64,000 bases of DNA from Paenibacillus sp. FSL H7-0737 (GTDB taxonomy: Bacteria; Bacillota; Bacilli; Paenibacillales; Paenibacillaceae): the NCBI RefSeq assembly GCF_000758545.1, contig NZ_CP009279.1:2294001-2358000 (forward strand). Direction: 5' to 3'. Below, one piece after another: positions 1 to 64,000 of the stretch (its first letter is position 1; the number at the start of each line of letters is the position of its first letter). The translations under genes and the position numbers were made by a program. A model generated the notes under the pieces. The model did no database searches. It was not told the DNA's origin and was given only the letters and a program-made list of their open reading frames with translations.

Positions 1-1
1 C

Positions 2-67
2 TTTCTTCTCCCTGTTGAGCTTAGAGAAGAGTTGCTGAGCGAGAGGGAATCGGTGCACATCAAATAA
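2..67 (+). CDS. C-terminal end of an upstream gene (partial)
   Basis: An open frame enters from the left edge and stops at TAA 65-67. It gives 21 residues ending ELLSERESVHIK, and the charged, helical composition looks like a real protein tail. No family can be named from so little. The same-strand position suggests it may once have belonged with the sugar-acid type genes that follow, but about 1 kb of repeats separates them. It could be a chance open frame. Confidence 0.4.
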   Translation, partial: FLLPVELREELLSERESVHIK

Positions 68-111
68 TAGCCGAGACTGAAATAATCTAATGCTTGTGAA
101 GATAAAATAGC

Positions 112-241
112 TGCACTTTATACAACTACAGTATATCGTAATCGTCTCATTTGGACTTTAATTGCACTTCATACAGTTAAATCTTATCAAATCGCTGTTT
201 GTAGTCTCATTCTGGATTATTAATTGCAGATAGTACAACTA
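112..241. repeat. Three degenerate copies of a TGCACTTTATACAACTA motif
   Basis: Related 17-base words occur at 112-128, 163-179 and 225-241 (TGCACTTTATACAACTA, TGCACTTCATACAGTTA, TGCAGATAGTACAACTA). They are spaced 51 and 62 bases apart in otherwise non-coding DNA. They share the TGCA core with the palindromes at 638-818, so they may be decayed members of one family. Confidence 0.55.
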
Positions 242-293
242 AATTGCCATCTACGGGAACAGGAGTTGTTATAAGTGTACGAAATACACTTAT

Positions 294-365
294 ATCGCAC
301 GTATCGCACGCATTGCACGAATCGCAAGTGTCGCGCATGTCGCAAATATCGCACGAATTGTACTT
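294..365 (+). repeat. Eight tandem 9-bp units (ATCGCACGT-like)
   Basis: Eight consecutive 9-base units run from ATCGCACGT to ATTGTACTT with one to four changes each. The period is three codons. In the frame of the dehydratase remnant just downstream the array reads as a Ser/His-rich triplet repeat (ISH, VSH, ALH and so on). The array sits directly against the preserved IlvD-like segment, where the domain proper should continue upstream, so it replaced or grew at the breakpoint. Confidence 0.7.
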
Positions 366-366
366 A

Positions 367-537
367 TCTGCGGCTCCGGAAGCGGCTATCGGAGGAATTG
401 CGACTCTTGTGCAGGATGGCGACGAAATTGAGTTGGATATTTCCGCGAGGAGCTTAGAGCTGAAGGTGTCGGGAGAGAATGAGGCCAAGCGGCGGATTAC
501 AAGGCAAGCGCCTAAGCTACACAACGACAAAAGTTAG
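367..537 (+). pseudogene. Remnant of an IlvD/Edd-family dehydratase C-terminus
   Basis: The frame open from 244 to 537 reads, from 367, PEAAIGGIATLVQDGDEI, then ELDI, and ends AKRRITRQAPK. This is the conserved tail of dihydroxy-acid and sugar-acid dehydratases (IlvD/Edd), whose usual form is GH(V/I)SPEAAxGGPIALVxDGDxIxIDI followed by a KRR tail. The full enzymes have about 550-590 residues. Only about 50 are left, and all [Fe-S] and catalytic parts are gone. Upstream the frame is a 9-bp repeat. The neighbouring reductase and DapA-like lyase suggest the intact ancestor was a sugar-acid dehydratase of the same pathway, which is inference. A small expressed 97-residue protein cannot be excluded. 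Confidence 0.65.
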
Positions 538-637
538 TATGAGTTTACTAGATTGTCTGACTGAACTGGATAGGCTGGACTGAGCTTGGTCTATTGCTTT
601 GATTGATTTGAAAGAGATGATTGCTTTGCTTTGAGTG

Positions 638-818
638 ATTGCATTTTATGCAATAGATTCCGCTCTAGAGTGGATGGATTTTGATTCTATTGCACTTTGT
701 GCAATGAAATTTCAGATAATCACCACTAAACGAGCTTATAGCAGGAATCTGATGTATGAAGTGCAATAGATTCATTTTTTAGCGATGAATTTGGAAATTC
801 TATTGCACATTCTGCAAT
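638..818. repeat. Cluster of 17-bp ATTGCA...TGCAAT palindromes
   Basis: Three palindromes lie at 638-654 (ATTGCATTTTATGCAAT), 689-705 (ATTGCACTTTGTGCAAT) and 802-818 (ATTGCACATTCTGCAAT). The first two have perfect 7-base arms around a 3-base centre. A half-site (GTGCAATAGATTC) lies near 761-773, and ATAGATTC or its like often flanks the copies. They could be binding sites for a dimeric regulator or short interspersed palindromes. No gene lies in this stretch. Confidence 0.65.
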
Positions 819-830
819 CAGGGAGTTAGT

Positions 831-1004
831 TTTCGATTGTAGCAAGCTGGTTTGTGAATGTAGCAAACTGGTTTGTGAATGTAGCTAGTTAGTTTTCGAT
901 TGTAGTTAGCTTGGTTTCCGATCACTACAAGCTAGTTTCTAATCTCAGCTAGCCCGGTTCCCAATTACAACTAGCATCGTGTCCGTTTACACCAAGCAAT
1001 AAGG
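831..1004. repeat. Degenerate 21-22 bp tandem repeat, about eight units
   Basis: Units of 20-22 bases follow head to tail with boundaries near 831, 851, 872, 893, 915, 936, 958 and 980. The best-conserved part is TTTGTGAATGTAGCAAACTGG. Two adjacent units are nearly identical and those nearer the gene at 1054 are more diverged. The period equals two DNA helical turns. The array lies directly before the 1054 gene, and no canonical promoter is obvious inside it. Confidence 0.75.
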
Positions 1005-1053
1005 TCGTTTGTGGCAAAAGCAACAAACTTGAGTCAATGGAGAGGAGAGTTCA

Positions 1054-2073
1054 ATGATGCGAACCGTTCAAGAGTTGGAGGAGCGCTTGGCAAGTCCGTC
1101 CGCAGCACTGATTGAGGAACTTAGCCAGCTCGATGGAGATATTATGCTACTAGGCGTGGGGGGCAAGATGGGACCTAGTCTCGCAAGGCTAGCGGTGAAT
1201 GCAATTCGCCAAGCGGGGCTAAACAAGAAAGTGATCGGCGTATCCCGCTTCTCGAATAAGGAGCTGAGACGAGAGCTTGAAGAGGCCGGGGTCGAGATTA
1301 TCTCCGCCGATTTGTCTGACGATAAGGCGCTACAGGCACTCCCTGAAACCCAAAATATTCTCTATATGGCCGGGAATAAATTCGGCACGACCGGGAATGA
1401 ACATTTCACTTGGATGATGAATGCCTATCTGCCGGGACGCGTTGCGGAACGGTTCCGTAATTCACGAATGGTTGTATTCTCAACAGGCAACGTTTACCCT
1501 TTTACTCCGGTCAGCCAAGGAGGCGCAACGGAAAGAACTTCACCGAACGCGAATGGGGAGTATGGGCAATCCTGTCTGGGCCGGGAGCGTATATTTGAAC
1601 ATTTCTCTCATAAAAATGGAACGCCGATGTTCATTTATCGGCTGAATTACGCCATTGATCTGCGGTATGGTGTGTTATTGGAGCTTGCTCGATCGGTCAG
1701 GGAGGGACTTCCCATTGATATCACAATGGGTCATGCCAATGTGATCTGGCAAGGGGATGCGAATGAAATCGCATTGCGAGCACTGCTGCGTTGCAGTTCG
1801 CCGCCTAATGTCATGAACATTACTGGGCCTGAGACATTGTCCCTGCGCTGGGCTGCGAATGAATTCGGCCGAAAGTTAGGCATTGAGCCGATTTTTACAG
1901 GTGCAGAAGCACCTACTGCACTGCTAAGTAATGCAGCGAAAGCCGCTGCCACCTTTGGCTATCCGCGGGTATCGCTGGCCGAAATGATCGACTGGATTGG
2001 CGATTGGGTAGGGCAAGGCGGAGAAACCTGGAATAAACCCACGCATTTTCAGGAGCGGGAGGGCAAATATTAA
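1054..2073 (+). CDS. NAD(P)-dependent epimerase/reductase, extended SDR type
   Basis: This is a 339-residue Rossmann-fold protein. The nucleotide-binding loop GVGGKMGPS lies near residue 35. NILYMAGNKFG and FSTGNVYPF match the extended-SDR pattern for sugar epimerase/dehydratase enzymes, and ITGPETLSL is a typical C-terminal segment. The exact substrate is unknown. The ATG is preceded by GGAGAGGAG. The stop overlaps the start of the DapA-like gene by one base (TAATG), so the two are co-translated. With that lyase and the dehydratase remnant upstream, an oxidised-sugar degradation pathway is likely, which is inference. Confidence 0.8.
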   Translation: MMRTVQELEERLASPSAALIEELSQLDGDIMLLGVGGKMGPSLARLAVNAIRQAGLNKKVIGVSRFSNKELRRELEEAGVEIISADLSDDKALQALPETQNILYMAGNKFGTTGNEHFTWMMNAYLPGRVAERFRNSRMVVFSTGNVYPFTPVSQGGATERTSPNANGEYGQSCLGRERIFEHFSHKNGTPMFIYRLNYAIDLRYGVLLELARSVREGLPIDITMGHANVIWQGDANEIALRALLRCSSPPNVMNITGPETLSLRWAANEFGRKLGIEPIFTGAEAPTALLSNAAKAAATFGYPRVSLAEMIDWIGDWVGQGGETWNKPTHFQEREGKY

Positions 2074-3143
2074 TGACACTGACAAGAGTACCTTTGACTT
2101 CGGAATTACATGCCGCGCTTCATGATGGGTTGGCTATTCCCGCACATCCTCTCGCCTTAACTAAAGAGCGCAAGCTGGATGAGCGACGTCAACGGGCACT
2201 TACCCGATATTATGTTGCTTCCGGGGCGGGTGGAGTCGCTGTTGCCGTGCATTCTACTCAATTCGAGATCAGGGATCCAGAAGTAGGGCTGCTGGAGCCT
2301 GTGTTACGTCTAGCTGCGGAAGAGGTGGAGCTTGCCCAGCTAAATCGGCCATTCATGAAAGTAGCGGGTATTTGCGGTGGGACGGAGCAGGCAGTTCTTG
2401 AAGCGCGCCTTGCCGCAAGCTTTGGGTATGAAGCGGGGCTGCTTAGCATGGGAGGCCTGCAAACCTTGAGTGAGGAAGAATTGCTAGAACGAACACGCAG
2501 AGTGGCAGATGTGATTCCGGTGTTTGGTTTCTACCTTCAGCCGTCGGTGGGAGGGCGGATTTTAAGCTTTGATTTTTGGAAGGCATTCGCTGAAATAGAA
2601 GGCGTAATTGCCATCAAAATGGCGCCGTTCAATCGTTATCAGACGCTGGATGTAGTCAGAGCTGTGCTTGAATCCAGCCGTAGCGAAGAAATTGCTCTGT
2701 ACACCGGAAATGATGATAATATTGTCAGCGATCTGCTCACGACCTTCCGATTTATGGTGAACGGCAAGCCCGTTGAGAAAAAAATAGTCGGCGGCCTACT
2801 CGGTCACTGGGCAGTCTGGACGAGCAAAGCAGTCCAGCTGCTTAATGAGATTAAAAAGGTCAGAAATGAACCCTCGTTGGCATCCAATTGGTTGACGCTT
2901 GGGGCTGAAGTGACGGACAGCAATGCGGCGATATTTGATCCCGCGCATCATTTTCATGGCTGTATCCCGGGTATTCATGAAGTGCTTCGCCAACAAGGAT
3001 TGCTTGAAGGCTTATGGTGTCTAAATCCGGAGGAACGATTATCCCCGGGGCAAGTGGAGGAAATCAACAGAGTGCGCAGAGACTATCCCCATCTGGTGGA
3101 TGATGGATTTGTGGCATCGCATTTGGAAGAGTGGCTGCAATAA
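2073..3143 (+). CDS. Dihydrodipicolinate synthase (DapA)-family lyase
   Basis: This 356-residue protein has the TIM-barrel pattern of the DHDPS/NAL superfamily of class I aldolases. Lys182 in VIAIKMAPF is the expected Schiff-base lysine. VAGICGGTEQAV and VFGFYLQPSVGG are the strand-4 and strand-5 regions. It is longer than DapA (about 290 residues), with extra N- and C-terminal parts, so it is not the lysine-pathway enzyme but a relative acting on a keto acid or sugar acid. The gene starts inside the stop codon of the preceding reductase. A terminator follows at 3172. Confidence 0.8.
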   Translation: MTLTRVPLTSELHAALHDGLAIPAHPLALTKERKLDERRQRALTRYYVASGAGGVAVAVHSTQFEIRDPEVGLLEPVLRLAAEEVELAQLNRPFMKVAGICGGTEQAVLEARLAASFGYEAGLLSMGGLQTLSEEELLERTRRVADVIPVFGFYLQPSVGGRILSFDFWKAFAEIEGVIAIKMAPFNRYQTLDVVRAVLESSRSEEIALYTGNDDNIVSDLLTTFRFMVNGKPVEKKIVGGLLGHWAVWTSKAVQLLNEIKKVRNEPSLASNWLTLGAEVTDSNAAIFDPAHHFHGCIPGIHEVLRQQGLLEGLWCLNPEERLSPGQVEEINRVRRDYPHLVDDGFVASHLEEWLQ

Positions 3144-3171
3144 CACGTAGTTGTATAAGAGTTAAGGAGGG

Positions 3172-3199
3172 CGCACTTTCGACAAGTGCGTTCTTTCTT
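3172..3199 (+). terminator. Rho-independent terminator after the DapA-like gene
   Basis: CGCACTT (3172-3178) pairs with AAGTGCG (3184-3190) around a 5-base loop and is followed by TTCTTTCTT. It closes the two-gene unit. Confidence 0.75.
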
Positions 3200-3269
3200 A
3201 TCCAGAGTGCGATATCCTCCGCCTCATGATACAATAAGGGACAAGTTTATAAGGATGAGGTGACTTTAA

Positions 3270-4451
3270 TTGAAGTATGATTTCGATCGCGTAATTGACC
3301 GCCGTAATACACGTTCTTACAAGTGGGACCAGTCCGAGAAGTTGTTTGGTGAGAAGGATATTATGCCACTTTGGGTGGCAGACATGGATTTTGAAAGTCC
3401 TCCTGCAGTGAAGGAAGCGATTCTGCGCCGCGCAGAACAAGGGGTTTACGGATACAGTGTACCTAGTGACTCTTATAAAGAAGCTATCACGTCGTGGTTC
3501 AGAAGACGGCATGATTGGGAAATTAAACCGGAATGGATTTCGGATTCTCCCGGAATCGTAACCTCCTTAAGTTTTGCTGTAGAGCTGTTTACCGAGCCGG
3601 GGGACGAGGTTATTTTACAGTCGCCAGTCTATTATCCCTTCTATGACGTCATCCAAATGAATGATCGCAAGGTCGCCAAGAATCCGCTTGTTATTCGTAA
3701 TGGACGCTTCGAGATGGATTATGAGCAATTGGAAGGGCTGATGCAAGGTGGAGCCAAGCTGCTGCTTTTATGTAGTCCGCATAATCCGGGTGGTAGAGTA
3801 TGGGAAAGAGAAGAGCTGCTGAAGCTTGGTGAGCTCTGTCTGCGTTATGGAGTGACCGTAATCTCTGATGAGATTCATTGTGATTTGGCGCTTCCAGGTT
3901 ATGAGCATATCCCTTTTGCATCCTTATCTGAGGAAATTGCGAATATTACACTAACCACACTTGCCGCGACCAAAACCTTCAATCTACCGGGGTTACAATC
4001 TTCTTTTATCGTGTCTTCCAATCCGGAATTGAAGCTTAAATTTGATCGAAAAATGAAAGCCTTGAGTTTACATATGGCTAGCTACTTCGCCCAAGGTGCA
4101 GTAGAAGCTGCCTATAATGATGGTGAAGAATGGTTGGATGAGCTTTTAGAGTACGTGTCAGGCAATGTGGACTATGCGATTAGCTATTTGTCGGAGCATT
4201 TACCGCAGGTCCAAGTGATGCATCCGCAAGGCACATACCTGCTATGGGTTGACTGCCGCGGTCTGAATCTGGATATAGATGGACTTAAACAGCTGATGTA
4301 CAAAGAGGCTAAAGTTGCTTTTAATGAAGGCTCTGTCTTTGGAACTGAGGGACAAGGTCATCTGCGGATCAATCTGGCTTGTCCTAGATCTATTCTAGTT
4401 GAAGCGTTAGATCGCTTTTGCCGAGCAGCTCTAGCTTATACTGCGAAATAA
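3270..4451 (+). CDS. MalY/PatB-family PLP-dependent aminotransferase or cystathionine beta-lyase
   Basis: This 393-residue fold-type I PLP enzyme carries the family signature: PLWVADMDF near residue 33, SPHNPGGRVW near 169, SDEIHCDL near 199 and the PLP lysine Lys235 in ATKTFNLPGLQ. Members cleave cystathionine or cysteine conjugates (C-S lyase activity, as in B. subtilis PatB) or act as transaminases. The start is TTG at 3270, 8 bases after GATGAGG; no better ATG exists upstream. The gene stands alone between two terminators. Confidence 0.85.
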   Translation: MKYDFDRVIDRRNTRSYKWDQSEKLFGEKDIMPLWVADMDFESPPAVKEAILRRAEQGVYGYSVPSDSYKEAITSWFRRRHDWEIKPEWISDSPGIVTSLSFAVELFTEPGDEVILQSPVYYPFYDVIQMNDRKVAKNPLVIRNGRFEMDYEQLEGLMQGGAKLLLLCSPHNPGGRVWEREELLKLGELCLRYGVTVISDEIHCDLALPGYEHIPFASLSEEIANITLTTLAATKTFNLPGLQSSFIVSSNPELKLKFDRKMKALSLHMASYFAQGAVEAAYNDGEEWLDELLEYVSGNVDYAISYLSEHLPQVQVMHPQGTYLLWVDCRGLNLDIDGLKQLMYKEAKVAFNEGSVFGTEGQGHLRINLACPRSILVEALDRFCRAALAYTAK

Positions 4452-4463
4452 AAGGTAATTACT

Positions 4464-4511
4464 GAAGCTTGATGATTCCTTCTAAGGGGATCGTCGAGCT
4501 TCTTTATTTTG
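4464..4511 (+). terminator. Terminator after the MalY/PatB-type gene
   Basis: GAAGCTTGATGATTCC pairs, with a few G-U pairs, to GGATCGTCGAGCTTC and is followed by TTTATTTT. The stem is about 15 bp. Confidence 0.75.
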
Positions 4512-4537
4512 CAAAAAGGTAAAAAGAATAATAAAAT
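4509..4537 (+). promoter_or_regulatory. Likely sigma-A promoter for 4570-5871
   Basis: TTGCAA (4509-4514) and TAAAAT (4532-4537) are 17 bp apart and lie 33 bases before the 4570 ATG. The -35 box overlaps the T-tract of the preceding terminator. Confidence 0.6.
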
Positions 4538-4569
4538 GGAGTCCATTACGTCAAGCAGGAGGACTTCAA

Positions 4570-4878
4570 ATGAAATGGGTAGCTCAGCTTCCGTATTATA
4601 AGATACAGCGAGAAATTAAGGATGGAGAACAACGAAGTATTACATGCAATCGCTTAATGTATTTGTACAAAGATAGAGTCGTGACTCGTCATCGTGAATT
4701 TCCAATAAAAGATATTTTAGATATGTCCTATCGCTCAATGGGAGGTTCAGAGGGGATGTTCTATCTGTACACGAGTAAGGGTGTATATACTTATTTGGTA
4801 GAGTGTGATCCTGAAAGCTTTATTGATACTTTTAAAGAACAGCAAATGAATAAAATTGAGCGTACGGGTAGGCCGTGA
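4570..4878 (+). CDS. Conserved small hypothetical protein
   Basis: 102 residues, soluble, with no signal peptide or membrane segment. The pattern of short beta strands (RLMYLYKDRVVTRHREF, GMFYLYTSKGVYTYLV) ending in a helix (PESFIDTFKEQ) resembles a small PH-like barrel, but no family is recognised with certainty. AGGAGG lies 8 bases before the ATG. It is followed after 42 bases by the nucleoside hydrolase gene and shares the promoter at 4509. Confidence 0.7.
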   Translation: MKWVAQLPYYKIQREIKDGEQRSITCNRLMYLYKDRVVTRHREFPIKDILDMSYRSMGGSEGMFYLYTSKGVYTYLVECDPESFIDTFKEQQMNKIERTGRP

Positions 4879-4920
4879 TATGATAATCCATACGACATTG
4901 CAGGGTGGGAGAGAACATAA

Positions 4921-5871
4921 ATGAGCAAAACACGAATTATTATTGATGCAGACACAGGTATTGATGACGCACTGGCAATTCTATATGCATTACGCGCTCC
5001 AAACGTAATTGTAGAAGGAATTACAACCGTTTTTGGGAATATTGATGTCGACAAGGCGGCGGACAATTCACTGCGACTGATTGAGCTTGCTAAGCCTGGT
5101 TATGAGATTCCTGTAGCTATTGGAGCATCCAAGGCACTTGTTCGTGAGCACTCAGGCTACGCCACTCATGTGCATGGTGAGAACGGTATTGGTAATGTGG
5201 AAATTGCTCCATCCAGCCAGCGTCCCATTAGCGAAACTGCATCTGAGTTTATTGTTCGGATGGCTAATGAGAATCCCGGAGAAATTGTATTAGTTACACT
5301 GGCACATCTAACCAACCTTTCGATGGCGCTTGATATGGATCCTGGTATTAAGAATACTTTGAAAAAAGTAGTGGTGATGGGCGGTACGATCTTCAATCCC
5401 GGCAATAGAACACCGGTTGCAGAAGCGAATATTGCTGGAGACCCTGAAGCTGCAGATCATGTATTTACATCTGGACTTCCTGTTATGATGGTAGGTTTAG
5501 ACGTTACGCTTAAGACGCGGATTACCCAAGAGCATATCGATTTATTAAACCGTTTTGGACGTGAAGAGAATAAAGCGATCATTTCGTTTATGGAACAATC
5601 GCTCACTCATTATTTTAATTTCTATCGTGAAGCGAACTTTTTGATTAACAGTGCACCGCTGCATGATCCTCTCGCGCTTATGGTTGCGCTGCAACCAGAT
5701 CTAGTAACCTATAAAGAAATGAATGTTCGTGTGGAGCACAAAGGTGAGTTTACATCGGGAATGGTCGTAGCGGATTTGCGGGCTCAGCCAAAAGTGGGTA
5801 AACCCATACAAGTTGCTGTGGATGTAGATGTTGAACGAGCAGTGGGAACCTTTTTGAGCGTGTTTATGTAA
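4921..5871 (+). CDS. Nucleoside hydrolase (inosine-uridine preferring type)
   Basis: 316 residues, the usual family length. The N-terminal DADTGIDDALAI (residues 9-20) is the calcium-binding Asp cluster of the IunH family, and the later HDPLA segment (near 248) supplies a further metal/catalytic residue. TVFGNIDVDKAADN and HVHGENGIGN are typical neighbours of the active site. The enzyme splits ribonucleosides into base and ribose in purine/pyrimidine salvage. GGGAG lies before the ATG. It is co-transcribed with the small gene upstream. Confidence 0.92.
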   Translation: MSKTRIIIDADTGIDDALAILYALRAPNVIVEGITTVFGNIDVDKAADNSLRLIELAKPGYEIPVAIGASKALVREHSGYATHVHGENGIGNVEIAPSSQRPISETASEFIVRMANENPGEIVLVTLAHLTNLSMALDMDPGIKNTLKKVVVMGGTIFNPGNRTPVAEANIAGDPEAADHVFTSGLPVMMVGLDVTLKTRITQEHIDLLNRFGREENKAIISFMEQSLTHYFNFYREANFLINSAPLHDPLALMVALQPDLVTYKEMNVRVEHKGEFTSGMVVADLRAQPKVGKPIQVAVDVDVERAVGTFLSVFM

Positions 5872-6029
5872 TTTTGTCGACCTCTACTAATATGAAAAAT
5901 AATTTCGAAGCTCATAGATGACAATCTATTAATTTTACAATTGGATAATCTTTGGTAAAATGGTAGAAGACATATAAAGAGTTTAAGAGATTACACTTCA
6001 TATTATGGAAGATGGGAGACTTAACAGTA

Positions 6030-7283
6030 ATGAACAAACGGATTGGCAAATTGGTTTTATGTCTGGCGATTTCGCTAGGCGGCACCACGGCATTATTCCA
6101 AAACACTACACAAGCAGCACCCGCAGGTGGAGTTAGTATTGTGCTGGATGGTTATGCACTGCCGTTTCCAGTAGAGCCTGTTGTGATGAACGGAACGACG
6201 ATGGTTCCATTCCGGGCGATATCAGAAGCGCTGGGGATCAACGTAGAGTGGAATCAAGCACTTAAGAAAATTACCGCGACCAAGACGGATACAGTGGGTA
6301 CTAAAGTGGTAACGTTGACCCTTGGTAGTAAAAATGCAGGCGTAAACGGCGAAGTTGTGAAGCTAGGGGTTGCCCCGCAAACGATCCGTAATAACACGAT
6401 GATTCCACTTAGCTTCTTCGGCCAGCAGTTTGGTGCGGGCGTAGCATGGGATCAAGCAACGAAGACGGTATCGATCACTTCACCGAAGACGGATATGTAC
6501 AAGCTGGGCTTTTATGCGCTTAGCTCATACAGTGAAATTTCGTTACTTCCTAGCTTCGATGCTGTAGCTTTTGGGTGGAGCGGGATTGATAAAAGTGGAC
6601 AATTCACCACGACAGGCACTGACTTTAGATGGCCTCAAGCAGCTGGGGATGTAACCCCAGAGTCTATTGTCTCGAATGCAGCAGCAGGTGGCACAGCGCC
6701 TTATCTGATGGTCTTTTCTGGTGATACTGCAGCGGAGCTCACGAAGAATCTGGAAGATAAAACGCTTCAAGAGCAGACGATTACAGGAATCGTTGATCTG
6801 GCTACACAAAAGGGATTCCAAGGCATCACGCTGGATCTCGAGGGACTGGGTCTAACGGGAGATAAAGCAAAGGTGCAAGCCGATTATAATGCTTTTGTGA
6901 AGAATTTATCTCAAAAAGCACATGCAGCAGGTCTTAAGCTCACGGTTATTCTTCATCCATTAAACAGCTCTTATAAAGGTTATGATTACAAGACGCTGGG
7001 AAGCCTCGCAGACGATTTGGTCATTATGGCTTATGATTATTTGCAAGAGAAAAAAATTCCAGAGCCGATGAGTTTAGTTGATGAAGGCATCCGGCTTGCA
7101 CTTCAGCAAGTGAGTAAGGATAAGCTGATTCTCGGTATTTCCGTATACAGTGAGAATGAAACATCAGTAAATTCCAAGGTTGGACTTGCCAAACGTTATG
7201 GTCTTAAAGGGATTGCAATCTGGCGTGTGGGCTTGATTGGACAGCCTGTCTGGAATGAGATGGGCAAGTCGGTGGAGTTGTAG
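6030..7283 (+). CDS. Secreted stalk-domain protein with GH18-type catalytic domain
   Basis: The chosen ATG at 6030 has GGGAG 11 bases upstream, and the signal peptide MNKRIGKLVLCLAISLGG then begins directly; a longer frame from 6012 would bury it. 417 residues: signal peptide to about residue 30 (ending TQAA), a copper-amine-oxidase N-terminal-like (stalk) domain at about 38-150 with paired MVPFRAISEALG and MIPLSFFGQQFG repeats, then a YaaH-like glycoside hydrolase 18 barrel. GITLDLEGLG near residue 270 corresponds to the GH18 DxxDxDxE segment with the acidic end kept, and VIMAYDY is strand 6. It probably acts on peptidoglycan or chitin-like glycans outside the cell. The terminator follows at 7311. 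Confidence 0.85.
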   Translation: MNKRIGKLVLCLAISLGGTTALFQNTTQAAPAGGVSIVLDGYALPFPVEPVVMNGTTMVPFRAISEALGINVEWNQALKKITATKTDTVGTKVVTLTLGSKNAGVNGEVVKLGVAPQTIRNNTMIPLSFFGQQFGAGVAWDQATKTVSITSPKTDMYKLGFYALSSYSEISLLPSFDAVAFGWSGIDKSGQFTTTGTDFRWPQAAGDVTPESIVSNAAAGGTAPYLMVFSGDTAAELTKNLEDKTLQEQTITGIVDLATQKGFQGITLDLEGLGLTGDKAKVQADYNAFVKNLSQKAHAAGLKLTVILHPLNSSYKGYDYKTLGSLADDLVIMAYDYLQEKKIPEPMSLVDEGIRLALQQVSKDKLILGISVYSENETSVNSKVGLAKRYGLKGIAIWRVGLIGQPVWNEMGKSVEL

Positions 7284-7310
7284 GCGATTTATGATACGTT
7301 ATCCAAAGAA

Positions 7311-7339
7311 AAGGGCTGCCATTTGGCAGCCTTTTTTTC
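7311..7339 (+). terminator. Terminator after the GH18-like gene
   Basis: GGCTGCC (7314-7320), loop ATTT, GGCAGCC (7325-7331), then seven T. A strong intrinsic terminator. Confidence 0.9.
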
Positions 7340-7423
7340 TTAAAAAGAAAAAAATATATGCTTGCGCAATAAATTATCCTTATCTTTTTCACATAAAGCT
7401 AGAATGGAATAGATCTATTAAAG

Positions 7424-7615
7424 TATAGGGAAATCCTCCCTATAAATTCTGTATTTTAGGGTTGTACAGGTGGAATATAGTGAATTTCTCCCTATATTTC
7501 AGCGGATATCATCGTTTTTTAGAAAATTCCCCGCATTATAGGGAGAAATTCCGCATAACTGGGTAATTGTGAAGAAATCATCCTGAAAATAGGGAGTTTT
7601 TCCCTATAAATCTCC
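7424..7615. repeat. Cluster of TATAGGGA...TCCCTATA palindromic repeats (locus 1)
   Basis: The 410-base stretch between 7340 and 7748 has no gene. It holds palindromes and half-sites of one motif: TATAGGGAAATCCTCCCTAT from 7424, TTTCTCCCTATATTT near 7486, TTATAGGGAGAAATTCC near 7536 and ATAGGGAGTTTTTCCCTAT near 7589. The units can pair with each other in several ways. The same motif recurs at 17704-17890. Confidence 0.75.
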
Positions 7616-7748
7616 CTTGCCATCTTCCATCACAATTTCATTGACTGGGTGCAGGAGGTGGAGGAGTTTGGGATATGATTTCTAAAATGGATCGGAATTT
7701 ATAGGTTTCACGGTATAAATGATCTTTCTCTTATGAAGGGGGATATGC

Positions 7749-8297
7749 CTATTCATACGTACCATTCTTGATGGACTCGATAGTAGTGAACATCCCTGAG
7801 TATACATTTTTAATGTTGGGTTCATTTACTTTGCCGTTGTAAAGTCCGTATCCCCAAGTTTTATATGTTTCACCAGTTTGAAGATAGCAAGTAACATACA
7901 TATCACTATTAAAATTTATTAAAGAATAGTGCTCATACGATACGTCTTCAAGAACAAACGGCATAAATGATTTCGTAGCTCCAATAAAGAAGAAAGGAAC
8001 GCCTGCATTTGTGTATACTTTAACATACTTGTTGTCGTCCGCTTCTTTCAGATGCTCTTTCGTAATAACTACAGCATCATAATTGGAGGAGAGCTTTGAA
8101 TAATCTTCTAACTCCTCAAAAGAAATACTTGTGAAGTGCACATGTTCTTCTCTTATTTTAGGGACCTCGCCAACAACACCTATAAATAAGCTTTTCCCTG
8201 AGTACAGCGGTGTATCAACCGTATCGGCATTAGATGTACAGCCTGTAACAAATATGAATATTAGTATAATGAGTGAATTTAGGATGATTTTCCTCAT
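7749..8297 (-). CDS. Putative lipoprotein of unknown function
   Basis: 182 residues. The N-terminus MRKIILNSLIILIFIFVTGC is a type II signal peptide with lipobox VTGC (Cys20), so the mature protein should be lipid-anchored outside the membrane. The rest has no recognised domain. VVITKEHLKEADD and the strand-rich C-terminus suggest an alpha/beta fold. AGGAG lies upstream of the start on the minus strand. It is transcribed away from the membrane protein at 8427 and is AT-richer than its neighbours. Confidence 0.75.
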   Translation of the reverse strand: MRKIILNSLIILIFIFVTGCTSNADTVDTPLYSGKSLFIGVVGEVPKIREEHVHFTSISFEELEDYSKLSSNYDAVVITKEHLKEADDNKYVKVYTNAGVPFFFIGATKSFMPFVLEDVSYEHYSLINFNSDMYVTCYLQTGETYKTWGYGLYNGKVNEPNIKNVYSGMFTTIESIKNGTYE

Positions 8298-8426
8298 CTT
8301 TTGGCTCCTTTCAAGCGTTCTGCATGAGTTGTGTTTGCTTACAATAAAGCATTATACTGGAAATTAATGGTTCAGACCAGTAAATGGGTCATGGAACTCG
8401 AAAGAAGCCTGATTCAGAGGAGGGTT

Positions 8427-8846
8427 ATGTTGCATCCAATTACTGCAATAGAAATCATCTTTTCGGTTGTTTTTGTCCTCATTATATTTGGAGTAGCCTT
8501 GTTTTTACCCCGTAAGATTAGGAAGTCTGGTTTAATTATAGTATCTACCATAACTGTACTTTTGTTATTATCCTTCGCAATTCGCCCCTACTGGATTGAT
8601 TATCAAGTATCCCGAAAAACAGAACAGCTCAATCACTATTTGGAGGAGAAGTACCCTAATCAAGAATGGGAAATTAGTCGACAAGCAGGTAGACAATATA
8701 ATCCTTATCATTTACAAGTTAGATTTAAAAACGAAGAAGGTTGGATTTATGTTTATTCAGTCGTAAATGAGAAGAAAATTCACCAGAGTGTGTGGATACC
8801 ATTAGGTGGCAACTCTTTCGAAGAAGGAAAGCATTACGAAAAATGA
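8427..8846 (+). CDS. Small membrane protein, unknown function
   Basis: 139 residues when started at ATG 8427 after GAGGAGGG; TTG at 8430 would give a better 6-base spacing. Two close hydrophobic segments (about residues 8-28 and 36-52) are followed by a soluble part with QEWEISRQAGRQYNPYHLQV and a tail rich in strands, as in DUF3139-like envelope proteins, but the family is not certain. Read divergently from the lipoprotein gene at 7749-8297. Confidence 0.65.
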   Translation: MLHPITAIEIIFSVVFVLIIFGVALFLPRKIRKSGLIIVSTITVLLLLSFAIRPYWIDYQVSRKTEQLNHYLEEKYPNQEWEISRQAGRQYNPYHLQVRFKNEEGWIYVYSVVNEKKIHQSVWIPLGGNSFEEGKHYEK

Positions 8847-8994
8847 GATCAGCTGAGTAGTGACGAAGGGAAGTTTGGAGCTGTAGGAGCGATAGCGACC
8901 GCCTGAAAGCTTTCCGTAGGAAAGCTCACTTCGTAAGCATAGGCTGTCTCCGGAAGTCCAAACATTCCCGTAGTTACGACTGAAGCTGCTGACC
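8847..8994. repeat. 148-bp imperfect palindromic element
   Basis: The outer arms 8847-8879 and 8957-8994 are largely complementary (AGGGAAGTTTGGA against TCCAAACATTCCC, with flanks TAGTGACGA against GTTACGACT). Inside, GCCT/AGGC pair, and a central hairpin AGCTTTCC-GTA-GGAAAGCT occupies 8908-8926. There is no open reading frame. It looks like a short non-autonomous mobile palindrome or a structured RNA element, and it is distinct from a simple terminator because no T-tract follows. Confidence 0.7.
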
Positions 8995-9115
8995 TGGATT
9001 TCTTAAACACACTTCGACTGTTATATACCTCACATTAACCTAAGATGTAAACCTTTATAATCTCTAAGATTGAACCCTTGAATCAAATCATTATTTTTCA
9101 GGAGGACTTTAGAGA

Positions 9116-10063
9116 ATGAGATATAAAGCATTGGAACTAGACAAAACGCTTACTTATGAGCTGGAAGGCTTAGAAATAGGAGTTACTTCGAACTGTAATT
9201 TTCGCTGCGATTATTGTTGTGCGTATAATAGAAATGATGGACAAAGCATCAAGGCTGAAGAGGTTATCCGAATTCTTGAAGAGCTTCCTGGTCTGAAAAG
9301 AGTACGCTTGTCAGGTGGCGAGGTCACATTAAAGTTCGATGACTGTGTGGAGATTGTAAACTACTGCTCATCCAGAGGGATTCAGACACAGCTCAATTCG
9401 AACGGCAGTCTTTTAAATGCTGAACGGATTGATCAATTGGTCGCGGCAGGATTAACGACGATACATATTTCCTTCAATTTTACTACAGCGGACGCATTCT
9501 CTCGTTATTATAATATTCATCCAAGCATCTATGAGAAAATTAGAGAGAACATTACTATGTTCGCGGCAACTAGTGTAGATACGGTGCTGGAAACGCTATT
9601 GTTCAGCGAAACTCAGGATAATATGAAGGAAATTAGTGATCACGTATATGCGATGGGTGTTAGAACACATGAGATTCAGAACAGTATTATCATGGATCAT
9701 ACGGGTTGGAAGTCTATAGCTGCCCGTGAACAATTAAAGAATGCTGTGAGTGAACTGATCGCTATGAAGAAAGAGGATACGACCCTGTATTTCACTTGCA
9801 TGGACCGGTTTATGGATGCGCTTGGGTTCGAGGAGCAACCGGGCGTTTATTTTCCACACTGCATAGAGGGTAAGAAACAGCTTCATCTACATGGCAATGG
9901 AGACATTCTGATCTCTGAATTATGTCATCCCGTTATTATTGGCAACATTTATCAGGGCACCTCATTGAAGGACTTATACAGTAACATGCCAGCGCCTTTG
10001 GCTCAGTTCCTGGATAAACTGCCATGCCCAGCACTGGACGCATTGTTTCCGCAAGGGGTTTAA
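9116..10063 (+). CDS. Radical SAM protein with SPASM-like C-terminus
   Basis: 315 residues. Cys27-x3-Cys31-x2-Cys34 (SNCNFRCDYCCAYN) binds the radical SAM [4Fe-4S] cluster, and RLSGGEVTLK near 64-73 is the SAM-binding GGE motif. The C-terminal part HCIEGKKQLHLHGNGDILIS, then ELCHP and IGNIYQGTSLKDLY, resembles the SPASM auxiliary-cluster region of peptide-modifying and MoaA-like enzymes, though with fewer cysteines. The substrate is unknown. AGGAGG lies upstream of ATG. No precursor-peptide gene is seen within about 1 kb on either side. A terminator follows at 10095. Confidence 0.85.
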   Translation: MRYKALELDKTLTYELEGLEIGVTSNCNFRCDYCCAYNRNDGQSIKAEEVIRILEELPGLKRVRLSGGEVTLKFDDCVEIVNYCSSRGIQTQLNSNGSLLNAERIDQLVAAGLTTIHISFNFTTADAFSRYYNIHPSIYEKIRENITMFAATSVDTVLETLLFSETQDNMKEISDHVYAMGVRTHEIQNSIIMDHTGWKSIAAREQLKNAVSELIAMKKEDTTLYFTCMDRFMDALGFEEQPGVYFPHCIEGKKQLHLHGNGDILISELCHPVIIGNIYQGTSLKDLYSNMPAPLAQFLDKLPCPALDALFPQGV

Positions 10064-10094
10064 ATCGTTAAGCATTGCTATAAAATTACGACAT

Positions 10095-10125
10095 GGAGCC
10101 AATTTAATGAATTGGTTCCTTTTTT
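10095..10125 (+). terminator. Terminator after the radical SAM gene
   Basis: GGAGCCAATT, loop TAATG, AATTGGTTCC, then six T. Confidence 0.9.
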
Positions 10126-10229
10126 GTGTAGTAGATTAATGGAAAGTCCTGTATGATTTCTGTAAACTTATAGAGACTGCTATAACTTAAATTTGCGGAT
10201 AAGGAATGTATGACATCCATACATAAGGT

Positions 10230-11264
10230 ATGCGACACATGCTTACGAATATAAGAAATGGACTCATCAAATCCAATGTTGTTCTCGAAAAAATCATGCC
10301 ATTATTAACACCTACTGCCATCGTGGTTGGTGTGCTTAATGAAAGCAGACTGCTACCATTCACAGGTCTCGTCCCATGGATATTCGCCTTTATGACATTG
10401 ATCGGGAGCTTGAAATCTAATCTCAAGGATCTGCTGGGCGTACTGCTGAAACCACAGAAGTTGATCGTGTTGATGCTTATTCTTCATATCGTGATGCCGC
10501 TCATTGGCTGGCTCGTTGCAAGTGCTGTTTTTCCGGGAGATCCTTACACAGTGACAGGATTTGTACTGTTGTTTGCGATCCCAACGGGTGTCGTTAGCGT
10601 GGTGTGGGTATCCATATACGGCGGGAACATTGCACTAACTTTGGCACTTATTCTAATCGATACGCTCTTGTCACCGATTGTCGTTCCGGGTACCTTGTAT
10701 TTGCTCATGGGAGCGAGTGTGGAGATTCAGCTTGGGGAAATGATGAAAGGGCTCCTATGGATGGTTGTCATTCCTTCAGTAGTCGGGATGCTTCTGAATC
10801 AATGGACAAAAGGCAAGGTGAATACGGTATGTGGACCTCCGCTTTCCCCATTTGTAAAGGTTGGGTTGTTCATGGTCGTCTCTATTAATGGTGCTAGCAT
10901 TGCTCGTTATCTGAAACACCCGGATAGTAAATTAGCGATTATTATTGGCGTAACCTTCGTAACCGTAGTTCTCGGATATGTAATCGGAGCATTGGTATCG
11001 CGCCGTTTCCGCTTTAGCTACGAAGATTCTGTGGCCGTACAATTTAATTCCGGCATGCGTAATTTAAGCGCGGGAGCTGTGCTCGCAGTAAAATATTTTC
11101 CTCCGGCTGTTGCACTCCCTGTGATTTCAGGAATGTTATTCCAGCAAATTCTCGCTGCAATGTCTGGTCTGTTTTTACGTAGCAGAACTAAACACCCTTT
11201 AACAGATGGTGCAATTACGCAAGTTTCCTCAGCATCCCAGTCAGAACCGCCTATTTCATCTTAG
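10230..11264 (+). CDS. Bile acid:sodium symporter (BASS) family transporter
   Basis: 344 residues, almost wholly hydrophobic, with about nine to ten membrane segments. FAIPTGVVSVVWVSIYGGN and LILIDTLLSPIVVPGTLYL match the BASS/arsenite-permease fold's substrate-binding helices, and SGMRNLSAGAVLAVKYFPP is the conserved late crossover segment. The substrate is probably an organic anion carried with sodium, but it is not identifiable here. The ribosome site is weak: ATG 10230 and ATG 10239 are both possible (AAGG lies at 10225-10228). It stands alone. Confidence 0.82.
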   Translation: MRHMLTNIRNGLIKSNVVLEKIMPLLTPTAIVVGVLNESRLLPFTGLVPWIFAFMTLIGSLKSNLKDLLGVLLKPQKLIVLMLILHIVMPLIGWLVASAVFPGDPYTVTGFVLLFAIPTGVVSVVWVSIYGGNIALTLALILIDTLLSPIVVPGTLYLLMGASVEIQLGEMMKGLLWMVVIPSVVGMLLNQWTKGKVNTVCGPPLSPFVKVGLFMVVSINGASIARYLKHPDSKLAIIIGVTFVTVVLGYVIGALVSRRFRFSYEDSVAVQFNSGMRNLSAGAVLAVKYFPPAVALPVISGMLFQQILAAMSGLFLRSRTKHPLTDGAITQVSSASQSEPPISS

Positions 11265-11306
11265 AAATAAAACAGGTCTTAATAACTAGTAAAAAGAAGA
11301 TGACCG

Positions 11307-11326
11307 AACTAGTAGAACTAGTTTTT
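11307..11326 (+). terminator. Short terminator after the BASS transporter
   Basis: AACTAG, loop TAGAA, CTAGTT plus further T. The stem is only 6 bp and AT-rich, so strength is uncertain. Confidence 0.55.
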
Positions 11327-11479
11327 TCTGCATTTATATGCAAAAATTCGACATTTTTTGATATTTTCCGTATTTTCGCTTCGTCAATATTCACTAATTT
11401 ATCATCATATCCGATAGTAGTTGTATTATTTACAATTGCATTGTTCTCTAATGAACAGTAGTCGGAAGGATGAGGGAAA

Positions 11480-13513
11480 ATGAAGATTCGTCTTAAACTA
11501 TCACTTATGATGATAGGTGTGACCCTATTATGTATTTCAGTAATGGGGGTTTTTACATATTTAAGGTCAACTCAGGCCATTGTGAGCCTTACTGAGAATT
11601 CTATGAAGCAGGTCAATACGAATAAAGCTCAGACCATATCAGCTATGATTTCGAAGGAGCAGAGAAGTATTGAACTTATTGCGGGAAGGTCGGAAATTGT
11701 CGAATTATTACTCCAAGCAGGGAATGGTGGCGTCGCCAAGGGGAGTAAGCTACAGAATGAGGTAAATATCAGCCTTCAGGGAATTGTGAAGGATGCTGGG
11801 AACCTCGAACATGCTTTTGTCAGTGATATGAATGGCATCGCTGTGGCTGACAGTGATATTAAGCTTATAGGTACGGATTTCAGTGATAGAAATTATACGA
11901 AGAAAGTAATGGAGACTGCGGCGCCGGTAATTAGCGAAACGCTGAAATCGAAATCTACTGGGGCTTATGTGGTAGGATTTGTACATCCGGTTAAGAGTAA
12001 CGGGAAGATGATTGGATATGTAGCTTCAGCGGTTTCCGCAGATAGTATGATTAAGTATTTAGCAGATGCAAAAGTAGTAAATACAACGACTTCGTATGCT
12101 TATCTTCTCGATGAGAATGGGAATACACTGTACCATCCGGATAAGAAGCAAGTAGGACAACCTGTTGCCAATGATCAGATCATGGCTGTGGTGAAGCGTG
12201 TGAAATCTGGTGAAAAAGTAGAAGATAGCCTGCTTAGCTATACATATAATGGTGTGGATAAAAAATCAGCCTATACCGTTATGCCTGAGACCCACTGGTT
12301 GCTTGGGATAACCGCAAATTTAGATGAGATTGTAAAACCAGTGAATGAGATGAGAAGCTTTAATCTGTTGCTGGGTGCAGGGAGTTTGATTATTGCATTG
12401 TTGATTGCTTTATATTTTGCCCAAAAAATCTCTTCACCGATTGCTAAACTGACAGAGTTGATAAATAGAACGGCAGAGCTGAATTTGACGTATGACTCCC
12501 AGTACGAGTATCTGACGAAAAACAAAGACGAAACAGGTACGATAGCCATAGCGATGCTCCGAACACGGGTTATTCTTCGTGATATGGCGGGTAGTCTAAT
12601 CACGATCTCCACCAAGGTGCTTGATAATGCGGAGACTCTTGAAAAGCTGTCTATAGATGTACGGGAGAATGCTCATGATAATTCGGCAACTACACAGCAG
12701 CTTTCGGCAGGGATGGAGGAGACAGCAGCTTCAACACAAGAGATGACGGCAGCGATAACTGAAATTGATATTAATGTGTCCGAGATCTCCAGTAATGTGA
12801 AGGAAGGCGCTGAAGTTTCCAAGCAGATCAGTGAGCGGGCGATGGTGTTACAAGATGAGGCGATAGAGTCTACGGATAATGCGAAGCGAGTGTATGAATC
12901 TGTTCGTATCGATATGGAAAAAGCAATTGAACAGTCGAATGCGATCTCAGAGATTAATGTACTGGCGGATACGATTCTATCGATTACTAGTCAGACCAAT
13001 CTGCTTGCTTTGAATGCAGCGATCGAAGCGGCTAGAGCAGGTGAGGCAGGTAGAGGATTTGCTGTTGTAGCTGGTGAAATCCGCAAGTTGGCTGAGAAAT
13101 CGTCAGAGACTGCGGCTGGGATTCAAGGGGTCGTTTCAGGAGTTTATGCTTCTGTTGAACTAATGAAGGAAAATTCAGAGGCGTTACTAGCTTTTATTGA
13201 CCAGAATGTTCTTGGAGACTATGAGCGGTTAACGGAGGTAAGTCAGCAATATAACAGAGATGCTACAACAGTGAATTTGCTGATGAATCAATTTGAGACC
13301 GCGGCTGATCATCTAAGTATGGCCGTTTCTAGTATTTCTATAGCGGTCAATGAAGTGGCTGCTACAGTAAATGAGGGGGCTATTGGGATTCAGGATATTG
13401 CGGTGAAGACGGCTGATATCGTTGAGAAGACATTCCATGAAGTTACGGTGGCTGACGAGAATACCCAAAGTGCCAAGGAGCTACAGGGGCTGGTAGATCG
13501 GTTTAAGATCTAA
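11480..13513 (+). CDS. Methyl-accepting chemotaxis protein
   Basis: 677 residues in the order TM1 (about 8-28), extracellular dCache-type sensor (about 35-285), TM2 (about 295-315), HAMP (about 316-370) and cytoplasmic signalling domain (about 400-677). The hairpin tip [20 protein letters not shown] plus [18 protein letters not shown] (about residues 503-540) is the CheA/CheW contact region. It senses an extracellular ligand and controls flagellar rotation. The ATG has GGATGAGG upstream. No other chemotaxis genes are near, so it is an orphan receptor. A GC-rich terminator follows. Confidence 0.95.
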
Positions 13514-13603
13514 GTAGGATTAAGGGAATCTTTATCCGTCATTCATAAAATATTAAGCTTGTAAGGTTATAGTACATATATAACCTCCCTTAAATATAAA
13601 CTT

Positions 13604-13635
13604 TGCCCCGCCGGCCGTCGGCGGGGTCTTTTTTT
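13604..13635 (+). terminator. GC-rich terminator after the chemoreceptor
   Basis: CCCCGCCG (13606-13613), loop GCCGT, CGGCGGGG (13619-13626), then TCTTTTTTT. A second weak AT-rich hairpin (AAGGTTATA/TATATAACCT) lies just before at about 13562-13586. Confidence 0.9.
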
Positions 13636-13663
13636 ATGTGAATCTTTATAAGCGAATACCAGC

Positions 13664-14944
13664 TTAGCCAGTGATGAGGTAAATAGCTTCATCCAGCGGA
13701 ACGATAACCTCTGTTTGTTCCACCATATCTTTCAAACGTACCTTATCAATACTTGATTCGCTTTCGCCGATCAGTATAACGTAACGGATGTTTTTGGATG
13801 AAGCTGTGGCGAGCTGCTTTTTTAATTTTCTTTTACCGGATACGAGAGTGGTTCTTATAGAACAGGCACGCAGCTCGGCTGCTGCAATTAAAGCTTGTGG
13901 TAGTGTCTCACCAATGGGAATGACCATAACATTTGCTGCTCTATTTTCTTGGATAGGTCGTTCTGTTAGGAGCGCCATGATTGACTCCATACCAAATGAC
14001 AACCCCACCGTAGGATATTGAATATCCTCTCTGCCCACTAGCTGTCCGATAATCGCGTCATATCTGCCTCCGCCACCCAAGCTTGAGGCAAAGGAACCAG
14101 ATGCATCAAAGATCTCGTAAACTGTTCCTGTGTAGAATGAAAGACCTCGGGATAAGAAAGGATCGAAGCGGCAAGTCTCCTGTAGTCCAATGTCTTGGAT
14201 TAGATTTTGTAGGACGAGAACCTCTGACGCACCCGGTTGTGTTGTGAGATTGTATTTGTCGCATAACTGCTCAAAGCTTGGATTGTCCATTTCGATAAGC
14301 GCTAGAATCGCTGTGATGGTTGCAGGTTCTAGCCCCTTGCCAATCAACTCGTTCTCCACTCCGCTAATGCTGATTTTCTCAAGTTTATCAAGGGTAAGCA
14401 TAACGGATAGTTGCTCTTCCGCAGGTACGCCGATGGACTCTAGAATCTCACCGAGAAAACGTCGATTGTTCCATTTTAGGATGATAGGGATGTCCAGCTT
14501 GCGGAACGCTTCGGTAGCCAGTTGCATTAGCTCAGCTTCAGCCTCAGGGCCGGAAATGCCGACCACATCGACATCACATTGCAGGAATTCACGCAGACGC
14601 CCACGTTTTACGGGTCCATCTCGGAACACTTTTCCGATCTCATACCGCTTGAAGGGGAACTCTATCCCTGGATTTAAAGCGATCACTTTGGCAAAAGGAA
14701 TCGTCAGATCATAACGCAACCCCAATTTGCGGTTGCCCTGATCCGTGAGTTGGTACATTTCTTTGAGGATTTCGTCCCCACCTGCATATTTTGAGGTTAA
14801 TAACTCCAATTCATTTAATAATGTCGTATCCATCGATTCAAAATCATAGAGCTCGAACAAGTCCTGCAGCGTATTTTGAATGTTTTTTCTGAGCGCTTGC
14901 TCTTGACCGAAGTAATCATAAGTTCCTTTAATGTTTTGCATCAT
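13664..14944 (-). CDS. hisS: Histidine--tRNA ligase (paralogue type)
   Basis: 426 residues, a class II synthetase. Motif 2 is VFRDGPVKRGRLREFLQCDVD, the histidine loop RGLSFYTGTVYE (usually RGLDYYTG) and motif 3 GGGGRYDAIIG. A C-terminal anticodon-binding domain of about 90 residues starts near ANVMVIPIGE. The FxQCDVDVVG wording is nearer to archaeal/eukaryotic-like HisRS than to the usual bacterial form, and Y-to-F in the histidine loop is a change. It is therefore probably a second HisRS copy rather than HisZ, which is shorter and lies in his operons. It lies downstream of a structured leader with a terminator (14977-15082) and so is probably controlled by attenuation. Confidence 0.85.
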   Translation of the reverse strand: MMQNIKGTYDYFGQEQALRKNIQNTLQDLFELYDFESMDTTLLNELELLTSKYAGGDEILKEMYQLTDQGNRKLGLRYDLTIPFAKVIALNPGIEFPFKRYEIGKVFRDGPVKRGRLREFLQCDVDVVGISGPEAEAELMQLATEAFRKLDIPIILKWNNRRFLGEILESIGVPAEEQLSVMLTLDKLEKISISGVENELIGKGLEPATITAILALIEMDNPSFEQLCDKYNLTTQPGASEVLVLQNLIQDIGLQETCRFDPFLSRGLSFYTGTVYEIFDASGSFASSLGGGGRYDAIIGQLVGREDIQYPTVGLSFGMESIMALLTERPIQENRAANVMVIPIGETLPQALIAAAELRACSIRTTLVSGKRKLKKQLATASSKNIRYVILIGESESSIDKVRLKDMVEQTEVIVPLDEAIYLITG

Positions 14945-14976
14945 TAGTAGCTCCTTTGAATTGGCATAGTTTAGAA

Positions 14977-15082
14977 AATAAAAAAACGCGCAGGACCTCT
15001 TGGTCCTGCGCGTGATCTATGCCGCAGGGAGGCCAACGCGAGTAGCGTTAGCCTCCCTGAATAAATTCAGGAGTGCTAACGC
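14977..15082 (-). promoter_or_regulatory. Attenuator-like leader of hisS with mutually exclusive hairpins
   Basis: Read on the minus strand toward hisS. Hairpin A (15082-15045) joins GCGTTAGC and GCTAACGC around CTCCTGAAT/ATTCAGGGAG. Hairpin B (15059-15025) joins CAGGGAGGC..AACGC to GCGTT..GGCCTCCCTG and shares 15045-15059 with A, so only one can form. A terminator (15012-14987, stem CGCGCAGGACC/GGTCCTGCGCG, then a T-tract) stands 43 bases before the gene. CCTGCG at the foot of B (15028-15023) can pair with CGCAGG of the terminator's left arm (15010-15005). No T-box (GGTGGNACC) sequence is present, so this is not a recognisable T-box leader. Confidence 0.7.
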
Positions 15083-15297
15083 TGTTTGTGATAATAATGA
15101 AGTTGATTCAGCATGATTGTATTTGTATTCATCAGAACCAATTCCCTTCGAAATTTTGATTACTGCCGATTATAGCGGATCATTTGGAGTCGTGCAAGCA
15201 AGAATTTATATTTGGTTCGATTTCTTGTGGGCGAATGGACAAGTTATCAGCTATAATAGGGCTTCGATATTCCTTAAGGAAAGGGAGTTTTTCTACG

Positions 15298-15951
15298 ATG
15301 AATGAATCTTTAATTATAGCTCGGACCGAAGATTTTGTTAAAGAACAACTTGGACAAGATACTACGGGTCATGACTGGTGGCATTCCGATAGAGTGCGCA
15401 ACACCGCCGCTGAAATTGCCAAGATCGAGAGCGCAGATGTATTTGTTTGCACGATGGCCGCCTTGCTGCATGATGTTGCTGACGAGAAGCTTAATCCGTC
15501 TAAAGAAGAAGGTTTGCTTAAAGTACGTACCTGGCTTTCTTCAAACCTTACAGATGAGCAACAAATTAATCATATTATGATGATTATTGAGACGATGTCC
15601 TTTAGTGGTGGCGGGGGAGAACCGATGCAGACGCTTGAAGGCCAAGTGGTTCAAGATGCCGATCGACTTGATGCGCTTGGTGCAATTGGCATTGCCAGAA
15701 CCTTTATTTTCTCAGGGGCGAAAGGTCGTCCAGCTTATGATCCAGAAGTGTCTCCAAGAGATGAATCGCTTCAAAAGGAGTACAGGGATTACAGCAAAGG
15801 AACGGCTATCAATCATTTTTATGAGAAGTTATTAAAATTAAAATTCCTGATGAATACAACCTATGGACGCAAGTTAGCAGAAGAACGGCATGATTTTATG
15901 ATTAATTATCTGGACCAGTTCTATAGGGAATGGAATCAAGGGAGCCAATAG
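15298..15951 (+). CDS. HD-domain phosphohydrolase (YpgQ/YedJ-like)
   Basis: 217 residues when started at ATG 15298, which follows AAAGGGAG; the frame is open further upstream without a ribosome site. HDWWHSDRVRNTA, then ALLHDVADEKL (His-Asp pair) and QDADRLDALGAIGIART, are the metal-binding HD signature in order. Related proteins are Mn- or Co-dependent nucleotide pyrophosphatases/phosphohydrolases. It is read divergently from hisS. The next gene starts 82 bases on and may be co-transcribed. Confidence 0.85.
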   Translation: MNESLIIARTEDFVKEQLGQDTTGHDWWHSDRVRNTAAEIAKIESADVFVCTMAALLHDVADEKLNPSKEEGLLKVRTWLSSNLTDEQQINHIMMIIETMSFSGGGGEPMQTLEGQVVQDADRLDALGAIGIARTFIFSGAKGRPAYDPEVSPRDESLQKEYRDYSKGTAINHFYEKLLKLKFLMNTTYGRKLAEERHDFMINYLDQFYREWNQGSQ

Positions 15952-16033
15952 CTGTTATAATGATAAGTATGCACAAGATGAAGGATCGCGGAGTTTCCGC
16001 TTTAACCAGAACAATCGGCATAGAAGAGGTTGA

Positions 16034-17482
16034 ATGATGAGTGAATTGCAATTTAGAGATTATGAGTTAAACGAAGACATTATTAAAGCGCTGGATGTCC
16101 TGAAATATGAGACGCCAACAGAAGTTCAAAGCAAAGTGATCCCTGTAGCTCTTCAGCAAAAGGATCTGATCGTTAAATCGCAAACGGGTAGCGGTAAGAC
16201 GGCAGCTTACGGAATCCCGGTCTGTGATTTGGTGGATTGGGTGGAGAATAAGCCGCAGGCTTTGATTCTAACGCCTACTCGGGAGCTTGCCATGCAAGTG
16301 AAAGAGGATATCACCAACATTGGACGATTTAAACGGGTTAAGGCCGTGGCTCTTTTCGGTAAGCAGCCTTTTGCTCCACAAAAAATTGAACTTACTCAAA
16401 AAACACATGTTGTCGTAGGTACGCCTGGACGTGTGTTCGACCATATTGAAAGAGGTACGCTTCCGCTAAATCGGATCAAGTATTTGATCATCGATGAAGC
16501 AGACGAAATGCTGAGCATGGGGTTCATTGAGCAGATCGAAAAGATCATTAAGCAGCTGCCAAAAGAACGAGTGACTTGTGTTTTCTCCGCTACATTACCG
16601 GAAGTGATTAAGAATTTGTGCCGGAAATATATGAGTGATCCAACGGAAATTGAGATACAAGCAAGTGGAATTACAACCGCTACAATTGAACATGCGTTGA
16701 TTGAAGTGAGACAAGCTGCCAAATTCTCGCTGCTGAGCGATATTATTACGGTGGAGAATCCGGACAGCTGTATTATTTTTTGCCGTACACAAGAACAGGT
16801 GAATGCGGTATTTAGAGGGCTGGCTGATTTGGAATATCCCTGTGATAAGATCCACGGGGGAATGGAGCAGGACGAGCGCTTTGAGGTCATGAATGCTTTT
16901 AAAAGAGGGCAGTTCCGTTATCTAATCGCTACGGATGTAGCGGCAAGAGGCATTGATATCGAGAACATCACTCACGTGATTAATTACGATATTCCGCTGG
17001 AAAAAGAAAGCTACGTGCACCGTACAGGCAGAACCGCTCGTGCAGGTAAGACAGGCAAAGCGATCACTTTTGTCACTCCAAATGAGCAAAAGTGGGTGAA
17101 GGACATTGAAAGCTATATTGGCTTTAGCATCCCGAACATGAAAGCTCCCTCGGACGATGCCGTTGCTTACGCGAAGGAAGCGTTTGAGCAGAAAATTAAC
17201 AAGCAGCCTGTCCGCAAGAAGGACAAAAGCGAAAGCTTGAACAAAGAGATCATGAAGCTGTACTTCAACGGCGGCAAGAAAAAGAAGCTAAGAGCCGTGG
17301 ACTTTGTCGGCACAATCGCGAAGCTTGAGGGTATATCTGCAGAAGATATCGGTATTATCTCGATTCAGGACAATGTGACCTACGTGGATATTTTGAACGG
17401 TAAAGGTGCAATGGTACTGCAAGCGATGAGAGAGACGACGGTGAAGGGCAAGCAGCTTAAAGTGCATATTGCGAAGAAATAA
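16034..17482 (+). CDS. dbpA: DEAD-box RNA helicase DbpA (YxiN type)
   Basis: 482 residues. Motifs in order: Q-motif region [10 protein letters not shown], motif I SQTGSGKT (about 49-56), PTRELA, GTPGR, DEAD (about 154-157), SAT, ARGID, and [10 protein letters not shown]. The C-terminal domain (about 405-482, including [19 protein letters not shown] and [11 protein letters not shown]) is the DbpA RNA-binding module that targets hairpin 92 of 23S rRNA, so the protein acts in 50S assembly. Two ATGs follow GAGGT (16034 and 16037); the second has better spacing. Directly after the stop lie three 51-bp repeats that are open in another frame. Confidence 0.93.
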
Positions 17483-17639
17483 ACGGTAGAAATCCCGTTC
17501 ATGAAGCTGATTTGGCTGAAAAAGCTGGAAAGAACGGTAGAAATCCCGTTCATGAAGCTGATTCAGCTGGAAATGCCGAAAAGAACGGTAAAAATCCCGT
17601 ACAACGTGCTGAGCAAGCCGTAGGAATTTTTGGGAATTG
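17482..17639 (+). repeat. Three 51-bp tandem units, open as 17-residue repeats out of frame with dbpA
   Basis: Units start at 17482, 17533 and 17584, the first two nearly identical. The period is 17 codons. In the frame shifted by -1 from dbpA the array reads [17 protein letters not shown], then [17 protein letters not shown], then NGKNPVQRAEQAVGIFGN and stops at TGA 17637-17639. That frame joins the dbpA frame at AAG-AAA-TAA, two codons before the stop. It looks like a helicase tail cut off by a one-base shift or reached by frameshifting. Confidence 0.6.
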
Positions 17640-17703
17640 AACATGGTTACCTTATCGGAGCGGAGAGCTATTATTATGCACAGAGTTGTGTTTGAGTTTG
17701 ATT

Positions 17704-17890
17704 TATAGGGAAAACCTCCCTATAAATTACTGATTTTCGCTGGATTTTAAGCTTTTTAGGGAATTTCTCCCTATAAATCGCCTGAAATCCGCTGTTATGA
17801 GCTAATTAGGTGAATTTAAAGGGAGAAATTCCCCAATTGTTGAAATCAGGACCGTAATATCGATAAAATTGGGGAGGATTTCCCTAAATT
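17704..17890. repeat. Cluster of TATAGGGA...TCCCTATA palindromic repeats (locus 2)
   Basis: The non-coding stretch 17640-18084 holds TATAGGGAAAACCTCCCTAT (from 17705), TTAGGGAATTTCTCCCTAT (from 17757), AAAGGGAGAAATTCCCC (near 17818) and GGGGAGGATTTCCCTAAATT (near 17871). These belong to the same family as 7424-7615, 10 kb away. No gene is seen. Confidence 0.75.
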
Positions 17891-17908
17891 TCATTCCCAC
17901 GAATCCAT

Positions 17909-17976
17909 AAGTCCGTAACTCCTTATACTCTCTAACTCCAATACTCTTAACTCCCTAACTCCCTAACTCACCAATT
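17909..17976. repeat. Short tandem TAACTCC(C) units
   Basis: CCGTAACTCC, CTCTAACTCC, CTTAACTCCC, TAACTCCC and TAACTCACC follow one another with spacings of 8-17 bases. A simple low-complexity tandem array without an open frame. Confidence 0.6.
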
Positions 17977-18012
17977 TAGCATCTCACGCTGGAAGCAGCG
18001 AGATGCACTAAA

Positions 18013-18054
18013 AAGCAAGCCTAGTCGCCACGTTATTGTCGACTAGGCTTGCTT
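18013..18054 (-). terminator. Terminator of the ABC transporter gene (possibly bidirectional)
   Basis: A perfect 15-bp stem AAGCAAGCCTAGTCG (18013-18027) and CGACTAGGCTTGCTT (18040-18054) encloses a 12-base loop. Short T-tracts lie on both sides (TTTT toward the minus strand). Confidence 0.8.
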
Positions 18055-18084
18055 CATTTAGCTAGGGAGCTAGATATAACGTCC

Positions 18085-19809
18085 CTAAGCGTTATACTGT
18101 GCCTGATGCAGCCGGCTGTATATGCCACCGGCATGGACTAACTCTTCATGGCGGCCTTGCTCGGCGATGCCTTCTTCGTTCACGACCATGATCCGGTCGG
18201 CATTTTTTATCGTCGTCAATCGGTGGGCGATGACGAGTGTGGTTCTACCCACGGACAGATCCGCCAGTGATTGCTGAATCGCTGCTTCCGTTTCTGTATC
18301 CAGTGCTGAAGTAGCTTCATCCAGAATCAGGATCGGTGGATTCTTCAGGAACATGCGGGCGATCGCTAGGCGTTGCTTCTGTCCACCGGACAGCTTCACA
18401 CCGCGCTCTCCGATCACTGTATCCATGCCTTCTGGCAGATTCTGAATGAGATCTTCCAGATGGGCACGCCGAGCAGCTTCCCAGATTTCAGGCAGCTTCG
18501 CATCCAGCTTTCCGTAGGCGATGTTTTCACGAATCGTACCCGAGAACAGGAACACATCCTGCTGTACGATCCCGATCTGCTTACGTAACGACTCCAGCTT
18601 CATGTCACGGATATCAATGCCATCTATGGTGATAGCCCCGCCTGTGACATCATAGAAACGAGGGAGCAGGCTGCAAATAGTTGTTTTGCCTGCACCAGAA
18701 GGTCCAACAAAGGCAATCGTTTCGCCAGCCTTAACTTTTAGGCTGATATTTTGTAGAACCGGACGGTCCTCATCGTATCCGAAAAAGACATTCTGGAAGG
18801 TAATATCACCGTGTAAAGTACTTACCTCTACGGCATCCGGCTTATCACTGATATCTGGCTCCGTATCAATAATTTCTAGATAACGTTTAAAGCCGGCAAT
18901 TCCTTTTGGATAACTCTCGATAACGGCATTGATCTTCTCGATCGGACGGAAAAAGATATTGGACAACAGAATAAATGCCACAAACTCACCGATTTGCAAC
19001 TCGCCATTGATGAAGAACCAAGCGCCGCTGATCATCACAAGGATCGTAATGAGGCGGGTCATCATATAGCTGACAGATAAGCTTTTGGCCATGATTTTAT
19101 AAGCGAGAAGCTTAGTTTTACGGAACATTTGATTATCTACTGCGAATAGCTCTTGCTCATGCTGCTCATTGGCAAAAGATTGAACAACCCGGATACCACC
19201 GACATTATCTTCGATACGGGCATTGAAACTACCTACATTTCCAAAAAGCTGGCGATAGGTGGAAGTCATATTGCGTCCGAAGTAGATGATCACCCAAGCC
19301 ATAATTGGAACGATAATAAAAGTAATAATGGCCAGCTTCAGATTAATATCAGCCATAAGGAGGAAAGCACCGACAAGTGTCATGATGGCGATAAATATAT
19401 CCTCAGGACCGTGATGCGCCACCTCGCCGATATCATTTAAATCGTTGGTGATTCGCCCGATGAGGTGACCTGTTTTATTATTATCAAAAAAGCGGAAGGA
19501 CAGTTTCTGGATGTGATCGAACATTTTTTTACGCATATCGGTCTCGATATTGATGCCAAGCATATGCCCCCAGTATGTAACGATATACTGCATAACTGTA
19601 TTCAAGGCGTAAATAGCTAGGAGCGCGACACACGCAATAAGAATTAGCGGCCAATCTTGACCCGGGAGCAAATCATCAATAAATTTATTGACAGCTACCG
19701 GAAAAGCTAGTTCTAGCAGACCTGCAAAAACAGCGCAGGAGAAGTCCAAGATAAATAGTTTTTTATACGGACGATAGTAGGAAAAAAACCTTCGAAGCAT
19801 TCTGTTCAC
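18085..19809 (-). CDS. ABC transporter, fused permease and ATPase (multidrug/lipid exporter type)
   Basis: 574 residues: six membrane helices (about 15-300) followed by the nucleotide-binding domain with Walker A GPSGAGKTT, Q-loop VQQDVFLFSGTIREN, signature LSGGQKQR, Walker B ILILDEATSALD and H-loop IAHRLTTI. The type I exporter half-molecule acts as a dimer and probably extrudes drugs or lipids; the substrate cannot be told. No second ABC gene is adjacent, so a homodimer is likely. It is followed by the terminator at 18013. Confidence 0.92.
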   Translation of the reverse strand: MNRMLRRFFSYYRPYKKLFILDFSCAVFAGLLELAFPVAVNKFIDDLLPGQDWPLILIACVALLAIYALNTVMQYIVTYWGHMLGINIETDMRKKMFDHIQKLSFRFFDNNKTGHLIGRITNDLNDIGEVAHHGPEDIFIAIMTLVGAFLLMADINLKLAIITFIIVPIMAWVIIYFGRNMTSTYRQLFGNVGSFNARIEDNVGGIRVVQSFANEQHEQELFAVDNQMFRKTKLLAYKIMAKSLSVSYMMTRLITILVMISGAWFFINGELQIGEFVAFILLSNIFFRPIEKINAVIESYPKGIAGFKRYLEIIDTEPDISDKPDAVEVSTLHGDITFQNVFFGYDEDRPVLQNISLKVKAGETIAFVGPSGAGKTTICSLLPRFYDVTGGAITIDGIDIRDMKLESLRKQIGIVQQDVFLFSGTIRENIAYGKLDAKLPEIWEAARRAHLEDLIQNLPEGMDTVIGERGVKLSGGQKQRLAIARMFLKNPPILILDEATSALDTETEAAIQQSLADLSVGRTTLVIAHRLTTIKNADRIMVVNEEGIAEQGRHEELVHAGGIYSRLHQAQYNA

Positions 19810-19999
19810 TCTTTTCTATAGGAATATGTAGGAGATCGAATGAAATTGATTCTCAATTGTCTTGATTATATGGATACTAAAGATGTCATTCGATTTTGTC
19901 AATAATAGGGTTATAAAATTACTTAAGGCTTGTAACTTTTATAATAATAGTGGATGATAGGTCTTAATGCCATGTAATAAACATTTTTATATTTCTGGC

Positions 20000-20046
20000 G
20001 TAATCGCTCACCGTCCTTACAGGAATGTCAAAGGCGTTTATGCTTG
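20000..20046. repeat. Dispersed GCATAAACGC-type palindrome, degenerate copy 1
   Basis: CTCACCGTCCTTACAGG, then AAGGCGTTTATGCTTG, aligns with the intact copy at 43087-43132 but its left arm (TAATCGCT for ATAAACGCT) is decayed. It sits in the leader of the MFS gene at 20066. Confidence 0.65.
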
Positions 20047-20065
20047 TTGCAATTTAGGAGGATAC

Positions 20066-21292
20066 ATGATGAAAGCATCGCAACGAGAAGGAAACATTCA
20101 GAATAGAGGTTTAACGGATACCAAATATGATCGCTGGCTGCTAGTGTTGGGGATTGTGTTTATCGCAGCGGCACTTAGAGCGCCTTTCACTTCCGTCGGT
20201 CCACTGGTACAAATGATTCAGGATGATCTAGGCTTATCGAACACTTTAGCAGGAGCTATTACTACTCTACCATTGTTGGCTTTTGCCATTTTGTCCCCGT
20301 TTGCTCCAAAGCTAGCTCGCCGTTTCGGCTTGGCTAATGTGTTATTAATTGCTATGGTTATGCTTGCTATGGGGATTCTAATCCGGTCGGGATCTGGAAC
20401 GGGACTGTTGTTCACAGGTACGGCGATACTCGGGCTTTCTATTGCGGTATGTAATGTACTGCTTCCGGGTCTGATTAAAGGAAAGTTTCCCCACAAAATT
20501 GGATTAATGACAGGTGTTTATACTGTCTCAATGAATTTATGCGCTGCCGTCGCTTCAGGTATTAGTGTACCGCTAGCTAGTCAAGCTGGATTTGGCTGGA
20601 GAGGGACTTTGGCGATTTGGTTTATGATCGCTGCGCTAGCAACCCTGTTCTGGATTCCGCAAATGCGCAAGCTCGATCAAGGGACTGGGGCCAAGGGGTC
20701 GATCTCTAGTGGAAATATGTGGCGTTCTTCGCTTGCTTGGAAGGTAACGATTTTTATGGGCTTACAGTCGTTGCTCTATTATGTCTTCATAGCTTGGTTC
20801 TCTGTTCTCCTTGGTGAGCGAGGGATGTCATCAAGCCATGCAGGTTGGTTACTATCACTAATGCAAATGGCCCAGCTGCCGTTTACTTTCTTCGTGCCGT
20901 TGTGGGCAGGTCGGATGAAGAACCAACGTATTCTAGTAATCATCACGGCTATTTTGTATTTCATCGGAATCGGTGGCATTTGGTTGGGAAGCAGTGCTTT
21001 AATGGCTGTCTGGGCGATCTGTTTTGGGATTGCCGGAGGATTTGCCTTCGGACTTGTGATGATGTTCTTCAGTCTACGGACCAGAAGCACTCAAGAAGCA
21101 GCGGAACTGTCGGGAATGGCCCAATCCGTAGGTTACGTGCTTGCAGCAATGGGCCCGGCATTATTCGGATGGCTTCATGATGTAACGAATAGCTGGACGA
21201 TGCCGCTTGTTTTATTGCTGGGTGCAAGCGTATTGCTGCTGGTTGTCGGACTTGGTGCTGGTAGCGATCGATATGTGGGAGATAGAAGATAG
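20066..21292 (+). CDS. MFS transporter, cyanate permease (CynX/NimT) type
   Basis: 408 residues with 12 membrane helices. The conserved start RWLLVLGIVFIAAALRAPFT and VGPLVQMIQDDLGLS are diagnostic of the CynX/NimT branch of the major facilitator superfamily, which handles cyanate, 2-nitroimidazole and similar small anions or drugs. AGGAGG (20056-20061) fixes the start at ATG 20066 or 20069, so a 33-residue upstream extension is not used. A strong terminator follows. Confidence 0.88.
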   Translation: MMKASQREGNIQNRGLTDTKYDRWLLVLGIVFIAAALRAPFTSVGPLVQMIQDDLGLSNTLAGAITTLPLLAFAILSPFAPKLARRFGLANVLLIAMVMLAMGILIRSGSGTGLLFTGTAILGLSIAVCNVLLPGLIKGKFPHKIGLMTGVYTVSMNLCAAVASGISVPLASQAGFGWRGTLAIWFMIAALATLFWIPQMRKLDQGTGAKGSISSGNMWRSSLAWKVTIFMGLQSLLYYVFIAWFSVLLGERGMSSSHAGWLLSLMQMAQLPFTFFVPLWAGRMKNQRILVIITAILYFIGIGGIWLGSSALMAVWAICFGIAGGFAFGLVMMFFSLRTRSTQEAAELSGMAQSVGYVLAAMGPALFGWLHDVTNSWTMPLVLLLGASVLLLVVGLGAGSDRYVGDRR

Positions 21293-21301
21293 ATGGTCAT
21301 A

Positions 21302-21348
21302 AAAAGAGTGTATTGGTGCGGACACGCGCCAGTACACTCTTTTTTTTT
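21302..21348 (+). terminator. Terminator after the MFS gene
   Basis: AAAGAGTGTATTGGTGCG pairs with CGCGCCAGTACACTCTTT, followed by T8. The convergent methyltransferase gene ends 32 bases further on, so it may serve both strands. Confidence 0.88.
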
Positions 21349-21379
21349 GTTGCATAGGAAGAAGCCACGCCCTTCATTG

Positions 21380-22141
21380 TTAGACGCGTTTGTAAGCGAC
21401 GACCCGGATTCTTCGATAATCCATCACCCAGCGGCCATCCTGAAATAATGTCGGTCTAAGTTTCTGTTCCATATAAGAGAGGACTTCTTCTCGTTCAGAT
21501 GGTGTTAGGACACTTAAGATTCCATTAGCAAAAGTGTTCAGCCAGGACTGGAACCCTTGCTCTCCAGCCTCTAGTGGGGTTGGACGGTCGAAACAAAGGG
21601 CGAGGTCAACAGTCAGTCCATGTTGTTCTAGTAGTGTTGTATATTGTCCGATGCTTGGGAAGTACCAAGGTAATTGAAGCTTATCACTACACCCTATAGC
21701 GGTAAAAGCATTTGGAAGCTCAGTAACGATAGAAGCGATATTGCCCAGCCCACCGAACTCGGCAACAAAACGTCCGCCTGTTCGTAGGCTAGCTGTGATA
21801 GAAGCAGCTGCTCCGTTCGAGTCGGTCAACCAGTGTAGAGCAGCGTTGCTGAACACGGCATCGACTGGCTGTTCCGCGACATAGTTTTGCCCATCTGCTA
21901 AGATGAAGTTTAGCTGGGGATGCTTGTCACGGGCAGTCTGAATCATTTCGGCTGAAGCATCAATACCTGTTACAGTGGCACCACTAGCGGCGATGGCTGC
22001 TGCCAAATCACCAGTTCCGCAGCCCCAATCAACAATTTGTTCGCCAGGCTGGGGGCGAAGAAGCTCAATCAAAGACTCTCCAAACTGAGACACAAAGGCC
22101 ATATCAGTATCATAGGTTCCGGTATTCCACTGTTGGTTCAT
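21380..22141 (-). CDS. Class I SAM-dependent methyltransferase
   Basis: 253 residues from the ATG at 22141, which has AGAAAGGA upstream; a longer frame lacks a ribosome site. Motif I VDWGCGTGDLAAAI, motif II GIDASAEMI and the post-motif ADGQNYV, then FSNAALHWL match the trans-aconitate-methyltransferase/UbiE-like group. The substrate is unknown. It stands alone. Confidence 0.85.
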   Translation of the reverse strand: MNQQWNTGTYDTDMAFVSQFGESLIELLRPQPGEQIVDWGCGTGDLAAAIAASGATVTGIDASAEMIQTARDKHPQLNFILADGQNYVAEQPVDAVFSNAALHWLTDSNGAAASITASLRTGGRFVAEFGGLGNIASIVTELPNAFTAIGCSDKLQLPWYFPSIGQYTTLLEQHGLTVDLALCFDRPTPLEAGEQGFQSWLNTFANGILSVLTPSEREEVLSYMEQKLRPTLFQDGRWVMDYRRIRVVAYKRV

Positions 22142-22345
22142 ACGTATTCGTCCTTTCTGGTTTGGAATTACAGTGATATTTCTGATGCAGCACATTCTTT
22201 TAATTATGTTGTATCATATCAGCCTCTTATAAGTGAAATATATAAACTGAATAACTGTGATTGGTTATGCCTATGGAGATTTGAATATATTTTTTCGCTT
22301 ATATCGCTGTTGTTAGATTTATCTGTACATCGATTTAAAAATATG

Positions 22346-22374
22346 TTGCTATTTATCCGAAAAAAGAGTATAGT
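22346..22374 (+). promoter_or_regulatory. Promoter of tRNA-Leu
   Basis: TTGCTA (22346-22351), 17-bp spacer, TATAGT (22369-22374). It ends 38 bases before the mature tRNA 5' end. Confidence 0.65.
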
Positions 22375-22412
22375 CTTATGTACAGTGATTATTTCATTGG
22401 TGTACATAATGT

Positions 22413-22496
22413 GCGGTCGTGGCGGAATTGGCAGACGCGCACGGTTCAGGTCCGTGTGGTAGCAATATCGTGGAGGTTCGAGTCCTCTCGACCGCA
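22413..22496 (+). tRNA. tRNA-Leu (anticodon CAG)
   Basis: Acceptor GCGGTCG (22413-22419) pairs with CGACCGC (22489-22495), discriminator A. D-arm region TGGCGGAATTGGCAGACGC, anticodon arm CACGG-TTCAGGT-CCGTG gives CAG. A class II variable arm follows (GGTAGCAATATCGT), then the T-arm GGAGGTTCGAGTCCTCT. CCA is not encoded (TCA follows), so it must be added after processing. Length 84. Confidence 0.97.
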
Positions 22497-22502
22497 TCAT
22501 CA

Positions 22503-22550
22503 AATAGGCTTATACAATTGCTCTTGGGCAGTTGTATAAGCCTATTTTTT
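22503..22550 (+). terminator. Terminator after tRNA-Leu
   Basis: AATAGGCTTATACAATTGC pairs with GCAGTTGTATAAGCCTATT followed by T. A long AT-rich stem starting 7 bases after the tRNA. Confidence 0.9.
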
Positions 22551-22753
22551 ATGTCTGAAGAAAGTGATGGTGGTCCAATTCTAGTGGCTTCTAAGTCCGA
22601 TGCACCCCATGCGTAGTGGAAGGAATAGATTTAATTAGATGGGGTAGATCCAAGTTGAGGGAATTGCGATCATGAACCGTCTATATCCATGTGCTATAGG
22701 CTTTTTTTCGTGGTTATGATCGGTTGCGTTTACTAAAAATAGGTATTTTTGTA

Positions 22754-22792
22754 TTGACAATTATATCGGCTTCCGTAATAATATTATTACGG
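22754..22792 (+). promoter_or_regulatory. Promoter with 20-bp palindromic operator for the PadR gene
   Basis: TTGACA (22754-22759), 17-bp spacer, AATAAT (22777-22782). The perfect palindrome CCGTAATAATATTATTACGG (22773-22792) covers the -10 box and start site, 43 bases before the regulator gene. A second smaller symmetry, CGATATATCG, follows at 22797. It is the likely autoregulatory site of the PadR protein encoded next. Confidence 0.75.
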
Positions 22793-22834
22793 TAATCGAT
22801 ATATCGCTAACAGTAATAGAATGGAGATGGAATC

Positions 22835-23164
22835 ATGCCTGAAAGCTCAGAAAGAGGAGCCTTAACGGAAGCTGTATTTTACATTTTATTGTCTTTATAC
22901 ACCGCAATGCACGGATACGCGATTATGCAGAATGTGAAGGATTTAAGTCATGGTCGAGTGGAACTTGGAGCGGGCACTTTATATGGAGCTATCAACACCT
23001 TGCTTGAGAAAAACTGGATAAGAGCTATAGAAGGGGAAGAAGGCTCCCGAAGAAAGGAATACGAAATTACTGAATTAGGGAAGACAGTGATTCAGGGGGA
23101 GCTTATCCGGTTGGAAGAACTGATTGCCAATGGGAAGAGAATAGCTGGAGGTGAGTCCAAATGA
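22835..23164 (+). CDS. PadR-family transcriptional regulator
   Basis: 109 residues. TEAVFYILLSLYTAMHGYAIM starts the PadR winged helix, followed by GAGTLYGAINTLLEKNWI (recognition helix) and the RRKEYEIT wing. PadR proteins repress stress or transport genes and usually bind palindromes in their own promoter; a perfect 20-bp palindrome lies on this promoter. It overlaps the DUF2812 gene by 4 bases (ATGA), the normal pairing for this PadR subgroup. Confidence 0.92.
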   Translation: MPESSERGALTEAVFYILLSLYTAMHGYAIMQNVKDLSHGRVELGAGTLYGAINTLLEKNWIRAIEGEEGSRRKEYEITELGKTVIQGELIRLEELIANGKRIAGGESK

Positions 23165-23718
23165 AACATGTGGTTCGCAAGCTGTTTTGGGATTTTGAGA
23201 AGGAAGAACAGTGGCTTAATGAAATGTCTGCCAAAGGGTTAGCCCTTTCAAGCTACTCCTGGTGTAAATATGTGTTTACTGACTCGTCTAAGAATGAGTA
23301 TACGTATAGAATTGAGCTTTTAGATAATGTGCCTACTCATCCGGAAAGCATGGCATACCTCAAGTTTCTAGAAGAAAATGGAGTAGAGTGTGTTAGCAGC
23401 TATGTTCGCTGGATTTATCTTAGAAAGAAGTCATCCGAAGGTGCGTTTGATATTTACACAGATCTGGAATCCAAAATAAAACACTTTAAGCGAATCAACA
23501 CACTATGGAATTCTGTCATGTGGTTAGAGTTCATTGTTGGTTTAGCCAACATTCTCATTGGGCTAACGAATTATTTCACTTCATCCAACAGCATTAGTTT
23601 GGTAAATGTTATTCTAGGCGGGTTTTTAATTCTTTTAGGACTTGTTTTTTTTAGAGCTGGCGCACCTATCCGTAAGAAAATTAAAAAGCTTCAGCAAGAG
23701 AATTTAATAAGAGAATAG
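23161..23718 (+). CDS. DUF2812 membrane protein, PadR partner
   Basis: 185 residues. The N-terminal soluble domain (KLFWDFEKEEQWLNEMSAKG, YRIEL, CVSSYVRWIYLRKK) is the DUF2812 signature. Two C-terminal membrane helices lie at about 118-138 and 146-166. It starts within the PadR stop (4-base overlap), so the pair is translationally coupled. The function is unknown; the family occurs fused or linked to PadR regulators and is thought to work in envelope-stress or drug sensing, which is inference. Confidence 0.88.
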   Translation: MKHVVRKLFWDFEKEEQWLNEMSAKGLALSSYSWCKYVFTDSSKNEYTYRIELLDNVPTHPESMAYLKFLEENGVECVSSYVRWIYLRKKSSEGAFDIYTDLESKIKHFKRINTLWNSVMWLEFIVGLANILIGLTNYFTSSNSISLVNVILGGFLILLGLVFFRAGAPIRKKIKKLQQENLIRE

Positions 23719-23738
23719 TCCTTATTCTTGTGATATGT

Positions 23739-23787
23739 ATAAACAGCAGTTTTCCTGATTACTCGGGACTTGTTGTTTATTTTTTTG
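23739..23787 (+). terminator. Terminator after padR-DUF2812
   Basis: ATAAACAGCA pairs (one G-U) with TGTTGTTTAT across a long loop, then seven T. Confidence 0.65.
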
Positions 23788-23939
23788 TCTATGACGATAA
23801 CGCGCAATCTCATTGCTTTTCACCGGCCTATCATTTAGGACTCAACTATCAAGCTTAATTACCGAAAAAAAGGTATACTGGAATAGATTACGAAATTGTA
23901 ATAAAGTTTGTCCCCATACCAAAAGAGGAGGCTGCACAG

Positions 23940-26900
23940 GTGTCTGAATTTCTTTTTAAGCAACTATACTTACGGTCTTCTATAGGGGTTGCTGTAGTCT
24001 CTCCCAAGGAAGGGACCTTGATTCAATCCAATCCAGCACTTTGCCATATGCTTGGTTACTCTGAAGAAGAGCTTTTAAATATGCACTATCTAGATCTTAT
24101 TTATCCAGACGATGTAGCTGATGATGATCATTACGTTATCCTGAACAATCTCTTAGCAGATCCTGGGACCGCAATAGAGTTAGAAAGACGGTTCTTATGT
24201 AAGGGTGGCGAGATAATCTGGGTAGCTCAACATATATTTCTGATTCTTCAGGAGAACTCTAGTGAACCCCTTGTCTTGATCTCAGAACTTACGGATATCA
24301 CAGACCGAAAGCTTGCGGAAGATAAGATTCAGGAAGATCAGCATTTATATAATTTGATCACACAAAATACGCCGGATATGATTTCTTTTGGCGGACCAGA
24401 CGGTACACTGCACTACGTTTCTCCTTCAGTGGAGTTGTTGCTAGGATATCCTCCAGATGAAATGATCGGTACGAAAAGACCTGAGTATTATCACGCAGAA
24501 GATGCCCTTGAAATGACAAAACACGGAAAGCTCTATTCTGATACGGATGTGTATACACGCAGGGCCCGGCATAAAGACGGACATTATTTGTGGATTGAGA
24601 GCAGCTCACAGGTGGTACGCGATGATCAGGGGGAAATCAAGCAGATATTAACGATCGGCCGCGATATTACGCAGCGTAAGAAATATGAGGATATGCTGGC
24701 GCAAGCCCAATATCTTGCGAAAATGGGATCGTGGGAATGGGATGCGACGAAAACGCGGTTGACGGTTTCTAGAGAGATGCGTAACATTTTTGGCTTTTCG
24801 TTGGACGACAGCAATCATTCCTATTTTGATTACAAACGAGTGCTTTCCTGTATTGATCCAGATGATTTTACTAGACTTCAAAAGCTGGTTCACCAGTCTT
24901 TAGCGAATGGGACGAATGGCGAAGTTATGGTTAGAATTAAAAGTGCGGATGGAAAATTGAAGTTTCTTGATGCACACTGGGAAGTGACTAAAGATGAGGA
25001 AGGAAGAGTGCTACAGATCAGCGGGATTGCCCAGGATGTGACTGAACGTCATCAAATGGAGGAACAGATGCGTGATAGTGAGCAGAATTACCGACTCCTG
25101 TCGGAAAATTCAATGGATTTCATTTCACGTAATACAGCGGACGGAGACCTCATCTATCTATATGCATCACCCATTTGCCAGACGATGTTCGGCTATACAC
25201 CGGAAGAAATGTACGAAACGAGAGGTATTGATTACATACATCCTGAAGACAAGGAGAAAGTGGTGTCCTATCTTAGCAACTGTATGGAAGGGAAGAAGCT
25301 CGACCCTGTGACCTTTCGGTTTCTATGCAAAGATGGAACGTACATTTGGACGGAAACAACACTTCGCTATATTTACTCGGAGACCTTTGGAGGACGGGAG
25401 CTTGTGTGTGTAACCCGGGACATTGCGGAACGGGCGCGGCATTTTGAAGAAATAGAGAAGTTAAGTAACGAGCATGCTCTAATATTGAATTCGGTATCTG
25501 AAGGCATATTTGGTATGAATCTTGAAGGGGATACGATGTTCATCAATCCAGCGGCGATTACTATGCTAGGATACGATCCAACGGAATGGTTGAACAGCAA
25601 ATTCCATACGATTCATCAGACTTGGCTGGATAATGAGCCATTCTTGGGCATTCAGAAGACGCTGATTCCCTCGCACTTCAATAATCGCTCTTTTGATGAG
25701 AAAGAGGGTGTGTTTTGGAGGCAAGATGGTTCCAGCTTTTTGGTCAGATATCACATGACTCCTCTTTTTGATGGAGAAGAGCGGATCGGGGCTGTAGTGG
25801 TTTTCCGAGATATCACAGAAGAGAAGGAGATTGTGCGAGCGAAGGAGTCTGCAGAGGAAGCGGATCGGGCGAAATCGGAGTTTCTAGCGATCATGAGCCA
25901 TGAGCTGCGTACGCCTATGAACGGTATTATAGGAATGGCAGACTTGCTCTCAGGGACAGAGTTAAATGAAGAGCAGAGCTACTACACACAAATCATTACA
26001 AGTAGCGGAGAAGCATTGCTTCATATTTTGAATGAAGTGCTGGATTTCAGCAAAATTGAAGCAGGCATGATGACACTTGAACTGCAAATGGTGGATTTGC
26101 GTGAAGTGATACAGAACGTTAGTGAGCTATTCTATCCGAAGGTCAAAGAAAAAGGGTTGTTATTAACTATCAATATTGCACCTGATCTTCCATTTGTCAT
26201 TGTGACGGATGAGGCAAGATTGCGCCAAATTCTCGTAAACCTAGTGGGAAATGCGGTGAAATTTACGGAGACAGGTGAAATTAGTATTTCTGCCAGCCTG
26301 GAAGCTTCTCAAAAGTCAGGAAATATTATCGTTAAATTCATGGTTAAAGATACGGGCTTGGGGATCCCGGTTGCCAGTCAAGGGTTATTGTTTCAATCGT
26401 TCTCGCAATTGCATCCTTCCATTAATCGAAAATATGGCGGAACAGGACTTGGACTGGCGATTAGCAAAAAGCTGGTGGAGCTGCTCGGAGGAGCGATTGG
26501 TGTGAGGAGCTGTGAGGAACATGGCTCAGAGTTCTTTTTCACCGTGGAGGTCTCTTTGCCAAAAGAGGAATGGATTCAGAAGGTTACGCTCCACCCTTCA
26601 GTGGATACAGACAAAAGCAATAAACCTAACGCCAGAGCATCTGATACGGGAGAATATGGACCGATGTCTATTCTCATCGCTGAAGATCATCCTGTGAATC
26701 AGCAACTGATGCTGGCTTATATGAAGAAGAGGGGATACTTCCCTGACGTTGCATCAAATGGCGAGGAAGCAGTTCGAGCTGTGCTGTCCAAGGATTATGA
26801 TCTCGTCTTTATGGATATTCAGATGCCTATTATGGATGGGATAGAAGCAACAGGAATCATACGTGAGAAGCTCGGGCTGTCTCCCATTATTATTGCGGCC

Positions 26901-27029
26901 ACAGCTTTTGCCAGAAATGAAGATAAAGACATGTGTCTGAGTGCAGGAATGCAGGATTTCATCTCCAAGCCTATCTCCATAAAGGAGCTTGACAGGGTTT
27001 TAAAAGATTGGTCTACTCGGATTCGTTAA
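23940..27029 (+). CDS. Hybrid sensor histidine kinase with multiple PAS domains
   Basis: 1029 residues, with no membrane segment. About five PAS/PAC units (about 1-125, 130-250, 255-380, 385-505, 510-640; PAC ends read ITDRKLAED, DITQRKKYE, DVTERHQME, DIAERA and DITEEKE) precede HisKA with His654 in MSHELRTPMNG, HATPase_c (NLVGNAVKFTETGE, DTGLGIP, GGTGLGLAISK) and a C-terminal receiver with Asp959 (LVFMDIQMPIMDG). The start is GTG 23940, 9 bases after GAGGAG. There is no cognate regulator beside it, so it must pass phosphate on through an unlinked HPt protein or act by its own receiver. It is a cytoplasmic sensor of redox state or small ligand, which is inference. Confidence 0.93.
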   Translation: MSEFLFKQLYLRSSIGVAVVSPKEGTLIQSNPALCHMLGYSEEELLNMHYLDLIYPDDVADDDHYVILNNLLADPGTAIELERRFLCKGGEIIWVAQHIFLILQENSSEPLVLISELTDITDRKLAEDKIQEDQHLYNLITQNTPDMISFGGPDGTLHYVSPSVELLLGYPPDEMIGTKRPEYYHAEDALEMTKHGKLYSDTDVYTRRARHKDGHYLWIESSSQVVRDDQGEIKQILTIGRDITQRKKYEDMLAQAQYLAKMGSWEWDATKTRLTVSREMRNIFGFSLDDSNHSYFDYKRVLSCIDPDDFTRLQKLVHQSLANGTNGEVMVRIKSADGKLKFLDAHWEVTKDEEGRVLQISGIAQDVTERHQMEEQMRDSEQNYRLLSENSMDFISRNTADGDLIYLYASPICQTMFGYTPEEMYETRGIDYIHPEDKEKVVSYLSNCMEGKKLDPVTFRFLCKDGTYIWTETTLRYIYSETFGGRELVCVTRDIAERARHFEEIEKLSNEHALILNSVSEGIFGMNLEGDTMFINPAAITMLGYDPTEWLNSKFHTIHQTWLDNEPFLGIQKTLIPSHFNNRSFDEKEGVFWRQDGSSFLVRYHMTPLFDGEERIGAVVVFRDITEEKEIVRAKESAEEADRAKSEFLAIMSHELRTPMNGIIGMADLLSGTELNEEQSYYTQIITSSGEALLHILNEVLDFSKIEAGMMTLELQMVDLREVIQNVSELFYPKVKEKGLLLTINIAPDLPFVIVTDEARLRQILVNLVGNAVKFTETGEISISASLEASQKSGNIIVKFMVKDTGLGIPVASQGLLFQSFSQLHPSINRKYGGTGLGLAISKKLVELLGGAIGVRSCEEHGSEFFFTVEVSLPKEEWIQKVTLHPSVDTDKSNKPNARASDTGEYGPMSILIAEDHPVNQQLMLAYMKKRGYFPDVASNGEEAVRAVLSKDYDLVFMDIQMPIMDGIEATGIIREKLGLSPIIIAATAFARNEDKDMCLSAGMQDFISKPISIKELDRVLKDWSTRIR

Positions 27030-27044
27030 GGATGAGGAGTGTCA

Positions 27045-27096
27045 TTGACAAAAGGGCGTAAGATTAATATATTTGTAATCGTAATTATTACGAATA
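27045..27096 (+). promoter_or_regulatory. Promoter with Zur box before the NusG-II gene
   Basis: TTGACA (27045-27050), 17-bp spacer, TATATT (27068-27073), then the perfect palindrome TCGTAATTATTACGA (27079-27093) with TAA/ATA flanks. This matches the B. subtilis Zur consensus (ATCGTAATNATTACGAT). Its place just after the -10 box fits repression of the start site. The spacing from the box to the gene at 27122 is 28 bases. Confidence 0.8.
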
Positions 27097-27121
27097 TATT
27101 GTCAATGAAAGGACCCATACC

Positions 27122-27526
27122 TTGTTAAAGATGAAGCGTGGTGATTTTGTAATCATTTTTTTAGCTCTATTCGCAGCGGGTTTGATTTACGGAATCAAGT
27201 GGTGGGATACCCATAATGAACAGTATCAACAAGGCGATTTGAAAGCTGTAATTACGGTTGATGGTAAGGAATACAAGACCGTTTCTTTGACTAAAGAAGA
27301 GCAAATTATAGATATTCAATCGAAGTTTGGTCACAATACCTTAAAGGTATTTGATTACGGGATCCAAATGACATATTCTGACGCACCTTTGCGAATCGCT
27401 TTGGAAATGGGTTTTATTTCTAGGCCAAAGCAGCAAATCATCTGTATACCCGCCCGTATTATGGTTGAAGTATTTAACCCTAACGGATCTGTGGATGATG
27501 AGGATGAGCTGGACGCAATTATTTAG
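27122..27526 (+). CDS. NusG-domain-II membrane-anchored protein, Zur-box controlled
   Basis: 134 residues from TTG 27122 (AAAGGA 8 bases upstream); ATG 27131 has no ribosome site. One membrane helix (about 9-26) is followed by a NusG_II-type beta domain: AVITVDGKEYKTVSLTKEE, then HNTLKVFDYGIQ and RPKQQIICIPARIMVEV. Such proteins usually lie beside electron-transport or ApbE/Gx genes and their role is unknown. Here the promoter carries a Zur box, suggesting expression in zinc shortage. The tail overlaps the convergent YcgQ-like gene by 8 bases. Confidence 0.85.
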   Translation: MLKMKRGDFVIIFLALFAAGLIYGIKWWDTHNEQYQQGDLKAVITVDGKEYKTVSLTKEEQIIDIQSKFGHNTLKVFDYGIQMTYSDAPLRIALEMGFISRPKQQIICIPARIMVEVFNPNGSVDDEDELDAII

Positions 27527-28394
27527 TAGGGTTGGCCGTATTCGTCAAAGCTTTCCATGCGGTTATGGAGTCAGCACTCGTGTAAATGTAGGGTGTTGTT
27601 GGTTGCGCGATAGGTGTAATTGCTTCTGCGCGTATTTGCATCATTTCTCGGCCTTTGTATTGCACAATTTGAAGCTTGCCCCGAACCTCTATCCAGGTAT
27701 CAGTGGGCAAGCTTTTTAATTTGCCGGAATCAACCAACATCCCAAACGGAGTAGCATCGGCGGTACAGCACTGAACCAGAAATCTGCCAATGGCAAAAAC
27801 ATTCTCTGGCGTTTCACTGTCATCGCGGTATAGAAAACCGGAAACGGAAATTTCTTTGCCTTCAAATTGTTGTTTATACATGTCAATAGCGCCTAGTGTT
27901 TCAGAAAAAATATCAGAATACACAGGGATAGTAGGCTGCCCATATAAGATCTTAGCTAGCTCGGTGAGCTCCTCATGATAAGGATCAATCGATTCGAATC
28001 TAACAGCGTTGGTAGTCTCTGATGGTAAAGAGGAGAACGAAATCCCCTTTTTACTAGCGGCCATACTTCCCAAGGCACGATCAGGAAGTGCAAATCCAAG
28101 CAGCAGTGGAAACAGGAATAATCCATAAAGCGCTGTACTTTTAAATATGGAATGTGGGAGGCGATGCTCGCAGTCACATAGCACATTTCCCTTACCAAAT
28201 AAGGCTTGAATGGCCAAGCTGAGCGCCATTAGTGTCAGAGGAATCGGACATAACTGAACCCAGCGTGCTAGCTTAGGCGCTACATAATAATGCAAAGCGT
28301 CCTGCTGCACTAAATGCCCAATATAGAGAGCAAAGGCGAGCAGAATGACCGCCCTTAACAAATAGTGAAATCGGATGCTTCGAGAGTCATTCAT
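27519..28394 (-). CDS. TIGR03943-family permease subunit (B. subtilis YcgQ-like)
   Basis: 291 residues. Four membrane helices in the first about 125 residues, with two Cys near CDCEHRLPHS, then an extracytoplasmic domain with FEGKEISVSGFLYR, IGRFLVQCCTADATPFGM and WIEVRGKLQIVQY, the TIGR03943 signature. The family always pairs with a YcgR-type permease, as here (49 bases upstream). Comparative work links the pair to Zur-controlled zinc handling; the transport activity is not proven. AGGAGG precedes the ATG. Confidence 0.9.
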   Translation of the reverse strand: MNDSRSIRFHYLLRAVILLAFALYIGHLVQQDALHYYVAPKLARWVQLCPIPLTLMALSLAIQALFGKGNVLCDCEHRLPHSIFKSTALYGLFLFPLLLGFALPDRALGSMAASKKGISFSSLPSETTNAVRFESIDPYHEELTELAKILYGQPTIPVYSDIFSETLGAIDMYKQQFEGKEISVSGFLYRDDSETPENVFAIGRFLVQCCTADATPFGMLVDSGKLKSLPTDTWIEVRGKLQIVQYKGREMMQIRAEAITPIAQPTTPYIYTSADSITAWKALTNTANPTK

Positions 28395-28442
28395 GCGCTT
28401 CCTCCTAACAATGGGGTAAGCATCTGCTTGCCACCTCTATGA

Positions 28443-29453
28443 TTACAGCCATAAGGACATGAGTACGGCTCCGATAAATACGCTCGAAAAGATAAGAAAG
28501 AACAAATAAAGAGCGAATTTGGTCTTAAACAGCGAGAGTAACATCAATGAATTTTTGAAATCTAACATCGGCCCAAATACCATAAAAGCGAGCAGTGCTC
28601 CTGCTGGAAAAGAATGTACAAAGGTGGAAGCTACAAAGGCATCTGAGGTGGAACAGAGCGAAAGCACAAATGCCAGGCCCATCATGAAAAAATAAGACCC
28701 GAGCGGCTTATCTCCGATCGCAGCCAAACTGTCCTGAACCATAAACGTCTGAATGCCAGCGGTCAATAGGCAGCCAATGATTAAGTATTTTCCCATCTCA
28801 AAAAATTCATCCGAGGTATGCACGAAGACGGCGGCTAACTTTCCTCCACGAGAATTATTATGATGAGTGTTATCGGTTTCCCACTGAACGCTAAGGCGTA
28901 TCGGGGACTTTTTCACCGTTGCATAGATAATCAAGCCTATAATACAGGCGACTGCAAAAGCTAGACCCATCCGGGCATAGGCCAGTTCTGAGTGGTTGCG
29001 AAATGCCGTCAGTGTTGCTCCATAGACGACTGGATTTAGGATGGGCCCGGATAAAATAAACACGATCGCCACGTAGACAGGCATCCCCTTATGGATTAGT
29101 CGGCGGACGAGAGGGATCATTCCACATTCGCATACTGGAAAAATAATTCCGAGCAGGCAAGCGAATAAAATGGCCGGAAGCGCCTGCCGTGGAATCCAGC
29201 GGGAGATCATTTCATCTGGGATAAAGACCCGAAGCAGCGAGGATAATAAAGCTCCTGCTAACACAAACGGCAAGGCTTCTAGCAAAATCCCGATAAAGCC
29301 GGTTTTGAACGTGTCGATGTACGCGTTGTCTAGTAGCTCCAGGTGATTTGGCACCCATATAAAACCAATGATAATCAGGAATGAGATCGGCAGAAGCAGC
29401 GGCAGTAGTTTTAAAGGGGAAAGGGTAGTCAAGGTTCGAATAAGGTGGACCAC
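28443..29453 (-). CDS. YcgR-like permease (DUF318/ArsP-type), partner of the YcgQ-like protein
   Basis: 336 residues with about eight membrane helices. LLEALPFVLAGALLSSLLRVF and FPVCECGMIPLVRRLIHKG are the ArsP/DUF318 signature with paired cysteines, and SGPILNPVVYGAT and CSTSDAFVASTF belong to the transport core. The start at 29453 (GTG) overlaps the end of the upstream CobW gene by 25 bases, so the true start may lie slightly inside. It is part of a three-gene minus-strand unit CobW, YcgR, YcgQ. Together they are a candidate zinc-related uptake or efflux set, which is inference. Confidence 0.85.
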   Translation of the reverse strand: MVHLIRTLTTLSPLKLLPLLLPISFLIIIGFIWVPNHLELLDNAYIDTFKTGFIGILLEALPFVLAGALLSSLLRVFIPDEMISRWIPRQALPAILFACLLGIIFPVCECGMIPLVRRLIHKGMPVYVAIVFILSGPILNPVVYGATLTAFRNHSELAYARMGLAFAVACIIGLIIYATVKKSPIRLSVQWETDNTHHNNSRGGKLAAVFVHTSDEFFEMGKYLIIGCLLTAGIQTFMVQDSLAAIGDKPLGSYFFMMGLAFVLSLCSTSDAFVASTFVHSFPAGALLAFMVFGPMLDFKNSLMLLSLFKTKFALYLFFLIFSSVFIGAVLMSLWL

Positions 29454-30457
29454 CGATCTGCCAGCAGTTCCTCATCTAAATTTATCCCGATGAATACCAC
29501 ATAAGGCATTCCAGGGTAACGTGATGCCTCCCAGCTTGTACGCATTCCGGCATATTGGACAAGTTGAACCGGTTCCTGTTCGGACAAAAGGATATGGCCT
29601 TTGGCACGGAGCAGGTTGTCACCCCATTCTTGAAAGAAAGCCTCTAGCCGTTCTTTGGAAGGCATTATAGTCCCTGCTTGCGGAATGGTTAACGTGATGG
29701 CGGTCACTTGGGAAAAAGAAGCGTGGGGCTCTTCTTGCCGTTCTTTTACTGCTGTAGCTCCCTGTTCTGAATTCATTTGTTTAAGAGTTGCGCCTTTAAA
29801 GGTTTGAGGTGCTCGTTGTGGCGCGGGAGCGATGATTTTACGTGGGGTGATTCCTGATAATATCGGTGAAAGGTTGATTTCGCTGTAATGGGTATATACG
29901 ATTTCAGCCTCTGTATTTTGTTTTCGGACACCTTTTTCAATTCGCCATAAGGTTTCAGGCTCTACAAGATCGCTCTTATTAACGACAATGAGATCAGCGG
30001 TGGACAGCTGCTTGCGAAGCGTACGAACCAGCTGTTTGTCAGAGGAGAGTCTGCTGTTATATTCCAAGGCGTTTTCTGCATCCAATAAGGTGATCGTAAA
30101 ATGCAATTCGACCCTTTCTTGAAGAGCGGATTCTTGTAATGTTTTGGCGATTTCTTCCGGATTCGCGACGCCAGTAAGCTCGATATAAATAGCATCGGGG
30201 CGTCCTCTTAGCAGTACCAGTAGGCTGTCTGCCAAATCCTCTTTACGGCTACAGCATACACATCCGTCCAGTAGCTTAGTCACGGTTGCACCCGTATGCT
30301 CCTGCAGAATATACCCATCTACATCTCTCTTTCCCAGCTCATTCATAACTACGCCAGGGTTCAGACCCCTTACCTTGCTCTCTTTCAGCAGGGACAACAG
30401 CAGAGTTGTCTTCCCGCTCCCCAGAAACCCGCTCAAAATAATTACTGGTATCTTCAT
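29429..30457 (-). CDS. CobW/COG0523-family GTPase (first copy)
   Basis: 342 residues from ATG 30457 with GGAGTGGAG upstream. Walker A GFLGSGKTT (about 9-17), the metal-binding CVCC motif (LLDGCVCCSRKEDL, about 60-73), G3/G4 ELTGVANPE and VNKSDLVE, and the CobW C-terminal domain. Family members (YciC, ZigA, YeiR, ZNG1) are metal-insertion chaperones acting when zinc is scarce. The middle has a low-complexity linker (about 215-250). It heads a minus-strand unit with the YcgR/YcgQ permease pair and lies beside the Zur-controlled L33/YciC genes, but no Zur box was found on its own 5' side nearer than the shared one at 30621. Confidence 0.88.
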   Translation of the reverse strand: MKIPVIILSGFLGSGKTTLLLSLLKESKVRGLNPGVVMNELGKRDVDGYILQEHTGATVTKLLDGCVCCSRKEDLADSLLVLLRGRPDAIYIELTGVANPEEIAKTLQESALQERVELHFTITLLDAENALEYNSRLSSDKQLVRTLRKQLSTADLIVVNKSDLVEPETLWRIEKGVRKQNTEAEIVYTHYSEINLSPILSGITPRKIIAPAPQRAPQTFKGATLKQMNSEQGATAVKERQEEPHASFSQVTAITLTIPQAGTIMPSKERLEAFFQEWGDNLLRAKGHILLSEQEPVQLVQYAGMRTSWEASRYPGMPYVVFIGINLDEELLADRWSTLFEP

Positions 30458-30583
30458 GATCTCCACTCCTGCCTGATTCTCTTGGAAATACAAGAATCAT
30501 ATTTTTATATTTCCATCTATACGTGATTTGTTCGCAAGAAAGACCACAAAATTAAGAGAGTTGGGATTTTTACAAGATCATAG

Positions 30584-30640
30584 TTGACAGATTGTGAATA
30601 AAACGTGTACGATATGTTAATCGTAATTATTACGATTTAA
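30584..30640 (+). promoter_or_regulatory. Promoter with Zur box before rpmG-yciC
   Basis: TTGACA (30584-30589), 18-bp spacer, TACGAT (30608-30613). The palindrome TTAATCGTAATTATTACGAT (from 30617) carries the core TCGTAATTATTACGA at 30621-30635, identical to the core at 27079. The extended arms TTAA...TTAA are also symmetric. It lies over the start site, 17 bases before the L33 ATG. It could also serve the divergent CobW operon, though no clear minus-strand promoter was seen. Confidence 0.88.
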
Positions 30641-30656
30641 AAAAGGAGATGGAACA

Positions 30657-30806
30657 ATGAGAGTAATCATTACTTTGGCATGCACGGAGACAGGAGATCG
30701 TAACTATACAACTACCAAGAATAAGCGAAATCACCCAGAACGTATGGAAATGAAGAAATATTGTCCACGTCTGAAAAGAGTTACATTACACCGCGAAACC
30801 CGGTAA
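30657..30806 (+). CDS. rpmG: Ribosomal protein L33, cysteine-depleted (zinc-sparing) paralogue
   Basis: 49 residues: [20 protein letters not shown], then [21 protein letters not shown]. The zinc-binding form has CTEC...CPRC; here the second Cys of each pair is Thr or Leu, leaving only Cys9 and Cys36, so zinc cannot be held in the normal tetrahedral site. Such C-minus paralogues replace the zinc-containing L33 when zinc is short, freeing zinc. AAAGGAGATGG precedes the ATG and the promoter has a Zur box. The next gene, yciC-like, starts 50 bases on. Confidence 0.95.
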
Positions 30807-30856
30807 GAGCTATAAATGCCAAACATAAATGCTAATCAATGATAGGAGTGATCGGA

Positions 30857-32068
30857 ATGAAAAAAATCCCCGTTACGGTGCTAAGTGGCTACTTGGGCTC
30901 TGGAAAAACAACACTGCTAAATCATGTCTTGCACAACCGTGAAGGCTTGAAGGTTGCTGTTATCGTTAACGATATGAGTGAAGTGAATGTGGACGCCAAC
31001 CTGGTGAAGTCAGGTAATGTGCTTTCTAGAACGGAAGAGAAATTAGTGGAAATGTCTAACGGATGTATCTGCTGTACACTCCGCGACGATTTGATTGTCG
31101 AAGTACAAAAGCTGGCAGCTGAAGGCCGTTTTGATTATATCCTCATTGAATCATCTGGCATTAGCGAGCCTGTTCCGGTGGCACAGACTTTTACTTATGC
31201 GAACCCAGAACTGGATATTGATTTGACTTCACTCGCTCAATTGGACACGATGGTGACCGTTGTGGATGCTGGCCGATTCTGGTATGACTTCTCTTCTGGT
31301 GATAGTCTGATCGATCGTAATCAAACGGCTGGTGAAGACGATTATCGCGATATTGTGGATTTGCTCATTGATCAGATCGAGACTTGTGATGTGTTATTGC
31401 TTAATAAGTGTGATCTGCTAGAAGAAGAAGAGCTTAACAAGCTTGAAGCTGTGCTTCGCAAACTTCAGCCGACAGCCAAGCTGATCCGTACGGTTAACGG
31501 AGTGGTAGATCCGAAGGAGATTCTTAATACTGGATTGTTTGATTTTGAAAAAACAAGCTTGTCCTCCGGTTGGATTACGGAGCTTAACAAGGAGACACAT
31601 ACGCCTGAGACGGAGGAATACGGAATATCTTCTTTTGTCTATCGCAGGAGAACACCCTTTCATCCGGAAAGGTTAAGCTTTTTCTTTAGTCATTGGCCGG
31701 AGGAAGTTGTCAGAGCGAAAGGGATTGTATGGGTTGCCGCAGAGGGTGATCTTGCAGCAAGTATCAGCCAGGCTGGACCCTCGATTCAGTTCGGACCTGC
31801 CGGCTACTGGCTAGCTACAATGCCTGAGGATCAGCAGCAGGAGGTATTGGAAAGCGAACCTGAAATGAAAGCCAAGTGGGACGAGCAGTGGGGCGATCGA
31901 ATGAATGAAATCGTGTTTATCGGTGTTAGTATGGACTCAGCACAAATCGAAGCGAGATTGGATCGATGTTTGTTGACGAAAGATGAGTTGAAGCAGGATT
32001 GGACAACGTTTAATAATCCACTTCCGTGGCCTGTTGAAGAACTCCTTGCGGCAGTGGCTGAGGAATAG
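30857..32068 (+). CDS. yciC: CobW/COG0523-family GTPase YciC type (second copy)
   Basis: 403 residues from ATG 30857 (AGGAGTG upstream), close to the 397 of B. subtilis YciC. Walker A GYLGSGKTT, metal motif NGCICCTLRDDL, switch region ESSGISEPVPVA, LNKCDL, and the CobW C-terminal domain with PFHPERLSFFFSHWP. YciC is a Zur-regulated zinc metallochaperone of the cytoplasm. It is transcribed behind L33 from the Zur-box promoter, which fits. It differs clearly from the copy at 29429 and is longer in the C-terminal part. Confidence 0.93.
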   Translation: MKKIPVTVLSGYLGSGKTTLLNHVLHNREGLKVAVIVNDMSEVNVDANLVKSGNVLSRTEEKLVEMSNGCICCTLRDDLIVEVQKLAAEGRFDYILIESSGISEPVPVAQTFTYANPELDIDLTSLAQLDTMVTVVDAGRFWYDFSSGDSLIDRNQTAGEDDYRDIVDLLIDQIETCDVLLLNKCDLLEEEELNKLEAVLRKLQPTAKLIRTVNGVVDPKEILNTGLFDFEKTSLSSGWITELNKETHTPETEEYGISSFVYRRRTPFHPERLSFFFSHWPEEVVRAKGIVWVAAEGDLAASISQAGPSIQFGPAGYWLATMPEDQQQEVLESEPEMKAKWDEQWGDRMNEIVFIGVSMDSAQIEARLDRCLLTKDELKQDWTTFNNPLPWPVEELLAAVAEE

Positions 32069-32079
32069 AAATTCAGATG

Positions 32080-32117
32080 AAAATCCGGAATCCAGGAGGT
32101 TGAGGTTCCGGATTTTT
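32080..32117 (+). terminator. Terminator after yciC
   Basis: AAATCCGGAA (32081-32090) pairs with TTCCGGATTT (32106-32115), followed by TT. It ends the Zur-regulated L33/YciC operon. Confidence 0.85.
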
Positions 32118-32188
32118 GCTGTGCAATTATAGTGACTATGAACTATCATAGAAGGAATATATTTCAATTAAAAATAGAGGTGATGCCC

Positions 32189-32614
32189 ATGAGTTATACA
32201 AACACTTTCATACGTGTAGCAGAGGATTGTCCTGAGGAAACGGGAATCCCGCCGATGTCTTGCCGTACACTCCCGCCTGCGCATGTGATTCAATATGAGC
32301 TGCTTATTAATGAGCCTTACAAATACAATCATGAAGAGCTTCTGTTTGAGGTTCATGTACGCCATAAACAAATTCCGCTAGAAGATCGTGTGACCCGTAG
32401 GGAAGAAATATGGAAGGAGCTATTCTCTAGAAACCATCCATGCCTGCGAGCCTCTCTACTTCCGAAGCGATTCGGCTGGGGTGTCCATTACAACAATGAG
32501 GGCAAAATAGCCATTTATGGCAAGGAGTCTCCCGAATACGACTATTTTACTTCTTGTGCTGATGAAGCAGTGAAGCTGCTGCCAGCGATGCGTAATAAGC
32601 GGGAACATGGCTAA
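32189..32614 (+). CDS. DUF6157-family protein
   Basis: 141 residues from ATG 32189, which follows GAGGTG; the frame extends 19 codons further up without a ribosome site. FIRVAEDCPE, PPMSCRTLPPAHVIQYELL, LPKRFGWGVHYNNEGKIAIY and ESPEYDYF form the DUF6157 signature. A soluble protein of unknown function, common in Bacilli. The GNAT gene starts 15 bases after it with its own GGAGG, so they are probably one operon. Confidence 0.85.
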   Translation: MSYTNTFIRVAEDCPEETGIPPMSCRTLPPAHVIQYELLINEPYKYNHEELLFEVHVRHKQIPLEDRVTRREEIWKELFSRNHPCLRASLLPKRFGWGVHYNNEGKIAIYGKESPEYDYFTSCADEAVKLLPAMRNKREHG

Positions 32615-32629
32615 TAAGGAGGAGATAAC

Positions 32630-33370
32630 TTGTATAAAGCAATTGAAGAAATCACACTTAATACTTGGCCAGCGGAGCAGAGTGTTCTCCTGAATGGCTG
32701 GGTTCTGCGCACAGCAGCTGGATATACGAAAAGAGCTAATTCGGTCAATCCGTTATACGGAGAAAAAAGCTCTCTTGCGGATCTTACAAACCAAATTAAG
32801 CTTGCTGAGCAGTACTATAAGGATGCTGGATTAAAGCCAGTATTTAAAATAACGCCGTATATCCAGCCTGCGAACCTGGATGAGGCGCTAGCGGAGCGTG
32901 GTTACACAGTTGTCGAGCCATCATCTGTTAGGCTATTAGAACTGGAGGGATTAGCTACTCCTGAGCTTCGATATGAGATACAAGTTCAGGAGAGCTTAAC
33001 TGAAGAGTGGTTAAATGCATTTACAAAGCTCTCTGCGCTCTCAAAAGACAATCGGAGCACCTTAACTAGAATGTTATCCGCTTGTCATTTGCAGCAGGGC
33101 TATATTCTGTTGATTAACAATGGCGTTCCTACCGCTTGTGGTCTGGGTGTTATTCAGAACGGCTACATAGGTCTCTTTGATATTATCACTGCTTCCGATC
33201 AGCGTAGACAAGGTATGGCGGAACAACTGCTGCTTGCATTACTACACTGGGGCAAGACGCAGGGTGCAACAACTGCTTTTTTGCAGGTTGTACAAGCTAA
33301 TACTGGAGCTTCGGCTTTGTACGACAAGCTCGGATTTAAGGAGATATATCAATATTGGTATAGAGTGTAG
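32630..33370 (+). CDS. GNAT-family N-acetyltransferase
   Basis: 246 residues from TTG 32630 after AAGGAGG. It has two parts: an N-terminal region like a degenerate GNAT fold (TAAGYTKRANSVNPLYG) and the catalytic GNAT domain with the acetyl-CoA loop ASDQRRQGMAEQLL near residue 187 and FLQVVQANTGASALYDKLGF. The PxxGYTKRxNS start is common in amino-acid or small-molecule acetyltransferases of Firmicutes. The substrate is unknown. Co-transcribed with the DUF6157 gene. Confidence 0.85.
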   Translation: MYKAIEEITLNTWPAEQSVLLNGWVLRTAAGYTKRANSVNPLYGEKSSLADLTNQIKLAEQYYKDAGLKPVFKITPYIQPANLDEALAERGYTVVEPSSVRLLELEGLATPELRYEIQVQESLTEEWLNAFTKLSALSKDNRSTLTRMLSACHLQQGYILLINNGVPTACGLGVIQNGYIGLFDIITASDQRRQGMAEQLLLALLHWGKTQGATTAFLQVVQANTGASALYDKLGFKEIYQYWYRV

Positions 33371-33428
33371 TCTTGAATGATGCGGGGGCGCATTGGCTAT
33401 TTTAGCAAAATGGGACCCCGCAAGGAAA

Positions 33429-34232
33429 TCACACGAACTTCCCTTGACCCGGCAACGCCATTTCCTTGAAATTCTTGCATAAATGAGCAAGCTGAGTAGA
33501 TAATTTTTCACCCTCCATAGGCACCCCATGTCCAGAGAGAACGATATGAGGATCTAGCAACGCAAGTGTGCGGACCGACTTTTCCGCGTCTTCCCAGTCC
33601 GTCGTGAAATAAGAGGGTGGGCCGTGCACCACCTGATGCTGGGTAGCTACTGCGAATACGGACTCTTGTTTGACTGTAAGAAAGGTGTCACCAGCAATCA
33701 GTACCTTATCTTCTGGTCTGAATAGTGAAATATGTCCAGGACTATGTCCAGGTGTATGGATCCATTTCCAGCCCTTTGCTCCGGGGACGGTTCTGTCTTC
33801 GGGTAATGGATGTATGGCTGATCCAAGGTCGATACCATGATGTGAAAATAATGAGGACACCATACTCATCAGACCGCCGCCTACGGCCGGATCGGCTGGA
33901 GGATAATCCGCTTTACCTGTTAGATAAGGAAGCTCTAGTGGGTGAGCATACACGGGTACATTCCATTCCTCAATAAGCTTTTTCACACCCCCGATATGGT
34001 CGAAATGCCCATGAGTCAGGATAATTGCCACCGGAGGCTTCTCATACTTCTCCTTAGCATAATCTATAATTCTGTTTGTGTAAGAGCTAAGTCCCGTATC
34101 TACAATGATCCAGTCCGAATTGGGCTGGCCGATGAATGCGCAATTTACGAACATGGTTCGTAGTCCGATGACACCGGGGGCCACGTCCCAAGTATCGGTG
34201 TAGCCTTCAGATAGTATTCCGTCAAGTCTCAT
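33429..34232 (-). CDS. Metallo-beta-lactamase-fold hydrolase
   Basis: 267 residues from ATG 34232, preceded by AGGAGG. The metal ligands are in LTHGHFDHIGG (about residues 73-83), HTPGHSPGH, IAGDTF and LSGHGVPM. It is of the glyoxalase II/lactonase-like subgroup. It probably uses two zinc or iron ions and hydrolyses a thioester or lactone; the substrate cannot be told. It converges with the GNAT gene at a weak GC-rich hairpin (33383-33421). Confidence 0.88.
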   Translation of the reverse strand: MRLDGILSEGYTDTWDVAPGVIGLRTMFVNCAFIGQPNSDWIIVDTGLSSYTNRIIDYAKEKYEKPPVAIILTHGHFDHIGGVKKLIEEWNVPVYAHPLELPYLTGKADYPPADPAVGGGLMSMVSSLFSHHGIDLGSAIHPLPEDRTVPGAKGWKWIHTPGHSPGHISLFRPEDKVLIAGDTFLTVKQESVFAVATQHQVVHGPPSYFTTDWEDAEKSVRTLALLDPHIVLSGHGVPMEGEKLSTQLAHLCKNFKEMALPGQGKFV

Positions 34233-34312
34233 CTTACGCCTCCTGTTCCGTTCTTTAGTACTGAACAATGTACCTAAACAGTAGTATGACCCTTTTTTAA
34301 GAAAAAAATATG

Positions 34313-34349
34313 GCAAAAAACCCTTCTCCTAATTAAGGAAGAAGGGCTG
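34313..34349 (-). terminator. Terminator of the tandem-HTH gene
   Basis: On the minus strand CCCTTCTTCC, loop TTAATTA, GGAGAAGGG, then TTTTTT. It lies 30 bases after the stop of the 34380 gene. Confidence 0.8.
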
Positions 34350-34379
34350 GCCTTGAACTTATTAAGCGATAGGATCACA

Positions 34380-34964
34380 TTAGAGCGTTCCGCAGTCTGC
34401 AAATAGAATATGTCGTGGAATTCGGAAGAAGGCTTCGGCTTTTTCCTGCAGAGCAGGGGTAGGCAGATGGCTGCTGTGCAGCCATTTTCGAAACGTCCCG
34501 GGATGAACACCTATCCAAATACTTACATCGGTTACGGAAAAATCGTAAACCATACAGAGGCCGGTTAGAATCACATTGCTGCGAGGCGAACTGGTAATAC
34601 TTCTTTTCATAAATCGTGAAGGAGTTGGTTGACATACAATTGGACTCTGACGAATCAGTGCTTCATTGAACAAAATGTGGGGCGGGTACCCGAGTAGGCG
34701 GCAGGTCTTGTCAATGTTATTGTTGGAAGGGATACGACCTTCGTATACCCAGGCGCTTACGCTGCGAGAGGATATACCAAGATCTTCTGCGAGTCGTGAA
34801 AGTTTGATATCCTTAGCCATCAATACAGCAAGTAACACACGGTTTCTAATCTGGCTGCGCTTTGGACGGCGGAATCTTTTTACACGAACGCCTTGTCCAA
34901 GATATTTGCGGTTGATCAGAGACCACGCCTGGATATTATGAGTTTCTTGTTGGTTACTAGGCAT
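34380..34964 (-). CDS. DNA-binding protein with two tandem HTH units
   Basis: 194 residues with a basic N-terminal arm (RVKRFRRPKRSQIRNR). An XRE-type helix-turn-helix (about 43-101: KLSRLAEDLGISSRSVSAWV, ends HILFNE) is followed by a second, diverged copy (about 132-191: FSVTDVSIWIGVHPGTFRKW, ends HILFAD). Both copies share the same order of helices and the closing HILF motif, so the gene has an internal duplication. It may bind a direct repeat as a monomer, or the second unit may serve in dimer contact. It stands alone. The target is unknown. Confidence 0.82.
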   Translation of the reverse strand: MPSNQQETHNIQAWSLINRKYLGQGVRVKRFRRPKRSQIRNRVLLAVLMAKDIKLSRLAEDLGISSRSVSAWVYEGRIPSNNNIDKTCRLLGYPPHILFNEALIRQSPIVCQPTPSRFMKRSITSSPRSNVILTGLCMVYDFSVTDVSIWIGVHPGTFRKWLHSSHLPTPALQEKAEAFFRIPRHILFADCGTL

Positions 34965-35128
34965 AATTCCTCCGATTTTTTAAAAATATACTACAACACT
35001 TTCATATACATCGGCAATGGTTAATGCTGCTATTTCTGACATCACTTTTTAAGTTTCTTCCAGAACGCGTACGCTTATGATATATTTTTAATATCTAATT
35101 ACAATATTACAACAGGGAGCGAGATAGA

Positions 35129-35416
35129 ATGATCAAGCATATTGTATTTTTTAAATTGAAGGACCGGTCCGAAGAAAGCGTTGCGGCAACGGTAGCCGTA
35201 CTGCGAAATATGGAAGGTAAAATCCCGCAGCTCCTTTCGATTGAAGTGGGTGCTGATATCATTCATTCTGATCGATCCTTTGATATTGCTCTAGTTACGG
35301 TGGTAGCTTCACTGGATGATTTACAGGCTTATCAGGTTCATCCGGCGCATAAGGAAGTTATAGCTCATATTAATGAAGTTAAAGAACTTTCAATTGCTGT
35401 GGATTACGTAATCTAA
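35129..35416 (+). CDS. Dabb-family (stress-responsive alpha/beta barrel) protein
   Basis: 95 residues. MIKHIVFFKLKDRSEE and SFDIALVTVVASLDDL, then QAYQVHPAHKEV are the Dabb signature, a dimeric ferredoxin-like barrel. Related proteins include stress proteins and some lyases/cyclases; no catalytic role can be given. GGGAGCGAG precedes the ATG. It is followed by a small membrane ORF and the HepT-like gene. Confidence 0.92.
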   Translation: MIKHIVFFKLKDRSEESVAATVAVLRNMEGKIPQLLSIEVGADIIHSDRSFDIALVTVVASLDDLQAYQVHPAHKEVIAHINEVKELSIAVDYVI

Positions 35417-35469
35417 GCGATCTGCTGATTAACAAGCATCATCATTTTATACCGGAAGCGGTGACAGGA

Positions 35470-35580
35470 ATGCGTGAGCTCGAGTATCCGATGGAAGCGT
35501 TAACTTATTTGGTCGTTTTTCTTGCGGCATGTTTCATTATGTTCTTTTGGCTGAAACGCCGCGGCAAACGCGGTAAGTAG
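35470..35580 (+). CDS. Small single-pass membrane protein (36 residues)
   Basis: MRELEYPMEALTYLVVFLAA, then CFIMFFWLKRRGKRGK and TAG. One membrane helix (about 10-27) followed by a strongly basic cytoplasmic tail (KRRGKRGK), an arrangement that obeys the positive-inside rule. The ribosome site is poor (ACAGG), and GTG 35461 is an alternative start. It fills the gap between the Dabb and HepT-like genes and is co-oriented with them. Confidence 0.5.
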   Translation: MRELEYPMEALTYLVVFLAACFIMFFWLKRRGKRGK

Positions 35581-35626
35581 GGATAATGCAGATTTCTCTA
35601 ACTATTTTTGACATGGGGGTATTGCT

Positions 35627-36067
35627 GTGTATTATGTCAACCGCAAACAAATCGAAACCATTCTTGCTCAAATCCCAGATATAACTACAGGTCTTCGGAC
35701 TGTAACAGCTTCATGGGATGGCAATACTTTAACCGGACTAATACAAGAACGCTGCCTTCATCTGGCGATAGAGGTGGTTACGGACGTTGGTAGTTGTCTG
35801 ATTGACGGCTTTATTATGCGTGATGCCGGAAGTTATGAGGATATCATTTCAATTATACATGAAGAAAAAGTACTAGGTAAAAGTGAGATCTACGAGCGAT
35901 TAATAGAGCTTGTCGCACTTCGTAAGCCGCTCGTGCAGGATTATTTTGCCTGGGAAAGAGAAGCACTACACCCGCTCACACCAATCCTTTCAGAGGTGCT
36001 AGAGAAGTTTGCTGTTGAAGTAGGGAATTATTTGGATCAGGAACTTGGGTCCGGTGTAACGCTATAA
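35627..36067 (+). CDS. HepT/DUF86-like protein (YutE type) lacking the usual His
   Basis: 146 residues from GTG 35627 after GGGGG. The helical pattern (YYVNRKQIETILAQIP, then DVGSCLIDGFIMRD, YEDIISIIHEEKVL and FAVEVGNYL) is that of DUF86/HepT-fold proteins. HepT toxins carry RxxxxHxY; the corresponding place here is RKPLVQDYF, with Gln for His. No MntA-type nucleotidyltransferase antitoxin gene is adjacent. It is likely a non-toxin housekeeping relative such as B. subtilis YutE, with an unknown role. Confidence 0.75.
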   Translation: MYYVNRKQIETILAQIPDITTGLRTVTASWDGNTLTGLIQERCLHLAIEVVTDVGSCLIDGFIMRDAGSYEDIISIIHEEKVLGKSEIYERLIELVALRKPLVQDYFAWEREALHPLTPILSEVLEKFAVEVGNYLDQELGSGVTL

Positions 36068-36126
36068 TAGCATAAGATAGAATCATATAAAATAGGCGGT
36101 AGCCGTGAAAGAGAGGGGGTTCCTTT

Positions 36127-36792
36127 ATGATGAAGATGGGGCAGGAAAATGGATCGACAAGACACTTGATTATGACGCTCCTGAAGACGAAAGGACCACT
36201 GACCATCGGCGCGCTGGCAGAAGAATTGGGAATTACTGAGATGGGTGTCCGCCGTCATGTGCTTCAGCTGGAGCAGGAGGGACTTGCTAAGACAAAAGTG
36301 GTTCGGCAAGCGATGGGGCGGCCTTTACATATGTATTCTTTAACGGAGAAGTCCGAAGAGTATTTTCCAAAAAGCTATCATAATCTGGCTTTGGAGCTTT
36401 TGCGTGAATTGGATTATGGCAGTGGATTGGAAGCTGTTAATACATTGTTTGAGGGACGCCGTCGCCGGATGCTCACCCAGTATGCACCGATGATGGAACG
36501 CCGGAATTTGGAAGAGCGAGTAGCTGAGTTATCGTCGATCCAAAACGCTGGTGGATATATGGCGGAGTGGAACCGAGAAGAGGATGGTTCGTATGTCATA
36601 AAAGAATACAACTGCCCGATTCGCCAGGTGGCTACTCAGTATCGTAAAGCTTGTCAATGCGAGCATAGCCTATTTGAGGAATTGCTGGATGCTAAGGTTA
36701 CACGAAGTGAATGTATGGCAGAAGGCGGACAATGCTGCCGATACGCAATTGCACCCAAAAATGTAACAGACAAAACTTCTGAAAAGTCGTAA
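36127..36792 (+). CDS. SufR-like transcriptional regulator with C-terminal cysteines
   Basis: 221 residues. An N-terminal winged helix of ArsR/DeoR type (LTIGALAEELGITEMGVRRH, about 25-75) is followed by a long helical region and a cysteine-rich end: NCPIRQ, KACQCEH, RSECMAEGGQCCRYAI. The arrangement matches SufR-like regulators that hold an Fe-S cluster and control Fe-S assembly or stress genes. RBS AGGGGG before the ATG. The targets are not visible here. Confidence 0.85.
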   Translation: MMKMGQENGSTRHLIMTLLKTKGPLTIGALAEELGITEMGVRRHVLQLEQEGLAKTKVVRQAMGRPLHMYSLTEKSEEYFPKSYHNLALELLRELDYGSGLEAVNTLFEGRRRRMLTQYAPMMERRNLEERVAELSSIQNAGGYMAEWNREEDGSYVIKEYNCPIRQVATQYRKACQCEHSLFEELLDAKVTRSECMAEGGQCCRYAIAPKNVTDKTSEKS

Positions 36793-36892
36793 TAATTAGT
36801 CACAAGACAAACTCCTGCTGCTTATGATATAGCAGATATAGGCATTAGCCCGGTAGAGCGGGGAGCAATGAATTTAAAGGAGAGATGAAACG

Positions 36893-37345
36893 ATGAAAAA
36901 GGACACAAAAGGTTTGTTATGGGGAGCTTTAGTCGGAAGTGTGGTTGGATCAGTGACAGCACTTCTGTTCGCGCCTAAGCCAGGTAAAGAGCTGCGCAAG
37001 GATATTGCGGAAGGAACAGCTGCTGGCATTGAAAAGGTGCAGGGAATTGCCGTGCAGGCTGGAGACAAGAGCGTTGAGCTGTATGACAAAGCTAAGGATT
37101 CTATAGGTCATGTAGTCCATGAGGTTCGCGAATGGAGCAAATCATGTTCGAATGCTGTAGAAGAAGATACTGCTACTGTAGCAGTAAGTGGAATTGCTAC
37201 GGAAGAAACGATTCAAGAGGCAGCGGCCACTTTGGAAGAGGTAACGGAGTTAGAGGTATCGCCTGTAAATGAAGAAGTAAGCAGTGAAGAAGCTAGTCTT
37301 GAAGAAGCTCAGCTAGATGACAAGGACAATAACGAAATCGCATAA
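36893..37345 (+). CDS. YtxH-domain general stress protein
   Basis: 150 residues. The N-terminal glycine-rich membrane hairpin GLLWGALVGSVVGSVTALLF, then APKPGKELRKDI is the YtxH (gas vesicle-like) signature. The rest is a charged coiled region, very rich in Glu and Val at the end. Such proteins are anchored to the membrane and induced by general stress. AAAGGAG precedes the ATG. Its acidic tail is low-complexity. Confidence 0.9.
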   Translation: MKKDTKGLLWGALVGSVVGSVTALLFAPKPGKELRKDIAEGTAAGIEKVQGIAVQAGDKSVELYDKAKDSIGHVVHEVREWSKSCSNAVEEDTATVAVSGIATEETIQEAAATLEEVTELEVSPVNEEVSSEEASLEEAQLDDKDNNEIA

Positions 37346-37403
37346 TGAAACAGTGGATGGAGTGTTTGGTTTTACGGTCAAAAAGTACTTATTCTCTTTT
37401 AAT

Positions 37404-37443
37404 AGAGCCGCTTTTTCGCATTGGGCGGAAGGTGGCTTTTTTA
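37404..37443 (+). terminator. Possible terminator after the YtxH gene
   Basis: AGCCGCTTTTTCGC pairs loosely with GGCGGAAGGTGGCT, followed by TTTTTT. The fit is imperfect. Confidence 0.5.
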
Positions 37444-37593
37444 TTTCATTCTTATAGACCTGTTAAATGATGGCAAAAGTCTTGGCTTGAACTAAGAGTC
37501 CAAAAGGAGTAATATCTGCAATTGGGGCTGAAAGTCAGGTACATTTTGTTTTCGGCTTACATAAGCTACACAAAACAAGTAGAAGGAAGCGGT

Positions 37594-38406
37594 GTGTTCG
37601 TGCAGCAAGCTATTGCAATATTAGACTCAGGTGTGGGAGGGCTAACAGTTGTCAAAGAAGTGATGAGGCAGCTCCCGCGGGAGAAAATCATTTATTTCGG
37701 AGATACGGCCCGAGCTCCGTACGGACCCCGTTCGACCGAGGAAGTAACACTGTTTACAGAACAAATTGTAGATTATTTGATCCAGTTTAATCCTAAAATG
37801 ATTGTTATCGCTTGTAATACCGCAACAGCAGCGGCACTCGATTATATCTCAGCCAAGGTCTCTATCCCAGTCATTGGGGTGATTCATCCCGGAGCCCGTG
37901 CTGCAATTAGCGCGACCAAAAGCGGACATGTCGGCGTGATCGGTACAATAGGAACCATCGGCAGCGGGGCTTATACTAACGCACTAAAGCAGCTGTCTCC
38001 TTTTGTTGAGGTTGTAAGTCAAGCCTGCCCGGCGCTTGTCCCACTCGTTGAGCAAGGCATGTTCCGCTCAGAGAAAAGTTATGAAATTGTAGAACAGGCA
38101 TTGGAAGGCATTAAAGATAATAACATCGATACTTTAATTTTAGGATGCACTCATTACCCATTTCTTGTTGAGCCTATTGGAGAGACCATGGGACCGGGAG
38201 TCAAACTGATCAGTTCCGCAGATGAGACAGCTCGTGAGATCAGCACGATTTTATACGATAAAGGCAAGCTGTCCATCGGGGATGAAAGTCCAATTCATCA
38301 GTTCTTCTGCAGTGGTGATGCTGAAATGTTTCAGCGAATTGCCCGAGACTGGCTTGGAGAACAAATTAAACGCACCCCAGTAGTATGGCAAGTATCCACG
38401 TTATAA
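37594..38406 (+). CDS. racE: Glutamate racemase
   Basis: 270 residues from GTG 37594, with GTG 37600 equally possible after AAGGAAG; the longer frame from 37522 lacks a ribosome site. AILDSGVGGLTVVKEVMRQL, GDTARAPYGPRS, the first catalytic Cys in ACNTATAAAL and the second in GCTHYPFL are the MurI/RacE signature. It makes D-glutamate for peptidoglycan (and for poly-gamma-glutamate in some Bacilli). A terminator follows. Confidence 0.96.
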   Translation: MFVQQAIAILDSGVGGLTVVKEVMRQLPREKIIYFGDTARAPYGPRSTEEVTLFTEQIVDYLIQFNPKMIVIACNTATAAALDYISAKVSIPVIGVIHPGARAAISATKSGHVGVIGTIGTIGSGAYTNALKQLSPFVEVVSQACPALVPLVEQGMFRSEKSYEIVEQALEGIKDNNIDTLILGCTHYPFLVEPIGETMGPGVKLISSADETAREISTILYDKGKLSIGDESPIHQFFCSGDAEMFQRIARDWLGEQIKRTPVVWQVSTL

Positions 38407-38457
38407 GCAGAGCAATGTTGAATTGAATAGGGACAAACTCTACGGAGTGTAAGATAA

Positions 38458-38493
38458 AATAGGCTGGGAAGCATAATTCCCAGCCTATTTTCT
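38458..38493 (+). terminator. Terminator after racE
   Basis: AATAGGCTGGGAA, loop GCATAA, TTCCCAGCCTATT, then TTCTT. A 13-bp perfect stem. Confidence 0.92.
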
Positions 38494-38613
38494 TGTGATT
38501 CATTTCTCCTTCATGCAGGGTAGTGGCTCTTGCATACAATAGAGTTAAGTGCTGTTTGCTGCTATTTTTGTATCCACCGTATCAGCAATTTAAGGCCGAG
38601 AGGATGAGACCTA

Positions 38614-39822
38614 ATGCGACAATATATTGCAAGCAGGGGAGATACCGTAAGCCGAATTGCCGCCCTGCATGGATTAACCCCTGAGCATGTCATTCAAGGC
38701 AATCCATGGGTTGGGAGACAGTCTTATTTATATCCGGGTCAGGTTTTATTCCTGCCGTCTTCGCCGCGTAAAAGGTATGCGGTGCAGGAAGGGGACGATC
38801 TTGAACGCATAACCTCATTATTCAATGTGAGTTTAGATGATTTGGAGAAGCTTAATCCAGGTGTGTCCTCAGGGCGCTTTTGTACACCGGGAAAAGTGCT
38901 CGTCATTCCGCCTCCGATTCCAGAGCGAGTGGTATTCTTACGTGGAGAGTACGGTCCGGTTGATGTTGAGAACGATATCAGCAGCCTGATTGCACAATAT
39001 CCTTTTATTCAAGCATATCCAATTGGCAAAAGTGTGCTCGGCAAGCCAATTCATGTGCTTAAAATAGGCAATGGAACCCGCCATTTGCATGTTAATGCGG
39101 CTCTACATGCTAATGAATGGCTGACCTCGCCTTGCCTGATGTCGTTCATAGAAGAGTATGCAGCAGCTTATGCTAAAGGTTTGGCATGGAATGGTCATCG
39201 TCCAGAGGAATGGTACAATAATTGGACCCTATGGGCTGTACCCATGGCTAACCCTGACGGCGTGGAGTTAGTGCAGGAGGGCGTTTTACCAGGCCACCCT
39301 TATTATGAGGACCTTATGAAATGGAACGGGGGACGGCGGAGTTTTCGCCATTGGAAGGCCAATATACGCGGTGTGGATCTCGGGGATCAGTTCCCTGCTC
39401 ATTGGGAAGAGGAACGGGAACGACGTGGTGTAACCCTGCCCTCTCCGCGTGATTACAGTGGTCCTGAGGCGTTAAGTGAACCTGAGGCAGCAGCTCTAGC
39501 GGTACTTGCTGAGAACGCGCCCGGAGAAGCTGCAGTGTCTTTGCATAGCCAAGGAGGAGAGATCTACTGGAATTACCGGGGATATGAGCCTCCCGAAAGC
39601 CGCGAATTAGCAACACGATTGGCCGCTGCGAGCAGCTATCGTGCAGTCGAATTAACTGGCAGCGATGCCGGGTATAAGGATTGGTTCATCCAGACCTTTC
39701 GCAAACCAGGATTTACAGTTGAGATGGGGATCGGCAAAAATCCGTTGCCACTGGCAGATTTTGAGGATATGGCGTTAGAAACGGGTCTAATTTTGGGAAC
39801 GATACTATCCAATGTGAAATAA
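38614..39822 (+). CDS. LysM/M14 gamma-D-glutamyl-diamino acid endopeptidase
   Basis: 402 residues: two LysM repeats at about 3-48 (GDTVSRIAALHG) and 51-98 (YAVQEGDDLERITSLF), then an M14 zinc carboxypeptidase domain. Zinc ligands HANEW (about 165-169), His in SLHSQGGEIYW and the catalytic Glu in FTVEMGIG. The order and length match ENP I of Lysinibacillus sphaericus, which cuts the gamma-D-Glu-diamino acid bond of spore and cell-wall peptides. No signal peptide, as in that enzyme, so it may act on spores or be released by mother-cell lysis. Confidence 0.92.
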   Translation: MRQYIASRGDTVSRIAALHGLTPEHVIQGNPWVGRQSYLYPGQVLFLPSSPRKRYAVQEGDDLERITSLFNVSLDDLEKLNPGVSSGRFCTPGKVLVIPPPIPERVVFLRGEYGPVDVENDISSLIAQYPFIQAYPIGKSVLGKPIHVLKIGNGTRHLHVNAALHANEWLTSPCLMSFIEEYAAAYAKGLAWNGHRPEEWYNNWTLWAVPMANPDGVELVQEGVLPGHPYYEDLMKWNGGRRSFRHWKANIRGVDLGDQFPAHWEEERERRGVTLPSPRDYSGPEALSEPEAAALAVLAENAPGEAAVSLHSQGGEIYWNYRGYEPPESRELATRLAAASSYRAVELTGSDAGYKDWFIQTFRKPGFTVEMGIGKNPLPLADFEDMALETGLILGTILSNVK

Positions 39823-39861
39823 TTATGAAACAATTACAGTAAACTTGCGTAACATAAACCA

Positions 39862-39914
39862 TAGGGTATGGCCGCTGTCGTCACTACACGTTATCCGCGG
39901 CTGTATCCTTTTTA
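39862..39914 (+). terminator. Possible terminator after the M14 gene
   Basis: AGGGTATGGCCGC pairs with GCGGCTGTATCCT with mismatches, followed by TTTTT. The loop is long. Confidence 0.5.
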
Positions 39915-39932
39915 CTTGGGAGGAGGGTCACT

Positions 39933-40184
39933 ATGAAACTGAAAAAACTGCTGTCACTGAAACAATGGTCTACTATCTTCAGTAGTTCCTGGCGATATGT
40001 GATCTCCCCTAAAGTCGCAATAGGGGACAAGCTTTTATTCACAATCCCAGTGCTGCTCTATTGGGTGTTGCCGGATTTTATGCCTTTTTTACCGATCGAT
40101 GATGTTGGTGTGACGATGCTTCTTATGGGCTGGTTCGTGTCACGGATGGGACGAAAATACCCGGCACTTCAGGTCGGAAAATGA
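39933..40184 (+). CDS. Small membrane protein, DUF1232-like
   Basis: 83 residues. A basic N-terminal helix (LKKLLSLKQW) is followed by two hydrophobic helices: KLLFTIPVLLYWVLPDFMPF and VGVTMLLMGWFVSRMG. The LPDFMPFLPIDD turn resembles the SPIDLIPDFIPxxGxxDD loop of DUF1232 proteins. AGGAGG precedes the ATG. The role is unknown. It is followed by the HesB-like and YuzB-like genes. Confidence 0.75.
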   Translation: MKLKKLLSLKQWSTIFSSSWRYVISPKVAIGDKLLFTIPVLLYWVLPDFMPFLPIDDVGVTMLLMGWFVSRMGRKYPALQVGK

Positions 40185-40309
40185 GGCAGTGAAGTGAGAT
40201 CTACCTCGGATTGTGTATCTAATTTGTTAATATAGTTGCTTTTAGATATCATTTACCTTTAAAATAGGTAATTGAGTATTTAATTTAAGTACTAGGAGAT
40301 GGATGATAG

Positions 40310-40612
40310 ATGAAGGTCAAAATTACCCGCAATGCGGCTAAAGTGATAAAGAAACAAATGGAACTTGAAGGAAACAGCGAGTTGAAGCTTCGCGTAGCGA
40401 TTACGCATGCTCACGGTGATCATGCTCACTACGGACTGGATTTGGACACGCCTAATGAGAATGATGTTGTAGTCTCGACAGATAAAGAAATCGATGTTAT
40501 TCTTGATCCGAATCAACCGCTCCTTGATGGTGTGGTCGTTGATTATTTATATCTTCCTGAAGAAGGTTTTGTTATTACTAATCCGTCTAAAGGTAATCAC
40601 GGCGATCACTAA
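40310..40612 (+). CDS. HesB/IscA-fold protein, cysteine-free and histidine-rich
   Basis: 100 residues. MKVKITRNAAKVIKKQMELE, GLDLD, VDYLYLPEEGFVITNPS follow the HesB/YadR fold seen in IscA and B. subtilis YneR. The three A-type cysteines (C...CxC) that bind Fe-S are all absent: the end reads NPSKGNHGDH where IscA has NPNxxxxCGCG, and an inner loop is THAHGDHAHYG. Seven histidines could bind a metal instead. GGAGATGG lies before the ATG. Confidence 0.85.
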   Translation: MKVKITRNAAKVIKKQMELEGNSELKLRVAITHAHGDHAHYGLDLDTPNENDVVVSTDKEIDVILDPNQPLLDGVVVDYLYLPEEGFVITNPSKGNHGDH

Positions 40613-40653
40613 ACGTTTCGCCTTAAATTTGGGACATAAAGAAGGGTTGCTCC

Positions 40654-40893
40654 ATGGCTAACGATATACAAGTGTGCGATGAATGTAATTTTATGAAATT
40701 GAAGAGTATCATACCCAAACTGCAAAAGATGGCGCCTGATGCAGAGATCAAGGTCGGCTGTAAGTCGTACTGTGGTCCATGTGGCAAACGGGCCTTTGTA
40801 TATGTTAATGGTCGTTATGTGAGTGCTCCAACAGAGGAAGAAGTGTTGAAGAAGGTAGAAGCTTTTATCAAGCAACCGGCCGTTCAGAAATAA
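40654..40893 (+). CDS. DUF1450 (YuzB-like) small cysteine protein
   Basis: 79 residues. QVCDECNFMK, VGCKSYCGPCGKRAF and VYVNGRYVSAPTEEE are the DUF1450 signature; five cysteines in CxxC, C-x3-C and C-x2-C spacings suggest a thioredoxin-like or Fe-S-binding fold. The function is unknown. It is the last gene before a strong terminator and probably is co-transcribed with the HesB-like gene 41 bases upstream. Confidence 0.92.
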   Translation: MANDIQVCDECNFMKLKSIIPKLQKMAPDAEIKVGCKSYCGPCGKRAFVYVNGRYVSAPTEEEVLKKVEAFIKQPAVQK

Positions 40894-40917
40894 TGCAGAG
40901 GTCTTATCCATCAACTT

Positions 40918-40962
40918 AAAAAGCCCTAAACCCGTGTTGATGACGGAGTTTAGGGCTTTTTG
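40918..40962 (+). terminator. Bidirectional terminator between yuzB and the LTA synthase
   Basis: AAAAGCCCTAAAC (40919-40931) and GTTTAGGGCTTTT (40948-40960) form a 13-bp stem, flanked by A and T runs on both sides, so it can end both convergent genes. Confidence 0.9.
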
Positions 40963-40979
40963 TTTTATAAATGAAATTT

Positions 40980-42998
40980 TTATGGTGCAGATTCTTCCTT
41001 TCGGAGCATCTTGATGCCATCGTATTTCATGATATCGTCTGAGATTTGCAGTCGTTGCTTACTTGTCTCGAACCCGGTACTGCACCCCGCAACGTCAATG
41101 GCTTCGCGGCTGTCGAGGCTATAACAGGTGCCGCTGTTGAATTGTCCATTTTCACTTGGAAGATAGGAGCGCTTCGCATCGGCAAAGGCACCGGTTCGCA
41201 GTGTCACAAGTCGCTCTTTGCCACTGAACAGATTATTACCCATGAGATAATAAGGATCTTGTGAGATTCCAAGCAGATGGAGTAAGGAAGGTGTGAGATC
41301 CAATTGACCAGCCGGATTAGAATCAATCACCGAGGTGTTATTACCCGGCAGATGAATGAGTAATGGAACTTGATGCATGATTTGATGCATGTCGAGCTTA
41401 CTTAAGCTTTTACCAAGAAATTGTTCGTAATAAGAGGTTTCTTGGATCGAGTTATCATGATCACCATAAAAGGCAAGGATCGTGTTATCCCACAACCCAC
41501 GCTGCTTCATATCACTCACCAATTCACCTAGAGCTTCATCTGTATAATGAACAGCCTGCAAATAATCTCCGAAGATGGTACCTTTAAACTCCCCGGTATC
41601 AAGCTCTTGCTTAGCCGCAGGGAGAGAATATGGGTGATGACTAGATAGTGTAGTCAAAAAAGAGTAAAAGGGCTTCTGGATCGATTCTACAGAATCCATA
41701 ATATTTAGGGACTGCCGCAGGAATGATTTATCTCCCAATGACCAGCCTAGGGGCTCGTCGATCTTAAAGTCTTTTTTGCTATAAAAATGGTCATACCCCA
41801 TCGCCTTATACATAATCTGCCGATTCCAGAAGCTTCCTTCATACGCATGGAAGGCATTGCTGCTATAGCCCTTGGACTTCAAAATGGCAGGTAACGTGTC
41901 AAATTGATGATCCGGGTAACGGACAAATACTGAGCCGGAGACCAGCGGATACAGTGAACCATTCGAGGCGAAATCCGCATCGGAGGTTCGTCCTTGTGAG
42001 GTCTGATGATAGTAATTACTGAAGTAGGTATTCTCTTTGATTAGAGCGTTCAAATTAGGTGTGACCTCTTGTCCATTGATCGATCGTCCCACTACAAAAT
42101 TCATAAAAGCTTCGGCCTGAATAACAACGATGTTGCTTCCGCTGTATTTTCCAAAGCTGTCGTTAAGAGCACTTTGCTCAGCATTGTGTTCATTGAACCA
42201 GAGCTTCATGGAGCTGGCTTCCTTTTGTGAAAGCTCAGGCTGCGGGCCTAAATGATCTTTGGCATACAAGTAAATATCATAACCGTGAAATCCAATGAGT
42301 CCAGTAACGTTATACATCGCCAAGCTCCACCAGTTACCAGTGAATAAACCCTTGGCCCACGTAGTGGCGTAAGAGTGGATAGGGCCAAAGGTCAGAATAC
42401 AGCCTAATACCAATGCAACGACCCCGTTAACGCTCCGTCTTAGTCCTCTCATTAAGCGTGAAGAGGGACGAAAATGACTTGTGCGAGCATAATAGGAAGG
42501 CTGTCCATTATTATAGGCAGGCGTGTTCCGACGGAATAACACTACCCAAATGGTGTAAACCAGAAATATCAGCCAATCCGCGAACAAGTAGAGATCAGAG
42601 GGACGGAGTAGTGCAAAGATACTTCCGCCAAGTGCATCCATCTGTCCGGCTTGAAAAAGAACGGGAACGGTGATGAAATCCTGAAAGTAGCGATAGTAGA
42701 CAATATCAGAATAAATAAGTAATGTCAGGAGCACGTTTATGATTATCAGGGCTATGGTTTGTCCACGTCGGGGGAGCCATAACACCCAAAAGGATAACAG
42801 CATAACTGAACCGAGAGCAATGAGCTTGTCGAGACGGTTCATATCAATATTAGGAGCATGCAGGCCGCTGTGAAGAAACATTAGCTTAGCGAGCATAAGG
42901 ACAAGAAAAAGGATATAACCAATATAACGGGAGCGGACAATAGTGATCATTCTATCCGTTATGGATGAGCTGCTCCTACTAAATGGATCTCGTGACAC
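40980..42998 (-). CDS. Lipoteichoic acid synthase-family protein
   Basis: 672 residues: five membrane helices (about 25-210) and an extracellular sulfatase domain from about 275. IVVIQAEAFMN supplies a metal ligand, GRTSDADF the nucleophilic Thr, and FYGDHDNS plus HQVPLLIHLPG the remaining manganese site. Members polymerise glycerol phosphate from phosphatidylglycerol onto glycolipid. It resembles LtaS/YfnI/YqgS; which paralogue it is cannot be told. The terminator is shared with yuzB; an rlmL-type gene lies upstream on the same strand. Confidence 0.9.
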   Translation of the reverse strand: MSRDPFSRSSSSITDRMITIVRSRYIGYILFLVLMLAKLMFLHSGLHAPNIDMNRLDKLIALGSVMLLSFWVLWLPRRGQTIALIIINVLLTLLIYSDIVYYRYFQDFITVPVLFQAGQMDALGGSIFALLRPSDLYLFADWLIFLVYTIWVVLFRRNTPAYNNGQPSYYARTSHFRPSSRLMRGLRRSVNGVVALVLGCILTFGPIHSYATTWAKGLFTGNWWSLAMYNVTGLIGFHGYDIYLYAKDHLGPQPELSQKEASSMKLWFNEHNAEQSALNDSFGKYSGSNIVVIQAEAFMNFVVGRSINGQEVTPNLNALIKENTYFSNYYHQTSQGRTSDADFASNGSLYPLVSGSVFVRYPDHQFDTLPAILKSKGYSSNAFHAYEGSFWNRQIMYKAMGYDHFYSKKDFKIDEPLGWSLGDKSFLRQSLNIMDSVESIQKPFYSFLTTLSSHHPYSLPAAKQELDTGEFKGTIFGDYLQAVHYTDEALGELVSDMKQRGLWDNTILAFYGDHDNSIQETSYYEQFLGKSLSKLDMHQIMHQVPLLIHLPGNNTSVIDSNPAGQLDLTPSLLHLLGISQDPYYLMGNNLFSGKERLVTLRTGAFADAKRSYLPSENGQFNSGTCYSLDSREAIDVAGCSTGFETSKQRLQISDDIMKYDGIKMLRKEESAP

Positions 42999-43035
42999 GT
43001 TAAAGCCTCCTAGCGCAGAAGTTGAGTATGTAAGA

Positions 43036-43076
43036 AGAAACGGACACCGTCCTCAATCGAGGTAGATGTCCGTTCT
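43036..43076 (-). terminator. Terminator of the RlmL-type gene
   Basis: AGAAACGGACA (43036-43046) and TGTCCGTTCT (43067-43076) pair over a 20-base loop containing a small CCTC/GAGG stem. On the minus strand it is followed by TTCTTCTT. Confidence 0.7.
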
Positions 43077-43086
43077 TATATTTCTC

Positions 43087-43132
43087 GCATAAACGCTTAC
43101 CGTCCTTTTAAGGACGCCGAAGGCGTTTATGC
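43087..43132. repeat. Dispersed GCATAAACGC palindrome, intact copy 2
   Basis: GCATAAACGC (43087-43096) and GCGTTTATGC (43123-43132) are perfect 10-bp arms. An inner GTCCTT/AAGGAC pairs at 43102-43115. The same element occurs at 46547-46590 and, decayed, at 20000-20046. Confidence 0.8.
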
Positions 43133-43153
43133 TTGGCGTAATTGTCTTCCGAA

Positions 43154-44293
43154 TTATTTCGGATTTCTAGGTGGAAGTGGACCCAAGTATTGATAATATT
43201 GACACTCAATACGTCCGTTATACAACTTGCGACGTTTGTCCGCTTTACGTCCGTAATATTGTTCGAATTCCTTATAAGGACTAATTGCAAAGAATGACCA
43301 AGTCGGTAGATACAGCATCATTTCACCAAACTGGCGAGTCAGCTTCTCCACCTCTTTATCATTACTGATCCGTTCACCATATGGCGGGTTGGTAATGATA
43401 CAGCCGTATTCGCCTTGGGGTCTTGCCTTGGCGGCAGCCATCACGGTGAAGGTTATTTCTCCGGACAGGCCGGCGCTTTTAGCAGCGGCTTCAGCAATTT
43501 CTATAGCAGCAGGATCGATATCCGTGCCGGTTAGCTGCAATGGATAATCGTCTCGTACGGCATCGAAAGCTTCTTCGCGAGCTTCTTCCCACAGATGCTT
43601 AGGAATGACTGGCCAATGTTCTGAAGGGAAGGAACGGCGTAGTCCCGGTGCGATATTCCAAGCGATCATCGCGGCTTCGATCAACAATGTTCCCGAACCA
43701 CAACATGGATCATATAGCGGACGGTGGCCATTCCAGCGGCTAAGCTGGATTAAAGCGGCTGCCATCGTTTCCTTCAGTGGCGCTTCTGTAGCCTGTCTGC
43801 GGTATCCGCGTTTGTGAAGAGCAGGTCCGGTGGTGTCTAGCGTAATAAGCGCGATATCGTTTAACAGAATCACTTCGATCACATATCGAGGTCCGTTCTC
43901 TGGGAACCAGTCCGTATGATAGGAGAGCTTCAGCTTCTCGACGATAGCTTTTTTGACAATCCCTTGGGAAGCGGGTACACTCGTTAGTTGTGATTTATGG
44001 GATCGTCCTTCAACCGGAAATTCTCCATTCTCGGGAATCCAGTCTTCCCAAGGCAGCGCTTTAACACCCTCAAATAACTCATCGAAGGTTTTAGCGGGGA
44101 ATTGGCCCATTTTTACTAATACGCGGTCGGATGTACGCAGCCATAAATTACAGCGACAGATGTCGATATAATCACCACTGAACAATACACGACCATTCTC
44201 GACCGTGGTCTCATAACCCAGTTCGTTTAATTCGCGCGCTACTACAGCTTCTAATCCCATAGGGGCAGTAGCGATTAATTGTAATTTGCTCAA
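43154..44293 (-). CDS. rlmL: THUMP-domain 23S rRNA (guanine-N2) methyltransferase, RlmL/YpsC type
   Basis: 379 residues. The N-terminal THUMP/ferredoxin-like part (MGLEAVVARELNELGYE; RSHKSQLTSVPASQGIVKKA) is followed by a Rossmann methyltransferase with YDPCCGSGTLLIEAAMIAWN (motif I), TGTDIDPAAIEIA and the catalytic NPPYGER (motif IV). It corresponds to the N-terminal half of E. coli RlmL, the normal form in Bacilli (YpsC). It methylates a guanine of 23S rRNA. AGTTTGAGTATTT and no clear ribosome site precede; ATG 44293 is the first start. Confidence 0.93.
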   Translation of the reverse strand: MSKLQLIATAPMGLEAVVARELNELGYETTVENGRVLFSGDYIDICRCNLWLRTSDRVLVKMGQFPAKTFDELFEGVKALPWEDWIPENGEFPVEGRSHKSQLTSVPASQGIVKKAIVEKLKLSYHTDWFPENGPRYVIEVILLNDIALITLDTTGPALHKRGYRRQATEAPLKETMAAALIQLSRWNGHRPLYDPCCGSGTLLIEAAMIAWNIAPGLRRSFPSEHWPVIPKHLWEEAREEAFDAVRDDYPLQLTGTDIDPAAIEIAEAAAKSAGLSGEITFTVMAAAKARPQGEYGCIITNPPYGERISNDKEVEKLTRQFGEMMLYLPTWSFFAISPYKEFEQYYGRKADKRRKLYNGRIECQYYQYLGPLPPRNPK

Positions 44294-44328
44294 ATACTCT
44301 CAACTCCGTTTAACTTGTAGATAAATAC

Positions 44329-44382
44329 AAAAAGCCAGTACAATAAGAAAAGCCAATACCATAAGAAAAGCATCCATACAAG
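44329..44382. repeat. Three tandem 18-bp units (AAAAGCCAATACCATAAG)
   Basis: AAAAAGCCAGTACAATAAG, AAAAGCCAATACCATAAG and AAAAGCATCCATACAAG follow head to tail in the gap between the divergent rlmL and O-methyltransferase genes. The period is 18. They may be regulatory or just slippage. Confidence 0.6.
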
Positions 44383-44491
44383 TATAGGGGAATGCGGGAC
44401 ACTTCACAATGCCCGGCATTCCATAAACCATAAAATCTTCCCCGTCATCCCTTCATTCGAGAAAACGGGGGATCATCAAAGGAGAATCTTT

Positions 44492-45121
44492 ATGCTTACC
44501 CAAGAAGAATACAGTGAACAACTTTATACCGAGGACGAAATCCTGCTTCAGGTAAAAGAAGCTATCGTCCAAGCGGGTATGCCGGAGGTGTCTGTCGAGC
44601 CAGGGTACGGAAGACTACTCACTATGCTTGTTAGACTGTCTCGCTCCACGCGTATTTTGGAGATTGGCGCACTTGGCGGCTACAGCGGGATTTGCTTATC
44701 TCGCGGCTTTAATGAAGGTGGCACGCTGACTTCACTAGAGCTGAGGGCCGATTATGCCGAGCTTGCTCGCCGTAATTTAGAACTGGCCGGATTCGGGGGT
44801 TCTACGGAATATAGAATAGGACCCGCGATGGACAGCCTGAAGGCACTGGACGAAGAGGGAGCTAAGTTCGATTTCTTCTTTATCGACGCAGACAAGATTA
44901 ACTATACCAATTACTTGGAATATGCCATCAAGATGGCTAATCCAGGCGCGATTATTGCTGGTGATAATATCTTTCTCCGCGGACGGACGCTAAATACAGA
45001 TCGAAATGGACCTGCCATTCTCGCTGTACGGCATTTCAATGAAATGATCGCCACCGATGACCGTCTGATCAGCACTTGTCTGCCAGCCTATGATGGACTG
45101 GCGTTGGCAATGGTGAAATAG
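44492..45121 (+). CDS. O-methyltransferase (COMT/YrrM type)
   Basis: 209 residues. RILEIGALGGYSGICLSRG (motif I), LTSLELRADYAELA, FFFIDADKINYTNYLEYA and AIIAGDNIFLRGR form the class I O-methyltransferase 3 pattern with the metal/catalytic Asp residues. Relatives include B. subtilis YrrM (tRNA wobble uridine TrmR). The YrrM-like tRNA role is possible, but the small-molecule (caffeoyl-CoA type) role cannot be excluded. AGGAG precedes the ATG; a CCCCG/CGGGG hairpin (44440-44471) lies in the leader. Confidence 0.88.
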   Translation: MLTQEEYSEQLYTEDEILLQVKEAIVQAGMPEVSVEPGYGRLLTMLVRLSRSTRILEIGALGGYSGICLSRGFNEGGTLTSLELRADYAELARRNLELAGFGGSTEYRIGPAMDSLKALDEEGAKFDFFFIDADKINYTNYLEYAIKMANPGAIIAGDNIFLRGRTLNTDRNGPAILAVRHFNEMIATDDRLISTCLPAYDGLALAMVK

Positions 45122-45128
45122 CAGAAGA

Positions 45129-46349
45129 TTAGCGAAATAACCGTGGCGGAGTAGCTTTGTATAGCTTAACCCGGACCCATACGGTGTTCAACAGCAACAA
45201 GCTTCCGGAGATGATAAACAGTCCCTCAATACCAATATAACCAGATAGAAAGCCGCCTATGATAGCTCCCAGCATATTGCCCAGTGACAATGTGCTGCCG
45301 TTGAAGCCGAATGCGCGGCTTTCTTTCCCGTCAGGGGTATAAGACCGGATAAGCGCATTAACGCTGGGCAATAGGCCGCCCATAAAAATCCCCATGAGAA
45401 AACGGACAATGATTAGCTGCCACACGCTAGTAACGAATGCTTGCGGAATCAGGAATAGCGAAGCCCCGATTAACGCGTAGGTCAGAATGCGGTGTGCGCC
45501 GACTTTATCACTCAGCTTGCCGAGCAAGGGGGAAGCCAGCATGTTGGAGATCCCAGTAACTGCGCTGACCATTCCGGCTAAAAAGGCTATATTCTCAGCA
45601 GGCCCATTTAACTTTTCAACATAAAGTGGCAGCAAGGCCATGGGGCTGATCATTGCAAATTGCAGCAAAAAGGTTACACCAAACAGCGCCGGGAGCTGAG
45701 GGATCTTGATCAATTCCTTCAAGCCCTCCATGACTGACACCTGTGGCTCTTGTGCCGCTTCTGCACGATCGAATTTCTCTTTAACGAGAAACAGTGCCAG
45801 CAGAGAGGCGATGAAGAGCAAGGCGCCAACGACATAAAAGATCGGACGAAATCCGATTAAATCAGCAAGAAAACCACCAATAAGTGGTCCAAGAATGGTA
45901 CCTGCAACAGAACCAGACTGCATCAGCCCCATCGAAAATCCCATACGTGCTTTCGGAGTAGTACCCGAAACGAGTGCGATGGAGGCGGGATTGAAGCCGG
46001 AGATTGTACCGTTTAGCAGTCGCAGTAAGAGCAGCTGCATAGGGGATTGTGCGAAGCCCATCAACACCATAACGATAGCCATGCCAAAGCTGGAGCGCAG
46101 GAGCATGATTTTACGTCCATATTTGTCAGCAAGTTTTCCCCATAGTGGCTGGAAAATGAAAGAAGTTAAAAAGTTTGCGGCAAAAATAAGGCCCGCCCAA
46201 ATTCCAATTTCATGCTCACCCTGAACTCCAAGATCCTTAGCAAGATACAAGGTCAGGAACGGTGTAATCATCGTCATTCCGGCATTTACCAAGAATTGTC
46301 CGAACCAAAGCACTAAGAGGTTGACCTTCCATGTCTCCCATTTCTTCAA
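45129..46349 (-). CDS. MFS multidrug efflux transporter
   Basis: 406 residues from TTG 46349, which lies 10 bases after AGGAAG; a TTG further up (46370) overlaps that site and is not used. Twelve helices. WFGQFLVNAGMTMITPFLTLY, the loop LWGKLADKYGRKIML (motif A, GxLaDrxGrkxxl) and ATPase-free GLMQSGSVAGTILGPLIGG (motif C, drug antiporter) mark the drug:H+ antiporter-1 group. It probably expels drugs using proton gradient. It is convergent with the O-methyltransferase gene 8 bases away. Confidence 0.9.
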   Translation of the reverse strand: MKKWETWKVNLLVLWFGQFLVNAGMTMITPFLTLYLAKDLGVQGEHEIGIWAGLIFAANFLTSFIFQPLWGKLADKYGRKIMLLRSSFGMAIVMVLMGFAQSPMQLLLLRLLNGTISGFNPASIALVSGTTPKARMGFSMGLMQSGSVAGTILGPLIGGFLADLIGFRPIFYVVGALLFIASLLALFLVKEKFDRAEAAQEPQVSVMEGLKELIKIPQLPALFGVTFLLQFAMISPMALLPLYVEKLNGPAENIAFLAGMVSAVTGISNMLASPLLGKLSDKVGAHRILTYALIGASLFLIPQAFVTSVWQLIIVRFLMGIFMGGLLPSVNALIRSYTPDGKESRAFGFNGSTLSLGNMLGAIIGGFLSGYIGIEGLFIISGSLLLLNTVWVRVKLYKATPPRLFR

Positions 46350-46452
46350 AGTGCTTTCACTTCCTTTCAAAGAATTTCAGAAAATACATGATTCACAGAA
46401 AAATAGACATTTTATCAGTATATCATTTTTTTAGCTTCAAAAGTGCAATACA

Positions 46453-46480
46453 TGTCATAGTAATGTCATAGGATTGTCAT
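46453..46480. promoter_or_regulatory. Three TGTCAT direct repeats, 11 bp apart
   Basis: TGTCAT occurs at 46453-46458, 46464-46469 and 46475-46480, each exactly 11 bp apart, so all face one side of the DNA. The array ends 19 bp upstream of the hemE -35 box and is also close to the MFS gene start. The pattern resembles the enteric Pho box (CTGTCAT with an 11-bp period), but B. subtilis PhoP uses TTAACA, so the binding factor is unknown. Confidence 0.65.
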
Positions 46481-46499
46481 TCCACGATCTTCGTTTTGC

Positions 46500-46528
46500 T
46501 TGTTACAACCTTTTAAAAAGGGCATAAT
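46500..46528 (+). promoter_or_regulatory. Likely sigma-A promoter of hemEHY
   Basis: TTGTTA (46500-46505), 17-bp spacer, CATAAT (46523-46528). The TGTCAT repeats lie just upstream, and an interspersed palindrome lies between it and hemE. Confidence 0.65.
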
Positions 46529-46546
46529 AGTAAGTATGCCGATCAA

Positions 46547-46590
46547 GCATAAACGCCATCGGAGTCCTTATTAGGACGGTAAGCGTTTAT
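46547..46590. repeat. Dispersed GCATAAACGC palindrome, copy 3
   Basis: GCATAAACGC (46547-46556) and GCGTTTAT (46583-46590) with inner GTCC/GGAC. It lies in the 5' untranslated leader of hemE, in the opposite orientation to the copy at 43087, and would form a hairpin in the hem mRNA. Confidence 0.8.
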
Positions 46591-46627
46591 TTTAAAAAAT
46601 CTTATAAAATATAATGGAGATCTTATC

Positions 46628-47689
46628 ATGACCTACAACGACACTTTTATCCGCGCCTGCAGAAAGCAGGATACGGAGCACGTTCCCGTATGGTACATGC
46701 GGCAGGCCGGCCGTTATGATCCCGAGTACCGTAAAATCAAGGAAAAGTACTCATTGCTTGAAATCTGCAAACAGCCTGAGTTGGCGGCTGAAGTAACCTT
46801 GATGCCTGTGCGTAAGCTAGGTGTGGACGCGGCCATTTTGTATTCAGACATTATGAATCCGGTCGCTTCTATCGGTGTGAAATTTGATATCGTCAAAGAT
46901 ATTGGCCCTGTGATCGAGAATCCGATTCGCTCTGCAGCAGATGTCGAGAGACTGAAGCCCATTGATGTTGAAGGCGATCTCGGACATATTTTGGAGACGA
47001 TTGCTATTCTGGATAAGGAGCTGGACGTGCCCTTGATTACTTTCGCAGGCGCACCGTTTACAATTGCCAGCTATCTGATCGAAGGCAGACCTTCCAAAGG
47101 ATATATTCGGACTAAAGAGCTAATGTACAGTGAACCCCGTGTCTGGGAAATGCTAATGGACAAGCTCGGCGATATGATTATCGCTTACCTCCGCAGTCAC
47201 GTGCGTAGTGGTGGAAAAGCGTTTCAATTGTTCGACAGCTGGGTTGGCGCCCTTGCGCCACGCGATTTTGAAAAGTATGTGTTACCGACGGTTTCTCGTA
47301 TTTTTTCCGAATTATCTGATCTTGATGTACCGAAAATATACTTTCCTGGCGTAAGCTCTGGCGAATTGCTACCGAGTCTTACGAAGCTTCAAGCGGATGT
47401 AATCGGGGTGGACTGGCGTGTGAGCTTGTCCGAAGGTCGACGCAGAACCGGTGGGAAATTTGCGATTCAAGGCAACCTGGATCCGTATTTACTTACAGCG
47501 CCGATGGACGTCTTGAAGGAGCACGCGAAAGCGTTAATTGATGAAGGGGTACAAGAGCCGGGATATATCTTCAATCTGGGTCATGGCTTATTCCCGGAGG
47601 CTTCTTTAGAGAAGCTTAGAGAATTAACGGAATATATTCACGAATATTCACAGGAAGTATTGAAAGAATCAGCCAAACTGCGTTCTTAA
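46628..47689 (+). CDS. hemE: Uroporphyrinogen decarboxylase
   Basis: 353 residues. VWYMRQAGRYDPEYR near residue 22 is the invariant substrate-binding start, with SDIMNPVASIG and AGAPFTIASYLIEG, then LGHGLFPEASLE near the end. It removes four carboxyls from uroporphyrinogen III to give coproporphyrinogen III. GGAG lies 8 bases before ATG. First gene of the haem unit hemE-hemH-hemY. Confidence 0.97.
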   Translation: MTYNDTFIRACRKQDTEHVPVWYMRQAGRYDPEYRKIKEKYSLLEICKQPELAAEVTLMPVRKLGVDAAILYSDIMNPVASIGVKFDIVKDIGPVIENPIRSAADVERLKPIDVEGDLGHILETIAILDKELDVPLITFAGAPFTIASYLIEGRPSKGYIRTKELMYSEPRVWEMLMDKLGDMIIAYLRSHVRSGGKAFQLFDSWVGALAPRDFEKYVLPTVSRIFSELSDLDVPKIYFPGVSSGELLPSLTKLQADVIGVDWRVSLSEGRRRTGGKFAIQGNLDPYLLTAPMDVLKEHAKALIDEGVQEPGYIFNLGHGLFPEASLEKLRELTEYIHEYSQEVLKESAKLRS

Positions 47690-47724
47690 AAATAGCCTAT
47701 TAAATCTATAAGGGGATGGAATCC

Positions 47725-48681
47725 GTGACAGCAAAAATAGGTGTTCTCGTCATGTCGTATGGCACTCCTAAAAGCTTAGAAGACGTTGAAGCATATTACA
47801 CTCATATTCGGCGAGGTAATCCGCCGACAGCGGAGCAGCTTAAAGAATTAACAGATCGCTATGAAGCGATCGTCGGGGGTGTATTCCCGCTGCGGGAGAA
47901 CACAGACCGTCAAGTAGCTGCATTACAGGCAGCACTAAACGCGGATAAAGCTGGGGCGGATGTTGAATTTGTCTGCTATCAGGGTTTGAAGCATGCCTAT
48001 CCGTTTATTGAGGACGGCGTCGAGGCTATGGCGAAGGACGGCATTACCCAAGCGGTTGGTGTTGTGCTTGCCCCTCACTATTCAAGCATGAGCGTGGGTG
48101 GCTACATTAAACGTGCTCAGGAAAAGGCTGATGCATGTAAAATCAACATGGGTTTTGTGGAGAGCTACCATATGCACCCAGTATTGATCGATGTTCTAGG
48201 CCGGAGAGTAACTGCGAAAATAGATCAATATATCGAAGCAGGCGCTACTCGCGATGAGATAAGGGTATTATTTAGCGCGCATAGTCTTCCAGAGCGTATT
48301 CTAGCTATGGGCGATCCTTATAAAGATCAACTATTGGAGACCTCAAAGGCTATTGCAGATCAAGTGGGGATAACCAATTGGCAGTTTACGTGGCAAAGCG
48401 CAGGACGGACAGCTGAACCATGGCTTGGACCAGATATTCTGGATACACTTCAGCAGCTTAGCAAGGAACAGGTAGAGTATGTTCTAGTGGCACCGATCGG
48501 GTTCGTATCCGATCATTTAGAAGTGCTGTATGACCTTGATATCGAGGCAACAGCCGTAGCTTCAGAGCTGGATATGCGTCTTATGCGGATTGAATCATTA
48601 AACAGCGATCCTGCGTACATGTCCGTATTGAGCGATGTTGTTCGTACAAGACTGAATCAAATGTCGGCCGGTCAGTCATGA
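47725..48681 (+). CDS. hemH: Ferrochelatase, coproporphyrin type (CpfC)
   Basis: 318 residues from GTG 47725 with AAGGGG upstream; ATG 47716 has no spacing left. GVLVMSYGTPKSLEDVEAYY, THIRRGNPPTAEQL, the metal-binding FSAHSLPERI (catalytic His) and IGFVSDHLEVLYDLDIEA (Glu) are the family signature. With hemE and hemY in the order of the Gram-positive pathway, it inserts iron into coproporphyrin III. The stop overlaps hemY by 4 bases. Confidence 0.95.
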   Translation: MTAKIGVLVMSYGTPKSLEDVEAYYTHIRRGNPPTAEQLKELTDRYEAIVGGVFPLRENTDRQVAALQAALNADKAGADVEFVCYQGLKHAYPFIEDGVEAMAKDGITQAVGVVLAPHYSSMSVGGYIKRAQEKADACKINMGFVESYHMHPVLIDVLGRRVTAKIDQYIEAGATRDEIRVLFSAHSLPERILAMGDPYKDQLLETSKAIADQVGITNWQFTWQSAGRTAEPWLGPDILDTLQQLSKEQVEYVLVAPIGFVSDHLEVLYDLDIEATAVASELDMRLMRIESLNSDPAYMSVLSDVVRTRLNQMSAGQS

Positions 48682-50099
48682 CTGGTCCCTCTAGGCGAAT
48701 TGTTATCATAGGCGGTGGGCTGAGTGGACTCAGCGCCGCCTTTTACATTCGTAAGTTTTACAAAAAAGCTGGCATGAAACCTGATATTGTACTGCTAGAG
48801 AAAGACAAGACTCTTGGCGGGAAGATCGAAACATTGCACCGGGATGGATTTGTGATTGAGAAGGGTCCGGATTCTTTTTTAGCTAGCAAAACAGAGATGA
48901 TTGAATTGGCTAAGGAATTAGAGCTAGATCACGAGCTGGTGAACACAGATCCAAAGGCAGAGAAGACCTATATACTACAGCGTGACAAGCTTCATCCTAT
49001 GCCTTCCGGTCTTGTGCTTGGAATTCCTACTGAACTAAAGCCATTTCTATCAAGTGCTCTGGTTTCATTCGGTGGCAAAATACGCGCGCTGATGGACTTG
49101 ATCCTTCCTCCTAAGCGTAGTAATGACGATGAATCCCTCGGACAGCTGATTGAGCGACGTTTAGGTACTGAAGTGATGGAGAATTTGACCGAACCGCTAT
49201 TAGCCGGTATGTATGCTGGGGATTTACGCAAAGTCAGCCTACAGGCTACCTTTCCGCAATTTGGAGAAGTAGAGCGGCAGTATGGTGGTCTTATTCGTGG
49301 AATCATTAAAGAACAGAATTCCTCCAAGACAAATACGAGCACAAAGAACAGCACTTTTCTGACATTTCGAAAAGGACTACAAAGTCTCGTGCATGGCTTG
49401 ATTCATGAACTGCATGATGTAGAACAGCGAACTGAAGCTGCGGTGGTCTCTATACATGCTACAGGAACTAATGCTTCTCGTTATGAGCTAGAACTGGAAA
49501 GTGGCGAACGGCTACTTGCGGATGAAATATATATCACCACACCAAATTCTTTTGCTGCCGAACTTTTGCGTCCACATGTGGATGTTTCAGCACTCGATGC
49601 GGTAAATTATGTATCGGTTGCGAACTTAGTCATGGCCTTCGACAAGAAGGATATCGAAATTGATGATGCTGGAGCAGGTTTTCTTGTGCCACGTAAGGAA
49701 GGGCGCAATATTACTGCCTGTACATGGACGTCAACGAAGTGGCCGCATACGAGTCCAGATGATAAAGTACTTATGCGCTGTCATGTAGGCCGTTCCGGAG
49801 ATGAGCAGAATGTTCACCTTCCAGATGAGGCTCTTACGGAGCTAGTGAGTAAGGATTTACGAGAGATCATGGGCATTACAGCGAAACCTATATTTACGGA
49901 AATTACTCGTTCGGAACATTCGATGCCACAGTATCCTGTTGGACATCTTGACAATCTTTCTAAATTCCATAGGGAGCTTGAGACCACACTTCCTGGGATA
50001 TATGTCTTTGGAGCTGGATATGATGGAGTGGCAATGCCCGATTGTGTTAAGCAGGCTAAGCTTACAGCACAAAGCGCTGCAAAGCGTATATCGAATTAA
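48678..50099 (+). CDS. hemY: Coproporphyrinogen III oxidase (CgoX/HemY)
   Basis: 473 residues. The dinucleotide-binding IIGGGLSGLSAAFYIRK is at residues 10-26, followed by LLEKDKTLGGKIETLHRDGF and VEKGPDS-type EKGPDSFLASK; the C-terminal GVAMPDCVKQAKLTAQS closes the FAD site. It is the soluble bacterial FAD oxidase that turns coproporphyrinogen III into coproporphyrin III. It starts inside the hemH stop (ATGA), so it is translationally coupled. A terminator follows at 50135. Confidence 0.95.
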   Translation: MTGPSRRIVIIGGGLSGLSAAFYIRKFYKKAGMKPDIVLLEKDKTLGGKIETLHRDGFVIEKGPDSFLASKTEMIELAKELELDHELVNTDPKAEKTYILQRDKLHPMPSGLVLGIPTELKPFLSSALVSFGGKIRALMDLILPPKRSNDDESLGQLIERRLGTEVMENLTEPLLAGMYAGDLRKVSLQATFPQFGEVERQYGGLIRGIIKEQNSSKTNTSTKNSTFLTFRKGLQSLVHGLIHELHDVEQRTEAAVVSIHATGTNASRYELELESGERLLADEIYITTPNSFAAELLRPHVDVSALDAVNYVSVANLVMAFDKKDIEIDDAGAGFLVPRKEGRNITACTWTSTKWPHTSPDDKVLMRCHVGRSGDEQNVHLPDEALTELVSKDLREIMGITAKPIFTEITRSEHSMPQYPVGHLDNLSKFHRELETTLPGIYVFGAGYDGVAMPDCVKQAKLTAQSAAKRISN

Positions 50100-50134
50100 T
50101 TGTTCATTTACGGGAGATCTAGAATTATATAATG

Positions 50135-50172
50135 AACGGTGAAGCGAAGATTTTTTTTGCTTCACCGTTTTT
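50135..50172 (+). terminator. Terminator of the hem operon
   Basis: AACGGTGAAGC, a T-rich 13-base loop, GCTTCACCGTT, then TTT. Confidence 0.85.
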
Positions 50173-50280
50173 GTTTAAATATTAGATTATACTATTTTAC
50201 TGGACTCTCGTATTTGGAGGGACAGGTGCTAGGTATGCTATAATAGAACCAATTTGAGAGTAGAGGAGATCATAGAAACA

Positions 50281-51669
50281 ATGTATCCGCCGCGATCGCG
50301 TTCTAGACAGAAGAACAAACATAAGAGCAAACGTAAGCGCAGAACGGCCTGGATGTGGGTCAATGCAGGTCTACTTCTGATGATTATTGTGGCGCTCAGC
50401 TATAGTCTTATGGATGACAGATTCAAGGGAAGTTCTGAGCCACCTCCAGTGGCGCAAATGACGGCTTCGCCTACGCCTGATAGTACTGCTCAGGAGACAG
50501 CACCTATAGTGACTGCAACGCCTGAAGCCACGGAGTCTCCCATCCCTTCTCCAACGGTAACTCCGGAAGCTTCACCTACACCAGAGCCAAAGAAAGAAGA
50601 AAATGTTGAAACACAGGCGCCTGTACCAACTGAGACCCCTTCGCCAGAGGAAGGTAGCTCCCAAGACGCAGATGGTGGTTCTGTGTCTGGACTTCCGTCA
50701 GATGACCAGGCTTCTGGCAATACAGTGACCTTGAATTTTGGTGGAGATGTTATTTTTTCGGGGAAAGCCGGGGAATTGCTCGAAAAGAAAGGTTACGACT
50801 ATTCGTATGCAGCGCTCGATGGAATGTTCAAGAAGGATGATCTTACGGTTGTGAATCTGGAGACTCCTGTGACCACAGGTGGGGTTGGCGCCGCTAATAA
50901 GCAATACGTATTCAAAGGCTCGCCCAAAGCACTAGATGCTCTTAAAGCAGCCGGAGTGGATGCAGTAAATATGGCGAACAATCATACGCTGGATCAAGGG
51001 GAGGAAGGCCTGCGAGACACGCTTGGTCATCTCTCGGAAAGAGGCATTCCTTATGTTGGTGCTGGACTTAACAGTAAAGAAGCATTCTCGGCGCAATATT
51101 TTGAGCGTAAAGGGATTAAGATCGCCTTGCTGGGGTTCACACGGGTGATTCCTGCATCTGATTGGATGGCGGGAAAAAATAAACCCGGGCTTGCTTCAGT
51201 ATATGATAGTAGAGAAGGACTTAAAGCGATTGCTGCAGCTAAACAAAAAGCTGATTTGGTTGTCGTAGTTGTCCATTGGGGTAAAGAACGGGTAGAGCAG
51301 TTCGATAATACACAGCAGACCCTTGGACGTAGCTTTGTCGATGCGGGAGCTGATCTTGTCATTGGTGGTCACCCACATGTATTGCAAGGTGTGGAGCCGT
51401 ACAAAGGCAAGTGGATTGCCTACAGCACTGGTAATTTTATTTTTACGAGATCAACGGTACCTGCCACTTGGGAAACTGCTGTATTTCAGGCGGAATGCAG
51501 TAAAAAAGGTCAATGTTCATTACAGCTGAAGCCTATGACTGCTGAGCTAGCTCAGCCCGTGCCCATGAATCAGGTGAACGGACAGCTTTTGCTGAAAAAA
51601 ATAGAGTCTTTATCTGCTGGTCGAGTTAAGATTAACAGTGACGGCAAAGTGACTCAAGTTACAAAATAG
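50281..51669 (+). CDS. CapA-family membrane-anchored metallophosphatase
   Basis: 462 residues from ATG 50281 (GAGGAG 12 bases upstream). A basic N-terminus and one membrane helix (about 23-43) are followed by a Pro/Thr/Glu/Ser-rich linker (about 55-145), low-complexity and probably a wall-spanning stalk, and a PGA_cap/CapA calcineurin-type domain (about 150-400): NFGGDVIFSG, NLETPVTTGG, NMANNHTLDQG, VVVVHWGKE and IGGHPHVLQG. It could act in poly-gamma-glutamate capsule synthesis or release, but no capB/capC genes are near. It heads a co-oriented run. Confidence 0.9.
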   Translation: MYPPRSRSRQKNKHKSKRKRRTAWMWVNAGLLLMIIVALSYSLMDDRFKGSSEPPPVAQMTASPTPDSTAQETAPIVTATPEATESPIPSPTVTPEASPTPEPKKEENVETQAPVPTETPSPEEGSSQDADGGSVSGLPSDDQASGNTVTLNFGGDVIFSGKAGELLEKKGYDYSYAALDGMFKKDDLTVVNLETPVTTGGVGAANKQYVFKGSPKALDALKAAGVDAVNMANNHTLDQGEEGLRDTLGHLSERGIPYVGAGLNSKEAFSAQYFERKGIKIALLGFTRVIPASDWMAGKNKPGLASVYDSREGLKAIAAAKQKADLVVVVVHWGKERVEQFDNTQQTLGRSFVDAGADLVIGGHPHVLQGVEPYKGKWIAYSTGNFIFTRSTVPATWETAVFQAECSKKGQCSLQLKPMTAELAQPVPMNQVNGQLLLKKIESLSAGRVKINSDGKVTQVTK

Positions 51670-51687
51670 GGTTCCTGGGAGGTCCTT

Positions 51688-52422
51688 ATGATGAACAATT
51701 TATGTGTTGCCCATCGGGGATTTTCCGGTAAAGCTCCGGAGAATACATTAGCAGCGATCCGAATGGCCATTGCCATGCCTTTTGTACACTGGATGGAATT
51801 GGATGTCCAGCTCTCCAAGGACGGTGTCCCTGTTGTCATTCATGACTTTACACTGGACCGTACAACCAATGGTCATGGTAAGGTGAAGAGTATGGATTGG
51901 GAACATATCCGGCGTCTCGATGCGGGTAGCTGGAAAGGGCGTTCTTTTCGGGGAGAGCGGGTGCCCTCCTTGGAAGAGGTGCTCTCATTAGCCTCCGGTA
52001 GACTTCGTCTCAATATTGAACTGAAAACAGTGGGCAATATGTATCCTGGCATCGAACAGAAGGTGACGGATCTTATTTCCTCTAAAGGCATGCGGGACGA
52101 CGTGATTTTGACCTCTTTTGACACAGATGTGTTGAAAAAAATCAAGGAAATAGACCCCCGCTTTCGTACAGGCTTAATTTTTGATTCAAGGTTTGGTAAT
52201 CCTGCTCGAAGGCTGCATGAACTGGAGTGTTCTCTTTTGTCGATTAGCTTCTCGCGTTTAAATCCTAGATTGGCTAAGGTTTTGACGGAGCAAGGTGTGA
52301 AGATTATGGCTTGGACAGTGAACAAAGGAAAAGAGATGCGTCGCTTAGCAGATATGCATTCTGATATAATGATTTGTACAAACCGTCCGGATATATGGGG
52401 CGATACATTTCTAAAAGTATAA
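51688..52422 (+). CDS. Glycerophosphodiester phosphodiesterase
   Basis: 244 residues. AHRGFSGKAPENTLAAI (catalytic His and Glu), MELDVQLSKDGVPVVIHD (metal ligands, second His) and LNIELK, then IMAWTVNKGKEM are the GDPD signature of a TIM barrel. It hydrolyses glycerophosphodiesters to glycerol 3-phosphate and an alcohol. GGGAGG precedes ATG 51688 (51691 possible). 18 bases after the CapA gene. Confidence 0.95.
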   Translation: MMNNLCVAHRGFSGKAPENTLAAIRMAIAMPFVHWMELDVQLSKDGVPVVIHDFTLDRTTNGHGKVKSMDWEHIRRLDAGSWKGRSFRGERVPSLEEVLSLASGRLRLNIELKTVGNMYPGIEQKVTDLISSKGMRDDVILTSFDTDVLKKIKEIDPRFRTGLIFDSRFGNPARRLHELECSLLSISFSRLNPRLAKVLTEQGVKIMAWTVNKGKEMRRLADMHSDIMICTNRPDIWGDTFLKV

Positions 52423-52452
52423 ATAATCCAATTCGATGGGAAAGAGAGCTGA

Positions 52453-53082
52453 TTGTCTGTGTGCGCTGCTGTTAATAATTTGTATTGTGTTGGACGGAAC
52501 TACAAGCTACATGCGGAGGAATTAGGAAATAATGTCCCCGTAGAGCCACTCATTTTTTTGAAGCCCTCACATGCGGCGGTTTCCCTCGATAAAGCAGTCA
52601 TTCAGCTTCCAAAGGATTCAGGTCAGGTTCATTATGAAGGAGAACTTGTGCTACGGATCGCGCGTGATTATGTACCGGGTATGAGCGTGGAGGATTTGGT
52701 GGATGTTATGGCTCTGGGACTGGATTTCACACTGCGTGATGTGCATAATGATCTGCAGAAGAAAGGTCTGCCTTGGACTCCGGCTAAAGGCTTTAAGAAC
52801 GCTGCTCCACTCACACCTTACATTGCGTTTCCTGACAAGGAAGAGCTGGAAGGAACGGATTTCACGGTTTTAAAAAATGGTGTTGAAGTTCAGCGAGGTA
52901 ATGTTAAAAATATGATTTTTTCGCTCCAAAAAATTGTCGATTTTATCGCTGCGCGTTACGGGCTGGGTAAAGACGATGTGATTTTCACAGGAACACCAGA
53001 AGGTGTAGGCTCTACCGTATCAGGAGATTCGTTTGAATTGTACTGGGGTGACAAGCTGATGGGGACTTGCCTGATCGGCTAA
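52453..53082 (+). CDS. Fumarylacetoacetate hydrolase-family protein
   Basis: 209 residues from TTG 52453 (GAGAG upstream). YCVGRNYKLHAEELGN, IFLKPSHA, VHYEGELVLRI (metal Glu pair) and TGTPEGVGST are the FAH-fold core of acylpyruvase/hydratase enzymes. Members hydrolyse beta-diketo acids or decarboxylate oxaloacetate-like compounds with Mg. The exact substrate is unknown. In the run after the GDPD gene. Confidence 0.9.
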   Translation: MSVCAAVNNLYCVGRNYKLHAEELGNNVPVEPLIFLKPSHAAVSLDKAVIQLPKDSGQVHYEGELVLRIARDYVPGMSVEDLVDVMALGLDFTLRDVHNDLQKKGLPWTPAKGFKNAAPLTPYIAFPDKEELEGTDFTVLKNGVEVQRGNVKNMIFSLQKIVDFIAARYGLGKDDVIFTGTPEGVGSTVSGDSFELYWGDKLMGTCLIG

Positions 53083-53105
53083 AAACATCTGTTGGAGATG
53101 AATCT

Positions 53106-53909
53106 ATGTTATGGATTATCGGCGCCCTTGGCGCTTTGTTAGTTGCGGGGGCGGCTTATAGGAAACAATCCTTAAGCCTTTCCGGCATGCTTGCCGCGGT
53201 AGCCATGGGGACCATTTATTTTGGTGCTGGAAATGCCTTTTGGTTTGGAATATTGTTGATTTTTTTCATCTCTTCAAGCCTGTTGTCTAAGCTTCATCAT
53301 GATAATAAGGCAGAGCTTGAGCTGACCTATGCCAAGACAGGTCGCCGAGATGCTGGGCAGGTCTTTGCTAATGGTGGGCTTGGGATGGTTTTCGTTCTAT
53401 TGAATGCGATTGTTCCGATGGAACATTGGGAATTTTTATTTATCGGCGTTATGGCAACGGTAACCTCTGATACATGGGCTACGGAGATTGGTACACTCAG
53501 CAAGAAGCCGCCTCGGTCTGTCCTGACAGGCAAAATACTTCCGGCCGGTGCCTCGGGTGGCGTATCCAGCCTGGGTACGCTGGCCGCCGCCGCAGGAGGT
53601 GCACTTATCGGTGCATCTTCATGGCTGCTACGGATGATATCCGGCATGCCAGATCAATCCTTCTTGTTGCTTACATTGGCTGGACTCACTGGAGGACTTG
53701 CGGGTGCGTTCACAGATTCTATCCTAGGGGCAACCGTTCAGCAGATGAATCGTTGCACTGTATGCGGACGCGAAGTGGAAAGTACACATCACTGCGGTAA
53801 AAAGGTTGAATACGCACGTGGCTGGAAGTGGATGACTAATGATGCAGTCAATGCTATCAGCTCTATCGTCGGAGGGGCTATTGCCTTATTGTGTGGGATG
53901 ATGTTTTAA
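53106..53909 (+). CDS. DUF92-family membrane protein
   Basis: 267 residues from ATG 53106 with GGAG upstream; an earlier TTG in the previous gene is unlikely. About seven hydrophobic segments; GNGLGMVF-like NGGLGMVFVLLNAIV, TSDTWATEIGTLS, PRSVLTGKILPAGASGGVS and FTDSILGATVQ are the DUF92 signature. Related proteins include the VTE6 phytyl-phosphate kinase of plants, so a polyprenyl-phosphate role is possible but unproven. CTVCGREVE, then HCG near the end is a zinc-like cysteine/histidine insert. Co-directional with its neighbours. Confidence 0.9.
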   Translation: MLWIIGALGALLVAGAAYRKQSLSLSGMLAAVAMGTIYFGAGNAFWFGILLIFFISSSLLSKLHHDNKAELELTYAKTGRRDAGQVFANGGLGMVFVLLNAIVPMEHWEFLFIGVMATVTSDTWATEIGTLSKKPPRSVLTGKILPAGASGGVSSLGTLAAAAGGALIGASSWLLRMISGMPDQSFLLLTLAGLTGGLAGAFTDSILGATVQQMNRCTVCGREVESTHHCGKKVEYARGWKWMTNDAVNAISSIVGGAIALLCGMMF

Positions 53910-53920
53910 AGGAGGAACCG

Positions 53921-54523
53921 ATGAGCAGCACGTCCAATCATAAACATACTGCCATTCTGGATGCCGCATACGAGCTCTTCGGTTCAGGTGGATTTTACGA
54001 AACGAAGATGTCGGAAATTGCGGTTCAGGCCGGAATTGCTAAGGGCACCGTTTATTTATACTTCAAGAGTAAAGAAGAATTGTTCATGGCGGTAACGCGC
54101 CGGGACTGTGAGGGATTCCTTCAGCAATTACAGGAAAAACTGAAGGCTAGTGATACTTTGGCAGGTAAACTGTCAATTATCGCCAAACATCATCTTTACT
54201 ATTATTATGAGCGTAAGCGACACACGAAGCTCTTTTTCCGCGCACCGAACAATAACCCAGAGCTTGTGGCGTATATGACGCTTTTTATGGAAGAATATAT
54301 GCAGGCAGTGGTGAAGGTATTGCTGGAGGGCGGTGTGTCTGAGCCTGAGCTTATGGCGCAGTCCTACATAGGGATGTTGGATCGACTGAAGATGGATATT
54401 TTGTTCGATCCATCTTTTAAGGAAGAAGATGCGCATAAACGCGCTGGTTTCGCTGCGGGTCTTTTTATTAAAGGGGCTATGGATTACTTGAATTTAGGTC
54501 AGGATGATAGACCGGTGGAATAG
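53921..54523 (+). CDS. TetR/AcrR-family transcriptional regulator
   Basis: 200 residues from ATG 53921, which follows AAAGGAGG; the frame open from 53891 overlaps DUF92. An N-terminal HTH (TAILDAAYELFGSGGFYETK, then MSEIAVQAGIAKGTVYLYFK) is diagnostic of the TetR family; the C-terminal half is the ligand/dimer domain and resembles the YsiA/FadR type of fatty-acid regulators only loosely. It probably represses a nearby or unlinked gene. The target is unknown. Confidence 0.92.
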   Translation: MSSTSNHKHTAILDAAYELFGSGGFYETKMSEIAVQAGIAKGTVYLYFKSKEELFMAVTRRDCEGFLQQLQEKLKASDTLAGKLSIIAKHHLYYYYERKRHTKLFFRAPNNNPELVAYMTLFMEEYMQAVVKVLLEGGVSEPELMAQSYIGMLDRLKMDILFDPSFKEEDAHKRAGFAAGLFIKGAMDYLNLGQDDRPVE

Positions 54524-54577
54524 CAGCTTCATGCTGCGACCGGTTTTATGAAAATATAAGGCAAGCGAGGAAATAGC

Positions 54578-56515
54578 ATGAATATTATGACCGTGGAACA
54601 TCTTTCCAAAAGTTATGGAGAGAAAGTACTTTTTAGTGATGCTTCATTTGGTATGGACGATCGGGATAAAATTGGTTTGATCGGTGTGAATGGAACAGGT
54701 AAATCTACGTTTTTACGTATTATTGCCGGTCTGGATACCCCGGATGATGGGCAAATTGCGATCGGAAATAATGTTCGAGTGCAGTACTTGGCACAGAACC
54801 CTCCTTATGAGCCGACAAATACAGTACTGCAACAGGTCTTCGCCGGAGATGATCCAGATCTTGCTACCATGCGTGAGTATATGGAGATCATGTCTCGCCT
54901 TGAAAAAGAGCCAGGTAATGCAGAACTGGAAGGCAAACTGGTGCGGATTGGGCAGGCTATCGATGCAGCAGGTACTTGGCATTTGGAGAGTGAAGCTAAG
55001 AGCGTACTTACTAAGCTGGGTATAGTGAAATTCGATGCGCTGATGGATACGCTGTCTGGTGGTCAACGGAAACGTGTAGCACTTGCGGCTGCCCTGATTA
55101 CGCCATCTGAGCTTCTTATTCTGGATGAGCCTACGAACCATATTGATACGGACTCCGTGGCTTGGCTAGAGCAATATTTACAGAAACGGCGTGGCGCCCT
55201 CTTAATGGTAACGCATGATCGTTACTTCCTGGAGCGTGTCGCAAGTGTCATGCTAGAGCTGGACGGAGGACAGTTATACCGTTATGAGGCCAACTATTCC
55301 CGTTTTCTAGAGCTAAAAGCCGACCGTGAAGAGCGTGAAGCCTCTGCGGAGCAAAAGCGTAAGAACCTGCTTCGTACGGAGCTTGCTTGGATTCGTCGTG
55401 GAGCTAAAGCTCGATCAACGAAACAAAAGGCAAGAATCGACCGTTTTGAGAAGCTGAAAGAAAGTACAGGAAGCAGTTCGAACGGTTCGCTGGATATTTC
55501 GGTGGCATCCACACGTTTGGGTCGCAAAATCATTGAAATCAATGAACTGTCAAAATCGCTGGATGGTCGTCAGTTGATTAAAGATCTGACCTATATTGCT
55601 GTACCACAAGATCGCGTAGGTATTGTAGGTCCAAATGGTAGCGGTAAATCAACACTTCTGAATCTGATTGCAGGTAAGCTGCAGCCGGATAAGGGAGAGG
55701 TTCAGCTTGGTGCGACGGTTAAGTTGGGTTACTTTACACAAGAACATCAGGATATGGATGACAGCATGCGAGCTATTGAATATGTGAAGGAAGAAGCGGA
55801 AGTCATACGTACAGCTGATGGTAGCGTCATTACCGCAGGCCAAATGCTCGAACGCTTCTTGTTCCCTCCTGCGATGCAATGGACGCCGATTTCCAAACTG
55901 TCTGGTGGCGAAAAAAGACGCCTTTATCTGCTTCGTGTATTGATGGGAGCACCAAACGTGTTGCTGTTGGATGAGCCTACGAACGACTTGGATATTGGCA
56001 CGTTGGCTGTTTTAGAAGACTATCTGGATGAATTCCCGGGCGTCGTCTTTACCGTATCCCATGACCGTTATTTCCTGGATCGGACTATAGACAAGCTGAT
56101 TGCCTTTGAAAATGGAGAAATTCGGCTTCATGTTGGCGATTATACGGAATATGAAGAATGGCTGGCCAAAAATGTTCCTTCACGCAATGCAGAATCGAAC
56201 AAAGATGACGGTAATGCAAAGCGTAAAGAGACTACAGAAACAGTCAGTAACACAGCGGCATCATCAGCTTCCAAGACCAAACTCAAATTCAGTTTTAAGG
56301 AACAGCGTGAATATGAAGGAATTGACGAGCAGATCGAGCTTGCAGAACAGCGCTTGACGGATATTAGTGCGGAGATGGAAGCAGCGTTTGCTGACTCCGG
56401 GAGACTGCAGGAGCTAGTGGAAGAGCAGAGGCTTGCCGAAGTAGAACTGGAGCGTCTAATGGAGCGCTGGACCTATCTGAATGAGCTTGCAGAGAAAATC
56501 GCTGGTAAAGCATAA
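54578..56515 (+). CDS. yfmR: ABC-F ATPase, YfmR/Uup type
   Basis: 645 residues with two ABC domains: Walker A GVNGTGKST (about 36-44) and GPNGSGKST, signatures LSGGQRKR and LSGGEKRR, Walker B LLILDEPTNH and LLLDEPTND. No membrane part. The interdomain linker (about 240-310) is strongly charged, and a C-terminal coiled coil (about 560-645) is present as in YfmR/Uup, which bind the ribosome and relieve stalled or hindered peptidyl transfer. The arm and the length fit YfmR (629 residues) better than EttA. AGCGAGG precedes ATG. Confidence 0.92.
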   Translation: MNIMTVEHLSKSYGEKVLFSDASFGMDDRDKIGLIGVNGTGKSTFLRIIAGLDTPDDGQIAIGNNVRVQYLAQNPPYEPTNTVLQQVFAGDDPDLATMREYMEIMSRLEKEPGNAELEGKLVRIGQAIDAAGTWHLESEAKSVLTKLGIVKFDALMDTLSGGQRKRVALAAALITPSELLILDEPTNHIDTDSVAWLEQYLQKRRGALLMVTHDRYFLERVASVMLELDGGQLYRYEANYSRFLELKADREEREASAEQKRKNLLRTELAWIRRGAKARSTKQKARIDRFEKLKESTGSSSNGSLDISVASTRLGRKIIEINELSKSLDGRQLIKDLTYIAVPQDRVGIVGPNGSGKSTLLNLIAGKLQPDKGEVQLGATVKLGYFTQEHQDMDDSMRAIEYVKEEAEVIRTADGSVITAGQMLERFLFPPAMQWTPISKLSGGEKRRLYLLRVLMGAPNVLLLDEPTNDLDIGTLAVLEDYLDEFPGVVFTVSHDRYFLDRTIDKLIAFENGEIRLHVGDYTEYEEWLAKNVPSRNAESNKDDGNAKRKETTETVSNTAASSASKTKLKFSFKEQREYEGIDEQIELAEQRLTDISAEMEAAFADSGRLQELVEEQRLAEVELERLMERWTYLNELAEKIAGKA

Positions 56516-56554
56516 AACGGATTGTCCATGTGTGACAATAAGGGAGGGCTCAGT

Positions 56555-57040
56555 TTGGAGAATCAACTTGTGGAAGCTGTAGCCCTGCGAAACGAAGGTA
56601 AAGCTGAAGAAGCCAGAATGATGCTGTTAGAGCTGTATGAGCAGAATGGTAATGATGCAGAACTTCTGTATCAATTAGCGTGGACGCATGATGTGCTCGG
56701 TCTGGAACGCGAGGCAATACCCTATTATGAGAAAAGCTTAACACTAGGCTTATCTTCGGAGCAGAAAGTCGGCGCTCTATTGGGACTGGGCAGCACCTAC
56801 CGAACACTCGGAGAATATGAGAATTCCAAAGCAATATTGGAGCAGGCCATTCACGAGTACCCAGAGAATAAGGAATTTCCGGTGTTCCTTGCAATGACCT
56901 TGCACAATCTCGGAGATCATAGTCTGGCTATGGGGATGTTGCTTAAATTGCTGGCTGAAACCTCTGCGGATGAAGGAATAAGAAGCTATAGTAAGGCCAT
57001 TTCATATTACTCAGATAAGCTGGAGCAAGTCTGGGATTGA
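56555..57040 (+). CDS. TPR-repeat protein
   Basis: 161 residues from TTG 56555, 7 bases after GGAGG; the frame is open to 56522 without a ribosome site. About three to four TPR units are seen: EAVALRNEGKAEEARMMLLE, LLYQLAWTHDVLGLEREAIP, LLGLGSTYRTLGEYENSKAI and FLAMTLHNLGDHSLAMGMLL. It is a protein-binding scaffold with no known partner. It closes the run, before the bidirectional terminator. Confidence 0.88.
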   Translation: MENQLVEAVALRNEGKAEEARMMLLELYEQNGNDAELLYQLAWTHDVLGLEREAIPYYEKSLTLGLSSEQKVGALLGLGSTYRTLGEYENSKAILEQAIHEYPENKEFPVFLAMTLHNLGDHSLAMGMLLKLLAETSADEGIRSYSKAISYYSDKLEQVWD

Positions 57041-57049
57041 ATAAAATCA

Positions 57050-57093
57050 CAAAAAGAAGCGATCTCTAATAGTAGAGTATCGCTTCTTTTTGC
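57050..57093. terminator. Bidirectional terminator between the TPR and NAGPA genes
   Basis: AAAAAGAAGCGAT (57051-57063) and ATCGCTTCTTTTT (57079-57091) flank a 15-base loop that holds CTCTAATAGTAGAG. Both strands have T-tracts. Confidence 0.9.
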
Positions 57094-57094
57094 T

Positions 57095-57925
57095 TTATTT
57101 CGTTCCGTCCACCGCGATCATTTGCACCACGGCACGAGAGTCGCCAGGTAAGATGATTTCATCAGCATTCATCTGTGAGGAGCCATCACCATCTAGAAAA
57201 ATACCTTCGAGACCTTCAGCAGGCACGCTCTGTAGGATGGCTGAACGGAACTCTGCCGCCGTCGAGAGTGTTGGCGTAACAATCAGCCACAGCTTGCCAT
57301 TATCGTCATACAGCATGCCTGAGCGCATTCGTTTCTCATCCGAATAAGGAAGATGTTCTTTCGCTATCACATCTTCCCAGAGATCCTCATCCTGCAGATT
57401 CATACTAATGCCGCCTTGCGCAAAATAATGCTGGCGATCCGTAACGTTCAATTCTTCTCCCGATGAGACGACCTGTACGGAAAAGCTACGACTGGCACCA
57501 TCCCAGACCAGGGTTCCGCGCGCATATTTAGCGTTAAACCAGCCGGAGCCGTACGCCTTTTTAACACCGTTAGTGGGGATATCATTCATGATAGCAATGG
57601 ATAGAAGTGCATCTCCATAGAAGAAGCCTCCATTAATCCCATAAGCAATCACCTGCTGAAGGGGTGCACCAGCGGCTCTGAGTTTAATATCTTCGGGTGA
57701 AAGTGACATCATAAAGAGTTGAACATTTTCTGGACTCACGGTCTCTAAATAAGTGTAAGCGTGTGGAAGACCATCAAAGGGATTTTCCTTGTGGCTTCTG
57801 GAAAACAGGAACATCGAGATTGCTGATACTGCTATCATGAGCAGCAGAAGTGAGACTATCAGCCATTGTCTACGTCTCCAGAGCTGCTTTAACTTGCCAG
57901 TACTTGCCTCAGTTAGTGCCCACAT
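57095..57925 (-). CDS. Phosphodiester glycosidase (NAGPA)-family protein
   Basis: 276 residues. One N-terminal membrane helix (about 21-41), then an extracellular NAGPA domain: AYGINGGFFYGD, DRQHYFAQGGISMNL and the ending IFLDGDGSSQM. The conserved Asn-Gly-Gly and Asp-Gly-Gly/Asp residues mark the phosphodiester glycosidase fold. It may remove N-acetylglucosamine-phosphate diesters from wall polymers, which is inference. It overlaps the M42 gene by 17 bases, so the two are translated together. Confidence 0.85.
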   Translation of the reverse strand: MWALTEASTGKLKQLWRRRQWLIVSLLLLMIAVSAISMFLFSRSHKENPFDGLPHAYTYLETVSPENVQLFMMSLSPEDIKLRAAGAPLQQVIAYGINGGFFYGDALLSIAIMNDIPTNGVKKAYGSGWFNAKYARGTLVWDGASRSFSVQVVSSGEELNVTDRQHYFAQGGISMNLQDEDLWEDVIAKEHLPYSDEKRMRSGMLYDDNGKLWLIVTPTLSTAAEFRSAILQSVPAEGLEGIFLDGDGSSQMNADEIILPGDSRAVVQMIAVDGTK

Positions 57926-58952
57926 AAGCAGCGAGAAGCTTAGCAGTGTTTACTACAGCTTGCTTATGTGTACGTTCCATGGAGTGGGAGGCGTGTACGC
58001 CTGGGCCGATCAGTGCGGCACGAATATTATTGCCGCCTCGAAGGGCAGCGGAAGCATCGGAGCCGTACATTGGATAGATATCAACGGCATAAGGAATAGC
58101 AAGTGCTTCTGCCAGCTCAATCAAACGGCCAGTCATAACATAATCATAAGGGCCTGAAGAATCTTTTGCACAGATGGACACATCGGTTTCTTTACAGCTA
58201 AGATCGTCGCCCATGGCGCCCATATCGACTGCGATCATTTCATTAATCTCGCCAGGAATCCAAGCTGTGCCATGTCCCACTTCCTCATAGTTGGAGATGA
58301 GGAAAGAAAGGTTGTGGAGCGGTTTCCAGCCTTCGCGCTTCATGCTTTCCAGCAGGCCAAGAAGGGCAGCAACGCTCGCTTTGTCATCCAGATGGCGGGA
58401 TTTAATATACCCGCTAGGTGTAATCACCGCACGTGCATCGAAGGAAATGAAATCACCAACGGAGATGCCTAGCTTAAGTACATCTTCTTTGTTAGATACT
58501 AGCTCATCAATCCGTACTTCCATGTTCTCCTCTGAACGTTTGAAATCACGAGCATCTGGATATACGTGAACGGATGGATGGCTGGTTAAGATGGTTCCAG
58601 TATAGGTTCTGCCGCTGCGGGTATGGATCACACAGTATTCATTCTCGATGCTGTGCATAGTGAAGCCACCAACAGAGGTCAGTCGCAGTGTACCATCAGA
58701 TTTAATAGAGCGAACCATGCCTCCAAGTGTATCCACGTGAGCGCTGATGCCGATAGTACGGGAAGGATCTAGGCCTGGGACGGTTAGAATTACGCCGCCT
58801 TTTTCATTCCAGCTTAGCGGTACATTTAATGCTGCCGCTTCTTCGGCAACAAGGTTCATTACTTGTGCTGTGAAGCCGCTGGGGCTCGGTGTATCCAGCA
58901 ATTTTTTTAGGATTGAGAGTATGTAATCTTCGTTTGGTTGAATAGTAATCAT
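57909..58952 (-). CDS. M42-family metallopeptidase (aminopeptidase, FrvX/YsdC type)
   Basis: 347 residues. ISAHVDTLGGMV, RHLDDKASVAALLGLLESM, NYEEVGHGTAWIP (Glu pair) and VDMGAMGDDL are the binuclear-metal site, and MYGSDASAALRGG, then HASHSMERTH gives the last ligand. It is a cytoplasmic aminopeptidase or acylaminopeptidase-like, forming tetrahedral dodecamers. It overlaps NAGPA downstream by 17 bases and the LapA gene upstream by one base. Confidence 0.93.
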   Translation of the reverse strand: MITIQPNEDYILSILKKLLDTPSPSGFTAQVMNLVAEEAAALNVPLSWNEKGGVILTVPGLDPSRTIGISAHVDTLGGMVRSIKSDGTLRLTSVGGFTMHSIENEYCVIHTRSGRTYTGTILTSHPSVHVYPDARDFKRSEENMEVRIDELVSNKEDVLKLGISVGDFISFDARAVITPSGYIKSRHLDDKASVAALLGLLESMKREGWKPLHNLSFLISNYEEVGHGTAWIPGEINEMIAVDMGAMGDDLSCKETDVSICAKDSSGPYDYVMTGRLIELAEALAIPYAVDIYPMYGSDASAALRGGNNIRAALIGPGVHASHSMERTHKQAVVNTAKLLAAYVGTN

Positions 58953-59263
58953 TAGTTAAGTCCTCCTGTCAGGCCATCATTGTCTGTGTTAAAAGAATCT
59001 AAAGAAGTGTCGGCATCACGAAGTTTGGTTAGCTCAGCATTTAAGCTTTTAATTTGTTTTTGTAGTTTGTACTGGCGAAAAATACCGTAAGAACCCACGA
59101 TGATTCCACCAATTAACGCGCAGCCCAGAATAACTAGGATCAGCGGTATATTAACTACATCAAAACCGAAATTGACTTGAACGGGATCCACGTTGATGAC
59201 TGCAAATATGGCTGTTAGCAGCGCAAAGATTAGACCTGCAATTAAAGACCATTGAATTCTCAT
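58952..59263 (-). CDS. LapA-domain (DUF1049) membrane protein
   Basis: 103 residues with two membrane helices (about 5-25 and 37-60): WSLIAGLIFALLTAIFAVIN, then VNFGFDVVNIPLILVILGCA and a coiled tail (KQIKSLNAELTKLRDAD). The VxVNFGF-LIL-GxxxG pattern is LapA. It is found near peptidases in many Firmicutes; the role in membrane or wall assembly is uncertain. Its stop overlaps the M42 start (TAATG-type, one base). AGGAGGAAG precedes the ATG. Confidence 0.9.
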   Translation of the reverse strand: MRIQWSLIAGLIFALLTAIFAVINVDPVQVNFGFDVVNIPLILVILGCALIGGIIVGSYGIFRQYKLQKQIKSLNAELTKLRDADTSLDSFNTDNDGLTGGLN

Positions 59264-59292
59264 TGAATTCTTCCTCCTCAGGGGATATAACA

Positions 59293-59327
59293 GAATAAAA
59301 TCCCTTGCCCAAATAGGGCAAGGGATT
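59293..59327 (-). terminator. Terminator after pepF
   Basis: AATCCCTTGCCC (59299-59310) and GGGCAAGGGATT (59316-59327) form a perfect 12-bp stem. On the minus strand it is followed by TTTATT. It separates pepF from lapA-M42-NAGPA. Confidence 0.85.
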
Positions 59328-59350
59328 AATGCAATACTAAGCTCTCTGCC

Positions 59351-61141
59351 TTATTTGGTCAACTGTTCCATTTGAGCGATAACATCTTCGAAGACACTCA
59401 TCGCTTCGCGAATCGGCTCAGGAGAAGACATATCAACACCAGCTTTAGACAGAATATTAATGGAGTAGTCACTGCCGCCACTCTTCAGGAAGCCGAGGTA
59501 ACGATCCACCGCAGGTTTGCCTTCTTCAAGAATTTGTTTGGCAAAGCTAGTCGCTGCTGAGAAGCCGGTTGCGTATTTATAAACATAGAAGCTGTTATAG
59601 AAATGCGGAATCCGCGCCCATTCCATCTCGATATCCTGATCTACAACCATTTCTTTACCATAGTATTTAACATTCAGGTCATAGTAGATGCTCGAAAGAT
59701 CTTGTGGAGTAAGCGATTCACCTTCTTCAACACGCTGATGAATGATTTTCTCGAACTCAGCGAACATCGTCTGCCGGAAAATCGTTGTCCGGAACTGATC
59801 AGCATAGTAGGTGAGCAAATACATTTTTTCTTTAGGATCTGTAGACTTTTTGAGTAAATAATCCATTAGCAGCGCCTCGTTAGTAGTAGAAGCAACCTCT
59901 GCTAGGAAAATCGTATATTGCGCATCCCGATAATTCAGAGCGTTATCCGAAAAATACGAGTGTAATGCATGGCCCATCTCATGTGCCAGTGTAAACATAC
60001 TGTTTAAATTATCATTATGGTTCAGCAGTACGAAAGGATGCGTACCGTATGGCCCCCAGCTGTAAGCCCCGGACCGTTTATTCTCGTTCTCATACACATC
60101 GATCCATCCGTTGTCGTAGCCTTTTTGCAGCACATTCAGATAATCTTCACCGAGCGGTTTGAGACCCTCTTTAGTGATTTTCTTGGCTTCTTCATAGGTG
60201 ATATCTAATTTATATTCATCAACAAGCGGTGCAAACAGATCATACATATGTAACTCATCGACACCCAGCAGCTTCTGACGCAGTTTCATATAACGGTGCA
60301 TCAATGGAAGGCTTTCGTGAATCGTATCAATCAAGTTGGTGTAAACCTCTTTAGGAATGTTATCACCATAGAGTGACATTTCCATTACAGAAGGATATTT
60401 GCGAATTCGTGAGTAGAACACATTTTTATTCACATTGGCGCTAAGCGTTGCTGCGATAGTGTTCTTCTGCTTCCGGTAGGTATCATAGACTGCCTTAAAA
60501 GCATTTCGGCGAACCTCACGGTCGTTACTTTCGAGAAACTTGATATAGTTGCCATGAGTCAGTTCAACTTCTTTGCCATCCTCATCTTTGATCTTAGGGA
60601 ATTTCAGATCCGCATTGTTCAGCATACTGAAAATATTCTGAGGTGCTTGAGCTAAATTTCCAACCTGAGCTAGCAGTGCTTCTTCAGCCTTAGAAAGCAC
60701 ATGGGCTTTTTCACGTTTCATTTCAGTTAAGGTGAATTTATAAGCGGATAGGTTCGGATCAGCGATGAATTGGTCGAGCTTCTCAACTGGCAACGCCAGA
60801 ATTTCTGGGGTTACAAAAGATAAGGCTTCACCTGCTTCAATACCAAGCTTTTTCGCTTTGGAGGACAAAGCCTGAGAGTCAGGATTAGCTGTGTCTTCAT
60901 CTTGACGCATATGTGCATACACGAAGAGTCGTTCAGTTAGGATGGACAGCTTGTCATCCATTTCAAAACATTTTTTTAGAGCATCCGCGGAATCTAGTGT
61001 ACCCTGAAAATCCGCAGCTTTTTTGATTAAGGATTTAGCTTCAGCAAATTCTGCATCCCAATCCTTCTGAGAAGCAAACACATCTTCAAGCTTCCAACGA
61101 TTCTCAGCAGGTACTTCGCTTCTTTTCAATAATTTTTCCAT
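59351..61141 (-). CDS. pepF: Oligoendopeptidase F
   Basis: 596 residues from ATG 61141, which has AGGAGGG upstream; the 42-codon extension to 61267 lacks one and includes a spurious hydrophobic stretch. The M3 zinc motif HEMGHALHS (His-Glu-x-x-His) lies near residue 385, with the third ligand in FLAEVASTTNEAL. The N-terminal helical domain and the PepF-specific C-terminus (GFLKSGGSDYSINILSKAGV) are complete. It cleaves peptides of 7-17 residues in the cytoplasm. Confidence 0.96.
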   Translation of the reverse strand: MEKLLKRSEVPAENRWKLEDVFASQKDWDAEFAEAKSLIKKAADFQGTLDSADALKKCFEMDDKLSILTERLFVYAHMRQDEDTANPDSQALSSKAKKLGIEAGEALSFVTPEILALPVEKLDQFIADPNLSAYKFTLTEMKREKAHVLSKAEEALLAQVGNLAQAPQNIFSMLNNADLKFPKIKDEDGKEVELTHGNYIKFLESNDREVRRNAFKAVYDTYRKQKNTIAATLSANVNKNVFYSRIRKYPSVMEMSLYGDNIPKEVYTNLIDTIHESLPLMHRYMKLRQKLLGVDELHMYDLFAPLVDEYKLDITYEEAKKITKEGLKPLGEDYLNVLQKGYDNGWIDVYENENKRSGAYSWGPYGTHPFVLLNHNDNLNSMFTLAHEMGHALHSYFSDNALNYRDAQYTIFLAEVASTTNEALLMDYLLKKSTDPKEKMYLLTYYADQFRTTIFRQTMFAEFEKIIHQRVEEGESLTPQDLSSIYYDLNVKYYGKEMVVDQDIEMEWARIPHFYNSFYVYKYATGFSAATSFAKQILEEGKPAVDRYLGFLKSGGSDYSINILSKAGVDMSSPEPIREAMSVFEDVIAQMEQLTK

Positions 61142-61331
61142 AGAAACCCTCCTAGAATGATGAGATGTAGTAGGCATAATCTCCCTCGGCAATACTGTAG
61201 ATGATAAATCACCCGGTAGCAAGCTGAGCACAAGTAGAAGAGGGATGGACTTGGGTGAAATAGGCATAACATCCTCCTCTTGAAAGTAGAGTCGGCTTAT
61301 TATGCCCTATTAAGTCCTGATTATTAATATT

Positions 61332-61532
61332 TAGTCTTCTTTAAATATATGAAAGTATAAGTTATGCCAATAAGCTATAAATAACAAAGATGAAGGCGAA
61401 CAGAATCATAATGACTGCAGTTAAGGCCATGCCCCGCTTAAACTGCGGCGGGACACGATCCTTGGTCATAATTAGAACTGCGCCTAGACATAAGACTAGG
61501 ACAACATAAATCGCGATATTTTCTGTGTTCAT
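61332..61532 (-). CDS. Small two-helix membrane protein (66 residues)
   Basis: ATG at 61532, stop TAA at 61332-61334. It reads MNTENIAIYVVLVLCLGAVL (helix 1), then IMTKDRVPPQFKRG (loop) and MALTAVIMILFAFIFVIIAY (helix 2), WHNLYFHIFKED. Two helices around a basic loop. It starts 6 bases after the stop of the next minus-strand gene (61539), so it is probably the second gene of a two-gene unit. The ribosome site (CAGGT) is weak. No family recognised. Confidence 0.6.
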
Positions 61533-61538
61533 ATTCTG

Positions 61539-61772
61539 TTATACCTGTTTGAAGGCTGCGATGATATTTTTATACTCTTCTTCATTATCTTTATAAGATT
61601 CTTTGTTGAATCGGTTGTTCACCCACTGCATCATAGCTGGACGACTAAGGAAAGTATGTGTTTCTTCTCCCCATTGATCGGAGATTTCGCGAAGTACAAT
61701 ATAACGTCCTTGAACTTCTACCGTCATCATATTCCATTTGTCTGTTTTGTATATTTCATGTTTTTTGATCAT
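61539..61772 (-). CDS. Small conserved hypothetical protein
   Basis: 77 residues from ATG 61772, 8 bases after GGGTGG; a longer frame to 61829 has no site. MIKKHEIYKTDKWNMMTVEV, then RYIVLREISDQWGEETHTFL and PAMMQWVNNRFNKESY, EEEYKNIIAAF. A beta-rich N-terminus followed by a helix; no known motif. Read away from cspA, with a second small membrane gene just downstream. Confidence 0.75.
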   Translation of the reverse strand: MIKKHEIYKTDKWNMMTVEVQGRYIVLREISDQWGEETHTFLSRPAMMQWVNNRFNKESYKDNEEEYKNIIAAFKQV

Positions 61773-61871
61773 TATCATTACCACCCTGGCGATTTTTGGC
61801 TTTTGGCTCAATGATAACGCACTGGTCAAGGGAAAAGCAAATTAAATCACATATTTAAAGATCCAGATAGA

Positions 61872-61900
61872 TTGATTTGAGTAAAAGATTGCAGTATAAT
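61872..61900 (+). promoter_or_regulatory. Promoter of the cold-shock gene
   Basis: TTGATT (61872-61877), 17-bp spacer, TATAAT (61895-61900). The start site near 61907 is directly before the perfect palindrome CGCCATATATGGCG (61910-61923), so the mRNA would begin with a hairpin; the leader is only about 40 bases. Confidence 0.75.
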
Positions 61901-61946
61901 ATAGTTATACGCCATATATGGCGGTTATTTTTAGGAGGTTGTTCAA

Positions 61947-62144
61947 TTGAAAGGTACAGTAAAATGGTTTAACGCAGAAAAAGGTTATGGTTTTCTTCAA
62001 GTAGAAGGCGGCGAAGATGTATTCGTACACTTCTCAGCAATTCAAGGTGAAGGATTCAAAACTTTGGACGAAGGTCAAGAAGTAGAATTCGATATCACTG
62101 ATGGTAATCGTGGACCGCAAGCTGAAAACGTAGTAAAATTATAA
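61947..62144 (+). CDS. Cold-shock protein (CspA/CspB family)
   Basis: 65 residues, the usual length, starting at TTG 61947 after [28 protein letters not shown] contains RNP1 (KGYGFLQV) and VFVHFSAI is RNP2; [17 protein letters not shown] follows. It binds single-stranded RNA/DNA as an RNA chaperone. A TTG start with a very strong Shine-Dalgarno is unusual for this highly expressed family. The 5' leader is short, unlike the long E. coli cspA leader. Confidence 0.96.
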
Positions 62145-62227
62145 GAAACGGCAAAGACAGTTAAGCTGTCTGCTATAAATATATAATTTACTTGGCAAGC
62201 CCTTGCAAGAGTGGTTACCAACTATAG

Positions 62228-62258
62228 AACACAGTTCTTTCGGGAACTGTGTTTTTTT
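62228..62258 (+). terminator. Terminator after the cold-shock gene
   Basis: AACACAGTTC, short loop TTTCGG, GAACTGTGTT, then TTTTT. A small hairpin (AGACAGTTAAGCTGTCT) lies just after the stop codon at about 62155-62171. Confidence 0.9.
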
Positions 62259-62284
62259 ACGTCTAATAGACATCAATTTAGATG

Positions 62285-62330
62285 AAAGGTCTTTGCATTC
62301 CCAAGCGAAGGGATAGCAAAGACCTTTTAA
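62285..62330. terminator. Second hairpin, probable terminator between cspA and the MFS gene
   Basis: AAAGGTCTTTGC (62285-62296) and GCAAAGACCTTT (62316-62327), with inner ATTCCC/GGGAT. On the plus strand TTAATATTTTTG follows. It may end the convergent MFS gene too. Confidence 0.7.
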
Positions 62331-62356
62331 TATTTTTGAGTATCAGAAGTGTTCTA

Positions 62357-63604
62357 TTATAGGGAAGCTTTTTTGTTCTTATTCTTGAAATAACGCATTG
62401 AATCTCGATGGGTATCCAATAAATGCTGTCCTAAAAAGCCTACAAAAGCAAGAAGGCTGAAGCCAACCGCTACCATATAGAAGGTGAAGCGTCCTGCTTC
62501 CTGATAGATCATTCCACCAAATGTACCACTTAGAAGTCCAGTTGCACTTGACCAAACAACTGTGTAGATTGCAAGACCGGTTGCTCGGAGACGATCAGGA
62601 ATAATCCGAGTGATATAGCGGACACATGTTACAAAAAAGACGCCAAATGTCAGGCTATGCAAGGCTTGAATCGCGATTATAGAGCCTGGGTGATCGGCGA
62701 GCGCCATTAGTAGAAAGCGAAGGGCATACATGAGACTGGCTAAAATTAATAAGGGCAGTTCTTTAAATTTGTCGCCGTATTTGCCGAGTATAAATAATAC
62801 AGGGATTTCACTTAGTGCTGAGGCAAGTAATGCCCAGCCGATCACTTCCTCACCAGCGCCCAGGTTCTTTAAACTGATGGTGAGAAAAGCTTCGTTCATT
62901 CTATGTCCCAGTGCGAGTACAAAGACACATCCGAAGAACCACAGCACTTCTTTTCGCAAAAGGATATCTTTAAGCCCATGCTCTTTCTTGCCTGGTTTGG
63001 TAGTAACAGCTTTCTGATTGGGGAGCTCTGGAACAGTTTTTTTGACATCCTTTAGGCCAATTGTAATTAGAAGTGCGATTATAATGATAATAATACATAA
63101 GGTAAGACTCCAAGTAGCACCTAAAGCTCTAAGCGCATACCCGACGGTTAAAGCAAAGAAAGAATAGCCTAATGAGCCAAATACACGAATTGTAATGAAG
63201 TTTCGTCCGTGTCGCTCCGCAATTTTGATGGCCATTGTATCAGCAAGCGGAAAAACTGGGTAATAGAAGAAGTAGAAAAAGGACAAAATAAGCATAACGG
63301 AAGAAAATTCGGTCGCTCTGGCTAATAGAAGTCCGGTAACTAATTGCCCCGCGAGTAAAATAAACATGATTTTTCGAATGGTACCTAGCTTATCGCTCAT
63401 CATACTCCAGAAGAGATTGGATAGGATGGAGATGAGGGGACCGAGAGAATACAAGTAGCCCACCTGAGAACTGCTAAACCCTAAATGTGTGTAGAATAAA
63501 GGAAAGTAGGATACTACAAGAACGCTAGTGCCATAAATCGTAAAAAGAAAGGAACGAAGCCAATTCTGATCGCTGTAAGGGCTTCCGGTCCGTTTTGAAA
63601 ACAT
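62357..63604 (-). CDS. MFS transporter, LacY/NupG-like (MFS_1-type)
   Basis: 415 residues, 12 helices. SFLFTIYGTSVLVVSYFPLFYTHLGFSS-like opening (from about residue 17), then LSNLFWSMMSDKLGTIRKIM as motif A and FYPVFPLADTMAIKIAERHG, then FITIRVFGSLGYSFFAL, the pattern of the 3-phenylpropionate/nucleoside/lactose-symporter branch (MFS_1_like). A proton-linked importer or efflux pump of a sugar or nucleoside-type compound; the substrate is not identifiable. No sugar-utilisation genes are adjacent. Confidence 0.85.
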   Translation of the reverse strand: MFSKRTGSPYSDQNWLRSFLFTIYGTSVLVVSYFPLFYTHLGFSSSQVGYLYSLGPLISILSNLFWSMMSDKLGTIRKIMFILLAGQLVTGLLLARATEFSSVMLILSFFYFFYYPVFPLADTMAIKIAERHGRNFITIRVFGSLGYSFFALTVGYALRALGATWSLTLCIIIIIIALLITIGLKDVKKTVPELPNQKAVTTKPGKKEHGLKDILLRKEVLWFFGCVFVLALGHRMNEAFLTISLKNLGAGEEVIGWALLASALSEIPVLFILGKYGDKFKELPLLILASLMYALRFLLMALADHPGSIIAIQALHSLTFGVFFVTCVRYITRIIPDRLRATGLAIYTVVWSSATGLLSGTFGGMIYQEAGRFTFYMVAVGFSLLAFVGFLGQHLLDTHRDSMRYFKNKNKKASL

Positions 63605-63730
63605 GAAAGTGCACTCCTCTGAGATTGAAATATGGCTAGTATAGCATAAAGCAATGAAGGGTTATGTGTTTTATTCTTGAATTGCGTTATTTCTGAATCT
63701 TTCATAATTTTACGAAAGTGATTTTGTTGT

Positions 63731-63760
63731 TTGTACAAATACGTCTGATCATATTATAAT
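63731..63760 (+). promoter_or_regulatory. Promoter of the YtpB-like gene
   Basis: TTGTAC (63731-63736), 18-bp spacer, TATAAT (63755-63760), then AAGGAG at 63776-63781. Confidence 0.7.
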
Positions 63761-63788
63761 AAGTGGTGATTTGGATAAGGAGACAACA

Positions 63789-63809
63789 ATGTGGAGGCAC
63801 TATCATTGA
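63789..63809 (+). other. Six-codon mini-ORF (MWRHYH) overlapping the YtpB-like start
   Basis: ATG 63789 follows AAGGAG at a good distance and reads M-W-R-H-Y-H, then TGA at 63807-63809. That stop overlaps by two bases the TTG start (63806) of the next gene, and its codons contain the GGAGG used by that gene. It could be a leader peptide coupling translation, or a chance start codon. Confidence 0.35.
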
Positions 63810-64000
63810 GTGAATTAGAGCAAGGCCGTTACCTTAGCCCGCGTGGCCCTATTGGGCTTATGAACAGGGTCTATAAGTACGTGCTGCCAGAAGTGAGAGA
63901 AAGTCTGGACTTCTGGCGCCAAGATGCGAATGGGATTCCCGATCCCGAGCTCCGGAAGCAAGCACTTGCCAGCATTGAAACAAAGGAGTTTCACTGCATA
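63806..64000 (+). CDS. ytpB: YtpB-like sesquarterpene synthase, DUF2600 (5' part only)
   Basis: The frame from TTG 63806 (8 bases after GGAGG) is open to the window edge, 65 codons. LMNRVYKYVLPEVRESLDFW and IPDPELRKQALASIETKEFH, CI match the start of the tetraprenyl-beta-curcumene synthase family (B. subtilis YtpB), which cyclises C35 isoprenoids to sesquarterpenes found in spores. The catalytic Asp-rich parts lie beyond the window. Promoter at 63731. Confidence 0.85.
   Translation, partial: MSELEQGRYLSPRGPIGLMNRVYKYVLPEVRESLDFWRQDANGIPDPELRKQALASIETKEFHCI

Follow-up and report, generated by a model that had tools for sequence, protein, structure and literature searches.

A probable Zur-regulated, cysteine-poor paralogue of EetA in Paenibacillus

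Introduction

Zur regulons are in effect lists of the proteins that are swapped or added when zinc runs out. In B. subtilis, according to the parts of the published accounts drawn on here, the ribosomal proteins L33 (RpmGC), L31 (RpmEB) and S14 (RpsNB) each have a Cys-depleted second copy under a Zur box and a Cys form encoded in the same genome (PMC5007448, PMC4324032), and known targets with such boxes are repressed with zinc and released in shortage (PMC4324032, PMC5007448, PMC6336718). The box described below is also that of the B. subtilis and B. anthracis Zur regulons, which have L33 (rpmG), yciC and znu targets in common with the genome studied here; in B. anthracis the common targets extend to an ArsP_1 permease and a COG0523 protein of the CobW type, whose promoters bound purified Zur (PMC6336718). 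The accounts of these two regulons used here name no NusG domain II (NusG_II) gene among the targets. The literature that we searched contained nothing linking Zur or zinc starvation with NusG domain II or EetA in Paenibacillus, and among papers naming NusG domain II or PF07009 no title concerned zinc.

The closest described NusG_II system is that of EetA, which in Listeria we take to belong to PF07009. As given in the portion of PMC9973259 available to us, 3,328 genomes have eetA together with eetB, whose product in Listeria serves as the subunit of an exporter that binds FAD. Solved structures 4esn, 2kpp and 3ld7 (both Lin0431) and 4obi share the NusG_II domain by sequence, and their names give no function.

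Here we describe a NusG_II gene within a 64,000-nucleotide stretch of the Paenibacillus sp. FSL H7-0737 chromosome (the window) that carries a Zur-type box in its promoter. A conserved new member of the Zur regulon beyond zinc uptake and the ribosome would suggest that a step sensitive to zinc has been overlooked at the cell surface. For the NusG_II/EetA family it would supply a concrete condition, zinc shortage, under which to seek its function.

Results and Discussion

A Zur-type box in the promoter of a NusG_II gene

The gene at 27122 to 27526 (plus strand) starts with TTG at 27122 and encodes a NusG_II membrane protein of 134 amino acids belonging to the Zur-linked set of NusG_II proteins, which we call group Z. 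It is preceded by the promoter TTGACA-17-TATATT (27045 to 27073, plus strand; TTGACA at 27045-27050 and TATATT at 27068-27073), identified by direct reading and by a promoter scan in which it scored 11/12; the scanned region contains five promoter-like sites, against a mean of 2.2 after shuffling. Five nucleotides behind TATATT, and across the expected transcription start, lies the 15-mer TCGTAATTATTACGA (27079 to 27093, plus strand), followed after 28 nucleotides by the TTG start, with a ribosome-binding site AAAGGA read directly at 27108 to 27113 on the same strand. An earlier note on this DNA had reported this promoter and 15-mer and had called the latter identical to the core in front of the L33 gene; direct reading of 27045-27093 bears out the first statement, and the copy before L33 proves to be the only other perfect one in the genome.

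The 7-1-7 Zur pattern TCGTAATNATTACGA matches the NusG_II promoter with no mismatches at 27079-27093. When up to three mismatches are allowed the window contains nine matches, two of them perfect (27079 and 30621) and the other seven with three mismatches; 3.47 are expected by chance, and nine were reached in 2 of 100 shuffles. In the entire genome of 6,765,883 bases the only perfect copies are those before the NusG_II and L33 genes, where 0.026 per genome and 0.00024 per window are expected (order-1 model, window composition), and there are three boxes with one mismatch, one before znuA and two within reading frames. At two mismatches or fewer, the forward strand of the whole genome yields 57 box matches and 53 for the reversed control pattern, a count so little above the control that near-perfect sites alone carry weight by themselves. 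High affinity of B. subtilis Zur requires a 9-1-9 inverted repeat, according to the part of PMC4324032 consulted; in this form the L33 site, AATCGTAATTATTACGATT, is perfect and the NusG_II site, AATCGTAATTATTACGAAT, has one mismatch in an outer arm.

The box could be a chance palindrome or the site of another regulator such as Fur or PerR, as its palindrome family is common to Fur-type regulators and looser matches are no commoner than the control. However, the perfect match is far above its chance expectation, the same 15-mer stands before L33, and the box is both kept before most orthologues and linked to zinc genes (see below), so that we consider this explanation very improbable.

Several other features surround the gene. 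Directly upstream of the promoter and in the same direction is a 1029-aa frame (23940-27029) whose translation resembles a hybrid histidine kinase with several PAS domains; in several relatives (L053, L054, L057, L059, L061, L063 and L064) a membrane-like frame of 60-68 aa with a shared FFG.GPVLFADG motif sits between the histidine kinase and NusG_II genes, for which the window has no space. A minus-strand promoter opposite, TTGACA-16-TACGAT over the box, was discarded because its TTGACA is already absent in near relatives (e.g. L018), and no terminator-like sites were found in 26950-27700.

The NusG_II protein and its neighbors in the window

The protein matches PF07009 with 81.3 bits, above the curated cut-off of 29.6. 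Its nearest named relatives are from Paenibacillus, the closest protein cluster, 97% identical, carrying the name Paenibacillus etheri, and its solved relatives by sequence are 4esn (E 1e-9), 2kpp (5.7e-5), 3ld7 (2e-4) and 4obi (0.022). It has one strong hydrophobic stretch, with its maximum at residues 7-25 and basic residues before it, and is thus predicted to be a one-pass membrane protein with the NusG_II domain outside the cell. This stretch and the solved relatives are the sequence basis for the membrane anchor and outside beta domain proposed in the earlier note.

Convergent with the NusG_II gene and overlapping its end by 8 bases is a minus-strand gene for a DUF1980/TIGR03943 putative permease subunit (27519 to 28394), followed on the same strand by genes assigned through domain matches to an ArsP_1 permease (28443 to 29453) and a COG0523/CobW GTPase (29429 to 30493). 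The second perfect Zur box (30621 to 30635, plus strand) precedes plus-strand genes for ribosomal protein L33 (30657 to 30806; PF00471) and a YciC/ZigA-type COG0523 GTPase (30839 to 32068; PF02492 and PF07683), the latter scoring 532 bits against NF038288, below the cut-off of 600. We call this L33 zinc-sparing because it has two Cys only, compared to the four that the zinc form presumably has. Elsewhere in the genome a Fur paralogue (C1:4877658), a candidate Zur, lies 3 kb from the boxed znuA and is 43% identical to the Fur-family gene of a related znuCBA operon (in L070, described below).

Conservation of the box among orthologues in the genus

A scan of 100 genomes of the genus found a NusG_II match in 89, from which we assembled 64 full-length group Z orthologues in 63 genomes. 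Within 160 bp upstream, 46 of the 64 have a box, fifteen of them perfect and 22, six and three with one, two and three mismatches respectively; a box with at most one mismatch is thus found in 37/64, although the orthologues share kinship and these counts are of non-independent events, so that a Fisher value computed from them is not to be taken as a real probability. Counted from the residue aligned to the first residue of the window protein, the starts being unproven, the boxes lie at -34 to -60, mostly at -43 to -48. GTAA and TTAC are conserved in 100% of 30 non-redundant boxed loci, which were chosen for the box, and the promoter spacer is near random. Five control patterns never came below three mismatches before the orthologues, and reached three at one locus each for two of the patterns. 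The upstream regions of 20 paralogues of the second kind discussed below (group A) contain no box with two mismatches or fewer and a single one with three.

In the remaining 18 orthologues the nearest box-like site within 160 bp has at least five mismatches. In one of these (L038, of which L192 is the complete version) the promoter is the same, but the leader is longer and the box, with one mismatch, lies 244 nt upstream of the start. The box that the earlier note expected before homologous NusG_II genes is therefore present before 46/64 and, further off, before L038, but is missing in part of the orthologues; it is far from absent in all of them. A fragment left out of the set (L087, genome G068) is the broken remnant of a NusG_II gene in a zinc island, where the box before L33 is intact.

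Linkage to zinc genes and its exceptions

A box and zinc-type neighbors occur together in 46 of the 64 orthologues (45 by neighbor count, plus L038). One orthologue (L076) has a box without such neighbors, and another (L070) has the neighbors without a box of its own, being the last gene of a znuC-znuB-znuA-(Fur family)-nusG operon with boxes of zero and one mismatch before znuC. A search of 35 island loci, with some genomes represented twice, placed a znuC gene (at least 63% identity) close to 27 of them.

For sixteen of the 64 there is no box within 200 bp and no zinc gene among the neighbors, which argues that the protein does not serve zinc metabolism exclusively. One of these (L079) stands behind a gene for an AAA ATPase that has a box with one mismatch, and the other fifteen lie in different clusters; six share one cluster, typed by sequence similarity only, and two belong to a cluster whose L072 example has candidate csoR and copA genes close by, judged by letters alone. 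A further type of cluster, seen in L071, L073-L077, L085 and L086, places the group Z gene with siroheme-decarboxylase-like and radical-SAM genes (Pfam on L071 only), and its member L076 is the one that has its own one-mismatch box.

Across the family, 163/394 genomes and 11/19 genera have a NusG_II match. In a second genus, represented by the best-scoring 18 of at least 22 similar loci, 16/18 lie among CobW, DUF1980, ArsP, YciC, L33, znu or Fur-family genes in orders that vary: some copies precede boxed yciC-L33-znu, some follow L33 or a Fur-family gene, and some adjoin ArsP-DUF1980. Of the 18 loci, 9 have their own box at two mismatches or fewer and 11 at three or fewer. In Saccharibacillus the NusG_II gene stands behind an AAA gene, and in 5/5 distinct loci TAGTAATNATTACTA, with two mismatches, precedes that AAA gene. 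This linkage to zinc genes, which survives rearrangement, is the best evidence here for a functional tie to zinc.

One reading of these arrangements is that, under Zur control, the protein assists ZnuABC in zinc uptake or the adjacent ArsP_1/DUF1980 permease in metal permeation, and is not a stand-in for EetA. The NusG_II gene does face DUF1980-ArsP in the window and in 30 loci with 1.5-kb flanks only (L016-L045; 29 have exactly these two genes and one has more), it closes the znuCBA-zur operon of L070, and several second-genus copies adjoin yciC-L33-znu genes. However, there is no constant partner, the second genus alone having YciC-L33-znu, ArsP-DUF1980 and L33-behind arrangements, and clade members also occur in clusters without zinc genes. 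The window protein moreover has one Cys and two His (the group Z means are 1.15 and 2.36), so that it is no evident zinc carrier. We regard the accessory role as possible but rather unlikely. Two narrower versions were rejected: a dedicated partner of one neighbor, since the gene orders are too variable, and a zinc-storage or zinc-capture protein, since His and Cys are too few.

An EetA-type paralogue and the cysteine pattern

Another NusG_II gene of this genome, at C1:545414, was overlooked in the earlier note; its product carries three Cys and a His (CCCH), and a PF07456 (eetB) gene follows it. In 20/20 loci of this kind (group A), taken from a larger number listed, an eetB-like gene (PF07456) lies behind the NusG_II gene, and we therefore identify the Cys-rich paralogue as EetA by synteny. 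No eetB was found near group Z genes in 63 loci searched (some genomes twice), and the neighbors in the window are other genes. Compared to EetA, then, the Zur-linked copies have no nearby eetB, show little of the Cys/His pattern and in most cases have a Zur box. Among the 63 genomes with group Z genes, 54 list a group-A-like second match and two list one match only; seven have no group-A-like gene among the matches listed. The earlier note held that the NusG_II protein has no assigned function; the synteny of the paralogue with eetB does provide the family with a lead.

The group A pattern is C-x4-C...C-x2-H, its Cys at positions 88, 93 and 108 and its His at 111 in the numbering of the window protein, with CCC in 78 and CCCH in 75 of 80 proteins, and all 62 further proteins from a profile search have CCC. 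In group Z, 76/95 proteins read AACA, with Cys 3 nearly always kept. A quick tree of 129 columns and 114 rows with long branches, from which we take nothing but the separation of group Z from all other rows (SH-aLRT 98), includes 88 rows of the Zur clade (two of them, L138 and L190, being one locus): Cys 2 is absent in 88/88 and His in 87/88, and all 26 other rows have three Cys. Second-genus copies keep Cys 1 in 14/18 (CSCN). Five distant loci of lactic type (L196, L203, L204, L206 and L210) have lost Cys 1 and 2, keep Cys 3 and His, and have no box near; among the solved relatives 4esn keeps all three Cys and Lin0431 lacks the first two. A third NusG_II type (L088-L092), in which the three Cys are present but Leu replaces His (CCCL), adjoins a VTT-domain gene in L088 (the only locus of these with Pfam assignments), and has an upstream Zur box in 0/5 loci.

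The group Z members without a box also lack the Cys pattern, so that its loss belongs to the clade as a whole and not to the boxed copies alone; Cys loss and Zur control were not found to go strictly together. The loss may be explained by zinc, by a disulfide or by neither. If the Cys pair of EetA-type proteins forms a disulfide outside the cell, the Zur-linked copy could be a redox-insensitive form that joined the zinc response for another reason. The joint loss of Cys 1 and 2 with retention of Cys 3 and His in the five lactic-type loci and Lin0431 would fit such a pair, as would the probable location of the domain outside the membrane. The Zur-linked clade loses His as well, though, and 16/114 tree rows keep Cys 1 without Cys 2 (CSCN), unlike the loss of a pair, and we give this redox explanation only tentative credence.

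A proposed role in zinc starvation

The box, the promoter and their conservation are features of the sequences themselves, and comparative genomics raises Zur control of the gene from a guess to a strong inference. The conserved box and the mostly zinc-uptake gene neighbors indicate that Paenibacillus and related soil bacteria very probably produce the protein in zinc shortage, and we consider it highly probable that the promoter of the gene at 27122-27526 binds Zur and responds to zinc. It is probable too, with good though somewhat lesser confidence, that this gene is a member of the Zur regulon whose product is a Cys-poor paralogue of EetA. A Zur operator placed over the start site so as to fit repression had been claimed in the earlier note, and it finds support in the conserved box, the zinc-gene linkage and the znuCBA-zur operon. 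With sufficient zinc, Zn-Zur would occupy the box over the transcription start and block the promoter; as zinc falls Zur would be released, and the cell would express the NusG_II gene together with the adjacent genes for L33, the COG0523 GTPases and the permease. The Cys-poor paralogue could then replace EetA, or a different NusG_II protein that contains Cys, on the outer side of the membrane for as long as zinc is scarce.

That the group Z protein stands in for EetA under zinc starvation, by analogy with the zinc-free ribosomal paralogues L33 and L31, is the mechanism that we favor, though as a tentative proposal held with low confidence. Here, as for the ribosomal paralogues of B. subtilis, one genome encodes both a Cys form and a Cys-depleted second copy that a Zur box precedes. 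However, the protein here is a membrane-anchored NusG_II protein, zinc binding by the Cys form is hypothetical, and unboxed clade members are Cys-depleted too. Other facts also count against the proposal: the sixteen orthologues without box and zinc neighbors, the second-genus copies that mostly keep Cys 1, and the retention of Cys 3 in group Z and, with His, in the lactic-type loci that lack Cys 1 and 2. The loss of a Cys pair (e.g. a disulfide) would explain this retention no less well than the loss of a zinc site. In addition, deletion of eetA in Listeria caused no electron-transfer defect, according to the part of PMC9973259 available to us. An extension of the proposal is somewhat more doubtful. 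EetA-type proteins might hold zinc outside the cell through C-x4-C...C-x2-H, with the Zur-repressed, ligand-poor copy of the Paenibacillaceae replacing them or freeing their zinc in shortage; the C+/C- swap of ribosomal proteins would then have been moved to the cell envelope and flavin export.

A small AAA ATPase with Zur-type boxes

The small AAA ATPase (~270 aa) that adjoins NusG_II in L079 (5167-5994) and in Saccharibacillus (L137-L141) has in the window genome a far match only (6.3e-22), and its nearest NCBIfam model is IteA (256 bits, below the cut-off of 510). In 18 of 30 loci (L142-L171) a Zur-type box with two mismatches or fewer lies within 200 bp upstream of its gene, which on sequence grounds looks like another unrecognised Zur target.
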